Assembly: GCA_019118325.1 (NCBI GenBank)
Contig: DWZE01000042.1
Span: 1 to 64,000, forward strand
DNA length: 64,000 nucleotides
From: Candidatus Bacteroides intestinavium
GTDB lineage: Bacteria > Bacteroidota > Bacteroidia > Bacteroidales > Bacteroidaceae
Reading direction: 5' to 3'
Below the pieces are notes generated by a model. It saw nothing but the letters and a program-made list of their open reading frames with translations, ran no database searches and was not told where the DNA came from. The translations under genes were made by a program, and so were the position numbers. This document shows, piece by piece, positions 1 to 64,000 of the stretch. Positions within the stretch are counted from its first letter, which is position 1; each line of letters begins with the position of its first letter.

Positions 1-69
1 ATATTTTCTGCAGAGCGCATCGGAACGGGCCCGCACCTCGGTATAGTAGGACAGGATTCCCAGGGGCAT
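1..69 (-). CDS. possible 5' end of a truncated CDS running off the left edge (MPLGILSYYTEVRARSDALCRKY...)
   Basis: Minus-strand ATG at 69..67 followed by an open frame to the window edge; composition looks coding, but only 23 codons are visible. Confidence 0.3.
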   Translation of the reverse strand, partial: MPLGILSYYTEVRARSDALCRKY

Positions 70-340
70 TCTCGTCCATAAAGGTTCTGACAAGGCAGGC
101 TATTGGCGTATCATCGTAAAACTAAAAGTAAGTAATCAGAATTAAATGACACTATCTTTTGAGAAGTTAAGAAGTTAAGGAGTTAAGCCAGTACCTTCTG
201 TGTATACGGCTCATTGACTTATTATTGGCTTAATTCCTAACGGAGCAAAGCGAAGTGATAACTTCTTAACTACTATCATATAAACTAAATTTGAACATCT
301 ACTTATATAAGAACTGTAAAGACAAACTTAAATAAACAGA

Positions 341-862
341 ATGACTGATGTGCTAAATAAAGAGCAGCGCCATCGCAATATGGCAGCTATACATGGGAAG
401 AATACCAAACCCGAAATATTAGTGCGGAAATTCCTTTTCAGCCGAGGTTTCCGCTATCGGCTCAATCACCCACGTCTGCCAGGCCATCCTGATCTAGTGC
501 TGCGTAAATACCGCACGGTCATCTTTGTGAACGGCTGTTTCTGGCATGGTCATGAGAATTGCAAATACTTCCGCCTGCCTAAGACTAACATCGACTTTTG
601 GCAAAATAAAATTGAACGGAATAAGGCACGTGATAAAAGGGAGCAATGCCAACTCGCTGCTATGGGTTGGCACTGCATCACTATATGGGAATGTCAGCTG
701 AAGCCTAAAATCCGGATGCAGACATTGGAATCATTGGCATATACCTTGAATCACATTTATCTTGAAGACCGTAAAGTCAAGACATACGAAATACCTGAAA
801 ACGACAATAATCTTATAGCCGCAGAGACCCAACCTTCATACGGGAAAGCAAAACATCCATAG
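341..862 (+). CDS. vsr: Very short patch repair (Vsr) endonuclease
   Basis: Vsr family motifs: RHRNMAAIHGKNTKPE, RLPGHPDLVLRKYRTVIFVNGCFWHGH, NIDFWQNKIERNKARD. Confidence 0.9.
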   Translation: MTDVLNKEQRHRNMAAIHGKNTKPEILVRKFLFSRGFRYRLNHPRLPGHPDLVLRKYRTVIFVNGCFWHGHENCKYFRLPKTNIDFWQNKIERNKARDKREQCQLAAMGWHCITIWECQLKPKIRMQTLESLAYTLNHIYLEDRKVKTYEIPENDNNLIAAETQPSYGKAKHP

Positions 863-1090
863 GTTTTTCGGATTATTCCGTACTTCTTTTCACTCTTTGC
901 TAGTTCTTTCCATCAGATACTGATGCTGCTCCTTTATCGCCCGATACATGGAATAATGTGCGAATGATTCTTCCAGTTTTGATGATCGCCTTTTTGTTTA
1001 CCTTCCTACCGCACAAGTAAATCATAAGACACGATACAAGGTTCTTTATGAAATACCAAAGGCATAGAAACCAAGAACCCCACAAACGCA

Positions 1091-1124
1091 AAAAGCGTGC
1101 AACTCTGGTGAGCTGCACGCTTTT
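1091..1124 (-). terminator. hairpin downstream of dnaK
   Basis: Inverted repeat AAAAGCGTGCA...TGCACGCTTTT just after the dnaK stop. Confidence 0.65.
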
Positions 1125-1157
1125 GCTTGCGATTTAGTATGTATTTACTTATCGGAA

Positions 1158-3080
1158 TTATTTGACTTCCTCAAAGTCTGCATCCTGCACGTTGTCGCCT
1201 TGCTTGCTTTGGTTACCACCGGCTTGCTGGCTACCGGCATTAGCATTGCCTTGTGCACCGGCACCACCTTGTGCGCCGCTCTGGGCATACATCTCGGCAC
1301 TGGCGGCCTGGAAGGCTGTGTTCAGTTCGGCCATGGCGCTGTCAATGGCAGCCAGGTCTTGAGCCTTGTGGGCGTCTTTCAACTTCTGGAGGGCAGCTTC
1401 GATAGGAGCCTTCTTGTCGGCCGGGAGCTTGTCGCCCAGGTCCTTCAGTTGGTTCTCGGTAGTGAAGATCATGGAGTCGGCCTGGTTCAGCTTGTCCACT
1501 TTCTCACGTTCCTTCTTGTCGGCTTCGGCATTGGCGGTAGCTTCGGCTTTCATGCGTTCGATTTCTTCCTTGCTCAAACCGCTGGAAGCTTCGATGCGGA
1601 TGGCCTGTTCCTTGCCCGTGGCCTTATCCTTGGCAGACACTTTCAAGATACCGTTGGCGTCGATGTCGAAGGTTACCTCAATCTGAGGAACACCACGACG
1701 GGCCGGAGCGATACCGGTCAGGTTGAACTGGCCGATGGACTTGTTCTGCGCAGCCATAGGACGCTCACCTTGCAGGACGTGGATGGTTACCTCTGTCTGG
1801 TTGTCGGCAGCCGTGGAGAACACTTCGCTCTTCTTGCAAGGAATGGTCGTGTTGGCATCAATCAACTTGGTCATCACACCGCCCATGGTCTCGATACCCA
1901 AGGTCAACGGAGTGACATCCAGCAGGACGATGTTGCCCACACCGGCTTCCTTGTTCAATACGGCACCCTGGATAGCAGCACCTACGGCTACCACTTCATC
2001 GGGGTTCACGCCCTTGGAAGGCACTTTGCCGAAATAGTCTTGAACCAATTGCTGTACAGCAGGGATACGGGACGAACCACCTACCAGGATAACTTCGTCA
2101 ATATCCGAAGTGCTCAGTCCGGCATCGCTGATGGCCTTCTTACACGGCTCCAGGCAAGCCTGAATCAAGTCGTGGGCCAACTGCTCGAACTTGGCACGGG
2201 TCAATGTCTTCACCAAGTGCTTGGGCACACCGCCTACGGGCATGATGTACGGCAGGTTGATTTCCGTAGAAGTAGAGGAAGACAACTCAATCTTAGCCTT
2301 TTCGGCTGCCTCTTTCAGACGTTGCATGGCCATCGGGTCGGTAGTCAGGTCTGCGCCTTCGTCGTTCTTGAATTCCTGTACCAGCCAGTTGATGATAGCC
2401 TGGTCGAAGTCGTCACCGCCCAGGTGAGTATCACCGTTGGTGGACAATACCTCGAACACACCGCCGCCGAACTCCAGGATGGAGATATCGAACGTACCAC
2501 CACCGAGGTCGAACACAGCCACCTTCATATCCTTGTTAGCCTTGTCGATACCGTAAGCCAAAGCGGCGGCCGTAGGTTCGTTCACGATACGCTTTACGTC
2601 CAATCCGGCAATCTGTCCGGCCTCTTTCGTGGCCTGACGCTGGGAGTCGGAGAAGTAGGCAGGCACCGTGATGACAGCTTCTGTCACTTCCTGGCCCAGG
2701 TAATCCTCAGCCGTCTTCTTCATCTTCTGAAGAATCATGGCGGAAATTTCCTGCGGGGTATAGTGGCGGCCGTCGATGTCTACACGCGGCATATTGTTAT
2801 CGTTCACAACAGGATAGGGCACGCGGGATACTTCCTTCTGTACCTGGCTCCAGTTCTCACCCATGAAACGCTTGATGGAGTACACCGTGCGCTTCGGGTT
2901 CGTGATGGCCTGACGCTTGGCAGGATCACCCACCTTACGTTCGCCACCGTCTACAAATGCTACTACGGAAGGAGTCGTACGCTTGCCTTCGCTGTTCGCA
3001 ATCACTACCGGTTCGTTACCTTCAAATACGGCTACACACGAATTCGTAGTTCCTAAGTCAATACCAATAATCTTTCCCAT
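1158..3080 (-). CDS. dnaK: Molecular chaperone DnaK (Hsp70)
   Basis: [21 protein letters not shown], full-length Hsp70 with Bacteroides-like C-terminal tail ending DADFEEVK. Confidence 0.98.
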
Positions 3081-3332
3081 GATTTTATTCTTTTTATTTG
3101 TTATTATTCCAGTTTACTCTGTCTGTCTTGCGGCAGACGCCTAACTTAAAACAAACGGCGTGCCAAAACTGCCGGGACAGAATATCTCCAAGATTCTGTC
3201 AGCAGGACTGCCATTGTGGCAGCAATCCCCCCCAAAAAAGCAAGGGGATGCCCCGGACGTCCTGTCCCGGCACCCCCTCGGCTCAAGAGAAATCATTGAG
3301 ATGAAGGCTTTTTATACGTTTTATGGACATAA

Positions 3333-3800
3333 CAGGCACGGATTGGGCGGGAAACTGACGGAAATAGAAGAGAAAAAGAGGAGAAGCGGCAGTCAAAAAA
3401 TGAACAGACGGGGTGGAATGAAGAAAGAAAACCTCTCGCCGGACTATCCGGAATAGGAGTTGAACAGGAATTGAACGTAAGTTGGAAGAGAGGTAAAAGA
3501 GAGGAGAAAGAGACCAGAAAGAGAGGAGAAAGAGAGGAAAAGCAAAGGAAGAAGGGCGGAGATATCGCGGAGTGAGGACGGAGATATCGACGGACACGGG
3601 CGGGGATATCGGCGGATAAGGGCGGGGATATACCGGCCTTGCGGGAGGAAGGAAACAATACAAGAAGCCATACAACATAAATCGGCATACACCGCAATCG
3701 GACATACACGACCGCAGGTGTTCCCCTACGGGAAGCCACCAACGGCTAAGCATAGTTCGACCCCTGTAGGGTCGGCAGTGCGTGCGGGATGACGTTATTA
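3333..3800. repeat. ~450-bp dispersed element, copy D1 (polypurine tract, 22-bp GATATC array, hairpin tail)
   Basis: High identity to 56266-56697, including a near-identical ~75-nt purine tract, the GATATC array and the tail ending GGGATGACGTTATTA. Confidence 0.85.
3557..3644 (+). repeat. tandem array, 4 units, 22-bp period, CGGAGATATC/CGGGGATAT motif
   Basis: Motif starts at 3557, 3579, 3601, 3623. Confidence 0.9.
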
Positions 3801-4009
3801 TATAAGGTATAGGGGGATTGTTGCAACTTGGCGTTTCCACGGTCAGCATTAAAATTGAGACGATATTTACTAATCAAATGATTCCGTCTCGTTTTTCATG
3901 AAAGCAGAAACGGCAGGACGAGGGAAGGAAAGCGGGCAGGCTGGACAAGATTTCAGTAGGGGGGACAAGGAACATGCGGGCAATGCTTGGCCACGCCACG
4001 AAGTTTTTG

Positions 4010-4017
4010 TACCTTTG
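4010..4017 (+). promoter_or_regulatory. Bacteroides-type -7 box (TACCTTTG) for rnpB
   Basis: TAnnTTTG consensus immediately upstream of the rnpB 5' end. Confidence 0.6.
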
Positions 4018-4025
4018 CCCCCACG

Positions 4026-4395
4026 AAGCAGTCGGCCGGTCTGTCGCTTGTGCAGCTTGCGCAGGAGGAAAGTCCGGGCAACACAGAGCATCCCACTTCC
4101 TAACAGAAAGCTGTCCGCGAGGGTGGAGTAACGCAGAAGAAAAGAACCGCCTCCGGAGTCACATCCGGCGGTAAGGGTGAGAAGGTGGGGTAAGAGCCCA
4201 CCGGCCTTGTGGCGACACAAGGGCCGTGCGTCTTGGGAGTTGTAAGGTCATGTAAACCGGCGTCAAGAGAGTTGCTCGCTCCATGTCGGAGGGTAGACCG
4301 CTAAAGCCGCATGGCGACATGCGGACGAGATAAATGACAGACGTCCCGTGGCTTCACGGGAAACAGAACCCGGCTTACAGGCCGACTGCTTTTTT
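4026..4395 (+). ncRNA. rnpB: RNase P RNA, class A
   Basis: Conserved GAGGAAAGTCCGGGC and ACAGAACCCGGCTTAC; P1 helix GCAGTCGGCC (4028-4037) pairs with GGCCGACTGC (4380-4389); followed by a T tract. Confidence 0.95.
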
Positions 4396-4531
4396 TTAAT
4401 GAAGAACTAATAATGAAGAATGAAGAATGGACGCGTGGCGATGGAAGAAAAAGGAAGCAGGTAGAGGAAAAGGAAGGGGGAGATTTCTTCATTCATCATT
4501 CATAATTCATCATTCATAATTCTTCACTGAA

Positions 4532-5851
4532 ATGAACAAGCGTATCACTGCCCTTTGGAAATTCCTGACCTACGACATCTGGCGCATCACGGAGGATGAG
4601 GTCACAAAGACTACTTTCTCCGCCTACAACGTCATCAAGAGCGTCTACCTCTGCATCAACCGCTTCACGCAAGACAGGCTGGTCAACAAGGCTTCGGCAC
4701 TGACCTACAGCACGCTGCTGGCCATCGTCCCCATTCTGGCCATTGTCTTTGCCATTGCGCGGGGATTCGGCTTCGACGACATCATCCGGGAACAGATCAT
4801 GACGACCTTTGGCGGACAGACGGAAGCGGTGAACGTCATCCTGCAATTCGTCAATTCCTACCTGTCGGAGACCAAAAGCGGCGTATTCATCGGCGTGGGC
4901 CTCATCTTGCTGCTTTGGACGGTGCTGAACCTGGTGAACAGTCTGGAAATCACCTTCAACCGCATCTGGCAGGTGAAAAAAGCCCGGAGCATGTACCGCA
5001 AAATCACGGACTACTCGTCGATGCTGCTGCTCATTCCCCTGCTGCTGGTGGTGTCCGGCGGTCTCTCCATCTATATGAGCACCGCCCTGAAGTATGTGCA
5101 GGACTATGCCCTGCTGGCCCCCCTGGGCAAATTCCTGATCCGGCTGATTCCGTTTGCCCTGACATGGTTCATGTTCACGGGCCTGTATATCTTCATGCCC
5201 AATACGAAAGTGAAGTTCCGCCACGCACTGGTAGCCGGCATTCTGGCCGGATCGGCCCACCAGGCTTTTCAGTTCCTGTACATCAGCGGCCAGTTGTGGG
5301 TGTCGCGCTACAATGCCATCTACGGCAGTTTCGCCGCCCTGCCCCTGTTCCTGCTTTGGCTCCAGATTTCATGGACCATTTGCCTCTTTGGCGCCCAGCT
5401 GACGTATGCCAGCCAGAATATCCGCAACTTCAGTTTTGACAAGGACACACGCAACATCAGCCACCGCTACCGCGAATTTGTGTCCATCCTCGTGATGTCC
5501 CTCATCACGAAACGCTTCGCCCGGAATGAGCCTCCCCATAATGCCCAGTCCATTTCCGAGGAATGCCAGATTCCCATCCAACTGGCCCAACGTACCCTCT
5601 ACGAACTGCAAGAGATTAACCTCATCCACGAAGTAGCCAGCGATGAAAAAGGAGAGGAGATCGCCTATCAGCCCTCCATGGATATCAACCAGCTAAATGT
5701 GGCTGTCCTGCTGGACCGACTGGACACACATGGTTCGGAAGACTTCAAGATAGACAAAGACCAGACTTACAGCGACGAATGGACCGTGCTGATGAAGGCA
5801 AAGGAGGAGTACTACAAAAGTGCGGGGAATGTGCTGCTGAAGGACCTTTGA
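4532..5851 (+). CDS. YihY/virulence factor BrkB family membrane protein
   Basis: Multi-TM protein with ALTYSTLLAIVPILAIVFAIARGFG and YNAIYGSFAALPLFLLWLQISW typical of the YihY/BrkB family. Confidence 0.9.
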   Translation: MNKRITALWKFLTYDIWRITEDEVTKTTFSAYNVIKSVYLCINRFTQDRLVNKASALTYSTLLAIVPILAIVFAIARGFGFDDIIREQIMTTFGGQTEAVNVILQFVNSYLSETKSGVFIGVGLILLLWTVLNLVNSLEITFNRIWQVKKARSMYRKITDYSSMLLLIPLLLVVSGGLSIYMSTALKYVQDYALLAPLGKFLIRLIPFALTWFMFTGLYIFMPNTKVKFRHALVAGILAGSAHQAFQFLYISGQLWVSRYNAIYGSFAALPLFLLWLQISWTICLFGAQLTYASQNIRNFSFDKDTRNISHRYREFVSILVMSLITKRFARNEPPHNAQSISEECQIPIQLAQRTLYELQEINLIHEVASDEKGEEIAYQPSMDINQLNVAVLLDRLDTHGSEDFKIDKDQTYSDEWTVLMKAKEEYYKSAGNVLLKDL

Positions 5852-5965
5852 TTAGTGGTGTGAGTGGTGAGCGATTAGTGATTAGCATTTCGTACGCTGC
5901 TCATCACTAACCACTAATCACTAACCACTAACCACTAATCACTAACCACTAATCGCTAACCACTA
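5851..5965. repeat. CTAACCACTAATCA microrepeat tract, partly self-complementary
   Basis: Many 7/14-nt direct repeats on the right arm and the complementary TGATTAGTG/GTGGTGAG on the left arm. Confidence 0.7.
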
Positions 5966-7705
5966 TTCAAACAGCTTCCGATAGTCCCGCTCCGCAGCCG
6001 GCTTCACCCAATTCTGCGGGATGAACTTCCATTGCTCCAGACTCTCGGGCGTGATGACTTTCCGCTGCGCGATGTATTGCATCAGGTAGTAACGCAGGTC
6101 CTTGTCCGTAGAGAAAAGAATGCGGTCCTTCAACTTCTCTTGCGGGATGCCGGCTCCCCGGGTCAGCAACTCCCCTCCCCCATTCCCACGATAGGAATTG
6201 ACGGCCACCCGGTACATCCTATTCTCATCGAAAGGCGTTCCGTCGGCCATGCTCAGGATGGTGACTTTCTGACCGGCCGGACGGGTAACATCCACCGTGT
6301 AGAGGATGCCGGCAGCAGAATCGAAGTTGTAGCTGGGATTGCGGAAAAAAGTACGCTCCTCTGCCCCCTTTCCTTGTCCGGAAGGCTCGCGCAAGAGCAA
6401 CAGGTCATCGTCCGGCGCCTGCATCTGGTTGGTCCACAAGGCGTAGGACATCTCCAACGCTCCCCGGATTTCCTTGCCGGAGAGGGACATCGTATAGAGC
6501 ATGTTCTCATATTTATAAAGGTTGAACATATCGCTGACGCAAATGTCGCCTTCCTCAATCCGCGCATCAAAGGACAGGGGTGCCGCCAATGAAATCTCCG
6601 CCTGTCCAATCTCCAGTTGCAGGCGATGGATCAGATCCACAAAGGCCGAAGGCCCGAAATAGGCAGGACGCGTGGAAATAGACCGGGTGAAACGGCCTAT
6701 CTTCTTGGAGACAAAGGCCTGGATCGTGTCATACTGCGCCGAGAAGTGCGCCATGAAATCCCGGTCAGGCTCCAGGGCACCGACATCTGTCAGACGGCTC
6801 TCCACCCGCTTGCCTGTCACCTTGCCATCCTGCAAGGTCAGCGTGACCTCCACATCGCCCACGGTAACCGCATTGTTGGCGGGATTGACCACCCACACGG
6901 AATCCCCGTCAGCGTTGGCTACTTGGAAGCAAGCGCGTGCATGGTCGTGTCCAGCCAGTACCACATCAAAGCCCGGCACGTTGCACGCCACCTCCACCGA
7001 AGCATTGTCCCTATACTTGCCCCCCATCAGCACGGCTTTCTTACCCGCATGGAAGAGGCCGATGATCAGGTCGGGCTTTTCCTGCTCCCGGATGACGGGC
7101 ATCCATCGGCGAGCCGTTGCCTCCATGTCCTCGAAAGAAAGTCCGGGCCAAAGATTCTCGGAGAGCCACATCGGAATGGCTGGCGTAATCATGCCCAGTA
7201 TGGCAATCCGGACGCCTTCACGCTCCAGCATGACGTAGGGCTTGAAATGAGGCCGCCCCGTGGACCGGTCTATTACATTGGCTCCCAACACCGGGAAACG
7301 GCAATCCGCCGCCCAGCGGTCGAAGACTGCCCGTCCTGTCTCTATGTCATGATTACCCACTGTCCCGGCATCGTAATCCATGTAGTTCTGCATCTCTGCC
7401 GTCAGGTGGGGAGATACCGTGTCCATATAATTATAGTAATAGGCCGAAGGCTGACCCTGGAGAATATCCCCGTTGTCCAGCAATATCAGGTTGTCCCCGT
7501 ACCTCTGCCTTTCCTGCCTCACGAAGGCCTGCACCCGTGCCAGGCTTCCCGAGGCCGGCTGCCTGCGGATGAAGTCATAGGGATAGAAATTGCCATGCAC
7601 GTCGGAAGTTTCCACAATCTTCAGTTTGACGACTTTATCCTGTGCGACAACTCCACTCCATAGCCCCCAAAACAACAGGGCAGCAATCAATAACTTCTTC
7701 AACAT
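5963..7705 (-). CDS. Bifunctional metallophosphatase/5'-nucleotidase (exported)
   Basis: Signal peptide; VETSDVHGNFYPYD, DNGDILQGQP, GTVGNHDIE, VVLAGHDHA metallophosphoesterase motifs plus 5'-nucleotidase C-terminal domain. Confidence 0.92.
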   Translation of the reverse strand: MLKKLLIAALLFWGLWSGVVAQDKVVKLKIVETSDVHGNFYPYDFIRRQPASGSLARVQAFVRQERQRYGDNLILLDNGDILQGQPSAYYYNYMDTVSPHLTAEMQNYMDYDAGTVGNHDIETGRAVFDRWAADCRFPVLGANVIDRSTGRPHFKPYVMLEREGVRIAILGMITPAIPMWLSENLWPGLSFEDMEATARRWMPVIREQEKPDLIIGLFHAGKKAVLMGGKYRDNASVEVACNVPGFDVVLAGHDHARACFQVANADGDSVWVVNPANNAVTVGDVEVTLTLQDGKVTGKRVESRLTDVGALEPDRDFMAHFSAQYDTIQAFVSKKIGRFTRSISTRPAYFGPSAFVDLIHRLQLEIGQAEISLAAPLSFDARIEEGDICVSDMFNLYKYENMLYTMSLSGKEIRGALEMSYALWTNQMQAPDDDLLLLREPSGQGKGAEERTFFRNPSYNFDSAAGILYTVDVTRPAGQKVTILSMADGTPFDENRMYRVAVNSYRGNGGGELLTRGAGIPQEKLKDRILFSTDKDLRYYLMQYIAQRKVITPESLEQWKFIPQNWVKPAAERDYRKLFE

Positions 7706-7724
7706 CCTACTATTCTTTTAGATT

Positions 7725-8270
7725 TTAGAGCCAATCCACGTCCTTCAGCCGGGGATGATGCCTGTCTTTCTCGCTCAATATCACCTGCTCTGCCGGGATT
7801 CTCCAGTCAATGCCCAGGTCGGGGTCATCCCATGCCACGGCACCTTCGCTGGCGGGTGCATAGAAATTGTCACATTTGTATTGGAACACGACCTCTTCGC
7901 TCAACACGCTGAAGCCATGCAGGAAACCCCGCGGAATGAAGAACTGGCGATGGTTCTCCCCCGTCAGTTCCACAGCCACATGCTGTCCGAAAGTCGGCGA
8001 GCCCTTGCGCACATCCACCGCCACATCCAGCACAGCTCCCTTCACCACCCTCACCAGCTTGCTCTGCGTGTAGGGCGGTTTCTGGTAGTGCAAGCCACGC
8101 ACCACCCCGTAGGAAGACTTGCTCTCGTTGTCCTGCACAAACACCACCGGAGCCACTTTCTCCTCAAATTCCCGCTGATTGAAAGACTCAAAGAAATAAC
8201 CCCGCGCATCCTCAAACAGGCGAGGCTCCAAAATAAACACACCGTCTATGGCTGTCTTGATTACATTCAT
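7725..8270 (-). CDS. rfbC: dTDP-4-dehydrorhamnose 3,5-epimerase
   Basis: GVFILEPRLFEDARGYFFESFNQREF, GVVRGLHYQ, FIPRGFLHGFSVL, full family length. Confidence 0.95.
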   Translation of the reverse strand: MNVIKTAIDGVFILEPRLFEDARGYFFESFNQREFEEKVAPVVFVQDNESKSSYGVVRGLHYQKPPYTQSKLVRVVKGAVLDVAVDVRKGSPTFGQHVAVELTGENHRQFFIPRGFLHGFSVLSEEVVFQYKCDNFYAPASEGAVAWDDPDLGIDWRIPAEQVILSEKDRHHPRLKDVDWL

Positions 8271-8713
8271 ATCTCACTAAATCTGATTAATGTGCAAAAA
8301 TACAAGGATAATTTAGGTTTTACGGGAGGGCAAATGTTAAAAGGGGTTATTCAAACTACACAAAAAACTCCGTGGGGGTGGCAACTATTCAGCGGTAGTA
8401 AAAGCACAAGTCGTTTTCTTCCTATAAAGACAGGATGGGATTAATTGGCTAAAGTTATAATTGTCGTTTTTCCCAAGCAGTATCTACTATAAAATGTTTG
8501 GCAAAAAGCATCCACTCCATTATTAGACTTGAAAGTTTCGGATATTTTTGTTTTATGAATATCCGCAGAATGACTAAACAAAGAATGAGAAGCAACTATA
8601 AGCAAGCTCCTATAGCCAAGTATTATTGAATACTTTGCCATTTATCATTGCTTCTATGCCGGTTGAAGCATAGTATCCTTCAAAACATAATTGGGGAACA
8701 TACGAACATTCAT

Positions 8714-8753
8714 AAAAAAAGCCCCCAGGATATTCTCCCAGAAGCTTTTTCCC
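8714..8753 (-). terminator. hairpin downstream of tRNA-Ser
   Basis: AAAGCTTCTGGGA...TCCTGGGGGCTTTTTTT on the minus strand. Confidence 0.55.
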
Positions 8754-8775
8754 TAATTATGCCTATACTAATCAG

Positions 8776-8863
8776 CGGAAAGACGGGGATTCGAACCCCG
8801 GATACCCTTTTGGGGTATACACGCTTTCCAGGCGTGCCTCTTCAACCACTCGAGCATCTTTCC
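8776..8863 (-). tRNA. tRNA-Ser (anticodon GGA)
   Basis: Minus strand GGAAAGA...TCTTTCC acceptor, long variable arm, anticodon loop CTGGAAA, TTCGAATCCCC T-loop. Confidence 0.93.
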
Positions 8864-9024
8864 TTGGTTACCTCTCTTTCGCCTAAGATGAGTGAAAAGT
8901 AAGGGTGAAAACAAGGGCTTCTAAAAGGCTTTCTCGTTTTCGGGTGCAAAAGTAGTGCTTTTTTTGAAACGAGAGGCCTTGCGGACTGCTTTTTCTTCAG
9001 GCAAACATGTCTGATTAATATCTT

Positions 9025-9828
9025 TTAAGAGTTTTCGACCCATTTAGGGAGCTTTGTGAACAAGTTCAAGGCATTGGCAGAGGTGACGGCAGCCACTTCT
9101 TCAGGAGGAAGCCCGATGACTTCGGCCACCTTGAGGGCGGTGTCCTTCACATAAGCGCTCTCGTTGCGACGCCCCCTATGAGGGACAGGAGCCAGATAGG
9201 GCGCGTCCGTCTCCAACACCAGACGTTCGAGAGGAAGATGACGCACCACCTCGGGCAAGGTAGACTTCTTGAAGGTCACCACGCCCCCAATGCCCAACAG
9301 AAAGCCCGGGAAGGTTTCCAGAAAGCGATGCGCTTCGTCCTCAGTGCCCGTAAAACAATGCAGGATGCCACGTAAAGGAGTCCCCCGATAGGATTCCAAC
9401 ACTTGACAGATGGGTTCAAAGGCTTCCCGGCAGTGGATGACCACGGGCAGACCGAACTCCAGAGCCCAGCGGAGTTGGATGTCCAAAGCCTGACGTTGCC
9501 GGTCCTCATAGGTACGGTCCCAATAGAGATCCATTCCTATCTCGCCAATGGCCACGAAGGAAGAATTCGTCTCCAACTGGCGGCGCACCACGTCCAATTC
9601 CTCTTCATAACGTGCATCCACTGAGGTCGGATGAAGTCCCATCATCGGAAAGCAATAGCCGGAATAAGCCTCGCACATCCGAAGCAAAGGAGCGATGGTG
9701 GTGCTATCTATATTGGGCATCAGAAGGTGGGTGATTCCGGCCTGACGGGCACGGGCCACCACCTCGGAACGGTCTTCATCAAATTCCTCCAGAAAGAGGT
9801 GCGTATGTGTATCAATCAGTTTCATCAT
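9025..9828 (-). CDS. TatD family metal-dependent hydrolase
   Basis: MKLIDTHTHLF, GEIGMDLYWD, VIHCREA, LETDAPYLAP; start chosen at MMKLIDTHTH inside the longer ORF. Confidence 0.93.
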   Translation of the reverse strand: MMKLIDTHTHLFLEEFDEDRSEVVARARQAGITHLLMPNIDSTTIAPLLRMCEAYSGYCFPMMGLHPTSVDARYEEELDVVRRQLETNSSFVAIGEIGMDLYWDRTYEDRQRQALDIQLRWALEFGLPVVIHCREAFEPICQVLESYRGTPLRGILHCFTGTEDEAHRFLETFPGFLLGIGGVVTFKKSTLPEVVRHLPLERLVLETDAPYLAPVPHRGRRNESAYVKDTALKVAEVIGLPPEEVAAVTSANALNLFTKLPKWVENS

Positions 9829-10543
9829 TGGTCTGTTCGTTTTTCTGCGCTTTCTTTTCGCCGGAACGATAATAATAAATGACTCCATAATCCCGACAAA
9901 GTTCCAAACGCTTCTCGTTGGGCAATATGGACTCAAAAGACTTCTCCACCTGATTCCAAGCATCCAGAATCAGACGGTCGGCCTCGGCACGCATGGAAGC
10001 CAAAGCCTGCAAGCTACGGGCGGTCAGGGCCTGCAGATTCTTTTGCCTGCCATAGCTGTCCATAAAAAGGTCATAGTGCACTTTGACTTTGGCTATGGTA
10101 GGGTTATAAATAGGGATTCCGCCTTGGGCTGTGCGCCTTCCCTCGCCTTCTATGATTTTCTTTCCCCACTCGGCCAACGAGGCATCCGAAGCCAGGTCGG
10201 GCAAGTTGTGATGCAGGTGGGCCAGTCCATACAAATCCCGCTGGGCGGGACGTACCTCGTTGCGTATCATCGCCAGATTCAGCACCTGGATGAAATGCGA
10301 GATGTACAGACGAGCCATTTGCACGTTCCGGTGATGAACGGGAGCTGCCTTAGCCTGCCGTTCATAACATTCGGCATAATAGATCTGGGCGGCTTCGAAA
10401 CGGGGAAGGAAATTCCGAACGGCCGTCAAGGTCTTGAGGGACACCACGGGATGATAAGCATCATACGCGTCGTCCTTGGCCACCAGAGCCTTCAACGAGC
10501 GTATCCGCGCCTGGTCCGTGTTGGGCAATCGTCTGTATGGCAT
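9812..10543 (-). CDS. Conserved hypothetical protein
   Basis: 243-codon ORF, coding-like composition, tail overlaps the tatD start and ends 3 bp from the polyprenyl synthase stop. Confidence 0.75.
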   Translation of the reverse strand: MPYRRLPNTDQARIRSLKALVAKDDAYDAYHPVVSLKTLTAVRNFLPRFEAAQIYYAECYERQAKAAPVHHRNVQMARLYISHFIQVLNLAMIRNEVRPAQRDLYGLAHLHHNLPDLASDASLAEWGKKIIEGEGRRTAQGGIPIYNPTIAKVKVHYDLFMDSYGRQKNLQALTARSLQALASMRAEADRLILDAWNQVEKSFESILPNEKRLELCRDYGVIYYYRSGEKKAQKNEQTNDETD

Positions 10544-10546
10544 CGC

Positions 10547-11521
10547 TCAGACCTCCCTGTACATCAGTTTCTCCATCAGGACTTCCAATTCGGCTTTCCG
10601 TTCCGCAGGTACTGACACGGCTTCCAGTGCGGCACGTGCACGCCCGGTGTAGGTTTCCATCAGATGTTCGCACAAAGCCTTCACGCCTATCCCGTCATAG
10701 AGGGCCGTTACCGAGGCTATCTTCTCTTCGGGCACGTAAGTTTCCGCGTCTATCCAGGCGTCCAAGGCCTGGCGTTGGGAGGGAGTGGCCTGTTCATAGG
10801 CCTTGATGAGCAGGTAGGTCTTCTTGTTGCAGAGGATATCACCTCCGATATTCTTGCCGAACACCTCGGGATTGCCATATACATCCAGCAGGTCGTCCTT
10901 CAGTTGGAAGGCAAGGCCCAGATGAATGCCGAAGTCATACAAGTGGCCTGCATCTTCGGGAGAAGCTCCCGCCAGCAGAGCGCCCATCTTCAAGCTACAG
11001 GAGAGCAGGACAGAGGTCTTGAGGCGTATCATCTCCATGTATTCGGCTTCGGTCACATCTTTGCGCGTCTCGAAGTCCATGTCCAGTTGCTGACCTTCGC
11101 AAATCTCAAGGGCTGTCTGGCTAAACAGATCCATCACCTCCTTCAGGCACTCCGGGGGACATTGCGCCATGAACTGGTAGGCCAATACCAGCATCGCATC
11201 GCCGGAAAGGATGGCCGTGTTCTCATTCCATACCTTGTGAACGGTAGGCTTGCCCCGGCGCCGGTCGGCCTTGTCCATGAGGTCGTCGTGCAGAAGGGTA
11301 TAGTTGTGATAGACCTCAATGCCTGTAGCCTGCGGGAAGATGTGCTCCACATCCTCGCGATAGAGGTTGTAGGCCATCAGCATCAGCAGGGGACGGATGC
11401 GCTTTCCGCCTATGGAAAGGACATACGAGACCGGAGCATACAGACCTTGGGGCTGACGCGTGAACTTCAGTTCCTCGAAATGACGATTGATTTTCTCGGT
11501 TAATTCCGTAATGGTGAACAT
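10547..11521 (-). CDS. Polyprenyl synthetase family protein
   Basis: GGKRIRPLLMLM, LLHDDLMDKADRRRGKPTVH, FQLKDDLLDVYG DDxxD motifs. Confidence 0.94.
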   Translation of the reverse strand: MFTITELTEKINRHFEELKFTRQPQGLYAPVSYVLSIGGKRIRPLLMLMAYNLYREDVEHIFPQATGIEVYHNYTLLHDDLMDKADRRRGKPTVHKVWNENTAILSGDAMLVLAYQFMAQCPPECLKEVMDLFSQTALEICEGQQLDMDFETRKDVTEAEYMEMIRLKTSVLLSCSLKMGALLAGASPEDAGHLYDFGIHLGLAFQLKDDLLDVYGNPEVFGKNIGGDILCNKKTYLLIKAYEQATPSQRQALDAWIDAETYVPEEKIASVTALYDGIGVKALCEHLMETYTGRARAALEAVSVPAERKAELEVLMEKLMYREV

Positions 11522-11593
11522 GTTGAGTAATGGTTAATGGTTAATGATGAATGGTCAATAAGTAATCAATCAAGAGTTTAAAAGCTGAAGGGA

Positions 11594-12298
11594 TTATTGC
11601 AACCGGAACTCCACGGGCAACGTGAAACGGACACGCACGGGTTTTCCTTTCAGCTTTCCGGGTTTCCACGGAGGCATCGTGGAGAGCACGCGCGTGGCTT
11701 CACGATCCAAAGCCGGATGTACACCCGTCAACACTTGCACGTCGGCGATGCTTCCATCCGCGTTTACGATGAACTGGCAAAGAACGCGTCCCTGTATGCG
11801 GTTCCTTTGAGCAAAGGCGGGGTATCGGACGTGTTGGGTCAGGTAACGCATCAGCCCAGGAAGTCCTCCGTCGGAAAACTCCGGAAGCTCATCCACCAGC
11901 AGGTAAGGCTGGTCTTCCGCCGCCCGGATTGGGCGGGCCTCCTCAGGGATAAGCTCCGGAAGAGGAGTGCCTTCCGTAATCTCCGATGAAGGAGGTAAAG
12001 GCGTTTCTTTCTCCAACGGTGTTTCGTTGTCCACCACGTCCAGTTGTTCGAGAGGAGCGGGTGTCTCTACCGCAGGAGGAGGTGGCGGAGGAGGCTCGAA
12101 GAGGGTTTCCGGAAGGGGAATGTCCAGTTCTTCTTCGAATAGCAGATCGGACAAGGTCCCATCGGCATCGAATTTTTCTTCAGGGCTCCTCCACTCCAAA
12201 GCGATAAACACTAGAGAGAGCGCCACCGCATAGCCCACCAGGAGCCACAAGGGGCGCCGCCTCTCCAAGTCCGCTTCGGGCGATTTCTTGACCTCCAT
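11594..12298 (-). CDS. TonB family energy transducer
   Basis: Single N-terminal TM, Pro-rich linker, C-terminal TonB domain (GRVLCQFIVNADGSIADVQVLTGVHPALDREATRVLSTMPPWKPGK). Confidence 0.93.
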   Translation of the reverse strand: MEVKKSPEADLERRRPLWLLVGYAVALSLVFIALEWRSPEEKFDADGTLSDLLFEEELDIPLPETLFEPPPPPPPAVETPAPLEQLDVVDNETPLEKETPLPPSSEITEGTPLPELIPEEARPIRAAEDQPYLLVDELPEFSDGGLPGLMRYLTQHVRYPAFAQRNRIQGRVLCQFIVNADGSIADVQVLTGVHPALDREATRVLSTMPPWKPGKLKGKPVRVRFTLPVEFRLQ

Positions 12299-12308
12299 GC
12301 CTTTTCCT

Positions 12309-13589
12309 CTACGCGTTCAGGGCCTGCTCGATATCCGCAATGATATCCTCGGCATTTTCGATGCCCACGGAGAAGCGGATGAGGTCGGGACGCACGCCGG
12401 CTTCGATGAGTTGCTCGTCGGTGAGCTGACGGTGCGTGTGGCTGGCGGGGTGCAGCACGCAGGTGCGGGCATCAGCCACATGGGTAACGATGGCGGCCAG
12501 CTTCAGATGGTCCATGAAGCGGATGGCCACATCACGTCCGCCTTTGAGGCCGAAGGAGACGACGCCGCACGAGCCGTGAGGCATATACTTCTGCGCCAGT
12601 TCATAATACTTGTTGCCGGGCAGGCCGCAGTAGTTCACCCAGGCTACCTTGTCGTTTTGCTGAAGATATTCGGCCACGGCCTGTGCGTTACGGCAATGCT
12701 GGGGCATGCGCAGGTGCAGCGTTTCCAGTCCTAAGTTGAGCAGGAAAGCGTTCATGGGGCTTTGGATGCTGCCCAGGTCGCGCATCAGCTGGGCTGTGGC
12801 TTTGGTTATGTAGGCCATCTTGCCGAATGCCTTGGTGTAGGTCAGGCCGTGGTAGGATTCATCCGGCTGGCAAAGGCCGGGGAACTTGTCTGCATGCGCT
12901 TCCCAGTCGAAGTTACCGCTGTCCACGATGGCTCCGCCCACCGACGTGGCGTGTCCGTCCATATACTTGGTAGTGGAGTGCACCACGATGTCGGCTCCCC
13001 ATTCGAAGGGACGGCAATTGATGGGTGTGGGAAAGGTATTGTCCACGATGAGGGGCACGCCGTGGCTATGGGCGATGCGGGCGAACTTCTCAATGTCCAG
13101 CACTTCGAGCGAGGGATTGGAGATGGTTTCGCCGAACAGGGCCTTGGTATTGGGACGGAAGGCTTTGCTGATTTCCTCCTCCGAATCGTCGGGGTTGATG
13201 AAAGTCACGTCAATGCCCATCTTCTTCATCGTCACGCCGAAGAGGTTGAACGTGCCTCCGTAAATGGCCGACGAACATACGAAGTGGTCGCCTGCCTGGC
13301 AGAGGTTGAACAAGGCATAGTAGTTGGCAGCCTGTCCACTCGATGTGAGCATGGCGGCTATGCCTCCTTCCAGTGCGGCTATCTTGGCAGCCACGGCATC
13401 GTTCGTGGGATTTTGCAGGCGGGTATAGAAATAGCCGCTGTCTTCCAGGTCGAAGAGGCGGGCCATCTGTTCGCTGGTTTCGTATTTGAATGTGGTGCTT
13501 TGATAGATGGGAAGCACGCGCGGTTCCCCTTTCTTGGGAGACCATCCGGCTTGCACGCACAGGGTCTCCGGCTTGAATTGTTTTGCCAT
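12309..13589 (-). CDS. metY: O-acetylhomoserine sulfhydrylase / PLP-dependent Cys/Met metabolism enzyme
   Basis: ETLCVQAGW, IYQSTTFKYETSEQMARLFDLEDSGYFYTRLQNPTNDAVAAKIAALEGG, VVHSTTKYMDGHATSVGG. Confidence 0.95.
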   Translation of the reverse strand: MAKQFKPETLCVQAGWSPKKGEPRVLPIYQSTTFKYETSEQMARLFDLEDSGYFYTRLQNPTNDAVAAKIAALEGGIAAMLTSSGQAANYYALFNLCQAGDHFVCSSAIYGGTFNLFGVTMKKMGIDVTFINPDDSEEEISKAFRPNTKALFGETISNPSLEVLDIEKFARIAHSHGVPLIVDNTFPTPINCRPFEWGADIVVHSTTKYMDGHATSVGGAIVDSGNFDWEAHADKFPGLCQPDESYHGLTYTKAFGKMAYITKATAQLMRDLGSIQSPMNAFLLNLGLETLHLRMPQHCRNAQAVAEYLQQNDKVAWVNYCGLPGNKYYELAQKYMPHGSCGVVSFGLKGGRDVAIRFMDHLKLAAIVTHVADARTCVLHPASHTHRQLTDEQLIEAGVRPDLIRFSVGIENAEDIIADIEQALNA

Positions 13590-13660
13590 ATTTGTTATCT
13601 TCTTAAGTAGTTTCTTTTCAATTAATATTCAATTATGCGGCAAAAATAAGGAAAATAACG

Positions 13661-13668
13661 TACTTTTG
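13661..13668 (+). promoter_or_regulatory. -7 box TACTTTTG upstream of the amidase gene
   Basis: TAnnTTTG match ~35 bp upstream of the ATG. Confidence 0.5.
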
Positions 13669-13703
13669 TCCGGTCAAAGTCCTTTTTTTGCATTAATATA
13701 GAT

Positions 13704-14708
13704 ATGAACCGACTCCTTTTCATCCTCTTCCTGCTGGCCATGCCCGCTTTCTTGTCCGCCCAGCAGTCCACCGCCACTCCCCGGAGAGGCGAAGGTATTT
13801 CCGCTTTCCTGGAGCGTAACGGACGCCCCGGGCGTGCCTATTACAATGAGTTTCTGGAACTGAACAAGAAACGCCTGAAGGGAAAGAAAGAATTGATGTA
13901 TGGCGTCAAATACGTCCTTCCGCCTCGGCGAGACAAAGGCGGGGGCTCCGCGAAAGAAAGACAGGGCAAAGGCAGAACTTTGCACGAGCCTCTCTTCGGG
14001 CGCAAACTGGACGACGTGCAGGTGACGGGCAACCGCCTGAAAGGTGCGTGCTTCTACGTGGTGAGCGGACACGGAGGACCCGACCCCGGAGCCATCGGTC
14101 GCGTGGGACGCCACGAACTGCATGAAGACGAGTATGCCTATGATGTGGCCCTGCGGCTGGCGCGCAACCTCATGCAGGAAGGTGCCGAAGTGCGCATCAT
14201 CATCCAGGACAAGAAAGACGGCATCCGTAACGACCGCTACCTGAACAACTCCAAGCGTGAGACCTGCATGGGCGACCCCATCCCCCTGGGGCAGGTGGCG
14301 CGCCTCCAGCAACGGTGCGACAAGATCAACGCCTTGTATGCCAAAGACCGCAAGAAGTATAAGTACTGCCGCTCCATCTTCCTCCATGTAGACAGCCGGG
14401 GCAAACGTGCCCAGGTAGATGTGTTCTTCTACCATGCCGACGGGAGCAAGTATGGCAGGCGCCTGGCAAAGAATGCGCGCGACGTCTTCGAACAGAAGTA
14501 TCACCAGCACCAGCCGGGACGTGGCTTCGAGGGTTCGGTCAGCGCACGCAACCTCTATGTGCTGAACAAGTCTACTCCCGTAGCTCTCTTCGTGGAGTTG
14601 GGCAATCTTCAGAATACTTTCGACCAGCGGCGCTTCGTCATTGCGGACAACCGCCAGGCGTTGGCCAACTGGCTGATGGAGGGGTTGGTGAAGGATTATA
14701 GGAACTAA
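13704..14708 (+). CDS. N-acetylmuramoyl-L-alanine amidase (Amidase_3 type), exported
   Basis: Signal peptide; VVSGHGGPDPGAIGRVG, SIFLHVDSR, LFVELGNLQN. Confidence 0.88.
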   Translation: MNRLLFILFLLAMPAFLSAQQSTATPRRGEGISAFLERNGRPGRAYYNEFLELNKKRLKGKKELMYGVKYVLPPRRDKGGGSAKERQGKGRTLHEPLFGRKLDDVQVTGNRLKGACFYVVSGHGGPDPGAIGRVGRHELHEDEYAYDVALRLARNLMQEGAEVRIIIQDKKDGIRNDRYLNNSKRETCMGDPIPLGQVARLQQRCDKINALYAKDRKKYKYCRSIFLHVDSRGKRAQVDVFFYHADGSKYGRRLAKNARDVFEQKYHQHQPGRGFEGSVSARNLYVLNKSTPVALFVELGNLQNTFDQRRFVIADNRQALANWLMEGLVKDYRN

Positions 14709-14739
14709 GGGAAATAATGATTAAAAAGCAAATTCACTA

Positions 14740-17523
14740 ATGGATAATTTTCTTTCCAAACTGAAAATCAACCCAGCCGCCTCTTTCTCCACAGAAAGAT
14801 ATACCGGACAAGACATTTTTTTTAAATTGGACGCGACAGGCGACGAGACCTTTCTCTGCGTGGTCAATGGCAAAGGGGAGGATATTACTCCCGATTATCG
14901 CTATTATGCAGGCTCCGTGGCTCAACTGCTGCGCAGCATGGACAACGCGCGCCGCGAGCAGGTGCATCAATTTTCCTGGGACGGCGTTGATGAAGGAATC
15001 AGCCTGAAGACACATCCTTACCTGTTGTTTCCACTCGCTTTATGCAAGAACATCGTGGACGAAAACATGAATCCCATCCACGTGAGCGAAAACAACGCTT
15101 CCCTGCAATTGTCGCTTCGCCGGGAAGGCGATACCATTATCCCTGACTTGCAGGCCAATGTAGGCGACGGGAGCATTCAGAAAGAGTTCCGCCTGTTGTC
15201 AGACAGTTTCCTTCTGGCGGACCACACGCTCTATCCCACATCGCCCGTGGGCGACAACTACACCCAGCTTCCTTTCTTCATCGAGCCTTTCCGCGAAGAC
15301 CTGTTGGAAAGCTACCTGTCCATCTTTTGTTCGTTCATTGAAAACGTGCAGCCGGTGTCCGAAGATTTTGAGGTGGTGGTCAATCCGGACGAGAAAGTCC
15401 GCACTTCGCCCGCTATCCTTTTCGAACAGGTAGACGATGACAATGCGCTCTATCTGAAAGTGATAGAATCCATACCCGGTCTTCCGGTAGACTTGACGAG
15501 CCAATTCGAACTGACCCGTACGGCCACCCGCACACTGGACAGGCAAGTCCTTGTGAGGCCGCTGGAGCATGTCTCGCTGGAAGAATCGCTTGCCAGGGTC
15601 AAAAAGCAGATTATCCAGAGCACCTCCGACAAGCAAGCCCGGAAAGATGTCTATCAGGATGGCAACCTGTTTATCATCCCCGGCGATACGGCTGCCCACT
15701 TCTTGCGACAGGGCCTGCTCTCGTTATTGAAGGACTTCCAACTGATAGGAACAGACAAACTCCGCAAATACAACCTCCAGCTGGTGCGTCCACGCTTGAA
15801 CTTGCAGTTGTCATCGGGTATCGATTTCCTGGAGGGCGATGCCGACGTGGAGGTTGGCGAAGAACACTTCAGTTTGCAGGAATTCCTGGCGCAATACCGC
15901 AAGCAGCATTACATCCTGCTCTCCGACGGAAGCCATGCCTTGATGGACGAGAACTATATGCGGAGGCTGGAGCGCCTCTTCAGGCTGAAGAAGAAGGACA
16001 AGGAGGTAAAAGTGTCCTTCTTCGACCTGCCGGAAATAGAAGAAATGCTGGACAGCCAGCTGACCGGCGAAGTGTTCAAGCATCACCGTGAAGTGTATGA
16101 AGGCTTCAACCTGCTGAAGAAGCAGAAACTCCGCCTGCCCGCTTTGAATGCCACTCTGCGTCCCTATCAAATAGAGGGCGTGAAGTGGATAAAATACTTG
16201 CACGACAATAAGTTGGGCGGATGCCTGGCCGACGACATGGGATTGGGAAAGACTCTGCAAGCCATCACCATACTGACTATGCTCTATCCGAAAGAAAAAA
16301 CGCCCAGCCTGGTGGTGATGCCCCGAAGCCTGCTCTTCAATTGGCAGGACGAACTTAACAAATTTGCCCCGTCTCTTTCCGTCTATACCTACTACGGACA
16401 TGGACGTAACCTGAAAGAGGCATTGTCCCACCAGGTTGTTCTCACTACCTACGCCATGGTGCGCAACGATGCCGAAGCCTTCAGCCGGGAGCAGTTCTAC
16501 TATGTCATTCTGGATGAGAGCCAGAACATCAAGACCATAAACGCGCAAACCACCCAGGCCGTATTCCTGCTGAAGGCACGCCATCGGTTAGCTTTGAGCG
16601 GAACCCCGGTGGAAAACAATCTGACGGAACTGTATTCGTTGTTCCGTTTCTTGAATCCCACCATGTTCGGCAGCCTCAGCGATTTCAACGAACAATACAC
16701 CTATCCCATCCAGCGGGAAAATGACAAAGAAGCACTGGAAAGTCTACGCCGGAAGATATTCCCCTTCCTCTTGCGCCGCCTGAAGCGGGATGTGCTGAAA
16801 GAATTGCCCGACCGCACGGAGCAAACCCTCTACGTGGAGATGGAGAAAGCACAGGCCGATTTCTACGAACAACGCCGCCGCTACTACTACCGGCAGGTAA
16901 AGGAAAATATCGCCACCGAAGGCATCCAGAAATCCCAATTCATCATGTTCCAGGCACTGAGTGAACTGCGGCGCATCGCTTCCGTGCCGGAAAGCCTGAC
17001 CGATGACAAAATCACCTCGCCCAAGCTGAACCTGCTGCTGGAAACCGTTTGCGAGGCGGTGACCAACCGCCACAAGGTTGTCATCTTCTTCAACTTCATT
17101 GCCGGGCTGGAATTGGCGGGAGAACGTCTGGAGAAGGAAGGCATCGACTTTGCCAGCATGACAGGCTCCACGCACGACCGGCGAAGCGTGGTGGAGCGTT
17201 TCCAAAACGATCCTCAGTGCATGGTGCTGCTCATGACCCTGAAAACGGGAGGCGTAGGGCTGAATCTGACTGCGGCAGACACCGTGTTCATCTTCGAACC
17301 GTGGTGGAACAAAGCAGCCGAGGAGCAGGCCATCAACCGACTGCACCGCTATGGGCAGACCGCCAAGGTGTTGAGCTATTCGCTTATCACCAAAGGGACC
17401 ATCGAGGAAAAAATACTGCAATTACAACAACAGAAATCGGCCTTGTTCAACGAACTGATAGGGAGCGATTCGGCCTTATCGAAACATTTGACCGAGGAAG
17501 ACATTAATTACATATTAGGCTAA
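14740..17523 (+). CDS. SNF2-family DEAD/DEAH box helicase
   Basis: ADDMGLGKTLQAI, ILDESQNIK, LSGTPVENNLTELYSLF, MTLKTGGVGLNLTAADTVFIFEPWWNKAAEEQAINRLHRYGQ. Confidence 0.95.
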   Translation: MDNFLSKLKINPAASFSTERYTGQDIFFKLDATGDETFLCVVNGKGEDITPDYRYYAGSVAQLLRSMDNARREQVHQFSWDGVDEGISLKTHPYLLFPLALCKNIVDENMNPIHVSENNASLQLSLRREGDTIIPDLQANVGDGSIQKEFRLLSDSFLLADHTLYPTSPVGDNYTQLPFFIEPFREDLLESYLSIFCSFIENVQPVSEDFEVVVNPDEKVRTSPAILFEQVDDDNALYLKVIESIPGLPVDLTSQFELTRTATRTLDRQVLVRPLEHVSLEESLARVKKQIIQSTSDKQARKDVYQDGNLFIIPGDTAAHFLRQGLLSLLKDFQLIGTDKLRKYNLQLVRPRLNLQLSSGIDFLEGDADVEVGEEHFSLQEFLAQYRKQHYILLSDGSHALMDENYMRRLERLFRLKKKDKEVKVSFFDLPEIEEMLDSQLTGEVFKHHREVYEGFNLLKKQKLRLPALNATLRPYQIEGVKWIKYLHDNKLGGCLADDMGLGKTLQAITILTMLYPKEKTPSLVVMPRSLLFNWQDELNKFAPSLSVYTYYGHGRNLKEALSHQVVLTTYAMVRNDAEAFSREQFYYVILDESQNIKTINAQTTQAVFLLKARHRLALSGTPVENNLTELYSLFRFLNPTMFGSLSDFNEQYTYPIQRENDKEALESLRRKIFPFLLRRLKRDVLKELPDRTEQTLYVEMEKAQADFYEQRRRYYYRQVKENIATEGIQKSQFIMFQALSELRRIASVPESLTDDKITSPKLNLLLETVCEAVTNRHKVVIFFNFIAGLELAGERLEKEGIDFASMTGSTHDRRSVVERFQNDPQCMVLLMTLKTGGVGLNLTAADTVFIFEPWWNKAAEEQAINRLHRYGQTAKVLSYSLITKGTIEEKILQLQQQKSALFNELIGSDSALSKHLTEEDINYILG

Positions 17524-17525
17524 GT

Positions 17526-19379
17526 ATGAATTGGATGAAAGAACAGGCTGTAGAATTGTATTATCCGGAAAAGCCGGCTTTTACAAGTTGGTATCAACTG
17601 CTCAATAGATTGAACAAGAGTGAAGTGGAAGACCTGGCGGCTCCGTTCTTACGGATTATGCGCAAGAAACAAGTAACCGCCATTGATGCCCAAGGCAACC
17701 GGCATGTGCCGACACAAATCACAGAAGTCTTGGTCAAGAAATATAATATAAAGAAAGGAGAGCTGCTGGATTTCCTATGCTTCATGCTGGCAGATGTCCG
17801 CAATTTCCAATACTACCTGAACAGTTTGTCTGAAACTGACAAGAAAGTATGGAAAAAGGCCCTGACCCAATACTATGTAAGTACCGACGAGATTTTCCGA
17901 CTGACCGGAGAGCATTGGATGCCAGACACCGACAGCTATTATTATTCTTATTACCGTCCCCAAGGCATCTCGGACAAGCTCAACTTCTTCAATCTGCTGG
18001 ATGCCAAGGCTGAAAACAAGGAAGGTAAACGATTGTGGACCAGAGGTATCTATTGCGTCATCTACGAAAAGTTGCGGATAGACTTGTTGCCCGTATTCTT
18101 TCCCGATGCCTGCAATCTGGAAGGACAAATCCTGGACAAGCTGCCGGAAGATACGCCCTTGCATACGTTTAGCGGAGAAAACGACATCTTTGTCATTCTC
18201 CCGATTCTGAACGGGCTTTATGACTCCAAACAACTGGTTCAACCGAAAAGCAAACTCGGCTTGTCTGCGTTGCGCAAACTGACACAGGCGGTGACATTGA
18301 CAGAGTTCTTTCCCAACCACAAGGAGAAAGAAATGGCTTTGTTCCGCAGTTCGATCGTCATGAACTTATATGTGTGGGGAAAGAAGGCTCATGCCTCGAC
18401 AAAACGGAGCGAAGATGTGTTGAAAGAAATATTCAATACGGCTCTGCACTATCCTACCCACCTTCTTCCGATATTGTTGCCCCATCTGACAGGATTGCGC
18501 AAGAAAGAATTGCTGGATTCATACGGCGTCCAGCTGGCTATTAACTTGTGGAACCTGATGGGAACCCTGCCCCAGCAGCAATGGATATCCGTGCAAGGCA
18601 TCCACTTCAAATTGTTGCAGGAGGCCAACCGCTATGTACCCTTGTTCCCTACCTATATATTCGACAAGATGGATGTGTTCAACGACAAGCTGAATCACTA
18701 TGTCTATCTGGACAGCCTCTATAATGAAATGAGCGTCCCCTTCATCAACGGTTTGCTCTATGCCATGGCCGCCTTCGGCTTTGTGGAGGTGGCTTATGCT
18801 GATGAGAGTCCAAGCGATGCCTCTTACACCAGTTCCCTGGCTTACATCCGCCTGACCAACCTCGGAGCCTATGTCTGGGGACAGTCGAAGGACTACACTC
18901 CCACCGCATTGAATCGCGAGCAAGGCCCGTTGTTCGAACTGGACGAAAAGTACATGCTGGTACGCTCGCTGGTTACGCCCAATCCTTATCTTCCCCTTTT
19001 GAGTGAGATGGCTGTTCCCGTAGGCGGGCAACGCTACCGGGTGAGCGCCGCTTCATTCCTGTCCACTTGCCAGACAAGCAAGGACATAAAGGAAAAGATA
19101 GCCTTGTTCAAACAATACATCTGTGCGGAACCTTCAGCCGAATGGGAGGAATTTTTCAACAGCCTGTTACACCATAGCAACTCCGTCAGCCGAATGAAGG
19201 ACAAGGATTATGCCATCTACCATATTTCACCGGAAGACAAGGAGTTGCAACGCATCGTTTCCACCGACCCCTTCATCCGCCAATATTCCCTTCGCGCCGA
19301 GGGCTATTTGTGGTTGATAGAAGCATCCAAGGTGAAAGCAGTGCAAAAAAGATTGAAGGAATGCGGCTATCTGTTTTAA
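17526..19379 (+). CDS. Hypothetical 617-aa protein coupled to the SNF2 helicase
   Basis: Starts 2 bp after the helicase stop; C-terminus (GYLWLIEASKVKAVQKRLKECGYLF) weakly reminiscent of XPB/Ssl2 helicase-associated domains. Confidence 0.85.
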   Translation: MNWMKEQAVELYYPEKPAFTSWYQLLNRLNKSEVEDLAAPFLRIMRKKQVTAIDAQGNRHVPTQITEVLVKKYNIKKGELLDFLCFMLADVRNFQYYLNSLSETDKKVWKKALTQYYVSTDEIFRLTGEHWMPDTDSYYYSYYRPQGISDKLNFFNLLDAKAENKEGKRLWTRGIYCVIYEKLRIDLLPVFFPDACNLEGQILDKLPEDTPLHTFSGENDIFVILPILNGLYDSKQLVQPKSKLGLSALRKLTQAVTLTEFFPNHKEKEMALFRSSIVMNLYVWGKKAHASTKRSEDVLKEIFNTALHYPTHLLPILLPHLTGLRKKELLDSYGVQLAINLWNLMGTLPQQQWISVQGIHFKLLQEANRYVPLFPTYIFDKMDVFNDKLNHYVYLDSLYNEMSVPFINGLLYAMAAFGFVEVAYADESPSDASYTSSLAYIRLTNLGAYVWGQSKDYTPTALNREQGPLFELDEKYMLVRSLVTPNPYLPLLSEMAVPVGGQRYRVSAASFLSTCQTSKDIKEKIALFKQYICAEPSAEWEEFFNSLLHHSNSVSRMKDKDYAIYHISPEDKELQRIVSTDPFIRQYSLRAEGYLWLIEASKVKAVQKRLKECGYLF

Positions 19380-19527
19380 AAAGATTCGCCACATTGCCCA
19401 ATTTAGGAATTAAGAAGTTAAGGAGTTATCACTCCGCTTTGCTCCGATAGGAGGAGTTAAGCCAATAGTAAATCAAAGGGTCATATACACAGAGACATCG
19501 GTTTAACTGCTTAACTACTTAAGAATA

Positions 19528-19707
19528 ACCCGTTGGCGGAATTAATTGGGGTATGCCCCCCCGGGCGGAGATATCTTCGGGCCAAGACAGAGATATCTTC
19601 GGACAAGGACGGAGATATCTCTGGACAAAAGCGGAGATATCCGCCCGCAAAACCGTACAATGGACCGACAGATAAAGTGCATATCGGTTATAATTCCGCC
19701 AATGGGT
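19528..19707. mobile_element. MITE-like element with ~17-bp TIRs (ACCCGTTGGCGGAATTA) and an internal 22-bp array
   Basis: TIR ACCCGTTGGCGGAATTAATT / TAATTCCGCCAATGGGT; homologous to 50805-50990. Confidence 0.8.
19566..19653 (+). repeat. tandem array, 4 units, 22-bp period (C[G/A]GAGATATC)
   Basis: Motif starts at 19566, 19588, 19610, 19632. Confidence 0.9.
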
Positions 19708-19975
19708 CCATACAAATAAAACAAGGTGGCATCTGACGTGAAAAGGAATGCGAAGACGGCAACTGAAGTGTATTTTTTGTTTTGCACAAAATTAAACCGC
19801 GCAAAGTATAACAACTATCCCCCGAGAGGAACGAACCTGCAAACTTAATCAACGCCCAAAAGGAAACAGAAATTAACATATAGATAATGTTATATATATC
19901 AACACCTTACAAGTCAACACCTGCTTCAAACGAAAAAAAACAGCACAAACATTTGCTTTTTAGGAAAGGAACCCG

Positions 19976-19983
19976 TACCTTTG
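19976..19983 (+). promoter_or_regulatory. -7 box TACCTTTG upstream of tRNA-fMet
   Basis: TAnnTTTG match ~24 bp upstream of the tRNA 5' end. Confidence 0.6.
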
Positions 19984-20006
19984 CACCCGAAATCAAAAAG
20001 CAACAT

Positions 20007-20079
<73 letters not shown>

Positions 20080-20133
20080 CAAGTTAGGGGATAGCATGCT
20101 ATAAGACAGCAAGTTATCCCCTATTAATTTTAT

Positions 20134-20162
20134 CAGGTCGGACAAAAGTCGGACCTTTATTT
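20134..20162 (+). terminator. hairpin downstream of tRNA-fMet
   Basis: AGGTCGGACAAAAGTCGGACCT then TTATTTT. Confidence 0.5.
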
Positions 20163-21101
20163 TCTTAAGGCAGCAAGGGCACCTGCATAACTTTCTGTCA
20201 AATCTTTCATGACTTCAGCTACGGTTTGGATTCCCCTGCCTTTCAGCAAAGCCGCAATTTGACCTATTTCCAATTCGCCTTCGTCCAGATTACCTTCAAA
20301 GATACCAAGTTTGGCACGTCCCTTGCCTAAAAGCACTCGCAATTCGTCCGGAGTAGCCCCTGCATCTTCAGCCTTCGCCACTTCATCCAGGAACTTTCCT
20401 TTCACCAAACGCGTCGGAGCCAATTTCTTCAATAAAAGACGCGTATCCCCTTCCTCCAGATTCAAGCAATGATTCTTGAATGCCTCGCTGGCCGAACTCT
20501 CCTCAGTCAAAGCAAAACGGGTACCTATCTGCACACCATCAGCCCCTAAGACCCTCATAGCCAATATGGCCTCACCCGTAGCAATACCTCCGGCGGCAAT
20601 CAGAGGAAGAGGCGTAACCCGACGTACGGCAGGAATGAGGCACAACGTTGTGGTTTCCTCACGACCGTTATGGCCACCAGCCTCAAAACCTTCAGCTACA
20701 ATGGCATCCACCCCAGCCTGCTCGGCCTTCTTCGCAAATGTGGAGGAAGACACCACATGCACTACCGTCATGCCATGCTCGTGCAGCCAACCTGTCCATT
20801 TCTTTGGACTCCCGGCAGAAGTGAACACAATCTTGACACCTTCGTCCACCAGGAGCTGCATCACCTCGTCCACCTGCGGATACATCAGGGGCAGATTCAC
20901 TCCGAAAGGTTTCGATGTGGCCGCCTTGGTCTTCCGGATATGCTCACGCAAAGTTTCGGGATGCATGGAGCCTGCTCCCAACAATCCCAACCCGCCGGCA
21001 TTACTCACGGCCGAAGCCAACCGCCAGCCACTGCACCACACCATACCACCCTGGATGATGGGATGCTCTATTCCAAACAAAGAAGTAACTCTATTATCCA
21101 T
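20157..21101 (-). CDS. NAD(P)H-dependent flavin oxidoreductase / nitronate monooxygenase (FabK-like)
   Basis: EHPIIQGGMVWCSGWRLASAVSNAGGLGLLG, AEGFEAGGHNGREETTTL, ALGADGVQIGTRF-type motif. Confidence 0.92.
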   Translation of the reverse strand: MDNRVTSLFGIEHPIIQGGMVWCSGWRLASAVSNAGGLGLLGAGSMHPETLREHIRKTKAATSKPFGVNLPLMYPQVDEVMQLLVDEGVKIVFTSAGSPKKWTGWLHEHGMTVVHVVSSSTFAKKAEQAGVDAIVAEGFEAGGHNGREETTTLCLIPAVRRVTPLPLIAAGGIATGEAILAMRVLGADGVQIGTRFALTEESSASEAFKNHCLNLEEGDTRLLLKKLAPTRLVKGKFLDEVAKAEDAGATPDELRVLLGKGRAKLGIFEGNLDEGELEIGQIAALLKGRGIQTVAEVMKDLTESYAGALAALRK

Positions 21102-21157
21102 ATTTTAATCAATAAGTAAGTAATCAGAATTAAAAACGTTTCCGGCACGCCATTGGT

Positions 21158-21697
21158 TTACTCATGATGCGGCTTTTCTTTCTGATGTATCGTGATAGAG
21201 TCTCCATAAGCCTTCAAGGCTTCCAAAGTAGCAGCCCTCCTCTTCTTGATTTTCCGGTTCCAGAATTCTTTGGTAAAGATGCCCATGAAATCAAGCCCCG
21301 AGGGCTTGGCAGCCCCCACCAGCATCTTGTCCAGTCCCCGCAGGATGTTCTCTTTCCATGTGGGCTTGTCTATGTCAATCTTGCATCCTCGGATAGGATC
21401 CCAGTTGTAGGGCGTATAACCAGTATAAGGCCGCAAAACCATCTTTGCTTTCTTGTCTTTCTCCGAAATCCCCATCGGCAGGGTCTCGTCGAACTTCAGC
21501 CAAGGCTTCTCTTCCGAAATTTTCGGTTGGCCGAAGTTCTGCTCCAACTCCCGCAAGGCCTCGGGATTCAACTTGATTTCCCCCTCTCCTTCCAGCAGAC
21601 GTTGCAAACGCAGGGAATCGGCCGACGTCCAATTTTGAGCGCAAAGCACGCCAACCCACCCCAACAGCAGCCCCAGCAAAGCAGTCAGACGTCTCAT
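21158..21697 (-). CDS. Exported hypothetical protein (DUF4858-like?)
   Basis: Start chosen at MRRLTALLGLLLGWVGVLCAQ signal peptide; last gene of the ECF sigma cluster. Confidence 0.7.
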   Translation of the reverse strand: MRRLTALLGLLLGWVGVLCAQNWTSADSLRLQRLLEGEGEIKLNPEALRELEQNFGQPKISEEKPWLKFDETLPMGISEKDKKAKMVLRPYTGYTPYNWDPIRGCKIDIDKPTWKENILRGLDKMLVGAAKPSGLDFMGIFTKEFWNRKIKKRRAATLEALKAYGDSITIHQKEKPHHE

Positions 21698-21749
21698 ATT
21701 GACCCAATTTGACTCAGGAAGTAACTTCACCGGCCGGATTACCAACAGA

Positions 21750-22304
21750 TTACCACCACATATAGCCACTTCCACAAAGCGGTTCATTCCAACAAGGATC
21801 AATGGTCCACATGGTCCGCGGCAGATTCCGGTTCTCCCACCAATGACGATAGCGCGAAACGGCATCCAGCACCTCCTCGTCGGAGAGGAAGTAGATGCCT
21901 TCATAATTGTCCGCATCCACATGCACCATCTTGCAGCCCATCGAAGCATTATGCCCCAGCCGAAGGGTTTCCACCGTCCAAAGCAGGCATTCCCCTAAAC
22001 GCAATTTACCTCCGGCAGAATAGGATACCGGCGCCAAGGGGAATGACGGTATGACGCTCAAATCATCGGCATATTCCAGCAATTTCCCGATGTCCTGCAT
22101 CGCAAACTTGGGTATACGGGCCATTCCGTCCGAACTTTGAACGGACAACTCCCCATCCTTCAATTGCTTTACAAAGACTGCCACATCCGGGTGGTCATAA
22201 TCCAATGTATCTTCTGTGCATGAGACCAATGCCAAGATGAGAAAGGCAATGCCCATCAGGCATCCGCCTATATGTAAATTCATGAATAAACCGTTTTTCT
22301 TCAT
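21750..22304 (-). CDS. Hypothetical lipoprotein of the ECF sigma cluster (DUF4943-like?)
   Basis: Start at MKKNGLFMNLHIGGCLMGIAFLILALVSC with lipobox-like LVSC. Confidence 0.7.
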   Translation of the reverse strand: MKKNGLFMNLHIGGCLMGIAFLILALVSCTEDTLDYDHPDVAVFVKQLKDGELSVQSSDGMARIPKFAMQDIGKLLEYADDLSVIPSFPLAPVSYSAGGKLRLGECLLWTVETLRLGHNASMGCKMVHVDADNYEGIYFLSDEEVLDAVSRYRHWWENRNLPRTMWTIDPCWNEPLCGSGYMWW

Positions 22305-22315
22305 AACTAATCCGA

Positions 22316-23404
22316 TTAAAAAGCCATACGCAAGCCACATGAAAGATTCAGGTTCGTGGGACGCTCCGAATACAAAGACCGTGTGGAGGAGTCCGTATCA
22401 AAATGGTGAGTTACCGTGGGTTCGACAAACAGGGCCAGACGGTCGTTCATCTTATAACGAACACCCATTCCTGCCATCACTGAACATTGCACAGGCTCTG
22501 CTTCGAAGCCATTATCCGGAGCACCCGCCACGCACTTCTCTACCGCCCCGCCGGCCAAAGCATACAAATCGACCTTGGAATTACCGGCCAGCAAGACATT
22601 CAGGCGCACCGGAATGCCCAGTGTGTGCAGCGTTTCGCCCCCGTCCTCATGCAGACGTACATATTGCAAGCCTGCTTCCAGCGAGAGGCGTTTGTTCAGC
22701 CGGCGCTCCACCCCGAGCTCCACCTCCAAAGGTGCCTGATAATTCCCTTTGGGCAGGGAGGTTCCGGCACTTGCCTTCAAGAACCAGCGCGGCGTCTTCA
22801 GCAGTGCCGCACAATCTTCCACCGAAGCCTCCTCGCCGCCTGACGCCGACCACGATGCTCCGTCCTCTGTCCAATGCTCGTGCTTCACACGGGACATAGG
22901 GTCCCGCCTGCGACGGCCCGCATCGTCGGACGGATATCCATACTGCCTTTGCGTAATGGTAATGGAGACATGCACCGACATTGGCTCCTGGGGCGAAGGC
23001 TCCGCTTGCGCCACAGCCTTTGCCAAAACGGGACGATGCGTACCCCCCTCCTTGACCGGGTCTATCGGCCGGACAGACGCCTCTTCCACGGACGCGGAAA
23101 CTCCCTCTTCCGCTTCCGGCGTTTCCGAAAGTGTCAAGAGAGGGGCGACAGACACCTCCTCGCCGGCTTCTTGAGGAGACCGGCTCCACCATACGAGCGT
23201 GGCCGCCCCCAACACCAACAGCACCGAAGCCGCCACCACCCATCGGTGCATCCGGGAAGAAAAGCCACGCCTCTCCCTGCCGACGGCCGGGATGGACTTG
23301 GACAAATCCTGTTCCAGCGTCTCCCAGAATCCGTCGCGCACCTCCATTTCCGTCTGCGACAAACGGTTTTTAAACAGATTGGTCAGTTCACTATTTTCTC
23401 TCAT
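22316..23404 (-). CDS. Anti-sigma-like N-terminus + single TM + outer-membrane beta-barrel-like C-terminal domain
   Basis: MRENSELTNLFKNRLSQTEMEVRDGFWETLEQDL; TM VVAASVLLVLGAATLVWW; alternating-strand C-terminus ending SCGLRMAF. Confidence 0.8.
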   Translation of the reverse strand: MRENSELTNLFKNRLSQTEMEVRDGFWETLEQDLSKSIPAVGRERRGFSSRMHRWVVAASVLLVLGAATLVWWSRSPQEAGEEVSVAPLLTLSETPEAEEGVSASVEEASVRPIDPVKEGGTHRPVLAKAVAQAEPSPQEPMSVHVSITITQRQYGYPSDDAGRRRRDPMSRVKHEHWTEDGASWSASGGEEASVEDCAALLKTPRWFLKASAGTSLPKGNYQAPLEVELGVERRLNKRLSLEAGLQYVRLHEDGGETLHTLGIPVRLNVLLAGNSKVDLYALAGGAVEKCVAGAPDNGFEAEPVQCSVMAGMGVRYKMNDRLALFVEPTVTHHFDTDSSTRSLYSERPTNLNLSCGLRMAF

Positions 23405-23948
23405 GGGCCAGATATTCTTTGATTCGTTTCGCCAACATTGTCTTGGCACGATGCAGTTGCGAGGTAGAGGAATGTTCCTTGATATGCAGCAGGGCAGCAA
23501 TCTCCTTGTGTGATTTTTCCTCGAACACATAGAGGTTGAAGACTGTCCTGCATCCGTCGGGCAGCTCGGCCACGAACTTCATCAGCACTTCTTCCGAGAG
23601 GCGCTCACCGGCCTCGGCCAGGCTGTCCTCCTCCGGGATGTCCGGCATCTGCTCTTCGCTCACCAGCAGGCGACTGAAGCGTTGCTCGCGCCGCAGATGG
23701 TCGATGGCCTGCGTCACCATTACCCGATGAACCCAGACTTCCAGCGGACATTCGCCCCGGAAGGTGAAGTGTGTGAAGATCTTGATGAACCCGTCGTGCA
23801 ACACATCATGTGCGGCATCCATATCGCCCACATAACGGTAGCACACAGCCAACATCTTGCGTGCATAGAGGGTATAAAGAGCCTTTCGGGCAGAATCCTT
23901 TCCAGCCCGGCATCCTTCAACCAACTCTATTTCACTTTCCAATACCAA
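23391..23948 (-). CDS. RNA polymerase sigma-70 factor, ECF subfamily
   Basis: CRYVGDMDAAHDVLHDGFIKIFTHF (region 2) and LPDGCRTVFNLYVFEEKSHKEIAALLHI (region 4). Confidence 0.94.
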   Translation of the reverse strand: MVLESEIELVEGCRAGKDSARKALYTLYARKMLAVCYRYVGDMDAAHDVLHDGFIKIFTHFTFRGECPLEVWVHRVMVTQAIDHLRREQRFSRLLVSEEQMPDIPEEDSLAEAGERLSEEVLMKFVAELPDGCRTVFNLYVFEEKSHKEIAALLHIKEHSSTSQLHRAKTMLAKRIKEYLAHERK

Positions 23949-24080
23949 AATATTCTTTCGAACGCCTCATCGCGCCGTTTATCTGTTAGACGCAGCCCTT
24001 GAGAGAATGCTGCAAAAGAGAATACAAAAATACGTTAAACACGCCGCTTGCCGGACGGCGAGAAAGTCTTTTGCAATCAA

Positions 24081-24150
24081 GCGCGAACTACGCGGATTGA
24101 CACAGGCCATATAGTGAAAGGAATCCGTGCAATCCGCGTAATCCGCGCCA
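24081..24150. repeat. degenerate copy of the GCGGATTACGCGGATT palindromic repeat (family A)
   Basis: GCGCGAACTACGCGGATT ... AATCCGCGTAATCCGCGC. Confidence 0.65.
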
Positions 24151-24170
24151 AGAATATAGCAAGGCTGTTC

Positions 24171-25019
24171 TCAGCAAGCCTTGAAACTCATGTCCAGTCC
24201 CTTGACGGAATGCGTCAGGGCACCCACCGAGATAAAGTCCACGCCACACTCGGCGTAATCGCGCAGGGTGTCAAACGTGATGCCGCCCGAGGATTCGGTC
24301 TCATAACGTCCCCCCACCATCTCGACGGCTTTGCGGGTAAGTTCCGGCGTGAAGTTGTCGAACATGATGCGGTCCACTCCGCCCACGTTCAGGACTTGCT
24401 GCAGTTCGTCGAGGTTACGAACCTCAATCTCAATCTTCAGGTCCTTGCCCTTCTCCTTGCAATACTCCTTGGCACGCAGGATGGCCTTGTCAATGCCTCC
24501 GGCAAAGTCCACATGGTTGTCCTTCAGCAGAATCATGTCGAACAGACCGATGCGATGGTTGACGCCTCCGCCTATCTTCACGGCCATTTTCTCCAGGATG
24601 CGCATGCCGGGTGTTGTCTTGCGGGTGTCCAACACGCGGGTGTGCGTGCCTTTCAACTGCCCGGCATAGCGATGGGTCATAGTGGCAATACCGCTCATGC
24701 GCTGCATGATGTTCAGCATCAGGCGCTCCGTCTGAAGCAAAGATTGCACCTTGCCTTCTACCACCATCGGCACGTCGCCCGGCTTCACTTCGGAACCGTC
24801 GGGCATGAACACCTCCACCTTCAAGGTGGGGTCAAAGCGCCGGAACACTTCCTTGGCCACCTCGATGCCGGCCAGGATGCCCGGTTCCTTAATCAGAAGT
24901 TTGGACTTCCCCATCTCTGTGGCGGGGATGCAGGACAGCGTGGTGTGGTCGCCATCGCCGATGTCTTCCGCAAAAGCCAGGTCAATCAGCCTGTCTATCA
25001 ATTCTTGTTCCTTTGTCAT
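24171..25019 (-). CDS. nadC: Nicotinate-nucleotide pyrophosphorylase (carboxylating)
   Basis: FAEDIGDGDHTTLSCIP, LMLNIMQRMSGIATMTHRY, LDTRKTTPGMRILEKMAVKIGGGVNHRIGLFDMILLKDNH. Confidence 0.97.
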   Translation of the reverse strand: MTKEQELIDRLIDLAFAEDIGDGDHTTLSCIPATEMGKSKLLIKEPGILAGIEVAKEVFRRFDPTLKVEVFMPDGSEVKPGDVPMVVEGKVQSLLQTERLMLNIMQRMSGIATMTHRYAGQLKGTHTRVLDTRKTTPGMRILEKMAVKIGGGVNHRIGLFDMILLKDNHVDFAGGIDKAILRAKEYCKEKGKDLKIEIEVRNLDELQQVLNVGGVDRIMFDNFTPELTRKAVEMVGGRYETESSGGITFDTLRDYAECGVDFISVGALTHSVKGLDMSFKAC

Positions 25020-25408
25020 TGTTCTGTCTTATCTATCCTTATTTGATGTATGAAATACTTGTTCTGTATGCGCCGGAAAAAGCAATTCACGCGGAAAATG
25101 CCATTGCCGGTCCTCAATGTCCCTACGATGAAACTCGATTCACCCCGCTTGCCCTGGTGGTTCACATCGAATCCTTTTACCGGATTGCCGGAGAAGAAAG
25201 ACGTCAACGTCTCCTGCGCCAGTGTCTTGTCCGCACTGACGGTCTTCTCCTGGATGGTCAGGTCCACCTTCTCGCCCAAATACCTGTTCAGTTCCTGAGG
25301 GCTCCCCTTCTTGAGGGCCACAATCACGCCTACAGGCACGTCCTGCGCGAAAGCGAAGGTTAACCACATAAAGAGGCAAGTCACTATCAAAACTATCCGC
25401 TTTCCCAT
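25016..25408 (-). CDS. Exported DUF4783-type protein
   Basis: Signal peptide MGKRIVLIVTCLFMWLTFAFA; GVIVALKKGSPQELNRYLGEKVDLTIQ; 4-bp overlap with nadC start. Confidence 0.82.
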   Translation of the reverse strand: MGKRIVLIVTCLFMWLTFAFAQDVPVGVIVALKKGSPQELNRYLGEKVDLTIQEKTVSADKTLAQETLTSFFSGNPVKGFDVNHQGKRGESSFIVGTLRTGNGIFRVNCFFRRIQNKYFIHQIRIDKTEQ

Positions 25409-25495
25409 ATCCGCAAGCATTAATGATGGACAAAGGTACACATTTCTTGCAAATAACAAGTGAAATGGCTAAGAAAATATGTTTCAGGGCTTAGA

Positions 25496-25605
25496 CGGAG
25501 ATATCTGCGGGCACGGACGGAGATATCCGCGAAGGAAAGCGGAGATATCCGCGAAGGAAAGCGGGGATATCCGCGAAGGAAAGTCCGGATATCCCCCGGC
25601 AAAAG
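25496..25605 (+). repeat. tandem array, 5 units, exact 22-bp period (CGGAGATATCCGCGAAGGAAAG)
   Basis: Motif starts at 25496, 25518, 25540, 25562, 25584. Confidence 0.92.
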
Positions 25606-25629
25606 GAGAATTTTCTCGTTTCTTTGTCG

Positions 25630-25637
25630 TACATTTG
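25630..25637 (+). promoter_or_regulatory. -7 box TACATTTG upstream of rlmH
   Basis: TAnnTTTG match ~25 bp upstream of the ATG. Confidence 0.55.
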
Positions 25638-25662
25638 CAGGCAGAACCATTTCCTATCGCGT

Positions 25663-26136
25663 ATGAAGACAACCCTGCTTGTAGTGGGCCGCACCGTCGA
25701 ACCCCACTTCATCACCGCCATCGACGACTATGTGCAACGCACACGCCGCTATCTGTCGTTCGACCTGGAGGTCATCCCCGAACTGAAGAACACCCGGAGC
25801 CTCTCCACCGACGTGCAGAAGGAACGGGAAGCCGACCTCATCCTGAAAGCGCTCCAGCCGGGCGACGTGGTGGTGCTTCTGGACGAAGGAGGCAAGGAAA
25901 TGCGCTCCGTGGAATTCGCCGAGTATATGAGGCGCAAGATGAACACGGTCAGCCGGCGGCTGGTCTTCGTGGTGGGCGGCCCCTACGGCTTTTCCCGGCG
26001 GGTGTACGAGGCAGCACAGGAGAAAATCTCCCTCTCACGCATGACCTTCTCCCACCAGATGGTACGCCTCATCTTCGTGGAGCAACTCTACCGGGCCATG
26101 AGCATCCTGCACGGCAGTCCCTACCACCATGAATAA
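25663..26136 (+). CDS. rlmH: 23S rRNA (pseudouridine1915-N3)-methyltransferase RlmH
   Basis: VVLLDEGGKEMRSVEFAEY, FVVGGPYGFS, LSRMTFSHQMVRLIFVEQLYRAMSILHGSPYHHE; start chosen at MKTTLLVVGRT. Confidence 0.95.
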   Translation: MKTTLLVVGRTVEPHFITAIDDYVQRTRRYLSFDLEVIPELKNTRSLSTDVQKEREADLILKALQPGDVVVLLDEGGKEMRSVEFAEYMRRKMNTVSRRLVFVVGGPYGFSRRVYEAAQEKISLSRMTFSHQMVRLIFVEQLYRAMSILHGSPYHHE

Positions 26137-26174
26137 AGCGGAGTGCCATGCATGGTTTTCTGAAAATAAAAACG

Positions 26175-26182
26175 TACTTTTA
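26175..26182 (+). promoter_or_regulatory. -7-like box TACTTTTA upstream of gmd
   Basis: Near match to TAnnTTTG. Confidence 0.4.
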
Positions 26183-26202
26183 TCACCCATAAATCATCCG
26201 AT

Positions 26203-27270
26203 ATGAAAACAGCTCTCATCTCAGGCATCACGGGTCAGGACGGCTCTTTCCTGGCCGAATTTCTCCTCCAGAAAGGATATGAAGTACACGGCATCCTGCG
26301 CCGTTCATCTTCGTTCAACACCGGACGCATCGAACACCTATACTTTGACGAATGGGTGCGCGACATGAAGCAGAAGCGCCTGGTCAACCTGCACTATGGC
26401 GACATGACGGACAGCAGCAGCCTCATCCGCATCATCCAGGAGGTGCAGCCCGACGAAATCTACAACCTGGCCGCCCAGAGCCACGTGAAGGTCAGCTTCG
26501 AAGTGCCCGAATACACGGCCGAGACCGATGCCGTGGGCACCCTGCGCATGCTGGAAGCCGTCCGCATCCTGGGTATGGAGAAGAAGACGAAAATCTACCA
26601 GGCCTCCACCTCCGAACTCTTCGGCAAGGTGCAGGAGGTTCCCCAACGGGAGACGACCCCCTTCTATCCGCGCAGCCCCTACGGCGTGGCCAAGCAATAC
26701 GGCTTCTGGATAACGAAGAACTACCGCGAGAGTTACGGAATGTTCGCCGTCAACGGCATCCTCTTCAACCACGAAAGCGAGCGCCGGGGCGAAACCTTCG
26801 TCACCCGCAAGATTACGCTGGCCGCCGCCCGCATCGTCCGGGGCCTGCAGGACAAGCTCTACCTGGGCAACCTGGACGCCCGCCGCGACTGGGGCTATGC
26901 CAAGGACTACGTAGAGTGCATGTGGCTCATCCTGCAACACCCCACTCCCGAGGACTTCGTCATCGCCACGGGCGAGATGCACACCGTCCGCGAGTTCTGT
27001 ACCCTGGCCTTCCAAGAGGCCGACATCAACCTGCGTTGGGAAGGTGAAGGCATCCATGAAAAAGGTATCGACACCCGCACAGGCCGGGTGCTGGTAGAGG
27101 TAGACCCCAAATATTTCCGCCCTGCCGAGGTGGAACAACTCCTGGGCGACCCCACCAAGGCCAAGACCCTGCTGGGCTGGAATCCGCGGCAAACCAGCTT
27201 CGAGGAACTGGTGCGGATTATGGTGAGGCATGATCTGCGGACAGTGGAACGTGGCAAGGATACGTTGTAA
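26203..27270 (+). CDS. gmd: GDP-mannose 4,6-dehydratase
   Basis: [44 protein letters not shown], YxxxK-type [11 protein letters not shown], full length. Confidence 0.97.
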
Positions 27271-27386
27271 TCGGCCGATATGCTAAGTGCCCTCGCGTTT
27301 CTCTATGACAATCCTGTAAGCACGACTTGTAGAGTTTCAGTCTTCCTAGTTACAGGAACAGAGGGCGGTAACGGCTGTACATATTA

Positions 27387-27989
27387 TTATAGGTGTATTA
27401 ATGTTCCAGGCTCCTGTGTCAGCTCATACCGGTCGTTCACCAATGCGGAATTGGCATAAAGGATGCTGTCCACTTCCTCTATGCCGCGGGCATCGTGTAT
27501 ATGGCCGAAAAGATGGATGCGAGGCTTGATGCGGGTGATTTGTTGGAGCAGGGCGTAATTTCCCCAGTGGATATTTCCCGAAAAGTCACATATGCCCAAT
27601 GGGGGTTGGTGGCTGATCAGGATATCCGTACCGGGAGGAATCCGGTGGATTTGTTGTTCGTATGCACCTGCTAGGTCATCACCTACAAACATGGGCATTC
27701 CGTAGAAGTGCAAACCTTCTATTGCCATGCCCGAGTTGCAGAGATAATGCACATGCTCCGGCAGCCCTTCCAATTGGGCTTGGTAAAGGCAATCGTCATG
27801 GTTTCCGGCGATAAATATTTTGTGCGGATGAGGGAGGGAAGACAGCCATTCGATAAAGTCAAAGGCTTCTTCCTCCGTGCCCGCCATGGTGAAGTCCCCG
27901 GAGTGGACAAGCACGTCTGCATCGGGTAAGGCGTGGAGTTGCCGGTGCAAGCCGTGCGTGTCCGAGAGGTGTAGTATGGTCTGTATCAT
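27387..27989 (-). CDS. Calcineurin-like metallophosphoesterase
   Basis: HLSDTHGLHRQL, DVLVHSGDFT, FIAGNHDDCLY, LISHQPP, HLFGHIHDARG. Confidence 0.9.
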   Translation of the reverse strand: MIQTILHLSDTHGLHRQLHALPDADVLVHSGDFTMAGTEEEAFDFIEWLSSLPHPHKIFIAGNHDDCLYQAQLEGLPEHVHYLCNSGMAIEGLHFYGMPMFVGDDLAGAYEQQIHRIPPGTDILISHQPPLGICDFSGNIHWGNYALLQQITRIKPRIHLFGHIHDARGIEEVDSILYANSALVNDRYELTQEPGTLIHL

Positions 27990-28028
27990 TCTAGCGGTAA
28001 TCGTCAGTATTTCCGTCTTTGGGCAGTT

Positions 28029-28949
28029 TTAGGATTGCTTCAGCCTTTCGATCCAGTTCCGTTCGGCTTTTTCCCCGATTTCCTGCAATCGTCGGGCTTG
28101 CTCGTCGGTGAACTGCAAGATGCGTACGTCGCCTGCGACATGTTCATGCAACTTGTCCATGTAACCCATGTCCGCCACCTTATCCAGGTCGTCAAGTATT
28201 TCCTTGTTGATACCCGGTTCTTGCGCGATTTTTTCCATCAGCGGGATGGACAGGCGATGGTTATACGCGAGATGCATGGACATCAGTTTGGCATAGAGCT
28301 TACGTCTCAGTTTGACAGGTACATCCTTGATGGGCGCAAATACAAACGGAGCCTCCGGGTGGCTATGCGTATCCCCGTTCCCTAACGAATAGGTAAGGTA
28401 ACAATAGTCTGAGGTATCCCAGTAAGTATCCCTTTTGCAACGAGGCTCGTCTTGTTCCCATCTCTTTTTACAAATCTCATATTTTTTAGTCGAAGGGGGA
28501 AGTGCCGCAATGATTTCCAAGGAGGCATATCCATAATCCACAACCTCTACGATGTCCCCAATCTGGAACTTTATCTTTTCTTCCGGCACGCCGTAGAAAG
28601 GTAGCAGGTCCGACGATTTATCCGGAGTGGTGTAGACAAAGTCGTCGTTCGGTTCTCCCATCCGGGTATAAGTGTGTATGGAAATTCCGTTCCAGGGTAT
28701 AAAGGGCTCGTTCAAAGCGAGTTCTCGTATGCTATAACCAATGGTGGTCGCCAAGTCATAGTCCTTTTCTCCTTCCTTTTCCGCTTCAGCCTTTTCTTTC
28801 AAAGCCTCGGCAACAATACCTTTCATAGCGTTTTCCGCTTTTTCAAGTGTGGTAAACAGGCCGTAATTGTTATCATGGGCTTTCCGGGAAGGATAGCGAT
28901 TGGTCCATGCATAGATTTGTTTAAGTTCAAAGATGGTTTTATGGGTCAT
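28029..28949 (-). CDS. Hypothetical protein
   Basis: 306-codon ORF with coding-like composition; no family recognised. Confidence 0.75.
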   Translation of the reverse strand: MTHKTIFELKQIYAWTNRYPSRKAHDNNYGLFTTLEKAENAMKGIVAEALKEKAEAEKEGEKDYDLATTIGYSIRELALNEPFIPWNGISIHTYTRMGEPNDDFVYTTPDKSSDLLPFYGVPEEKIKFQIGDIVEVVDYGYASLEIIAALPPSTKKYEICKKRWEQDEPRCKRDTYWDTSDYCYLTYSLGNGDTHSHPEAPFVFAPIKDVPVKLRRKLYAKLMSMHLAYNHRLSIPLMEKIAQEPGINKEILDDLDKVADMGYMDKLHEHVAGDVRILQFTDEQARRLQEIGEKAERNWIERLKQS

Positions 28950-29011
28950 AAGCCTATCTGTTAGGTAGTTTGAATTTTTTTTCTGATGAAATGTGTGAGT
29001 AGTTCTCCCGA

Positions 29012-30289
29012 TTAAGTCGTAGCGATGTAGGTTTCTCCGTCTTGGATCAGGATGATGGGAGCTATGCTGCCAAACAAGGTTTCAAACCTTTCCGGATGTT
29101 CCGTATGGATGGGGATGATACCTTTCCGCGGCTTCACTTGCCAGAAGAGTTTTTCCAGCGTTTGGATGTCGCAATGCCCGCTGGTGTGCATGGATTTGTA
29201 GCCGGGATAGTGTGAAAGCGCCTCCTTCATGTCAGCGTTGAGAGTCGTAGGAGAACTTTCGTCCAAATAACCTTCCCACATGGAGTAATACAAAGTTTGG
29301 TCTTGGTCTCCGTCAAACGTGGAAACAAAATTCCAGAAATGCCGGTTATTCCTGATAGGCATGCAGAAACCTTTGCTTTTCATCAGGTTCAGCAACCTTT
29401 CCGGGAAAAAATAATTGCCGTCTTTGTACCGTTTGGGGACGTAGACCTGTTCCCTGATCTGGTAGAAACTGGTGTAAACGCCATGGTTGGAAGCGACGAT
29501 ATCCATTAATTTCTTTTGATAATTATCGCATACGAAGATACGTCCGGCTTGGTAAGCCGCATGATAGAGCGAGAATATACGGTCAATGTTAGTGCTGGCT
29601 GTCAAGACAAAGTTATATTTGCTTTGGCGGAATTCTTCGATGAACCGACGTTGAAGAGTCTGTTCGCTCTCTATTTCTACCGTGCGGTAGATGTTGGTTC
29701 CTTCAGAAATGATGTAATCTATCTCTTTGGCATATACAGCCATCAGCTTGGGCAAAGCCTTGCTGCGGAAGCCGTGCCCCCGGAAATCACCCGTGTATAG
29801 CAGCCGTGTACCTCCGGCTTCTATGACAAACATGTAAGCATCAAAGGCAGAGTGGTCCACCATCAAGGGGATGATTCGGAAAGGGCCGATTGACATATCC
29901 TTGCCGGGCGTAAAGGTATGTACGTTTTCCATACGTTTCAGGATTCTTTCCATTTTTTCTTTTCCGTCCGGTTGCAAAATGTTGAACAGATAGTTTTTCG
30001 TGCATTTATAGATTTCCAGAGCGGTTTTTCCCATGTAAATCGGGACCTCATGTTGGGCTTCAAGGATTCTCCCGATGTGATCCTCGTGGTAGTGGGTGAT
30101 GAAGAGCGCACTACGGGTCGTATCGCCCTGAGTCAAACCTTCAATCGGTATGGATTCGGTATTGGGGGTGCCGGGCAAGGGTTCTCCCAGGTCGATAAAC
30201 AATCGGTAATCTTCGTGGTTGATTTCAGTGATGCACCCACCAATTTGATGGGTGCCGCGATGGATGGTAATTTTCATACTGTTTTGCAA
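29012..30289 (-). CDS. MBL-fold metallo-hydrolase, RNase J/beta-CASP-like
   Basis: HxHxDH motif ITHYHEDHIGR, LLYTGDFRGHG, IISEGTN, MHTSGHCDIQTLEKL, IIPIHTEHPERF. Confidence 0.85.
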   Translation of the reverse strand: MQNSMKITIHRGTHQIGGCITEINHEDYRLFIDLGEPLPGTPNTESIPIEGLTQGDTTRSALFITHYHEDHIGRILEAQHEVPIYMGKTALEIYKCTKNYLFNILQPDGKEKMERILKRMENVHTFTPGKDMSIGPFRIIPLMVDHSAFDAYMFVIEAGGTRLLYTGDFRGHGFRSKALPKLMAVYAKEIDYIISEGTNIYRTVEIESEQTLQRRFIEEFRQSKYNFVLTASTNIDRIFSLYHAAYQAGRIFVCDNYQKKLMDIVASNHGVYTSFYQIREQVYVPKRYKDGNYFFPERLLNLMKSKGFCMPIRNNRHFWNFVSTFDGDQDQTLYYSMWEGYLDESSPTTLNADMKEALSHYPGYKSMHTSGHCDIQTLEKLFWQVKPRKGIIPIHTEHPERFETLFGSIAPIILIQDGETYIATT

Positions 30290-30310
30290 GGGGGGGGAAA
30301 ATGGGTTATT

Positions 30311-31057
30311 TTATTTAGTTTCATTGATTGCATTTACCGGTTCGATGCTGATGTGTTGCACTTTCTTGCATTTTTCGCTTCGGAGCTTGAGAAAGATTTC
30401 CGCTTTCAGGTCTTCCGCGCTTATTTCCGGTCGATAGTTGATGTCCAGCATGTTGCATAACGCCCGAAAGTTGTTGCAGAACGTGTATTTGTGAAATTCT
30501 CCCCGGTTATCTATCCATTCGATATTGAGGTTCCACAGGCTATTCGTCTGTCGTAATTCTGCGATGTTTCTGAAATTTCTGAGCAACTCGATCTCATTTT
30601 CCAGTTCGGCTATCAGATGGTCTACCTGTATATCCTTTCCATCTCCGATGCCCATTCCCAGGAAGCAATAGATTTGTTTCCGGCTGATGTCGTATGTCTT
30701 TTCCATCTCCGCCAAACCCATGCCCTTGCACGAAGCCTTGCAGATGGCATCTTCCAAGCTGATAGCCAATTCGCTTCTGAGCAGGCTCATGGCACCATCA
30801 TTAGAGGGCCTTTGTCTTTTGTTCTGTTTGGATTTGGCGTAGCTGTTTTGAAATTTGTAAAATTGTTCTTCGGTCAGGTGAAGATATGGCTTCATGTCAT
30901 TCAGGTAGTCCAGATTCAAGATGATTTCTTTATTGGCCAGTTCTTCCAATCCCTCCATGATTTGGTCGTAATTCAAGCCTAATTCCTCGGAGATTTGGTC
31001 CAAGGGACGATAAAGATCTGTCTTGTCCAAAAGTTCTGCTAGGTTTTTTGCGTCCAT
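30311..31057 (-). CDS. Hypothetical protein with two HTH-like segments
   Basis: RPLDQISEELGLNYDQIMEGLEELANKEII and GLAEMEKTYDISRKQIYCFLGMG; 21 bp upstream of the MBL gene. Confidence 0.7.
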   Translation of the reverse strand: MDAKNLAELLDKTDLYRPLDQISEELGLNYDQIMEGLEELANKEIILNLDYLNDMKPYLHLTEEQFYKFQNSYAKSKQNKRQRPSNDGAMSLLRSELAISLEDAICKASCKGMGLAEMEKTYDISRKQIYCFLGMGIGDGKDIQVDHLIAELENEIELLRNFRNIAELRQTNSLWNLNIEWIDNRGEFHKYTFCNNFRALCNMLDINYRPEISAEDLKAEIFLKLRSEKCKKVQHISIEPVNAINETK

Positions 31058-31251
31058 ATCGAATAGCTTTTTATAAGTTTATGTTCCTATATACGAAAAA
31101 CGAATTTTAATAGACGGGTAAATTGTTAAGAAGTATATATGATTAGGATGAGAAATAATCGATAAATTACTGTACGATAAACGATTTTATGATTTTGATA
31201 GTGCTTTATAGAAGATTTTCGTTAACCTTATTTATAGATTTCGTCATTGAT

Positions 31252-31300
31252 AGCTGCATAAAAACTCAGCGCATGTAGCATTCTGAGTTTTTATGTAGCT
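31252..31300. terminator. bidirectional-looking hairpin
   Basis: AGCTGCATAAAAACTCAG / CTGAGTTTTTATGTAGCT, 18-bp stem with one mismatch. Confidence 0.7.
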
Positions 31301-31317
31301 GTTTGGTCCGGTGTGTC

Positions 31318-31956
31318 TCACTTGCTTTCTTCTAGGTGAAGGATTTGGTTAGTTATGTCTCCTTGCTTTAATGAAAAACACCTGAATTCTATGCCTTCTC
31401 CTTTATTATTTATTTTGTCGTGAAGGCTATTGTAAGTACCCTTATTTGCGTTTTTTACTATTTCTATGAAATAGCGTAATGGATTGCCCTCTAATTCTTT
31501 GCTTTGGTTCAGTTTCAATATATCCTTCTGGTGGTCATGTTCATCTGGGTTATTGGCTTTGAATTCAATCAGTGCAATCCTCTGGAGTTTATTGTCGAAA
31601 ATAACCAAGTCGAAGTTTGCAGGATCTCCTTTACCATCTTCGTTATAGGACGGATTTTTATCTTTGAAGCAATACTTATCGCCTTTGGTTGGTGTTTCGA
31701 CAGAATAATACACATCCCAAGCGTTTCCTTCAGCTACAATTTCCTTGTTAAGCTGTTCTACAAAGATGAATCTGAGTTCTTGTTCGCTGATTCTTGTCTC
31801 TCCTTTACAAGAGTTGGGGAAAATAATTCGACTTCGTTTGGAAGATTCATCCAGACTTCCCTCTTTTTCTTTCTGATGATTATATACATCCTGGATGATT
31901 TCGAATGTGTTTTTAATCACATTCTCAATGTGTTTTTGGTGTTCTTGGTTCGTCAT
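31318..31956 (-). CDS. Hypothetical protein with PD-(D/E)XK-like core
   Basis: FDLVIFDNKLQRIALIEFKANN matches a D-(x)n-ExK nuclease core spacing. Confidence 0.7.
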   Translation of the reverse strand: MTNQEHQKHIENVIKNTFEIIQDVYNHQKEKEGSLDESSKRSRIIFPNSCKGETRISEQELRFIFVEQLNKEIVAEGNAWDVYYSVETPTKGDKYCFKDKNPSYNEDGKGDPANFDLVIFDNKLQRIALIEFKANNPDEHDHQKDILKLNQSKELEGNPLRYFIEIVKNANKGTYNSLHDKINNKGEGIEFRCFSLKQGDITNQILHLEESK

Positions 31957-32287
31957 AATTCTTAGCAGAAATAAAGTTAATAATATGATATTTATATTGC
32001 AAATAGGGGTTAGCCCTTATTATGTTACAAAGCTAAGATTTTTTTCTGAATTTTCCACATAAACACTTCACTATTTTTCTATTAGTTTTTTAAAAAGTGG
32101 ATATCTGGTTCTCAAAAGCCACATCCGATAAGTGTCTTGGCCGGATGAAATTCCACCGGATAAGCAGATTGCGAGGATAATGCCTCATGAGGTACATATG
32201 AGCAAGAGGAGGAATATGTCGAAAGTGAAGAACGAAAAGGAATGTTCGCAACTGGCCTAAGCATAGGATGAAAAACAAAGTAAACAA

Positions 32288-32353
32288 ACTTCTACGACCA
32301 TTTCATCTTACTTCTATGACCATTTCACCTTACTTCTATGACGGTTGAAGCAT
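32288..32353 (+). repeat. tandem array, 3 units, 22-bp period (ACTTCTATGACCATTTCACCTT)
   Basis: Units at 32288, 32310, 32332; last unit diverges in its second half. Confidence 0.85.
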
Positions 32354-32448
32354 AGCTACATTTACCAAAACGTCACTTGGTGGAATGCGGGCAATTCATT
32401 TTTTCCTGCATTTATTAGCAGATTCTACCAGAAAGCCCTACATTTGCA

Positions 32449-32456
32449 CACAAAAC
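32449..32456 (+). promoter_or_regulatory. -7 box TACATTTG upstream of the AMP-binding ligase
   Basis: TAnnTTTG match. Confidence 0.5.
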
Positions 32457-32472
32457 CATAAAGTGTGCAATC

Positions 32473-34131
32473 ATGGAGCAAAGTTTTATCGCCTATATCA
32501 AGAACAGCATCCAGCAGAATTGGGACCTGGACGCGCTGACCGACTATAAAGGAACCACCCTGCAATACAAGGACGTGGCCCGCAAAATAGAAAAGCTGCA
32601 CATTCTTTTCGAGGAAAGCGGCATCCGGAAGGGAGACAAAATCGCCCTGTGCGGACGGAACAGTTCGCACTGGGGCGTTGCCTTCCTCGCCACGCTGACC
32701 TACGGAGCAGTGGCCGTGCCCATTCTGCATGAGTTCAAGGCAGACAATGTACACAACATCGTCAACCACTCCGAAGCCCGCCTGCTCTTCGTGGGCGACC
32801 AGGTGTGGGAGAACCTGAACGAACACGCCATGCCCCGGCTGGAAGGCATCATCCTGCTGCCCGACTTCTCCCTGCCTGTCTCCCGCAGCGAAAAACTGAC
32901 CTACGCCCGTGAACACCTCAACGCGATGTTCGGGCAGAAATATCCCAAGAACTTCCGCAAGGAACACATCTCCTACCACGAGGACCAACCCGAGGAACTG
33001 GCTGTCATCAACTATACCTCCGGGACCACCAGCTATTCCAAAGGCGTGATGCTGCCCTACCGGAGCCTGTGGAGCAACACGGCCTTTGCCTTCGAAGTAT
33101 TGCCCCTGAAGCGGGGAGACAGCGTAGTGTGTATGCTGCCCATGGCCCACATGTACGGATTGGCCTTCGAATTCCTTTATGAATTTGCCGTGGGATGCCA
33201 CATCTACTACCTGACCCGCATGCCCAGTCCGAAAATCATCTTCCAGGCCTTCGCCGAAATCAAGCCGAGCATCATCATCGCCGTGCCCCTCATCATCGAG
33301 AAGATAATCAAAAAGAACGTCCTGCCCAAACTGGAGACGCCCACAATGAAACTTCTCCTGAAGGTGCCGTTCGTCAACGACAAAATCAAAGCGACGGTGA
33401 AGGAACAGGTGACACAGGCTTTCGGCGGACGCTTCTCCGAGGTCATCATCGGCGGCGCGGCCTTCAACCAAGAAGTAGAACAGCTGCTCCGGATGATAGA
33501 TTTCCCCTACACCGTAGGCTACGGCATGACGGAATGCGGCCCCATCATCTGCTATGAAGACTGGAAACGCTTCAAGCCGGGTTCGTGCGGCAAGGCTGCC
33601 CCACGCATGGAGGTCCGCATCCTCTCGCCCGACCCGGCGAACGTGCCTGGGGAAATCATCTGCAGAGGAGCCAACGTCATGCTGGGCTATTACAAAAATC
33701 CGGAAGCCACGGCCGAAACGATTGACCAGGAAGGCTGGCTGCATACGGGCGACCTGGGCACGATGGATGCCCTGGGCAACGTCACCATCAAGGGACGCAG
33801 CAAGAATATGCTCCTTGGTCCCAGCGGACAGAATATTTACCCCGAAGAGATAGAAGACAAACTGAACAACCTGCCCTACGTGGCCGAATGCCTGGTGGTA
33901 CAGCAGAACGAACGTCTCGTGGGCCTGGTCTATCCCGACTTTGACGATGCCTACGCGCATGGCCTGACCCCGCAGGACATCGAACGGGTGATGGAGGAGA
34001 ACCGCGTGACGCTCAATCAGGAACTGCCGGCCTACAGCCAGCTGTCCAAGATGAAGATTTATCCGGAAGCGTTCGAAAAAACGCCGAAAAAGAGCATCAA
34101 ACGATTCCTGTATCAGGAGGCAAAAGGATAA
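32473..34131 (+). CDS. AMP-dependent synthetase / long-chain fatty-acid--CoA ligase
   Basis: INYTSGTTSYSKGVMLPYRSL, GYGMTECGPIICYEDW, GWLHTGDLGTMDALGNVTIKGRSKNMLLGPSGQNIYPEEIE. Confidence 0.95.
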   Translation: MEQSFIAYIKNSIQQNWDLDALTDYKGTTLQYKDVARKIEKLHILFEESGIRKGDKIALCGRNSSHWGVAFLATLTYGAVAVPILHEFKADNVHNIVNHSEARLLFVGDQVWENLNEHAMPRLEGIILLPDFSLPVSRSEKLTYAREHLNAMFGQKYPKNFRKEHISYHEDQPEELAVINYTSGTTSYSKGVMLPYRSLWSNTAFAFEVLPLKRGDSVVCMLPMAHMYGLAFEFLYEFAVGCHIYYLTRMPSPKIIFQAFAEIKPSIIIAVPLIIEKIIKKNVLPKLETPTMKLLLKVPFVNDKIKATVKEQVTQAFGGRFSEVIIGGAAFNQEVEQLLRMIDFPYTVGYGMTECGPIICYEDWKRFKPGSCGKAAPRMEVRILSPDPANVPGEIICRGANVMLGYYKNPEATAETIDQEGWLHTGDLGTMDALGNVTIKGRSKNMLLGPSGQNIYPEEIEDKLNNLPYVAECLVVQQNERLVGLVYPDFDDAYAHGLTPQDIERVMEENRVTLNQELPAYSQLSKMKIYPEAFEKTPKKSIKRFLYQEAKG

Positions 34132-34145
34132 ATGAGAACAAACAG

Positions 34146-34886
34146 ATGAAACAGCGATTTTATAAGACCGAGTGGTGGAAGAATACCATGACTTCCCTCG
34201 TCGGAACAGTAGTGGGTATCGTGTTGACATTCGGCACCACCTTTTATGTGGAGAAGAAAAACAAGGCAGAGATGGCCCATCAAACCGTGGTCATCACCTT
34301 GCATAACCTGGATGCCAGAATTGACAACCTAAAAGAAAGCACAGCCAAGATGAGCCATATAGATACCCTCTTCCAGGCTGTCCTCAAACATACCCCTACG
34401 GATTTGGATAAAATGAATCCGGATACACTATTGGCTGCCTACGATGCTTTTACCTACCTGGATATCCGCTTAAGCGAGAATGTTGCCGAATCCATCTTCT
34501 CCAACAGCATTGAGGTGTGGGAATACATGGACGACGAACGCATCATCGGGCGCATCAGCAACTGCTATATGGTCAGCAACTATTGCACAGAGACTCAAAA
34601 GGAACTACAGGCAGAACGGTTAGCGCTCTTCCAGGAGTTTCTAAAAACGCAGAAGTCCATGAAACGCACGCCCGAAACCGCCCGCACATTCTTCCAACGT
34701 CCAGAGGTGCAATTTTATCTTTCCAAACATGCTGCGCTCACTGAGTTCATAAGTAGCTATTCGATGAGAATTCTCACCCTGATGCACAACCGAAACAAGA
34801 AAGAGCTGGGCATCCAACAGGAAGAATTAGACGCCGCAGGCAACTTACTGAACGAAGAGGATTACAAAGAACTGGACGAATTATAG
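34146..34886 (+). CDS. Hypothetical membrane-anchored protein
   Basis: N-terminal TM SLVGTVVGIVLTFGTTFYV; 14 bp after the ligase stop. Confidence 0.8.
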   Translation: MKQRFYKTEWWKNTMTSLVGTVVGIVLTFGTTFYVEKKNKAEMAHQTVVITLHNLDARIDNLKESTAKMSHIDTLFQAVLKHTPTDLDKMNPDTLLAAYDAFTYLDIRLSENVAESIFSNSIEVWEYMDDERIIGRISNCYMVSNYCTETQKELQAERLALFQEFLKTQKSMKRTPETARTFFQRPEVQFYLSKHAALTEFISSYSMRILTLMHNRNKKELGIQQEELDAAGNLLNEEDYKELDEL

Positions 34887-34914
34887 ATATGACAAGAGAA
34901 AAAGGCGGGAAAAC

Positions 34915-36903
34915 TTACACCTTTTCCTTAATCAGTCCCATCCGATACGCCACCAACAGTTTCTCCAGATCCGCTATCTGCGTAGTCAGTTCAGCCCCCT
35001 TGTCCGTATCCTTCACCATCATGCGCTGAGAGTTGAACTCTACCAGGAACGTCGTGGACTTGATGTCCAGCCCCTCCTCGATGGCTTTCTGACGGCTTTG
35101 GAAAGGCTCGTGCTGCACCAACTGCAGACCATGGGAATGATAGACAAGGGTATAGCCTGCGATGCCCGTCTCCGGCTGGTAGGCCTTGGAGAAGCCGCCG
35201 TCTATCACCAGCAACTTGCCATTGGCCTTGACGGGCTTTTCACCTTTCAGGGTCTTGACAGGGACGTGGCCGTTGATGATATGAGAATGCGGACCGGGCT
35301 GCACACCAAACTCCAGCAGGATGCGGTCGCAAGTCTCGGCCTCGTTGCGCAGGGTATAATACCAACCTTTCGTCTCCTTGCACAGGTCCTTGTCGCCCAC
35401 GAAATAACGCTCAAACGTTGCCATCTTGTCCTTATCGAACGAAGGAGCGTCCGGACCACACCACATGTACCACATATAGTCCACGGCAAAGGCCTTGGAC
35501 TCGGTACCTTCTTCGCCAAAGTAGGCACGGCGCACCAGCTGGTCGGTCTTCCGCAAGAGTTTGTGACCCCAGTATTCCTTCTCGCCGATGCGGACATGCT
35601 TGAAGCTGCCGTCCGCATTGAGAGGCACGGAGGCGTGGTAGAGCAGGTTACTGTTGCACACCAGGTACATACCGCCGTAGGTGTAGAGGCAGCGCATGTG
35701 CTTCTTCAGTTTCTCGCTGTTCATGAAGGAGGCGTGGATTTTATCTACGATGTCCTGCTCCTCGTCGCTCAGGCGGTAGGGGTTGGCCGGGTCGATGGTG
35801 GGGAAATACGTGTCGCGCAGGGGATATTCCTTACCCTCATAGACCAAAACGCCGCGTGCATAGTCAATTTTGTCCAACAGCTTGCGTCCCTCCATACCGA
35901 ACTCCGGCCGGCGGTTGATGATGGCAGCCTCCAGCTTGAACTGAATGACAGTGATGGCCTTGTGCATCTGGGCAATAAGCCGCAGGGTCTTCTCGTTGTG
36001 CTGTCCGTCGGCAAAGGTCATCTTGGGGGCGAAGATGGTGCAGGGGTCGTCGGCGTAGGCATCCATGGCGAAAGTGGCCAGGGGCAGGAGGTTGATGCCA
36101 TAACCGTCTTCCAGCGTGCCCAGATTGCCATAGCGCATGGACAGACGGATGACATTGGCTATGCAGGCGTCATTGCCCGAAGCGGCGCCCATCCAAAGGA
36201 GGTCGTGGTTGCCCCATTGGATGTCGAAGTTATGATAGTCGCAAAGGGTATCCATGATGATATGCGCACCGGGGCCACGGTCGTAAATGTCACCCACGAT
36301 GTGCAGCGAGTCGATGGTAAGCCGTTGGATCAGATTACACATCGCCACGATGAAATCGTCCGCCCGCTTGGTGGAGATGATGGTGGAGATGATGACATTG
36401 ATGTAGGCCTGCTTGTTGGGGTCGATGCTGGACTCATGCAGCAATTCCTGGATGATGTAGGAAAATTCCTGCGGCAGAGACTTGCGCACCTTGGAACGGG
36501 TGTATTTGGAGGATACGTTCTGGCAGACCTTCACCAATTGGTTCAGGGTAATCTGGTACCAGTCATCCAGGTCCTTCTCCTTGGCCTTGACCAACTGGAG
36601 TTTTTCTTCGGGATAATAGATGAGTGTACAGAGTTCTTTCTTCTCAATCTCGCGCAGGGTATGGCCGAAGATTTCGTTCACTTTGCGCTTCACGGCACCC
36701 GAGCCGTTCTTCAGCACATGCTGGAAGGCTTCGTACTCGCCGTGTATGTCTGTCAGGAAGTGTTCCGTGCCTTTGGGCAGGTTCAGGATAGCTTCCAGAT
36801 TGATGATTTCCGTACTGGCGTCGGCAATGGTCGGAAAACTGCGCGACAAGAGTTGCAGGTAGCGCAGGTCGTTGACAATGGATTCTGGACTGATATTTCC
36901 CAT
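34915..36903 (-). CDS. fbp: Fructose-1,6-bisphosphatase class III
   Basis: TDIHGEYEAFQHVLKNGSG, VGDIYDRGPGAHIIMDTL, WGNHDLLWMGAASG, NGHVPVK. Confidence 0.96.
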   Translation of the reverse strand: MGNISPESIVNDLRYLQLLSRSFPTIADASTEIINLEAILNLPKGTEHFLTDIHGEYEAFQHVLKNGSGAVKRKVNEIFGHTLREIEKKELCTLIYYPEEKLQLVKAKEKDLDDWYQITLNQLVKVCQNVSSKYTRSKVRKSLPQEFSYIIQELLHESSIDPNKQAYINVIISTIISTKRADDFIVAMCNLIQRLTIDSLHIVGDIYDRGPGAHIIMDTLCDYHNFDIQWGNHDLLWMGAASGNDACIANVIRLSMRYGNLGTLEDGYGINLLPLATFAMDAYADDPCTIFAPKMTFADGQHNEKTLRLIAQMHKAITVIQFKLEAAIINRRPEFGMEGRKLLDKIDYARGVLVYEGKEYPLRDTYFPTIDPANPYRLSDEEQDIVDKIHASFMNSEKLKKHMRCLYTYGGMYLVCNSNLLYHASVPLNADGSFKHVRIGEKEYWGHKLLRKTDQLVRRAYFGEEGTESKAFAVDYMWYMWCGPDAPSFDKDKMATFERYFVGDKDLCKETKGWYYTLRNEAETCDRILLEFGVQPGPHSHIINGHVPVKTLKGEKPVKANGKLLVIDGGFSKAYQPETGIAGYTLVYHSHGLQLVQHEPFQSRQKAIEEGLDIKSTTFLVEFNSQRMMVKDTDKGAELTTQIADLEKLLVAYRMGLIKEKV

Positions 36904-37034
36904 GTATAGATAGTTTTCTGATTGCTTGCAAAGTTAGTCATTCGTCCCTTTCTCGCCAAACATTCCTCCGGAGAAATGCCGTACATGCACACTATTTTCA
37001 ACGAAACGGCGGTCAACCCCGCAACAAGAGAAAC

Positions 37035-38696
37035 TCACAACAGGAACATCAGCAGCACCTGCGCAATGACCACCCGCAGGAACATGCTCAGCGGATAAAC
37101 CGTCGCATAGGCCACCGAAGCGTTGTTGCCCGGCAGGATATCATTAGCATAGGTCAACGCCATAGGGTTGGCCATGCTGCCGCAGAGCATCCCCACCGTG
37201 GAACCAAAGTCTGTTTTCATGGCCTTGAAAGCCACCACACCCACGATGAGCACCGGTACCAATGTCAGCGCGAAGCCCGTACCTATCCACAACAATCCCT
37301 CGGGACGGAACACGGTCTCGAAGAAATGCGCGCCGGCGTCCAGCCCCAGACAGGCCAGATAGAGTGACAACCCCAGGGAACGCAGCATCAGATTGGCACT
37401 GCGCGTGGTATAAGTAATCATGTGCAGCCGCGGACCGAATGTACCAATCAGAATGCCCACAATGATGGGACCGCCAGCCAGCCCCAGCTTGATGGGCGCA
37501 CTGATGCCCGGCAGAGAAATGGGAATGGCTCCCACCATCAAGCCCAGGACGATGCCGATGAAGACCGCCACCAGATTGGGCTCCTTCAGACTCTTGACAG
37601 CATTGCCCAAGACGTGCTCCACGTTGTGCAAGGCAGCAGCCTCGCCCACCACCGTCAGACGGTCGCCCATCTGAAGGCGCAGGTCGGCCGTGGCCAGCAG
37701 TTGCACGCCGCTGCGGTAGATGCGGGTGATATTGACGCCATACGTGTTGCGCAAGTGCAGCGAACCCAGCTTGCGGCCGTTCAGCTCGGGACGGGTGACG
37801 ACAATGCGCTGCGAGATAAGTTGGCTGTCAATGGCATTCCAGTCAATACCTTCCTTATTCCAGTCCGTGTGTTCCTGCTCGCCGAAGAGGACCGTCAGTG
37901 CCGGGGCATCTTTCTCGGGGCTGAGCACCAGAAGACGGTCCCCCTCGCGGATGATGGTGTCCGACGTGGGAATAGTCACCTTGCCATTCCGCCACAGGCG
38001 CGAAATGACGAACTTGGCGTAATGCAAGCTGCCTATCTCCTTGATGCTCTTGTCGAAGATGGCCGGATTGTGCACCTGGAATGCGGCAATATAAGGTTTG
38101 TTCACATTCTCCGTTTCTTTCTCCGTCAGGTCCTCTTTACGGGCCAGGAACTTACGCATCAGCAGGATGGCCAAGATGACGCCCACCACGCCCAACGGAT
38201 AAGTCACTGCACACCCCAAGGCCGGCGGTGCGGCGTCCATGCCCAGTTGCTTCAATGTCTGCTGGGCAGCACCCAGGGCGGGTGTATTGGTCGTGGCACC
38301 ACACAGGACACCCACCATGTCCGGCAAGGAAATGTTCAACCCCCAACTGCCCAACAAAGCCATCAGTGTGCCTGTCAGCACCACGGCAATGGCCAGGATG
38401 TTCAGCCGCATGCCTCCGCTACGGAATGAACTGAAGAATCCGGGTCCCACCTGTAGCCCCAAGGCATAGACAAACACCACCAGGCCGAAACTCTCCGCAT
38501 AGGTCAGCATCTGCGGGTCAATCTCCAACCCCAGATGTCCGGCCAGAATGCCGGCGAAAAAGACGAACGTCACACCCAACGACACGCCCAGAATGCGCAC
38601 CTTACCCAGCCCCAACCCGATGGCGGAAATGAGCGAAAGCACCGCCAGGGCCTGTAAGGCCGTGTGCTCCACAAACAGACTATATAGCCAATGCAT
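37035..38696 (-). CDS. AspT/YidE-type putative transporter with TrkA-C domains
   Basis: Duplicated permease halves (GVLCGATTNTPALGAAQ, GMLCGSMANPMALTYAND) flanking two RCK-C-like domains. Confidence 0.93.
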   Translation of the reverse strand: MHWLYSLFVEHTALQALAVLSLISAIGLGLGKVRILGVSLGVTFVFFAGILAGHLGLEIDPQMLTYAESFGLVVFVYALGLQVGPGFFSSFRSGGMRLNILAIAVVLTGTLMALLGSWGLNISLPDMVGVLCGATTNTPALGAAQQTLKQLGMDAAPPALGCAVTYPLGVVGVILAILLMRKFLARKEDLTEKETENVNKPYIAAFQVHNPAIFDKSIKEIGSLHYAKFVISRLWRNGKVTIPTSDTIIREGDRLLVLSPEKDAPALTVLFGEQEHTDWNKEGIDWNAIDSQLISQRIVVTRPELNGRKLGSLHLRNTYGVNITRIYRSGVQLLATADLRLQMGDRLTVVGEAAALHNVEHVLGNAVKSLKEPNLVAVFIGIVLGLMVGAIPISLPGISAPIKLGLAGGPIIVGILIGTFGPRLHMITYTTRSANLMLRSLGLSLYLACLGLDAGAHFFETVFRPEGLLWIGTGFALTLVPVLIVGVVAFKAMKTDFGSTVGMLCGSMANPMALTYANDILPGNNASVAYATVYPLSMFLRVVIAQVLLMFLL

Positions 38697-38710
38697 GATT
38701 CTCCAGCGAG

Positions 38711-39376
38711 TTAGGATTCCTGTCCTTTAGCCTTCTCTTTCTTCAGTTTACGCCGCTCGCGCAACACCTCGATGATGGCCGGCAATACAGAAATGACGAT
38801 GATGGCCACCACCAGGAGTTTCAGGTTCTGCTGCACGAAAGGCAGGTCGCCGAAGAAATAGCCGGCATAGCAGAACAGGGCCACCCACAAGGCACCGCCC
38901 GTCACGTTGTAGAGCATGAAATAATAGTAGTGCATCTTGCCCATCCCCGCCACAAAGGGTGCAAACGTGCGGACAATCGGCACGAAGCGGGCAATGATGA
39001 TAGTCTTGCCGCCATATTTCTTGTAAAACTCATGGGTCTTGTCAAGATAGCTTTGCTTGAATATCTTGGAATTGGGATTGCTGAACAGCTTCTTCCCGAA
39101 GAAATGCCCGATGGCATAATTGCTCGAATCGCCCACAACAGCCGCCACAAACACAATCAACGCCAGGACGTTCACCTCCAGCGGCATATCGGGCTGGGCA
39201 GCGATGGCTCCCGCCACGAACAGCAGCGAGTCTCCCGGCAGGAAAGGCGTAACCACCAGACCGGTCTCACAAAAGATCACCAAAAACAAAATGGCATACG
39301 TCCACAAATGATACTGCTGGACGATGTTGATCATGTGCACGTCAATGTGCAGGATAAAGTCGATAATGAAATCCAT
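38711..39376 (-). CDS. DedA family membrane protein
   Basis: [46 protein letters not shown]. Confidence 0.95.
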
Positions 39377-39408
39377 ATAGTTATAGCTTTATTTACCTCT
39401 CTTGTCAA

Positions 39409-39447
39409 CCAAAAAAGGCGACCGCAAAACCATGCAGCCGCCCTTTT
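39409..39447 (-). terminator. hairpin downstream of the tRNA cluster
   Basis: AAAAAGGCG...CGCCCTTTT. Confidence 0.5.
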
Positions 39448-39458
39448 CATTCACCAAG

Positions 39459-39530
39459 TAGTGGATACGAGAATCGAACTCGTGTTCCATGCGTGAGAGG
39501 CATGTGTCCTAGCCGCTAGACGAATCCACC
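39459..39530 (-). tRNA. tRNA-Glu (anticodon CTC)
   Basis: GGTGGATTCGTCTAGCGGCTAGGACACATGCCTCTCACGCATGG...; anticodon loop CTCTCAC. Confidence 0.9.
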
Positions 39531-39552
39531 AGACTAATTTAATCTATCCTTG

Positions 39553-39625
39553 TACACCCTCAGGGATTCGAACCCTGGACCCACTGATTAAGAGTCAGTT
39601 GCTCTACCAACTGAGCTAAGAGTGC
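39553..39625 (-). tRNA. tRNA-Lys (anticodon CTT)
   Basis: GCACTCTTAGCTCAGTTGGTAGAGCAACTGACTCTTAATCAGTGGGTC...; anticodon loop CTCTTAA. Confidence 0.92.
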
Positions 39626-39636
39626 GTTTTTGTCCG

Positions 39637-39725
39637 CGGAAGCGGGGGGATTCGAACCCCCGGTACGGAAATACCCGTACGTCAGTTTAGCAAACTGGTG
39701 GTTTCAGCCACTCACCCACACTTCC
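39637..39725 (-). tRNA. tRNA-Ser (anticodon GCT)
   Basis: GGAAGTGTGGGTGAGTGGCTGAAACCACCAGTTTGCTAAACTG plus long variable arm. Confidence 0.92.
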
Positions 39726-39856
39726 TTTGTGACCAGCATTGTTTCAAATGCGGTGCAAAGGTAGGCAAAGTTTTGATACCTGCAAACATTTCGCCCATAT
39801 TTTTTTCAACTTTTCCTTTTTATGCCGGGAAATGCGGTGGAAATCAGCAAAAAGAC

Positions 39857-39864
39857 TACCTTTG
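39857..39864 (+). promoter_or_regulatory. -7 box TACCTTTG upstream of the Crp/Fnr gene
   Basis: TAnnTTTG match ~22 bp upstream of the ATG at 39886. Confidence 0.55.
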
Positions 39865-39885
39865 CACAGATTATCATGCAAACGT

Positions 39886-40485
39886 ATGGACACATTATTA
39901 AAGAAGATTATCAATGAGACCGTCAACCAACGATTCCCGGAGATGAGCACCGAAAGCCGGGATTTGTTATGTACCATCATCACACGCCGGGAGATGGAAA
40001 AAGGAGAACTCCTCCTCAAGGAAGGACAAGTCAGCCGCCATTTCGTCATCGTAGGCAAAGGCATGGTCCGCCAATTCTATTATAAGAACGGGAAAGACGT
40101 CACCGAACATTTCTCCCTTGAGAGCGACGTCGTCATCTGCATTGAGAGCATCCTGCTCCAACAGCCCACCCGCCTGATGATCGAAGCCTTGGAGGCCGGC
40201 ACGCTTTATATGATTCCGGCCGACCAGTTCCTGAAGTTGTCGAAGGAATCCTGGGAAATCAACATGTTCTATAGGAAGATGCTGGAATTCAGCCTCATCC
40301 TTTCGCAGAAAAAAGCAGATTCCTGGCGCTTCGAAACAGCCCGCGAACGCTATCTGAGGCTGATGGCCGACCAGCCCGAAGTCGTCCAGCGCGCCCCCTT
40401 GGCGCACATAGCCTCCTACCTGCTCATGACTCCGGAAACCCTCAGCCGGGTGCGCGCCACTGCCCTGCAGGATGAGGCCCGTTAA
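39886..40485 (+). CDS. Crp/Fnr family transcriptional regulator
   Basis: cNMP-binding-like LLLKEGQVSRHFVIVGKGMVRQFYYKNGKDVTEHFSLE; HTH IASYLLMTPETLSRVRA; start chosen at MDTLLKKIINE. Confidence 0.88.
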   Translation: MDTLLKKIINETVNQRFPEMSTESRDLLCTIITRREMEKGELLLKEGQVSRHFVIVGKGMVRQFYYKNGKDVTEHFSLESDVVICIESILLQQPTRLMIEALEAGTLYMIPADQFLKLSKESWEINMFYRKMLEFSLILSQKKADSWRFETARERYLRLMADQPEVVQRAPLAHIASYLLMTPETLSRVRATALQDEAR

Positions 40486-40585
40486 GAGGGACTTTAGACC
40501 TCTCAAAAGGGACTTGAGCGAGCCAAAGAGGGACTTTGACTGAGCCAAAGAGGAACTTTGACTGAAACAAAGAAGAACTTTTGAA
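40476..40585 (+). repeat. imperfect tandem array, ~5 units, 21-22-bp period (GAGCCAAAGAGGGACTTTGACT)
   Basis: Clear units at 40520, 40542, 40564; diverged copies of AGGGACTT before them. Confidence 0.8.
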
Positions 40586-40611
40586 TAACCGGATTCATCA
40601 CCTATTTCACT

Positions 40612-41712
40612 ATGTTAGGCAAATCAGCAAAAATCTATGTGGCCGGACATCACGGACTGGTAGGTTCGGCCATTTGGAACAACCTCTTGCGTAGAGGATA
40701 TACAAACCTGGTGGGCAGAAGCCACCGGGAATTGGACTTACTGGACCCCGTGGCCGTCCGCCAATTCTTCGATGAAGAACAACCTGAAGCCGTGGTACTG
40801 GCCGCCGCCCACGTGGGAGGCATCCTGGCCAACCTGCACTATCGGGCAGACTTCATCTACCAGAACCTGCAGATACAACAGAACGTGATTGGCGAGAGTT
40901 TCCGCCACGACGTGCAGAAACTGCTCTTCCTGGGCAGCACCTGCATCTACCCGCGTGAGGCTCCCCAGCCCATGAAGGAAGACTGCCTGCTGACGTCTCC
41001 CTTGGAATACACCAACGAGCCGTATGCCATCGCCAAGATAGCCGGCCTGAAGATGTGCGAGAGCTTCAACCTGCAATACGGCACCAACTACATCGCCGTC
41101 ATGCCCACCAATCTTTATGGTCCCAACGACAACTTCCACCTGGAGAACAGCCATGTACTGCCCGCCATGATACGCAAAATCCACCTGGCCAAATGCCTGA
41201 ACGAGGGCGACTGGGATGCCGTGCGCAAGGACTTGGATCTTCGCCCCGTGGAAGGCGTGACCGGCAACAGCACCCAGCAGGAAATCTTGGAGAAGCTGGC
41301 CAAGTTCGGCATCACTCCGGAAGCTGTGACCCTCTGGGGGACAGGAACGCCCCTGCGCGAATTCCTTTGGAGCGAGGAGATGGCCGATGCCAGCGTACAC
41401 GTATTATTAAATGTGGACTTCAAGGACACCTACACGCCGGGCGGCAGGGAAATCCGCAACTGCCACATCAACGTGGGCACGGGCAAGGAGCTCAGCATCC
41501 GCGAGGTGGCCGGGAAAATCATGCGGGAAATCGGATTCAAAGGGGAACTGCGTTGGGATGCCTCGAAGCCGGACGGCACCCTGCGCAAGCTGACAGACGT
41601 CAGTAAGCTGCACGCACTGGGCTGGCATCACAAGATAGAGATTGACGAGGGCATCCACCGGCTGTACGAATGGTACCTGAAGGGGATTTGCATCAATCAC
41701 AAAGAGGAATAG
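40612..41712 (+). CDS. fcl: GDP-L-fucose synthase
   Basis: IYVAGHHGLVGSAIWNNLLRRGY, GSTCIYPREAPQPMKEDCLLTSPLEYTNEPYAIAKIAGLKMCE. Confidence 0.97.
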   Translation: MLGKSAKIYVAGHHGLVGSAIWNNLLRRGYTNLVGRSHRELDLLDPVAVRQFFDEEQPEAVVLAAAHVGGILANLHYRADFIYQNLQIQQNVIGESFRHDVQKLLFLGSTCIYPREAPQPMKEDCLLTSPLEYTNEPYAIAKIAGLKMCESFNLQYGTNYIAVMPTNLYGPNDNFHLENSHVLPAMIRKIHLAKCLNEGDWDAVRKDLDLRPVEGVTGNSTQQEILEKLAKFGITPEAVTLWGTGTPLREFLWSEEMADASVHVLLNVDFKDTYTPGGREIRNCHINVGTGKELSIREVAGKIMREIGFKGELRWDASKPDGTLRKLTDVSKLHALGWHHKIEIDEGIHRLYEWYLKGICINHKEE

Positions 41713-41718
41713 ATATTA

Positions 41719-41828
41719 TTTAGGCGCGGATTACGCGGATTTCACGGATATATCATTTGCAAGACCATTGATATTCATAATTCCATGATAAAACTTAATC
41801 CGTGAAATCCGCGTAATCCGCGCCTAAA
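41719..41828. repeat. family A palindromic element with ~30-bp perfect inverted arms
   Basis: TTTAGGCGCGGATTACGCGGATTTCACGGAT and its exact reverse complement. Confidence 0.92.
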
Positions 41829-41840
41829 CCAAATCATCAT

Positions 41841-42443
41841 TTACCGATACTGTATCATCCTGCTGATATACTTCCCGATGATGTCGAACTCGATGTTCAC
41901 CACGCTCCCCACCCGGATGGCGTGGAAATTGGTGTGCTCGAAGGTATAAGGGATGATGGCCACTTGGAACGTGTCGTCCGTCGGGTTGCAGACGGTCAGG
42001 CTGACGCCGTTGACGGTGACGGAACCCTTGTCCACGGTGATGTAGCCGCGCTTGGCCATCTCCTTGTCGAAGGCATAGCGGAAGGTGAAGTAATAGCTTC
42101 CCTCGGCATCCTCCACCGCCGTGCATGTAGCGGTCTGGTCCACGTGGCCCTGCACGATGTGTCCGTCTAGACGGCCGTTCATCAGCATGCTACGCTCCAC
42201 GTTCACCTCGTCGTCCACCTGCAGCAGGCCCAGGTTGGAGCGGTCCAGCGTCTCCTTCATGGCCGTCACCGTGTAGGTGTCGTCCGTGAGGCTTACCACC
42301 GTCAGGCAGACGCCGTTGTGGGACACGCTTTGGTCTATCTTCAATTCATCCACAAAAGAGCACTTGAACGTGAAGTGCACATTCTCTTGGTCCTTGACCA
42401 TCGCCACCAGCGTGGCGCATTCTTCTACTATTCCGGAAAACAT
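41841..42443 (-). CDS. ribE: Riboflavin synthase, alpha subunit
   Basis: MFSGIVEECATLV, SVSHNGVCLTVV, GRLDGHIVQGHVDQTA, GSVTVNGVSLTVCN; start chosen at MFSGIVEE. Confidence 0.96.
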   Translation of the reverse strand: MFSGIVEECATLVAMVKDQENVHFTFKCSFVDELKIDQSVSHNGVCLTVVSLTDDTYTVTAMKETLDRSNLGLLQVDDEVNVERSMLMNGRLDGHIVQGHVDQTATCTAVEDAEGSYYFTFRYAFDKEMAKRGYITVDKGSVTVNGVSLTVCNPTDDTFQVAIIPYTFEHTNFHAIRVGSVVNIEFDIIGKYISRMIQYR

Positions 42444-42520
42444 AAGCATTGGTTTTAAACTCGGGGCAAAGGTAAGAAAAACCTCCGTATTTCGCGTCGG
42501 CATCCTTAAAAACTCCTGCA

Positions 42521-43774
42521 TTAGCCCATACCGAGCATGGGACCTACAAGCGCCCACAATCCCATGTAGCGCAACATGAATTCAATGCCTCCCAAGACAT
42601 GGCCGGACATGGACAAGTCGGTCAGGGTGGACGAACTCCAAAGGTTATGTGCATTCACCGCATTGGAGTAAGGCACAAAATCATCTTGTGGAGAGTGGTA
42701 CAAGTAGACTGGCACTTGCGATGGAAGGGATGAGTTGATAAGTGAATTTTTCCGCAGTGCCTCGATGACGGCGACGACATCGGCATTTCCATTGAATGCA
42801 GGCGCGGCAAAGAAATCCGGATGTACCACTTGGGTGATGTAGGAACCCAATGCTTCGTGCCATTCGGAAAGCGGCCGCGTAGAGAACATTTCATTCAGGC
42901 CGTTCTCAATGACTTCCGGAGCGTACAGGTTTTCATCGCTGACACTCAACTGCTCTCCATATACCATGCCGCGAATCAGATAGGGGGCATAGCCGGTACA
43001 TGCGTAGGGCAGGGGATTATCTTGGTAAGACAAGAAGGTTTGCAGGATGCTTTCCAAGTCATAAGGACCTCCACCGGCATATACTGCCCGGACGCTCCCA
43101 GCCCATCCCCGTCTTTCCAGTTCGAGCAAGGTGGCCATGGACGCTTGTCCGCCTTGCGAGTATCCCATCAATTCAATGGCATCGCTTGTTTCTGCCAGCG
43201 ATTTCTGTTGCAGATATTCGCGTGCTGCTTCAATCATGTCGGCGCAGGCGGTGCCGGTCAGTTGGTTATGCAGATACGGGTGCTGGCGGTCAGGGGTCTG
43301 GCTGGAGCCATATCCGATATAATCGGCCATGACGATGACATGTCCGCGGATGACCGGCAGCATTTCGTAGTAGAAGAGTTGCTTCGACGGAGCTTCTTCC
43401 ATGTTGAGCGTCCCATGTTGGATGCTGACCAGATGGTCGTAGGAGGTGGTCCCTTGGGGCATGGCTATGACTCCCGATGCGGTAATCGGGTTCCCATCCA
43501 CGCCTGTGGTGCTATATTCAATGGCAGCCACATTCACATCGCACATCAACAGGGTGACAAAGTCCATAGGCAAGCTGATGCCTTGACCGGCCACAAAGTC
43601 TACCACCATTGCTGCCAGTTCTTCCCGCTCGAAGCTGGCTTCCGCAATCACCCTGGTCAGGTGGCCTGTTTCTGCGGGAGGCTCCTCCCAAGGGGTTTCT
43701 TCGTCGTTGCTGCAGGCTGCCAGGCAGAACAGCAACAATAAGGCCAATAGTTTGTTGGTAAGATGTTTGTTCAT
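42521..43774 (-). CDS. Alpha/beta hydrolase (secretory lipase-like), lipoprotein
   Basis: Lipoprotein signal LLLLFCLAAC; catalytic GYSQGGQAS; DFVPYSNAV / GHVLGG acid and His regions. Confidence 0.88.
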   Translation of the reverse strand: MNKHLTNKLLALLLLFCLAACSNDEETPWEEPPAETGHLTRVIAEASFEREELAAMVVDFVAGQGISLPMDFVTLLMCDVNVAAIEYSTTGVDGNPITASGVIAMPQGTTSYDHLVSIQHGTLNMEEAPSKQLFYYEMLPVIRGHVIVMADYIGYGSSQTPDRQHPYLHNQLTGTACADMIEAAREYLQQKSLAETSDAIELMGYSQGGQASMATLLELERRGWAGSVRAVYAGGGPYDLESILQTFLSYQDNPLPYACTGYAPYLIRGMVYGEQLSVSDENLYAPEVIENGLNEMFSTRPLSEWHEALGSYITQVVHPDFFAAPAFNGNADVVAVIEALRKNSLINSSLPSQVPVYLYHSPQDDFVPYSNAVNAHNLWSSSTLTDLSMSGHVLGGIEFMLRYMGLWALVGPMLGMG

Positions 43775-43827
43775 GCTTCTATAGGTTTTATCACTTCATT
43801 TAATCGCTGCAAATATATAACAAAAAA

Positions 43828-43855
43828 CGGAAGCTTTTCACAAAGCCTCCGTTTT
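43828..43855. terminator. terminator-like hairpin
   Basis: AAAACGGAAGC...GCCTCCGTTTT. Confidence 0.5.
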
Positions 43856-44112
43856 CAGTTCTCAATAGGTATTAGTTTTTTTTTAAGGTAAAAAGATTGT
43901 TTTCAGGATAACGGTGCAAATGTAGGCCTTTTTAAGGGCACCAACCAAATAAAAAAACATGTCCTATAACACATTTCCGCAAAAACATTTGGGTTTGTTA
44001 TCACATCAAAGGGCTTTTCTACATTTGCAAAGTTTTTCTAAAACAAAGATACATTCAAAAATCTCTGCTTCACGCAAATTACTCCTGAAAATATATCCTC
44101 ACCGAAGCATTT

Positions 44113-44802
44113 TTATTCTTTGGGATAGCCTTCGTCCGTCCGTCCGCTATGCTTCAGCACCTTGGCATCGATGAAGAAGACGATTTCTTCGGCAATGTTA
44201 GTGATGTGGTCGCCAGAGCGTTCCAACTTGCGGAACACACTGAGCAACTCCAGACAATAGAGGGCACTGTCAGGATGCTGGCCGATGTATTCGGTCAGGA
44301 TGGCCGGAGCATTGGCGTTGATTTCGTCCACGAGGTTGTCCTTGGCAAAAACGGAAATGGCCAGTTCCTGGCTTTCCTCCTGGAGGGCGCGCTTGGCCAG
44401 TTCGAGCATGGACAACACTTGGGCTATCATCTCTTTCAGGCGCAACTTCTCCATCAGGTCGGCGTCCATGACAGGCTCCACCGTGTTCAAGGCAAAACGG
44501 GAAATCCCTTCGGCAAAGTCACCCAGACGCTCCAGGTCGTTGTTGATCTTCAGCATGGCCAACACGAAACGCAGGTCGATGGCCACGGGATTGTAGAGGG
44601 CGATGATGTCTTCCACATCGCTGTCTATTTTCAGCTCGAAGGCATTGACACGACGTTCGCATACACATACTTGTTGGGCCAGTTCACGGTCGGAAGTGAG
44701 CACGGCGTCGGCGGCACGTTCCAACTGGTTGTAGACCAAGGTCCACATCTCGTCCACTTCTTTCTTCAGCAAGACGAGTTCTGATTCTATGAATTTCACC
44801 AT
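44113..44802 (-). CDS. phoU: Phosphate signalling complex protein PhoU
   Basis: Two PhoU repeats: IALYNPVAIDLRFVLAMLKINNDLERLGDFA and LLSVFRKLERSGDHITNIAEE. Confidence 0.95.
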   Translation of the reverse strand: MVKFIESELVLLKKEVDEMWTLVYNQLERAADAVLTSDRELAQQVCVCERRVNAFELKIDSDVEDIIALYNPVAIDLRFVLAMLKINNDLERLGDFAEGISRFALNTVEPVMDADLMEKLRLKEMIAQVLSMLELAKRALQEESQELAISVFAKDNLVDEINANAPAILTEYIGQHPDSALYCLELLSVFRKLERSGDHITNIAEEIVFFIDAKVLKHSGRTDEGYPKE

Positions 44803-44850
44803 ATTATTGTGGGTTTTAAGTTGGTTAAATGATAATTTATCAGCGTTTTT

Positions 44851-44957
44851 TGGCGCGGATTACGCGGATTTCACGGATAATCTTTTCACTGTAAAACGCT
44901 GGATTCCATTGATTATACAAATAATAAATCCGCGTCCATCCGTGTAATCCGCGCCTA
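44851..44957. repeat. family A palindromic element
   Basis: GGCGCGGATTACGCGGATTTCACGGAT ... ATCCGTGTAATCCGCGCC; loop homologous to 60672-60782. Confidence 0.88.
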
Positions 44958-44971
44958 AACTAAATTCCTGT

Positions 44972-45724
44972 TTACCCGAATCGTCCCGTAATGTAATTCT
45001 GGGTCTCCATCTTCGTCGGGTTCGTGAAGATATCCTTCGTGTCGCCGATTTCCACCATGTTGCCCATATAGAAGAAGGCGGTGCGGTCGCTGACGCGGGC
45101 CGCCTGCTGCATGTTGTGGGTGACGATGACGATGGTATAGTCTTTCTTCAACTCATGGATGAGTTCCTCCACCTTGGCCGTCGAGATGGGGTCGAGAGCC
45201 GAGGCCGGTTCGTCCATCAACAGGACGGAAGGCGACACGGCCATGGCGCGGGCTATGCACAGGCGCTGCTGCTGGCCGCCGGAGAGGGCATAGGCCGAAA
45301 CCTTCAGCTTGTCCTTCACCTCGTTCCACAAGGCGGCACCCTTCAGGGTCTCCTCCACCCGCTGGCGGATGAAGTTCTCGTCCTTCACGCCATTGACACG
45401 GAGACCGTAGGCCACGTTCTCGAAGATGCTCTTCGGAAAGGGGTTGGGGCGCTGGAAGACCATGCCGACATTCTTGCGCAACTCGTCCACCTGCACACCC
45501 TTGGCGTAGATGTCTTGCCCGTCAATGAGTATCCGGCCCTCCAGACGGGTTTCGGGGATAAGGTCGTTCATGCGGTTGAGCAGACGCAGGAAGGTGGACT
45601 TTCCGCATCCCGACGGGCCGATGAAGGCCACCACCGACTTTTCTTCAATGTCCATGCTGATGCCCTTCAAGGCGTGGAAGTTGCCGTACCAGAAGTTGAC
45701 ATCGCGCGTTTCGATTTTGTTCAT
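44972..45724 (-). CDS. pstB: Phosphate ABC transporter ATP-binding protein
   Basis: [57 protein letters not shown]. Confidence 0.98.
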
Positions 45725-45808
45725 CTTATCTGTAGTATTAATGTTTCACAATAGGTTTTATGAGCGGACCCCGCGGGCAGGCTCGAGCGAACCGCTCGGT
45801 TTTTCTCA

Positions 45809-46669
45809 TCAGTTCGTCTTGATTTTCTTTTCAAAATGCTTGCGCAGGGCATTTGCCAGCAAATTTACGAAAAGAATGATAATAATCAATACCAAAGCCG
45901 TCCCGTATGCGATGGGAAGTTGTGCATCCAGGTCCGTGCCGCTGGTGGATATGACGTACAGGTGATAGGGCAAGGCCATGCACTGGTCGAAGATGCTGCC
46001 GGGAAGCTGGGGCAGGAAGTAGGCGGCGCAGGTGAAGAGGATGGGCGCCGTCTCGCCCGACACACGGCCCAAGGCCAGAATCAGACCTGTGATGATATTG
46101 GGCATACCCATGGGCAGGATGACGTGCCAGATGGTCTGGAGCTTCGTGGCACCCAACGCACGGCTGCCCTCGCGCATGCTGTCGGGGATGGCCTTCAGCG
46201 CCTCCTCGGTCGTGCGGATGACAAGGGGCAAGGCCAGCAGGCCCAGCGTGAGCGAACCGGCCAGGATACTGTCACCGAAACCCAGGTAGTTGACAAACAG
46301 GGACATGCCAAACAGGCCGAACACGATGGAAGGAATGCCGCTCAGGTTGTTGGTCATCACCCGGATGAAGCGGACAATCCAGCCCTTCGGGGCATACTCG
46401 TTCATATAGATACCGCTCATCACGCCCACCGGGAAAGCGAACAGGGCGCTGCCTACCATCAGCCAGAACGTGCCGACGATGGCGGGCCAGATGCCGCCGG
46501 CGGTCATGCCGTCCTCGGGGGCCGTGGTCAGGAAGTCCCAGTCGATGACACCGATGCCCTTGACGATGATGAATCCCAGGATGGCGAAAAGTATCACCAC
46601 CACTCCCAAACTCAACAGACGGAACAGGCCGAATGCGATTTTCTGCGTAAGACGTTTTCTTGTTGCCAT
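45809..46669 (-). CDS. pstA: Phosphate ABC transporter permease PstA
   Basis: GGIWPAIVGTFWL, NLSGIPSIVFGLFG, permease EAA-like loop EGSRALGATKLQTIWHVILPMGMPNIITG. Confidence 0.97.
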   Translation of the reverse strand: MATRKRLTQKIAFGLFRLLSLGVVVILFAILGFIIVKGIGVIDWDFLTTAPEDGMTAGGIWPAIVGTFWLMVGSALFAFPVGVMSGIYMNEYAPKGWIVRFIRVMTNNLSGIPSIVFGLFGMSLFVNYLGFGDSILAGSLTLGLLALPLVIRTTEEALKAIPDSMREGSRALGATKLQTIWHVILPMGMPNIITGLILALGRVSGETAPILFTCAAYFLPQLPGSIFDQCMALPYHLYVISTSGTDLDAQLPIAYGTALVLIIIILFVNLLANALRKHFEKKIKTN

Positions 46670-46672
46670 AAG

Positions 46673-47857
46673 TTATCTCTGCTTATTAGACACGGCCTCT
46701 ACCGTGAAGTTGATTAACAAACTGATGAAGAAGAGCACCACGCCCAGCATGAACAGGGCGCCATAGTGCGCGCCGCCGGCCGGCGCCTCGCCCAGTTCCG
46801 CGGCGATGGTGGCGGGGATGGTGCGCAGAGGCTCGAGGATGCTGTGCGGGATGACGGCGGCGTTGCCCGTCACCATCAGCACGGCCATCGTCTCGCCCAC
46901 CGCACGGCCGATGCCCAGCACCACGCCGGAGGTGATGCCGGAGATGGAATACGGGATGACTACCTTATATATAGTCTGCCAATGCGTGGCGCCCAGGGCC
47001 AGGCTGGCTTCGCGCATGGCACGGGGGCAGTTGCGCATGGCGTCCTCGGTGACGGTGATGATGGTGGGCAGGGCCATGATGGCCAGCACCAGCGCACCCG
47101 CCAGGCCACTCTCGCCCACCGGCAGGTTGAAGAACTCCTGCAGGAAAGGCACAATGACGATGAGGCCGAAGAAGCCGTAGACCACCGAGGGGATGCCGCT
47201 CAACAATTCGATGACCGGCTTCAGCATGTTCCTCACCCGGTGATTGGCCACCTCGGACATGTAGATGGCCACAGCCAAGCCAAAGGGCAGGGCTATCAGG
47301 ATGGCGAAGAAGCTGACCCACAACGTGCCCGTCACCAAGGGCAGGAAGCCGAACTGGGGAGCAGGCGTAGCCGTGGGAAACCACTCGGCCCCGGCAAACA
47401 CGTCCTTCACGGAAATCGTGTTGTCCTTCACCAGATGGACAGAATCGGGCTGCACGATGAACTGGCCGGGCACAAAGGCGATGATGCCCGGCGTACGCTC
47501 CACCAGCGAAGTGATGCAGGTGCCGGCATTCTCGTAGGCCGCGCCCAGCTGCTCGTCGGTGAAGTAGGTGGTCACGTCCTCCAGACGGAACAGCTTGATG
47601 GGCCGGTCTTCGCCCCCCACCTCCTTCCAGTTGGTGATTTCTTCGTCGAAGATGTCCTTGATTTCCCGGGGAGAAAGTTCATCCACCACGTTTTCCTTGT
47701 TCAGTGCCAATACGTATCCCTCTTCGATAACCTTGCTCCCGAACAGGCCCAAAGCCTCCGAGAAGAGGAAGAGGACGATGAGCACAATCGTCAAACTCGT
47801 CACAAAGCCGCTACATGTCAGTATCCCTGCGACAATCTTTTCCAATACATTTCTCAT
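46673..47857 (-). CDS. pstC: Phosphate ABC transporter permease PstC
   Basis: VIELLSGIPSVVYGFFGL, EASLALGATHWQTIYKVVIPYSISGITSG; N-terminal PBP-like insertion EITNWKEVGGEDRPI. Confidence 0.96.
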   Translation of the reverse strand: MRNVLEKIVAGILTCSGFVTSLTIVLIVLFLFSEALGLFGSKVIEEGYVLALNKENVVDELSPREIKDIFDEEITNWKEVGGEDRPIKLFRLEDVTTYFTDEQLGAAYENAGTCITSLVERTPGIIAFVPGQFIVQPDSVHLVKDNTISVKDVFAGAEWFPTATPAPQFGFLPLVTGTLWVSFFAILIALPFGLAVAIYMSEVANHRVRNMLKPVIELLSGIPSVVYGFFGLIVIVPFLQEFFNLPVGESGLAGALVLAIMALPTIITVTEDAMRNCPRAMREASLALGATHWQTIYKVVIPYSISGITSGVVLGIGRAVGETMAVLMVTGNAAVIPHSILEPLRTIPATIAAELGEAPAGGAHYGALFMLGVVLFFISLLINFTVEAVSNKQR

Positions 47858-48051
47858 ATATCAATAAGTCGGTTATTGTTTTCCGCGTGCAAAGAAAGAG
47901 GATAGATGTTAAAGGAGTGTGTCTAACGCTTGAAAGAAGTATTTCATTTCTGTTACAATTATGTTACATTCGCTTCCACCGGAGGATTTGTAAAGACAAT
48001 GTAATATCCATTCCTTTACTTTGCACCCGGAAAACCAATTGAACTAAGCAC

Positions 48052-48873
48052 ATGATGAAAAAAAACATTATCTTGCTCATCGGACTCCTGCTGACAACCC
48101 TCTGCAGTCACGTACAAGCCCAACGCATCAAGGGCAGCGACACGGTACTCCCCATCGCCCAACAGACGGCTGAACGCTTCATGGCGCTGGACCCCAACGC
48201 GCGCGTCACCGTCACCGGAGGCGGTAGCGGCGTAGGCATCTCCGCCTTGCTGGACAAGACCACGGACATCGCCATGGCTTCGCGAAGCATCAAGTTCGGC
48301 GAAACAATGAAGGCCAAAAAGCTTGGCGAAGACCTCACGGAAGCCATCATTGCCTATGACGCCCTGGCCGTAGTGGTGCATCCCTCCAACCCCGTAAGCC
48401 GGTTGACCCGCGAACAGCTGGAGGGCATCTTCCGCGGTAAAATCACCAACTGGAAAGAAGTGGGCGGCGAAGACCGCAAGATTGTGGTCTACTCCCGCGA
48501 GACCTCTTCCGGTACCTACGAGTTCTTCAAGGAAAGCGTATTGAAGAACAAAAACTACATGGCCGGCAGCCTCTCCATGCCTGCCACGGGCGCCATCATC
48601 CAGTCGGTCAGCCAGACCCGGGGCGCCATCGGCTACGTGGGCCTGGCTTACGTGTCCCACCGCATCAAGACGCTCGCCATCTCTTACGACGGACAGCACT
48701 TCGCAGAGCCTTCGCTGGAGAACGCCATCGACAAGTCCTACCCCATCGTGCGCCCCCTATACTATTATTATAATGCACAGGACTCGGCCCGGGTAGCTCC
48801 GCTCATGCGCTTCATCCTCTCGGACGAAGGACAGGAAATCATCAAAAAAAGCGGATATATACCGGTGAAGTAA
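48052..48873 (+). CDS. pstS: Phosphate ABC transporter substrate-binding protein
   Basis: Signal peptide; RIKGSDTVLPIAQQTAERFM, GGGSGVGISALLDKTTDIAMASR, SRETSSGTYEFF. Confidence 0.95.
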   Translation: MMKKNIILLIGLLLTTLCSHVQAQRIKGSDTVLPIAQQTAERFMALDPNARVTVTGGGSGVGISALLDKTTDIAMASRSIKFGETMKAKKLGEDLTEAIIAYDALAVVVHPSNPVSRLTREQLEGIFRGKITNWKEVGGEDRKIVVYSRETSSGTYEFFKESVLKNKNYMAGSLSMPATGAIIQSVSQTRGAIGYVGLAYVSHRIKTLAISYDGQHFAEPSLENAIDKSYPIVRPLYYYYNAQDSARVAPLMRFILSDEGQEIIKKSGYIPVK

Positions 48874-48894
48874 CGATTTCCAAGAAAATAGTCG

Positions 48895-48902
48895 TACTTT
48901 TG
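48895..48902 (+). promoter_or_regulatory. -7 box TACTTTTG upstream of glnS
   Basis: TAnnTTTG match. Confidence 0.5.
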
Positions 48903-48928
48903 TGCCAAAATACGTAAAGAACAGCGTT

Positions 48929-50671
<1,743 letters not shown>

Positions 50672-50694
50672 AAAAACGACCAGGAAGGTTAACT

Positions 50695-50738
50695 GTTAGT
50701 CCAAGGTGGACAATTCGTACGTCCCGCCTTGGACTAAT
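50695..50738 (+). terminator. hairpin downstream of glnS
   Basis: TTAGTCCAAGGTGGAC...GTCCCGCCTTGGACTAA. Confidence 0.5.
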
Positions 50739-50804
50739 TTGTTGTCCCCCCCTGGACGTGTCACCCGTCCAACAGTGAACGAAAGTTGACAAAATTACCG
50801 TATT

Positions 50805-50990
50805 GACCCGTTGGCGGAATTAATTGTGGCATGAAAGCCTACGAGCGGGGATATCTCCGGGTCAGGGCGAAGATATCTGCGGACAAGGACGGAGATATCT
50901 GCGGACAAAAGCGGAGATATCTACCCGCAAAGCCGCACAAGGGACTGACAGATAAAGTGCATATTGTGGTCATAATTCCGCCAACGGGTC
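50805..50990. mobile_element. MITE-like element with 18-bp perfect TIRs (GACCCGTTGGCGGAATTA) and an internal 22-bp array
   Basis: TIR GACCCGTTGGCGGAATTA / TAATTCCGCCAACGGGTC; homologous to 19528-19707 along its length. Confidence 0.88.
50846..50933 (+). repeat. tandem array, 4 units, 22-bp period (CGGAGATATCTGCGGACAAGGA)
   Basis: Motif starts at 50846, 50868, 50890, 50912. Confidence 0.92.
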
Positions 50991-51182
50991 GTATGGTTAT
51001 TTATTATTAATTATTCCCCTGTCTCTACGATGCATATGCCAGAAACATATCGGCAACGACACCAGCGCAGCCGGCAGTGGCACGAACCCCATCCAGCCTG
51101 GCTCCATTTTTTTACATAAGATAAGAACAGTTCCGATTTCTTTTCTCTATATTTGTAGCCGTTAAGCATAAACAGAACCTCT

Positions 51183-52601
51183 ATGAACAAAAAAAACCTG
51201 CTATCGGGAAGAGACAGAGAACTGGCCGAACTGGCCGAACAATACGAGAACGCCAAAGCCGAGAACCGGAACGTCTACATGGACGCGGACGACCTGGCCG
51301 ACCTGGCCGACTGGTATGAAGTGCGGCAACAGCCGGACATGGCCATGGAGGTCGTGGAATACGGCCTGAAGCTGCACCCGGCCAGCTTTGCATTGCTGAC
51401 GGAGAAAGCCTACCTCTTCCTGGACTACCATGACACCGACAGCGCCCAGGAAATCGTCGACGACCTGAACGCGAAATCCACTGAAACCAAGATTATCCAA
51501 GCACAGATATACATCCTCCAAGGCAAGGATATACAGGCCAAGCAAATGCTCAGCACCATCAGCGACAAGGAAAGCGTGGACACGATGGTCAGCGTGGCCT
51601 ACATGTACGTCAACACCCATCACCCCGAGGAAGCGTTGAAATGGCTGGAGCCCGGCATTGGCAAATACGAGGACGACGAACCCTTCATGTGCATCGTGGC
51701 CGACTCCTATTACGGCCTGGGGAGGCTGGACGAAGCCATGGAAATCTACAACCGGCTGATTGACCTGAACCCCTACTCCTCTTCCTACTGGTATGGCCTG
51801 GCCCGTTGCTATTTCGACAAGCAGATGTATGACAAAGCCATCGAATCCTGCGACTACGCCAACCTGGCGGACGAGGATTTCCCGGACGCCTATATGATGA
51901 AAGGCCATGCCTTCTTCTACCTGCAGAACGACGCAAAGGCCTTGGAGAACTTCCGGAAAGCCCAGGAACTGGGCGTGGTGTCAGCCAGCTTCGTCGCCAC
52001 ATTCATCGGCCTGGGCTACATGGCCGAAGAGAAATGGGCACAAGCCTATGCGCACCTGCAAGATGCCATCGACAACTATGAGGACGACGACACGGTCATC
52101 ACGCTCTCCATGCTCTATGCCAATGCAGGCTTATGCCTCCGCAAGATGGGCCAAAAGAGAAAGGCCAACCAATATTGGAAGCTGGCCCACGAGGAAAATC
52201 CCGAAGACCCGGAAACCTACCTGATAGAAGGGAAAATGTATCTGGAAGAAAAGAACTACGGCAAATGCGAGCGGTGCTGGGCAATGGCCCTGCAGCTTGC
52301 CCCCACCGCCTACACCTGGCATGAAATCGGCATGGCCTGTCTGGAACAAGGCGGCCTGGAACAAGGGCGGAAAGCCTTCGAGAACGTCAGGCAAATCAAC
52401 CCGGACTTCTACGAAATCAACGAAAAGCTGGCCACGGTATGCCTGCTGCTGAAAGACAAGGAGAACTTCCAGAAATACAACCAGCTATGCAAGCATCCCA
52501 TTACCATGGACGACCTTCAGCGGGTGCAGGAATTTCTGAAGAAAGAAAATCAAGAAGGTATGTTGCAGGCAATGAGGAATATACTGAAGGCGCTGCAATG
52601 A
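51183..52601 (+). CDS. Tetratricopeptide repeat protein
   Basis: Multiple TPR-like repeats (SYYGLGRLDEAMEIYNRLIDLNPYSSSYWYGLARCYFDKQMYDKAIE). Confidence 0.9.
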   Translation: MNKKNLLSGRDRELAELAEQYENAKAENRNVYMDADDLADLADWYEVRQQPDMAMEVVEYGLKLHPASFALLTEKAYLFLDYHDTDSAQEIVDDLNAKSTETKIIQAQIYILQGKDIQAKQMLSTISDKESVDTMVSVAYMYVNTHHPEEALKWLEPGIGKYEDDEPFMCIVADSYYGLGRLDEAMEIYNRLIDLNPYSSSYWYGLARCYFDKQMYDKAIESCDYANLADEDFPDAYMMKGHAFFYLQNDAKALENFRKAQELGVVSASFVATFIGLGYMAEEKWAQAYAHLQDAIDNYEDDDTVITLSMLYANAGLCLRKMGQKRKANQYWKLAHEENPEDPETYLIEGKMYLEEKNYGKCERCWAMALQLAPTAYTWHEIGMACLEQGGLEQGRKAFENVRQINPDFYEINEKLATVCLLLKDKENFQKYNQLCKHPITMDDLQRVQEFLKKENQEGMLQAMRNILKALQ

Positions 52602-52605
52602 TTTG

Positions 52606-52754
52606 GAAGGAGTGAGAGGGAGTTAGAAGTAGTTAGAGGGAGTTAGAAGGAGTTAGAGGCCGATAGTTGGTCCGTCGGAAATAGACGGAAAGGTATTGGC
52701 CTTTAACTCCCCAAGCGAAGCGATAACTCCCTTTAACTCCCTCTCACTCCTTCT
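52606..52754. repeat. family B palindromic GGAGTTAG element
   Basis: GAAGGAGTGAGAGGGAGTTA arms with exact reverse complement at the other end. Confidence 0.85.
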
Positions 52755-52763
52755 AAAAAAGAA

Positions 52764-54152
52764 CTACCGCGCCAGTTCCTCGATGACCTTCATCACCTGG
52801 CGGCCGATTTCCTCAGCCTCTTCCGGGGTATGTGCCTCGCTGTAGACACGGATGATAGGCTCGGTATTACTCTTGCGCAGGTGCACCCATTTATCGGGGA
52901 AGTCTATCTTCACGCCGTCGATATCAGTTATCTGCTCGTCCTTATAGAGTTCCTTCACCTTAGCCAGGATGGCATCCACATTGGTATCGGGCGTCAGGTC
53001 CACCCGGTTCTTGGCCATGAAGTAGGCAGGATAGGTGGCACGCAGTTCACTCACTTTCTTTCCCTCGTGTGCCAGGTGGCTCAGGAAGAGAGCAATGCCC
53101 ACCAAGGCGTCACGGCCATAATGGCTGGCAGGATAGATGACACCACCGTTTCCTTCACCGCCGATGACGGCACCCACTTCCTTCATCTTGGTCGTCACGT
53201 TCACCTCGCCCACGGCAGAAGCGTAATAGGACTGTCCATAGCGGGCCGTCACATCACGCAGGGCACGCGTGGAACTGAGGTTGGAAACCGTTGTGCCGGG
53301 CGTGTGTTTCAGTACATAGTCTGCTACGCTGACCAGCGTATACTCCTCGCCATACATGCGTCCGTCCTCGCAAATGATTGCCAGACGGTCCACATCCGGG
53401 TCTACGACAAAAGCCACGTCATTCCCTCCCTTTGCCATCAGGCTCATAATGTCGCCCAGGTTACGCTCCAGGGGTTCGGGATTATGCTGGAAGTTGCCGG
53501 TAGGCTCACAGTACAGTTTTTCTACGTGCTGAACCCCCAATCTCTGCAACAGTTCGGGCAGGATAATTCCCCCTACCGAATTGACGCAATCAATAGCCAC
53601 GTGGAAATCCGCCTTACGGATAGCCTCCACGTCCACCAGGTCAAGGGCCAGGACACTATCAATATGCTTTTGGTTATAAGTCAAGTCCTTGCGGTACGTG
53701 CCCAGTTTGTCCACCTCTGCATACTCAAAGGCTTCGGCCTCCGCAATGCGCAACACTTCGTTGCCTTCCTCCTTGTTGAGGAACTCACCCTTCTCGTTCA
53801 GCAGCTTCAAGGCGTTCCACTGCTTGGGGTTATGCGAAGCGGTCAGGATGATGCCGCCGCTGGCGCCTTCCATGGTCACGGCCAGTTCGGTAGTAGGAGT
53901 GGAGGCAAAGTCGATGTCCACCACATCCCAGCCCATACCCATCAGGGTACCGACCACCACGTCCTTCACCATTTCTCCGGAAAGGCGGGCGTCACGACCT
54001 ACCACAATTTTATTACTCTTCACTGTACACGTCTTGCGAATCAAGGTCGCATAAGCCGATGTGAACTTCACGATATCCAACGGGTTCAGCCCTTCACCGG
54101 CCTTTCCGCCGATAGTACCGCGGATGCCGGATATGGATTTAATTAGTGTCAT
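52764..54152 (-). CDS. glmM: Phosphoglucosamine mutase / phosphomannomutase family
   Basis: GGIILTASHNPKQWNALKLLN, VVDPDVDRLAIICEDG, GGEGNGGVIYPASHYGRDALVG, RKSNTEPIIRVY. Confidence 0.94.
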   Translation of the reverse strand: MTLIKSISGIRGTIGGKAGEGLNPLDIVKFTSAYATLIRKTCTVKSNKIVVGRDARLSGEMVKDVVVGTLMGMGWDVVDIDFASTPTTELAVTMEGASGGIILTASHNPKQWNALKLLNEKGEFLNKEEGNEVLRIAEAEAFEYAEVDKLGTYRKDLTYNQKHIDSVLALDLVDVEAIRKADFHVAIDCVNSVGGIILPELLQRLGVQHVEKLYCEPTGNFQHNPEPLERNLGDIMSLMAKGGNDVAFVVDPDVDRLAIICEDGRMYGEEYTLVSVADYVLKHTPGTTVSNLSSTRALRDVTARYGQSYYASAVGEVNVTTKMKEVGAVIGGEGNGGVIYPASHYGRDALVGIALFLSHLAHEGKKVSELRATYPAYFMAKNRVDLTPDTNVDAILAKVKELYKDEQITDIDGVKIDFPDKWVHLRKSNTEPIIRVYSEAHTPEEAEEIGRQVMKVIEELAR

Positions 54153-54347
54153 GTCTGTCGTATTTAGTTAAAAATAAGTTGTTTTTAAGGTTAAGTAGAG
54201 GAGGAAGTCCCAAGGAACCAGAGGAAGTCAGAGGGCAATAGTCGATTCGGCAAGAAGAGACGAAAGGTATTGGCCTTTAACTCCCCACCAAGCGAAGCGA
54301 TAACTCCTTCTAACTCTCTTTCACTCTTGCAAGGCTTCGATTCCCAC

Positions 54348-54968
54348 TCAATATATCTGATACCGTATATCATAATAATACGGCACCACCGAACTTATGG
54401 CCGTGCTGGTACCCATATCCGAGGGGACAATCAGCTTGACGTGCGCCCGGTTGTAAATATAGTCCCACGGCACCAGCCAACCGGCAGGGACAGCCGTGCT
54501 CCCCCCCAGTACATACGAGGGATAATAGGCGGCATAGCCCGTGCTGGCATCGGTCAGGAAAATGCCGGCTATGGAGGTGGAAGAGACCGTATACCGGAAC
54601 CCTTCCAGCATGGAGGGCATCGTTATATTGGAATAATTCAAATAGTTGTCCAGGATGTTATATTCCGAAAAGCGTACCATAATCTCATCGTTGTTCTTTA
54701 CCGTATCGCCCTCAATGCCCTTGTCTATGATTTGCATATAGACACCACTGGCCAGCTGCACATATTCGTTACGGCTGACATCCGTCGTGGAATCCTGCGC
54801 GTAGAATTCGCTCTGCGAGATCACCACAATATTACTGTCCCGAATAAAGGCATTGATGGCATCGTCTTCTCTTTCTTTCATTTCGGCATAGGTCATCGTA
54901 TCGTCACACGCCTGGAAACCCACGCAAAGTGCCATCAACGTCAGAATAAATAAGGTAAGTTTCTTCAT
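54348..54968 (-). CDS. DUF4827-type lipoprotein
   Basis: Lipobox LCVGFQAC; FKBP-like ASGVYMQIIDKG...EIMVRFSEYNI. Confidence 0.8.
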   Translation of the reverse strand: MKKLTLFILTLMALCVGFQACDDTMTYAEMKEREDDAINAFIRDSNIVVISQSEFYAQDSTTDVSRNEYVQLASGVYMQIIDKGIEGDTVKNNDEIMVRFSEYNILDNYLNYSNITMPSMLEGFRYTVSSTSIAGIFLTDASTGYAAYYPSYVLGGSTAVPAGWLVPWDYIYNRAHVKLIVPSDMGTSTAISSVVPYYYDIRYQIY

Positions 54969-55071
54969 TATCTATCTCTATGAATTATGTGACAAAAGTA
55001 TCTGATTTCGGGGAAACGTAGATGGATTTGAAGCTAATGTTCGTATCTTTTAACCTTTCCCGCAGGGGTTT

Positions 55072-56112
55072 TTACGATTTTGTTTCGAGGAGAAGGGGCT
55101 TATACTGCGCCAAGGCAGCCTCAAAGAGCTCCCGAGCCTCCTCCATCGTCCCGTAGAATTCACCGCCTGAAGCATTAAGATGACCGCCGCCGTTGAAAAA
55201 CTCGGCCGCCAACTGGTTGCAGGGGAAGGTACCCACCGAACGGAGCGAAATCTTTATCATAGGTTTCTCCGTATCCTCACGCAGGAAGCAGGACAGCACC
55301 ACGTTCTTGATGCTCAACGGGATGTTGACGAATCCCTCACTATCGCCCCGGATATAGTTGAAACGCCGCTGCTCCTTCTTGGTCAACGAGATGAGAGCCG
55401 CATTGCAATCCGTATAGACACGCATCTGGCTGAGGACATAGCCCATCAGGCGCAGGCGGCTCTCGGAATAGGTATTGAACACCTTGCGATAGATGGCATC
55501 CTTATCAATGCCCTTGGTGAGCAGTTCGCTGATGATGAAATAAATCTCGCGGTTGTTCGAGTTATAGGTGAAGCCGCCCGTATCGGTCATCATGCCCGTA
55601 TAGATACATTCGGCTGCCTCCTTGCTGATGTCGTCGAAGTAACCCATCCGGCAAATGAGGCGGAACACCAATTCGGAGGTGGAAGAAATTTCCGGGTGTG
55701 AGATGATGATTTGCGCGAAATCCTCCGGATCCAGGTGGTGGTCCACGAGCAACTTGCGGGCAGGCGAAGCCAATACGGCCTCTCCCATCGCATCAATGCG
55801 ATGAATGGCATTGAAGTCCAGGCAACAGATGACGTCAGCCTCGGCAATGAGGCGGTCGGCAAAATCCTTGTACTTGTCATACTGCAGTATATCCTTGCTG
55901 CCCGGCATCCATTTCAAGAAATCGGGAAAGGCATTGGGAACGATGACATTGGCCGTCTTGTCCTGCGAACAAAGGAAATGCCACAGGCCCAGGGAGGAAC
56001 CGATGGCATCCCCATCGGGCGAGATGTGGGACACAATGACAAATTTTTCACCACGCTCCAACCATTTGGCAAAGTGGTCTATGTGGGCTTGTTTGATAAT
56101 TTTGCTCAACAT
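55072..56112 (-). CDS. DHH family phosphoesterase (NrnA-like oligoribonuclease / pAp phosphatase)
   Basis: VSHISPDGDAIGSSLGL, DFNAIHR, LVDHHLDPEDFA, FFNGGGHLNASGGEF. Confidence 0.95.
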   Translation of the reverse strand: MLSKIIKQAHIDHFAKWLERGEKFVIVSHISPDGDAIGSSLGLWHFLCSQDKTANVIVPNAFPDFLKWMPGSKDILQYDKYKDFADRLIAEADVICCLDFNAIHRIDAMGEAVLASPARKLLVDHHLDPEDFAQIIISHPEISSTSELVFRLICRMGYFDDISKEAAECIYTGMMTDTGGFTYNSNNREIYFIISELLTKGIDKDAIYRKVFNTYSESRLRLMGYVLSQMRVYTDCNAALISLTKKEQRRFNYIRGDSEGFVNIPLSIKNVVLSCFLREDTEKPMIKISLRSVGTFPCNQLAAEFFNGGGHLNASGGEFYGTMEEARELFEAALAQYKPLLLETKS

Positions 56113-56265
56113 ATGGTTTTCAGACTTTGGGATTGAGGTGCAAAATTACAAAAAGGTTTGGGAATCCGAATATTTTCAGGCACGGATTTAGCTTCGCTCA
56201 AGATATTGTAAGTCGATGTTGAAGTGTAGTTTATACGATTCATGAATTTCGGAACTATTTTCAGG

Positions 56266-56697
56266 AGTGGATTAGTCGGGAAACTGATGGAAATAGAAGG
56301 GGAAAAGGGGAGAACCGGCAGTCAAAAAATGGACAGATGGGGTGGAACGGAGAAAGAAAACGTTTTGCCGGGCTATATAAGATAGGAATTGGACAGGAAT
56401 TGAACTTAAGTTGGAAGAGAGGTAAAAGAGAGGAGAAAGAGACCAGAAAGAGAGGAGAAAGAGAGGAAAAGCGAAGGAAGAAGGGCGGAGGTATCGCGGA
56501 GTGAGGACGGAGATATCGACGGACACGGGCGGGGATATCGGCGGATAAGGGCGGGGATATACCGGCTTTGCCGGGAGGAAGGGAATAATACAAGAAGCCC
56601 TGCAACCGCCGCAGGTGTTCCCCTACGGGGAGCCAGCAACGGATAAGCATAGTTCGACCCCTATGGGGTCGGCAGTGCGGGCGGGATGACGTTATTA
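56266..56697. repeat. ~430-bp dispersed element, copy D2
   Basis: Homologous to 3333-3800 with an internal deletion near 56605. Confidence 0.87.
56486..56573 (+). repeat. tandem array, 4 units, 22-bp period (CGGAGATATCGACGGACACGGG)
   Basis: Motif starts at 56486, 56508, 56530, 56552. Confidence 0.9.
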
Positions 56698-56699
56698 CA

Positions 56700-58823
56700 T
56701 CACGGCAGGGGCACCCACAACGCCCCCTCCCTGTCCAGGGCATGAACGGGAATGCCCCGCCGGAGACATTCTTCCTCCATGCGGCGGCGGTAGTAGCCGG
56801 TGAAGGAGGCATCGAACACGACGTAGCGCACGTCGAAGAGGCGGTCCAGGTCGCCAAGGGTGCCGCGGTAACCCCGGCAGACATAGAGGTAGTCCACAGG
56901 CAGGAGGATGTCGGACCGCTTGCCGGCCCAACGGCCGTCGTGCAGGATGCAGACACGGCAACCGCCGTAGTGCAACAAGCCGTCGCGCACGGACAAGGCG
57001 GCATCGGCATATCCGTCTGCCACCGGCCGGGGGCTATCCAGGCGCAGACGCCGCCAATGGGGAGCCAGCGAACGGGACATGCGCTCCACATCGGGCAGGG
57101 TGTCCGCCCCTACCAGCCAGGATGCGCGCCCGCCGGAGAGGCAATGCACAGCCGGGACACGGCTGACGTGATAGAAGGCAAGCCCTCTGTCGGGCAAGGA
57201 GCGAAGCATGGCCAGGCCATGATAGGACACCATGACGCACAAAGACAGCAGCATCCAACGGAGCCGACGGGGCGTGGGACGCCGAAAAACAGCGTAGGAC
57301 AGCCCCAGGAAAAGATAAAACAACACCACATCCCACGCATCCACCCAAATGTCATCCAACGAGGCATAAGGCAAACGCTCCACCCACCGCAAGCCCTCGT
57401 TCTGCAGCCAGACCAAGCAGTCCAACGCCCGGGCCACCCCCATCTGGACGGCGGGCAGCGGCGTCAGCAACAGGAGCAATACGGCGACATAGAGTATCAG
57501 CGAGGCCAGGGGAACCACCCACAAGTTGCTGAGCAGGAAATGGGTGGAGAAACGGCCGAAATAGAGCAACACGAGCGGCGCCGTCCCCACCTGGGCCGCC
57601 ACAGACACCGTCATCAGGCCCCACACATAGCGGCACAAGCGGTTGCGGGGCTGCCAGGCGCGATACAGCAGAGGCTGCAAACACAGAATGGCGGCCAACG
57701 AGAGAAAAGATAGTTGGAAACTGACCTCGAACAGCCACATCGGCCGGACCAGCAGCATCAGGAAGGCTGTGGCAAACAACGAATGGAGCGTCAGCAACTT
57801 CTCGGACTGCAAGGATGCCAGGGCCAGGAGAGAGAACATCGTGACCGAACGCACCACGGGCGAGGCCAGGCCGGTGAAGAAGGCAAATGCCCACAAGAAC
57901 AGCACGACCGCAAACATCAGCGGCAGGTGTGTCCAGCGCCACCGCCTCCACACCGGACGAAGCAGAAAAAGAAGGAGGACATACAGAAAACCGATGTGCA
58001 ACCCCGACAACGACAACACATGGCTGGCGCCGGAAACGGAATAAGTCTCTACGATGTCTTCGCCCAGCTTATCCTGATCGCCCACGGTCAGGGCGGAAAG
58101 CACCGTCAGTTCATTGCCCCGGAAACCCAGACGGCGATAGAGAGCGACCACCTGCGCCCGATAGTCCAACGCCATCTGCCGGAGCGTGCGCGTGGAGTCG
58201 TGCCCCACGACCTGCCAATGTCCCGCAGGCACATAGGCCGTCCCGCTCACTCCCTGCCTGCGCAGGTAGCGCCCGTAGTCGAACTCATCGGGATTGCCCT
58301 GATTGCGCGGCAATGACAGGCGTGCGGAGAGTAACAACTCATCGCCCCGGCGCAAACGCGCGGACGCAGAATCTTTGGGAAAATACAGGAGGAACAGGGG
58401 CGGACGGCTTTCAGCCCGGAAGGTATCGCCCGCATAGACGCCCCGCACGCGGGCCGGACAGAGACGGCTACGCTCCTTCTCTTCCGGAGACTCGGCGATA
58501 CGCACCCGGCAAACAACCTCTGACGGAGGATAGTCGCGCACGACAGCCGCCCCCTGCCAGGCCGCCAGCTGAAAACCAATCAACAGCCATCCCACACAAG
58601 CCCCGCCCCCATAGAGCACAGGCCAACCGCGGCGATGGCACAGATACATCCCCAGCAGCCACAGGGCAGCCGCTCCACAGAAGTACCCCCACGGGCAAGG
58701 GTGCGGGAAGGCATCTCCCCACACAATCCCTGCCACCAGTGGCAACAGCAGCCTCAGAAAAGGCTGCCGCCGCAGAGCCTCCACCGCCTCTGTCCACACG
58801 GTCAGAGATTTTTCAAGGCCCAA
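56700..58823 (-). CDS. ComEC/Rec2 family competence protein
   Basis: GVSGTAYVPAGHW, VSGASHVLSLSGLHIGFLYVLL, FTGLASPVVRSVTMFSLLALA. Confidence 0.93.
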   Translation of the reverse strand: MGLEKSLTVWTEAVEALRRQPFLRLLLPLVAGIVWGDAFPHPCPWGYFCGAAALWLLGMYLCHRRGWPVLYGGGACVGWLLIGFQLAAWQGAAVVRDYPPSEVVCRVRIAESPEEKERSRLCPARVRGVYAGDTFRAESRPPLFLLYFPKDSASARLRRGDELLLSARLSLPRNQGNPDEFDYGRYLRRQGVSGTAYVPAGHWQVVGHDSTRTLRQMALDYRAQVVALYRRLGFRGNELTVLSALTVGDQDKLGEDIVETYSVSGASHVLSLSGLHIGFLYVLLLFLLRPVWRRWRWTHLPLMFAVVLFLWAFAFFTGLASPVVRSVTMFSLLALASLQSEKLLTLHSLFATAFLMLLVRPMWLFEVSFQLSFLSLAAILCLQPLLYRAWQPRNRLCRYVWGLMTVSVAAQVGTAPLVLLYFGRFSTHFLLSNLWVVPLASLILYVAVLLLLLTPLPAVQMGVARALDCLVWLQNEGLRWVERLPYASLDDIWVDAWDVVLFYLFLGLSYAVFRRPTPRRLRWMLLSLCVMVSYHGLAMLRSLPDRGLAFYHVSRVPAVHCLSGGRASWLVGADTLPDVERMSRSLAPHWRRLRLDSPRPVADGYADAALSVRDGLLHYGGCRVCILHDGRWAGKRSDILLPVDYLYVCRGYRGTLGDLDRLFDVRYVVFDASFTGYYRRRMEEECLRRGIPVHALDREGALWVPLP

Positions 58824-59452
58824 ATGGCCTTCACGGGGTCAGTGGCCGAAAAGACGGCATTACCCACCACGAGGATGTCGGCTCCGGCTTCAATCAGCCT
58901 GGCCCCGGTCTCCAGATTGACACCGCCATCCACCTCGATGAGGGCCTCTGAACCGGTCTGCGTCAGCAGTTCGCGAAGTTCGCGCACCTTGTCCACGGTG
59001 TGCTCAATGAACTTCTGTCCACCGAAACCGGGATTGACCCCCATCACCAGCACCATGTAGAGGTCGCCCACGATGTCCTTCAGCAAGGAAACAGGTGTGG
59101 CGGGATTGATGGTGACGGCCGGTTGCATGCCGGCATCGCGAATCTGCTGCACCACGCGGTGCAGATGGGGACAGGCCTCGTAATGCACATTCATCACGTG
59201 CGCTCCCAAGGCTTTCACCTCGGGGATGAACTTCTCGGGCTGTACGATCATCAGATGTACGTCCAGAGGCTTCCGGGTCAGACGGGCCACGTGCTTCAAG
59301 ACGGGAAAGCCAAAGGAAATGTTGGGCACGAACACACCGTCCATGATGTCCAGGTGAATCCAGTCTGCCTCACTACGGTTCAGCATGTCCATCTCGCCAG
59401 TCAGGTCGCTGAAGTTGGCGGAGAGGATGGAGGGGGAAATGATGGGTTTCAT
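58802..59452 (-). CDS. rpe: Ribulose-phosphate 3-epimerase
   Basis: SPSILSANFSDL, DWIHLDIMDGVFVPNISFG, LVMGVNPGFGGQKFIEHTVDKV, IEVDGGVN. Confidence 0.97.
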   Translation of the reverse strand: MKPIISPSILSANFSDLTGEMDMLNRSEADWIHLDIMDGVFVPNISFGFPVLKHVARLTRKPLDVHLMIVQPEKFIPEVKALGAHVMNVHYEACPHLHRVVQQIRDAGMQPAVTINPATPVSLLKDIVGDLYMVLVMGVNPGFGGQKFIEHTVDKVRELRELLTQTGSEALIEVDGGVNLETGARLIEAGADILVVGNAVFSATDPVKAIWALKNL

Positions 59453-59500
59453 TTGAGTTTTTGAGTTTTTAAGTTGATAAGTTTTGGGTTGATAAGGGAG

Positions 59501-59652
59501 GCAGAAGGAGTTATCACTTCGTTCAAGGAGTCAGAGGGAGTTACCGCTTCGCTTGGGGAGTTAGAGGCCGATACTTTGTTACGCGTCATCGCCGGACCAA
59601 CTATTGGCCTCTAACTCCCTGTAACTCCTTCTAACTCCCTCTAACTCCTTCC
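59501..59652. repeat. family B palindromic GGAGTTAG element
   Basis: GAAGGAGTTA...GAGGGAGTTA / CTAACTCCCTGTAACTCCTTCTAACTCCCTCTAACTCCTTC. Confidence 0.82.
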
Positions 59653-59655
59653 TAA

Positions 59656-60624
59656 TCACTCCACGCGGGCAGGCTCGGCCATCCGGAAACCACGCAGCAG
59701 TTCGTCCACGTGAAGGCGTTTCTTGCCGGGCAACTGCAAGGAGCGGATGCCCAAGAGGCCATCCCTGACAGCCACGCGTAGATAGGTCTTGCCGTCGGTC
59801 AGTACCGTCCCCACAGGCAAGCCATGCGCGCCGGGCAGTTTCTCGGCTTCGAAAACCTTCAGCACCACAGGTTCCTGACCGGGCTGATGCAACTCGGTCC
59901 AGGCAGCCGGATAGGGTGCCAGGCCCCGGACAAAGTCATAAACCTGCTTGAGGGGCCGGTCCCAGTCGATGCGGCAGGTATCCTTGAATATCTTGGGGGC
60001 AGGACGCAAGGGTTCGGCCGCAGGCATTTGCTCCTGAGGAATGGAAGTCACGCTCCCTGCCAGGATGGCATCCACGGTCTCCACCACTACCCGGCCGCCC
60101 AACTGCATCAGCCGGTCGTGCACCGTGCCCGCATCGTCCGTATCGGCAATAGGCACGCGCTCTTGACGGATGACCTCGCCCGTGTCTATCTCGTGCTTCA
60201 GGAAAAAAGTAGTGACACCGGTCTCTGTATCGCCGTTGATGACAGCCCAGTTGATAGGCGCCGCACCGCGGTATTGGGGCAAAAGGGAGGCGTGCAGGTT
60301 GAACGTGCCCAGGCGGGGCATGGCCCACACCACCTCGGGCAGCATCCGGAAGGCAACGACCACCTGCAAGTCGGCCCTCCAGGCGCGGAGCTGCGCGAGG
60401 AAGGCTTCATCCTTCAGCTTCTCGGGCTGCAACAGGGGCAGGCCGTGTGCCAGGGCGTATTGCTTGACGGGCGACTGCTGCAACCGATGGCCGCGTCCGG
60501 CAGGTTTGTCGGGCATGGTGATGACACCCACTACGTTGTAGCCGCCCTCCACCAGGCAGCGCAGGGACTCCACCGCAAAGTCGGGTGTGCCCATATAGAC
60601 GATTCGCAAGTCTTCTTTCTTCAT
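59656..60624 (-). CDS. fmt: Methionyl-tRNA formyltransferase
   Basis: RIVYMGTPDFAVESL, NLHASLLPQYRGAAPINWAVINGDTETGVTTFFL; start chosen at MKKEDLRIVYMGTP. Confidence 0.96.
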   Translation of the reverse strand: MKKEDLRIVYMGTPDFAVESLRCLVEGGYNVVGVITMPDKPAGRGHRLQQSPVKQYALAHGLPLLQPEKLKDEAFLAQLRAWRADLQVVVAFRMLPEVVWAMPRLGTFNLHASLLPQYRGAAPINWAVINGDTETGVTTFFLKHEIDTGEVIRQERVPIADTDDAGTVHDRLMQLGGRVVVETVDAILAGSVTSIPQEQMPAAEPLRPAPKIFKDTCRIDWDRPLKQVYDFVRGLAPYPAAWTELHQPGQEPVVLKVFEAEKLPGAHGLPVGTVLTDGKTYLRVAVRDGLLGIRSLQLPGKKRLHVDELLRGFRMAEPARVE

Positions 60625-60671
60625 ACACATAAGTAAATCGCAAGAATTAAATGATAATTTGTCGGTTAGGT

Positions 60672-60782
60672 TTTTAGGCACGGATTACGCGGATTTCACG
60701 GATTTTTTCATTATAAAACGCTGATTCCATTGATTATATAAATAATAATATATCCGTGAAATCCGCGTAATCCGCGCCTAAA
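60672..60782. repeat. family A palindromic element
   Basis: TTAGGCACGGATTACGCGGATTTCACGGAT ... ATCCGTGAAATCCGCGTAATCCGCGCCTAA. Confidence 0.9.
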
Positions 60783-60849
60783 CTAAACTGCTATTTATCA
60801 TATAAACTAAATATCAACATCTGCTTATTTATTTGGTTTCTATTTCAAA

Positions 60850-60993
60850 GGGGTTAGAGGGAGTTAGAAGGAGTTATCGCTCCGCTTGGGGAGTTAAAAG
60901 CCAATACCTTTGACGTTATCGCCGGACCAACTATCGGCCTATAACTCCTTATAACTCCCTCTAACCTCCTCTAATTATACCCCCCTCTAACTC
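60850..60993. repeat. family B palindromic GGAGTTAG element
   Basis: GGGTTAGAGGGAGTTAGAAGGAGTTA / ATAACTCCTTATAACTCCCTCTAACCTCC. Confidence 0.82.
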
Positions 60994-61019
60994 CTTTATG
61001 ACTCTCCCTCCCCTCACGC

Positions 61020-62828
61020 TTACTCATCCGAGAAATGTACCAATACCTCGCGATAGGCATTGAACACCTTGGATTTCGAGACGAATCCCAGGTAGTGGCC
61101 TTCGGCATCGACCACGGGCAGGTTCCACGCCTGGGTATCGTCGAAGATGCGCATCACCTGTTCCATGCTGTCCGTGTCATGCAGGCGGGCGGGAGGAAGG
61201 GTCATGAGCCGCTCCACCGTGAAGCGGTGGTATAGCTCCTGGCGGAACATGATATTGCGGATGTCGTCCAGGGGGATGATGCCCAGCAGGCGGTTGTCCG
61301 CATCGACCACGGGGAAGATATTGCGGTGCGCATGGGCGATGATGCCCACCAGGTTGCCCAGGTCCATGTCCGGACGGACGGGCGTGAAGTCCCGCTCCAC
61401 CACGTCGTCCACCTTCATGAGGGTCAGGACGGATTTGTCCTTATTGTGCGTCAGCAGCTCGCCCTTCTTGGCCAGGCGCATGGAGTAGATGCTATGCGGC
61501 TCGAAAACGATAATGGTCAGGTAGGAGCTGACGGAGACAATCATCAGCGGCAGAAAAAGGTCATAGCCGCCGGTCAGCTCGGCAATGAGAAACACACCTG
61601 TCAGGGGAGCGTGCATCACGCCGCTCATCACGCCGGCCATGCCCATGAGCGCGAAGTTCTTCTCGGGCAGAAAAGGCGTCATGTCAAATTCATTGCTGAA
61701 GTGGGAGAACACGAATCCCGCGATGCAACCCAGATAGAGCGAGGGCGCGAAGATACCGCCGCAACCGCCTCCGCCATTGGTGGCGCTGGAGGCAAAGACC
61801 TTGAAGACGATGATGAGCATCAGGTAGAACAACAGCAGGTTGCCGTGGCCGTAGAAGAGGGAATTGTTCATCACCGTATTCCATTCGGCATCGCTCACCC
61901 CGTTCAGCAACAGCTCTATCGTGTCATACCCCTCGCCGTAGAGCGGGGGAAAGAGGAAAATCAGGATGCTCAGCATGGAGCCGCCCAGCAACAGTTTTTT
62001 CCACGGCGTCTTCAGGCGGCCGAACACGCCTTCCACCCGGCTCATGGCCCGCGTGAAGTAGAGCGACACCAGACCGCAGAAGATGCCCAAAAGAATGACG
62101 TAGGGAATGCGCCCCAATGCAAAGGGTTCGTCGAGATGGAAGCGGAACAAAGCTTCCTGCCCGGTGACGATGTAGGACAGCGTGGCTGCAGTGACCGACG
62201 AAATGAGCAAGGGCAGCAACGAGGTCATCGTCAGGTCTATCATCAGCACCTCCAGCGTGAACACCAGGCCTGCAATGGGAGCCTTGAAGATGCCGGCCAC
62301 CGCGCCTGCCGCGCCGCATCCCACGAGAAGCATCAGCGTGCGGTGTTCCATCTTGAAGAGTCCGCCCAGATTGGACCCGATGGCCGAGCCTGTCAGCACG
62401 ATGGGGGCCTCGGCTCCTACCGATCCGCCAAATCCGATGGTGATGGAACTGGCCAGGATGGACGACCAGGTATTATGCGGCTTGATGCGCCCCTGACGGC
62501 GCGAGATGGCATAGAGTATCTTGGTGACGCCGTGGCCGATGTCGTCCTTCACCACGTAGCGCACGAAGAGCCCCGTCAGGAGAATGCCCACCACGGGATA
62601 GACCAGGTAGAGGTAGTTGGCCTCGGTGGTGTCGAAGTGGTCGGTCAGGAATATTTGTATCCAGTGTATCAGTTGCTTCAGCAACAGGGCCGCCAAGGCA
62701 GTGCCGATGCCTACCACGAAACTCAGCATCAGGATGAAGCGGCGTTCCTTGATGTGCTGTTCACGCCATTGGACGAGGCGGGGCAGCCAGTTCCTCACAT
62801 TATTGAATATATAGGATACTTTCTCCAT
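61020..62828 (-). CDS. CLC-type chloride channel/antiporter with C-terminal CBS domains
   Basis: GFGGSVGAEAPIVLTGSAIGSNLGGLF, GGGGCGGIFAPSLYLG, two CBS modules at the C-terminus. Confidence 0.94.
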   Translation of the reverse strand: MEKVSYIFNNVRNWLPRLVQWREQHIKERRFILMLSFVVGIGTALAALLLKQLIHWIQIFLTDHFDTTEANYLYLVYPVVGILLTGLFVRYVVKDDIGHGVTKILYAISRRQGRIKPHNTWSSILASSITIGFGGSVGAEAPIVLTGSAIGSNLGGLFKMEHRTLMLLVGCGAAGAVAGIFKAPIAGLVFTLEVLMIDLTMTSLLPLLISSVTAATLSYIVTGQEALFRFHLDEPFALGRIPYVILLGIFCGLVSLYFTRAMSRVEGVFGRLKTPWKKLLLGGSMLSILIFLFPPLYGEGYDTIELLLNGVSDAEWNTVMNNSLFYGHGNLLLFYLMLIIVFKVFASSATNGGGGCGGIFAPSLYLGCIAGFVFSHFSNEFDMTPFLPEKNFALMGMAGVMSGVMHAPLTGVFLIAELTGGYDLFLPLMIVSVSSYLTIIVFEPHSIYSMRLAKKGELLTHNKDKSVLTLMKVDDVVERDFTPVRPDMDLGNLVGIIAHAHRNIFPVVDADNRLLGIIPLDDIRNIMFRQELYHRFTVERLMTLPPARLHDTDSMEQVMRIFDDTQAWNLPVVDAEGHYLGFVSKSKVFNAYREVLVHFSDE

Positions 62829-62830
62829 GC

Positions 62831-63406
62831 TCACTCCCGGATAATCTTGACCTCGCCGCCGCTGCCCAGCTTGATGATAGACGAGGGGCGGGCGGGCGTT
62901 GTTTCCGTGCGGCGTGCCTCGACGATGTAGTCCACAGCGTTCTTAATCTCCTCGCTAATCTCTGCGAAAGTGCGGGGCGAGGGTTGCCCGCTGACATTGG
63001 CAGAGGTAGATACGACAGCCTTGCGGAAGCGGAAGCACAAGGCCCGCGAAAACTCCTCGGCCGTGACGCGGATGCCCACACTGCCATCCTCGGCCAAGAG
63101 GTTGGGCGCCAGGTGGCGCGCGCCGCTATAGATGACGGTCAGAGGCTTATCGGCCACGTCCAGCAGGTCCCAAGCCACGGAAGGCACATCCTGCACGTAA
63201 TAGTCTACCTTGACCGCCGAGTCCACCAGCACCAGCATGGCCTTGCTGTCTGTCCGGCGCTTTATCTCGTAGACGCGGCGCACCGCCTCCTCGTTGGTGG
63301 CGTCGCATCCCAGGCCCCAGATGGTGTCGGTGGGGTATAGGATGACCCCACCCTCCTGCATCACCCGGCAGGCCCGCTTGATGTCTTCTATCCAGTCTTT
63401 GTTCAT
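62831..63406 (-). CDS. L-threonylcarbamoyladenylate synthase (Sua5/YciO/YrdC)
   Basis: GGVILYPTDTIWGLGCDATNEEAVRRVYEIKRR, VGIRVTAEEFSR, STSANVSGQPSPRTFAEI; start chosen at MNKDWIEDI. Confidence 0.94.
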   Translation of the reverse strand: MNKDWIEDIKRACRVMQEGGVILYPTDTIWGLGCDATNEEAVRRVYEIKRRTDSKAMLVLVDSAVKVDYYVQDVPSVAWDLLDVADKPLTVIYSGARHLAPNLLAEDGSVGIRVTAEEFSRALCFRFRKAVVSTSANVSGQPSPRTFAEISEEIKNAVDYIVEARRTETTPARPSSIIKLGSGGEVKIIRE

Positions 63407-63497
63407 TACACTATCTGATTTGATTGACGCGCAAAAGTACGAATAAGTATCCATAAAGCCGCGCAAATGCATTAAATAATGTAAGAAAAGCCCCCTC

Positions 63498-63593
63498 CTA
63501 CCTGATGCAGCTGGACACGCCGAAAGCGGTGGCGACAATGCTCAGCACGCTCAGGAGCGTCTGCAAGATGAACTTCCAGGTTTCTTTCTTCAT
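63498..63593 (-). CDS. smalltalk-type micro-protein (31 aa: MKKETWKFILQTLLSVLSIVATAFGVSSCIR)
   Basis: Read directly from the minus strand; not in the supplied ORF track; matches the Bacteroides smalltalk pattern MKKxTWKxxxQTxxSVLxxIATxxGVxSC. Confidence 0.8.
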   Translation of the reverse strand: MKKETWKFILQTLLSVLSIVATAFGVSSCIR

Positions 63594-63619
63594 CGTTTTG
63601 AGTTCTTAAGTTTTTGAGT

Positions 63620-63643
63620 TTAGGCGTGGATTTCGCGGATTTT
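63620..63643. repeat. half-site of family A repeat
   Basis: TTAGGCGTGGATTTCGCGGATTTT with no matching right arm. Confidence 0.55.
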
Positions 63644-63881
63644 TCTATATTTCCAGGTCAAACACTTCCATGAAGAATGAGACTGTGCGGTTGTACGGCA
63701 GAAACTGGACTGGCCTTTTCACGCCTCCAACATGACCGGCAAACGAATCCATCATGCCGTACCTCCGTAATCATCGGTCCACTCAATAATTACGTTCAAA
63801 GCGACAAAGATTGAAAAGGCCAAAACTGTGTCAGATTTCAAGCATTCTTATAATAAAATCAAAACTCAAGCATAAGACATT

Positions 63882-63917
63882 AAAAAAGGAAGCAGTCCCT
63901 CAACCGGTACCGCTTCC
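63882..63917 (-). terminator. rho-independent terminator of the truncated downstream gene
   Basis: Minus strand GGAAGCGGTACCGG...GGGACTGCTTCCTTTTTT. Confidence 0.7.
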
Positions 63918-63956
63918 CACCTTAAAGTTCTATATGCTATGGCAATGACATATATC

Positions 63957-64000
63957 TCAGACAATGCCTTGTGCCATCATAGCCTTGGCCACCTTCATGA
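63957..64000 (-). CDS. gdhA: 3' end of a CDS, probably NADP-type glutamate dehydrogenase
   Basis: C-terminus MKVAKAMMAQGIV*, similar to the GdhA C-terminus (FVKVADAMLAQGVI in E. coli, from memory). Confidence 0.6.
   Translation of the reverse strand, partial: MKVAKAMMAQGIV

Follow-up and report, generated by a model that had tools for sequence, protein, structure and literature searches.

The window analyzed here is a 64,000-nucleotide stretch of contig DWZE01000042.1 from Candidatus Bacteroides intestinavium. Between gmd and an AMP ligase gene, it carries five minus-strand genes (Table 1), encoding a metallophosphoesterase (MPE), ORPH306, a predicted beta-CASP metallo-beta-lactamase (MBL), HTH248, and a 212-aa protein of putative PD-(D/E)XK type. 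The five ORFs were verified at 27387-31956, where a sequence-only reading had placed them, and the short spacing it gave for four of them was measured as 39 bp (MPE-ORPH306), 62 bp (ORPH306-MBL), and 21 bp (MBL-HTH248). A longer gap of 260 bp separates HTH248 from the 212-aa gene. The lower GC content also claimed for these genes holds for genes 2-4 (0.455-0.465) and for the 212-aa gene, which has the lowest value (0.34), against 0.53-0.58 in most flanking kilobases; the MPE end, at 0.53, is not clearly low.

Table 1. Positions in the window of the cassette genes and their candidate control elements
Feature	Position	Strand	Basis or remark
MPE, MPPED2-like calcineurin-type metallophosphoesterase	27387..27989	-	Match to 3rl4; PDC-S10
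ORPH306, accessory protein	28029..28949	-	Core like a C-terminal domain that other MBL homologues carry as a fusion
Beta-CASP metallo-beta-lactamase nuclease (predicted), 421 aa from ATG	29012..30277	-	Motifs; RNase J/EF2904 profile matches
HTH248, HTH-like segments	30311..31057	-	Sub-threshold profile matches
TTCGTATATAG box directly 5' of HTH248	31083..31098	-	Candidate promoter or operator
Terminator-like hairpin 3' of 212-aa gene	31257..31295	-	-18.7 kcal/mol, z -3.5
PD-(D/E)XK-type protein (putative), 212 aa, exchangeable partner slot	31318..31956	-	Motif and predicted topology
Upstream region of 212-aa gene	31957..32470	-	Bacteroides-type -7 box TAGCTTTG, 79 bp before ATG

The five genes had been described as one cassette. 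All are present, but the 212-aa gene is probably transcribed separately, because a TAnnTTTG box of its own precedes it and a strong terminator follows it; an analogue of this terminator occurs in the related locus L152 (z -4.2). The HTH248-MBL-ORPH306-MPE unit begins behind the TTCGTATATAG box, whose core is identical in the window, L151, and L152. A role for TTCGTATATAG as a general operator was rejected, as its other occurrences look like chance. At the junction of the cassette and the AMP ligase gene (~32267-32400) lies a dispersed intergenic repeat that matches about 20 further places in the genome.

The cassette is an accessory segment, since the slot is occupied by fcl in congeners and four of the genes lie at another site in the nearest kin. 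Five congeners have a single gene of ~360 aa between gmd and the AMP ligase gene, and in both of those read (two of the five), this gene is fcl. In the window, fcl (GDP-fucose synthase), which comes after gmd in congeners, is absent from the slot (27271-32472), and the cassette stands there instead. The nearest kin by MBL is Candidatus Bacteroides intestinipullorum (L151), in which the proteins of an HTH248-MBL-ORPH306-MPE block are 93-97% identical to those of the window. At the DNA level, the 95% identity to the window covers only 27384-31238, starting just past the MPE stop, and the four-gene block sits between other core genes than in the window. In L152, the gene order is that of the window (212-aa type, HTH248, MBL, MPE), at 46-74% identity, and HTH248 is absent from all 60 other relatives searched. 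MBL matches at E ≤ 0.001 occur in 68 of 301 genomes of the family sample, 49 of them strong, and presence is patchy within the genus. Forty neighborhoods were read first, followed by 80 named loci of the genome collection, with a close MBL alignment as query. The roughly 130 homologous loci are mostly from Bacteroidota, with others in Proteobacteria, Clostridia, plasmids, and viral contigs. When HTH248, the 212-aa gene, and ORPH306 were the queries, no viral relatives were found.

The beta-CASP enzyme and its accessory proteins

The start of the MBL is probably the ATG at 30277, which gives MKITIHRG as in homologues, and not the TTG at 30289. By its motifs, the protein is a beta-CASP nuclease with every catalytic residue. 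In an alignment of 16 diverse homologues, with identity to the window MBL as low as 28%, H66, H68, D70, and H71 (HxHxDH), H146 (motif 3), and D168 (motif 4) are invariant in 16/16. The same is true of motifs A, B, and C (E196, H372, and H395), which align with RNase J. Searched as a profile, the MBL aligns along almost its full length with experimentally determined structures of EF2904 and RNase J, and the fold and full motif set are common to RNase J, aCPSF1, and EF2904. The earlier label of an RNase J-like enzyme is thus confirmed at the level of a beta-CASP enzyme of the RNase J type. Identity with RNase J itself was rejected: the RNase J family model gives 53 bits against a cut-off of 400, and the protein stops where the MBL core does and has no RNase J C-terminal domain. 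RNase J is also a core gene, whereas the module MBL is accessory and mobile. Cas14 of type VII CRISPR is likewise a beta-CASP nuclease of an immune system, but the MBL scores only 12 bits against its cut-off of 800, and the cassette contains no other Cas protein. Histidine at motif C marks RNA-type beta-CASP enzymes, and valine marks the DNA type. The MBL is probably of the RNA-processing type because its motif C residue is histidine. In comparison with L151, dN/dS is 0.10 for the MBL, 0.20 for MPE, 0.43 for HTH248, and 0.51 for ORPH306, values that rest on few substitutions; the MBL is under purifying selection.

MPE belongs by sequence match to the MPPED family. It matches the MPPED2 structure 3rl4 (E 3e-23) and the PADLOC candidate family PDC-S10 (6.5e-71), and a homologue lies downstream of the MBL gene in 31 of 80 loci. 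ORPH306 has no profile match. By hhalign (91%, E 1e-6, 137 columns), its core aligns with a C-terminal domain that the MBL itself carries as a fusion in 19 of 80 loci. The label "HTH-like" for HTH248 agrees with matches to RecQ-type HTH profiles, but all are sub-threshold and lend it weak support. HTH248 homologues occur in the MBL loci L049, L151, and L152, and others lie close to REase-ARP or RtcB-PrfH genes; most of the weak matches are proteins of ~730-860 aa that align solely at their HTH-like end. In L133, L134, and L135, ORPH306 and HTH248 homologues occur without an MBL, near REase-ARP (PF22558) genes, and so are linked to a nuclease there as well.

A conserved pair with an exchangeable partner

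A PD-(D/E)XK-type gene precedes the MBL gene in 70 of the 76 loci having upstream sequence, as judged by BLAST to seed families; in L185, L214, and L217, the motif in the upstream gene was read by eye. Immediate upstream neighbors were assigned to partner families in 61/68 cases, versus 10/373 for other genes of like size, with seeds from an earlier locus set that are not fully independent of the test, because about ten loci are common to both. Three loci (L153, L154, and L213) have no partner. The pairing is found in 7/8 plasmid loci and in 3/3 viral contigs. The plasmid pairs come from Ochrobactrum, Rhizobium, Sphingomonas, Cereibacter, Cupriavidus, and Butyrivibrio, in some of which the partner lies downstream; the pair is not present in the plasmid locus Prevotella pE2-28. 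MBL loci form compact operons with overlapping genes, and in L179 (2579-3418) an unrelated calcineurin-type phosphoesterase lies between the partner and MBL genes. Homologues of the cassette genes co-occur elsewhere, and not all belong to housekeeping families, which fits the sequence-only reading. It had singled out the MBL and the HTH protein as the pair, a candidate that we rejected with HTH248 in few loci. The conserved pair is MBL and PD-(D/E)XK, and HTH248 and ORPH306 belong as accessory genes to a small Bacteroidales subset.

The assignment of the 212-aa protein as PD-(D/E)XK-like, proposed earlier, agrees with both its motif and its predicted topology. Its family keeps E60 (in the first core helix), D116, and E131-x-K133 in 12/12 rows, and an AF2 model (pLDDT 62) has the canonical alpha-b-b-b-alpha-b topology. 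Foldseek, which had been suggested for this gene, gave nothing significant with that model (best E 0.07), and family-profile searches, including PADLOC, gave no match. Homologues sit upstream of the MBL gene in L037, L043, L128, L152, L180, and L201. A divergent paralogue (32%) is encoded in the same genome, on contig C67 (L132 7034-7684), with no MBL beside it.

The partners fall into at least six families without BLAST similarity between them. Residue conservation was scored in five aligned families, and the D and ExK residues are kept in 40-41/41 rows of c1, 19/19 of c7, 15/15 of c6, 12/12 of the window type, and 6/6 of c12. That all partner families are of PD-(D/E)XK type is suggested by this motif, and for two of them by predicted topology, because profile comparison links the families only partly: c1-c12 at 93%, c1-c6 at 62%, c1 and the window type at 39% (weak), and c7 with none. 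The commonest partner type, c1, resembles Shedu in its predicted structure. A model of the c1 partner of L151 (pLDDT 89) also shows alpha-b-b-b-alpha-b, with E163, D207, E221, and K223. Its first PDB match is Shedu SduA, followed by BsmI, BstEII, HamA, and McrC; many of the top matches are PD-(D/E)XK enzymes, none below E 0.01. Partner Foldseek E-values are 0.02-0.1. In c1 the PD-(D/E)XK core lies behind an N-terminal domain. Unlike Shedu, the module partner is nearly always linked to an MBL gene, and the PADLOC Shedu profile matched neither a c1 partner (L052) nor the other partners tested.

The partner has been exchanged repeatedly as a single gene. On the MBL tree, at least 27 changes of partner class occur over ~73 labeled rows, as compared to 31.0 ± 1.4 with shuffled labels; its distribution over the tree is close to random. 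In four pairs of loci (L197/L205, L193/L203, L192/L207, and L209/L212), DNA comparison shows both flanks to be 80-92% identical, and similarity is lost only over the partner gene or its immediate surroundings. A further example is the window against L151, whose MBLs are 98% identical and whose partners, window type and c1, are unrelated. This exchange bears on whether the pair is a toxin-antitoxin or addiction system, in which one nuclease is toxic (perhaps the MBL, acting as an RNase), the partner or HTH248 neutralizes it, and mobile elements are stabilized. The presence on plasmids and viral contigs, the compact operons, and the accessory distribution fit such a system. However, in five families the putative antitoxin would retain the active site of a nuclease, and it is replaced by an unrelated protein beside a toxin that is 98% identical, a swap that would break cognate neutralization. 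We regard this explanation as unlikely.

Genomic neighborhoods

WYL regulator genes are found in 22 of 80 loci. WYL-led MBL loci also encode small proteins that match DNA polymerase III alpha in part (L180 5333-6181 and L042 9009-9530), and one such family of ~170 aa recurs in many MBL loci. In L152, a CRISPR array (4605-8622) with 47-bp repeats, ~30-bp spacers, and at least 49 copies directly follows MPE; cas genes were not identified on that contig. Among 107 non-module neighbors are some CBASS cyclases, pAgo, SoFic, and Schlafen-type proteins, and next to the cassette within the window, no classical defense gene was identified. The enrichment of defense genes near MBL loci is modest and, having been counted without matched control loci, suggestive. 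Earlier, the genes had been proposed as an undescribed stress, defense, or RNA-processing module; the neighborhoods point to a role in conflict or defense, whereas phage defense itself is something that we infer.

R-M or DUF262 genes adjoin plasmid copies, and ORPH306 or HTH248 homologues away from MBL genes adjoin REase-ARP or McrBC. Together with Shedu, BsmI, and BstEII among the top c1 fold matches, the R-M, McrBC, and REase-ARP genes nearby would fit a restriction-like exclusion of DNA, in which both enzymes cut DNA through a Shedu-like cut and exonuclease action of the MBL. Set against this are the motif C histidine, which is RNA-type rather than the DNA-type valine, and the fact that no methylase was seen traveling with the module; DNA exclusion thus appears improbable, to about the same degree as addiction.

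An RtcB-PrfH operon lies near the MBL loci L153 (2-1776), L194 (9568-11414), and L203 (12128-13971), and beside the HTH248 homologue in L136 (4817-6612). RtcB2-PrfH protects E. coli against colicin E3 (PMC9223846). With the similarity of MPE to MPPED2 and the RNA-type motif C of the MBL, these operons could indicate a response to RNA damage, in which the MBL, the MPPED2-like enzyme, and RtcB-PrfH would act together on the ends of broken RNA under WYL/HTH stress control, but RtcB-PrfH is present at only a handful of loci and constant swapping of a PD-(D/E)XK partner is not expected of a repair pathway, which makes RNA repair quite doubtful.

A proposed counter-invader module

The anatomy of the module, namely, the pairing, the conservation of both active sites, the exchange of the partner, the patchy distribution, and the purifying selection on the MBL, is firm. 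The combination of a constant effector and a hypervariable partner typically marks a conflict system. On balance, we lean toward a mobile counter-invader module, most likely anti-phage or anti-plasmid, composed of a constant beta-CASP MBL and a variable partner of PD-(D/E)XK fold, because a fixed nuclease with a repeatedly swapped partner is the pattern expected of immunity to viruses and plasmids. In the proposed mechanism, the partner would recognize invading DNA or make the first cut in it, a role given to it because it is the variable part and its commonest type resembles the Shedu nuclease. This action would license the MBL, probably an RNase, to degrade phage or host RNA. The MPPED2-like MPE could then trim cyclic phosphates or nucleotides that this cleavage produces. 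HTH248 and ORPH306 may serve this Bacteroides clade as extra subunits or regulators; at other loci, WYL regulators may take over the regulatory job, or an ORPH-like domain may be fused to the MBL. Within this reading, invader recognition, action on RNA, and a role in defense are inferred. More tentatively, the module could represent a new class of prokaryotic immune system, in which a constant RNA-type beta-CASP nuclease is armed by an exchangeable PD-(D/E)XK sensor-nuclease slot and gains new specificities by single-gene exchange, with an MPPED-type phosphoesterase, WYL/HTH control, and ORPH-domain subunits as optional parts; we would put the chance of this somewhat short of even.

The nearest concept among known systems is the trypsin-MBL nuclease-protease pair of Hachiman HamM, AVAST, and Lamassu (PMC12799240). 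Like the module, these pairs join an MBL-fold nuclease to a second defense protein and have repeatedly recombined into different systems. Their MBL, however, is ComEC-like and activated by a trypsin-like protease, whereas the module has a beta-CASP MBL with an RMMBL part and a PD-(D/E)XK partner, and no protein in the window matches a protease in Pfam or NCBIfam. PDC-S10, the predicted defense-candidate family of PADLOC that includes the window MPE, is in the module an optional gene downstream of the MBL.

The module is widespread in gut and environmental bacteria and apparently undescribed: no description was found in the open-access literature searched, whose silence is weak evidence. It gives context to the candidate PDC-S10 and to several protein families that lack profiles. 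The many loci that are nearly identical except for one gene amount to natural swap experiments on the component that would set specificity. If the counter-invader reading is correct, this would be a widespread two-nuclease immune module, present in gut Bacteroidales as well as on Rhizobium and Butyrivibrio plasmids, and it would illustrate clearly how modular immunity works in nature, with one nuclease replaced and the other constant.
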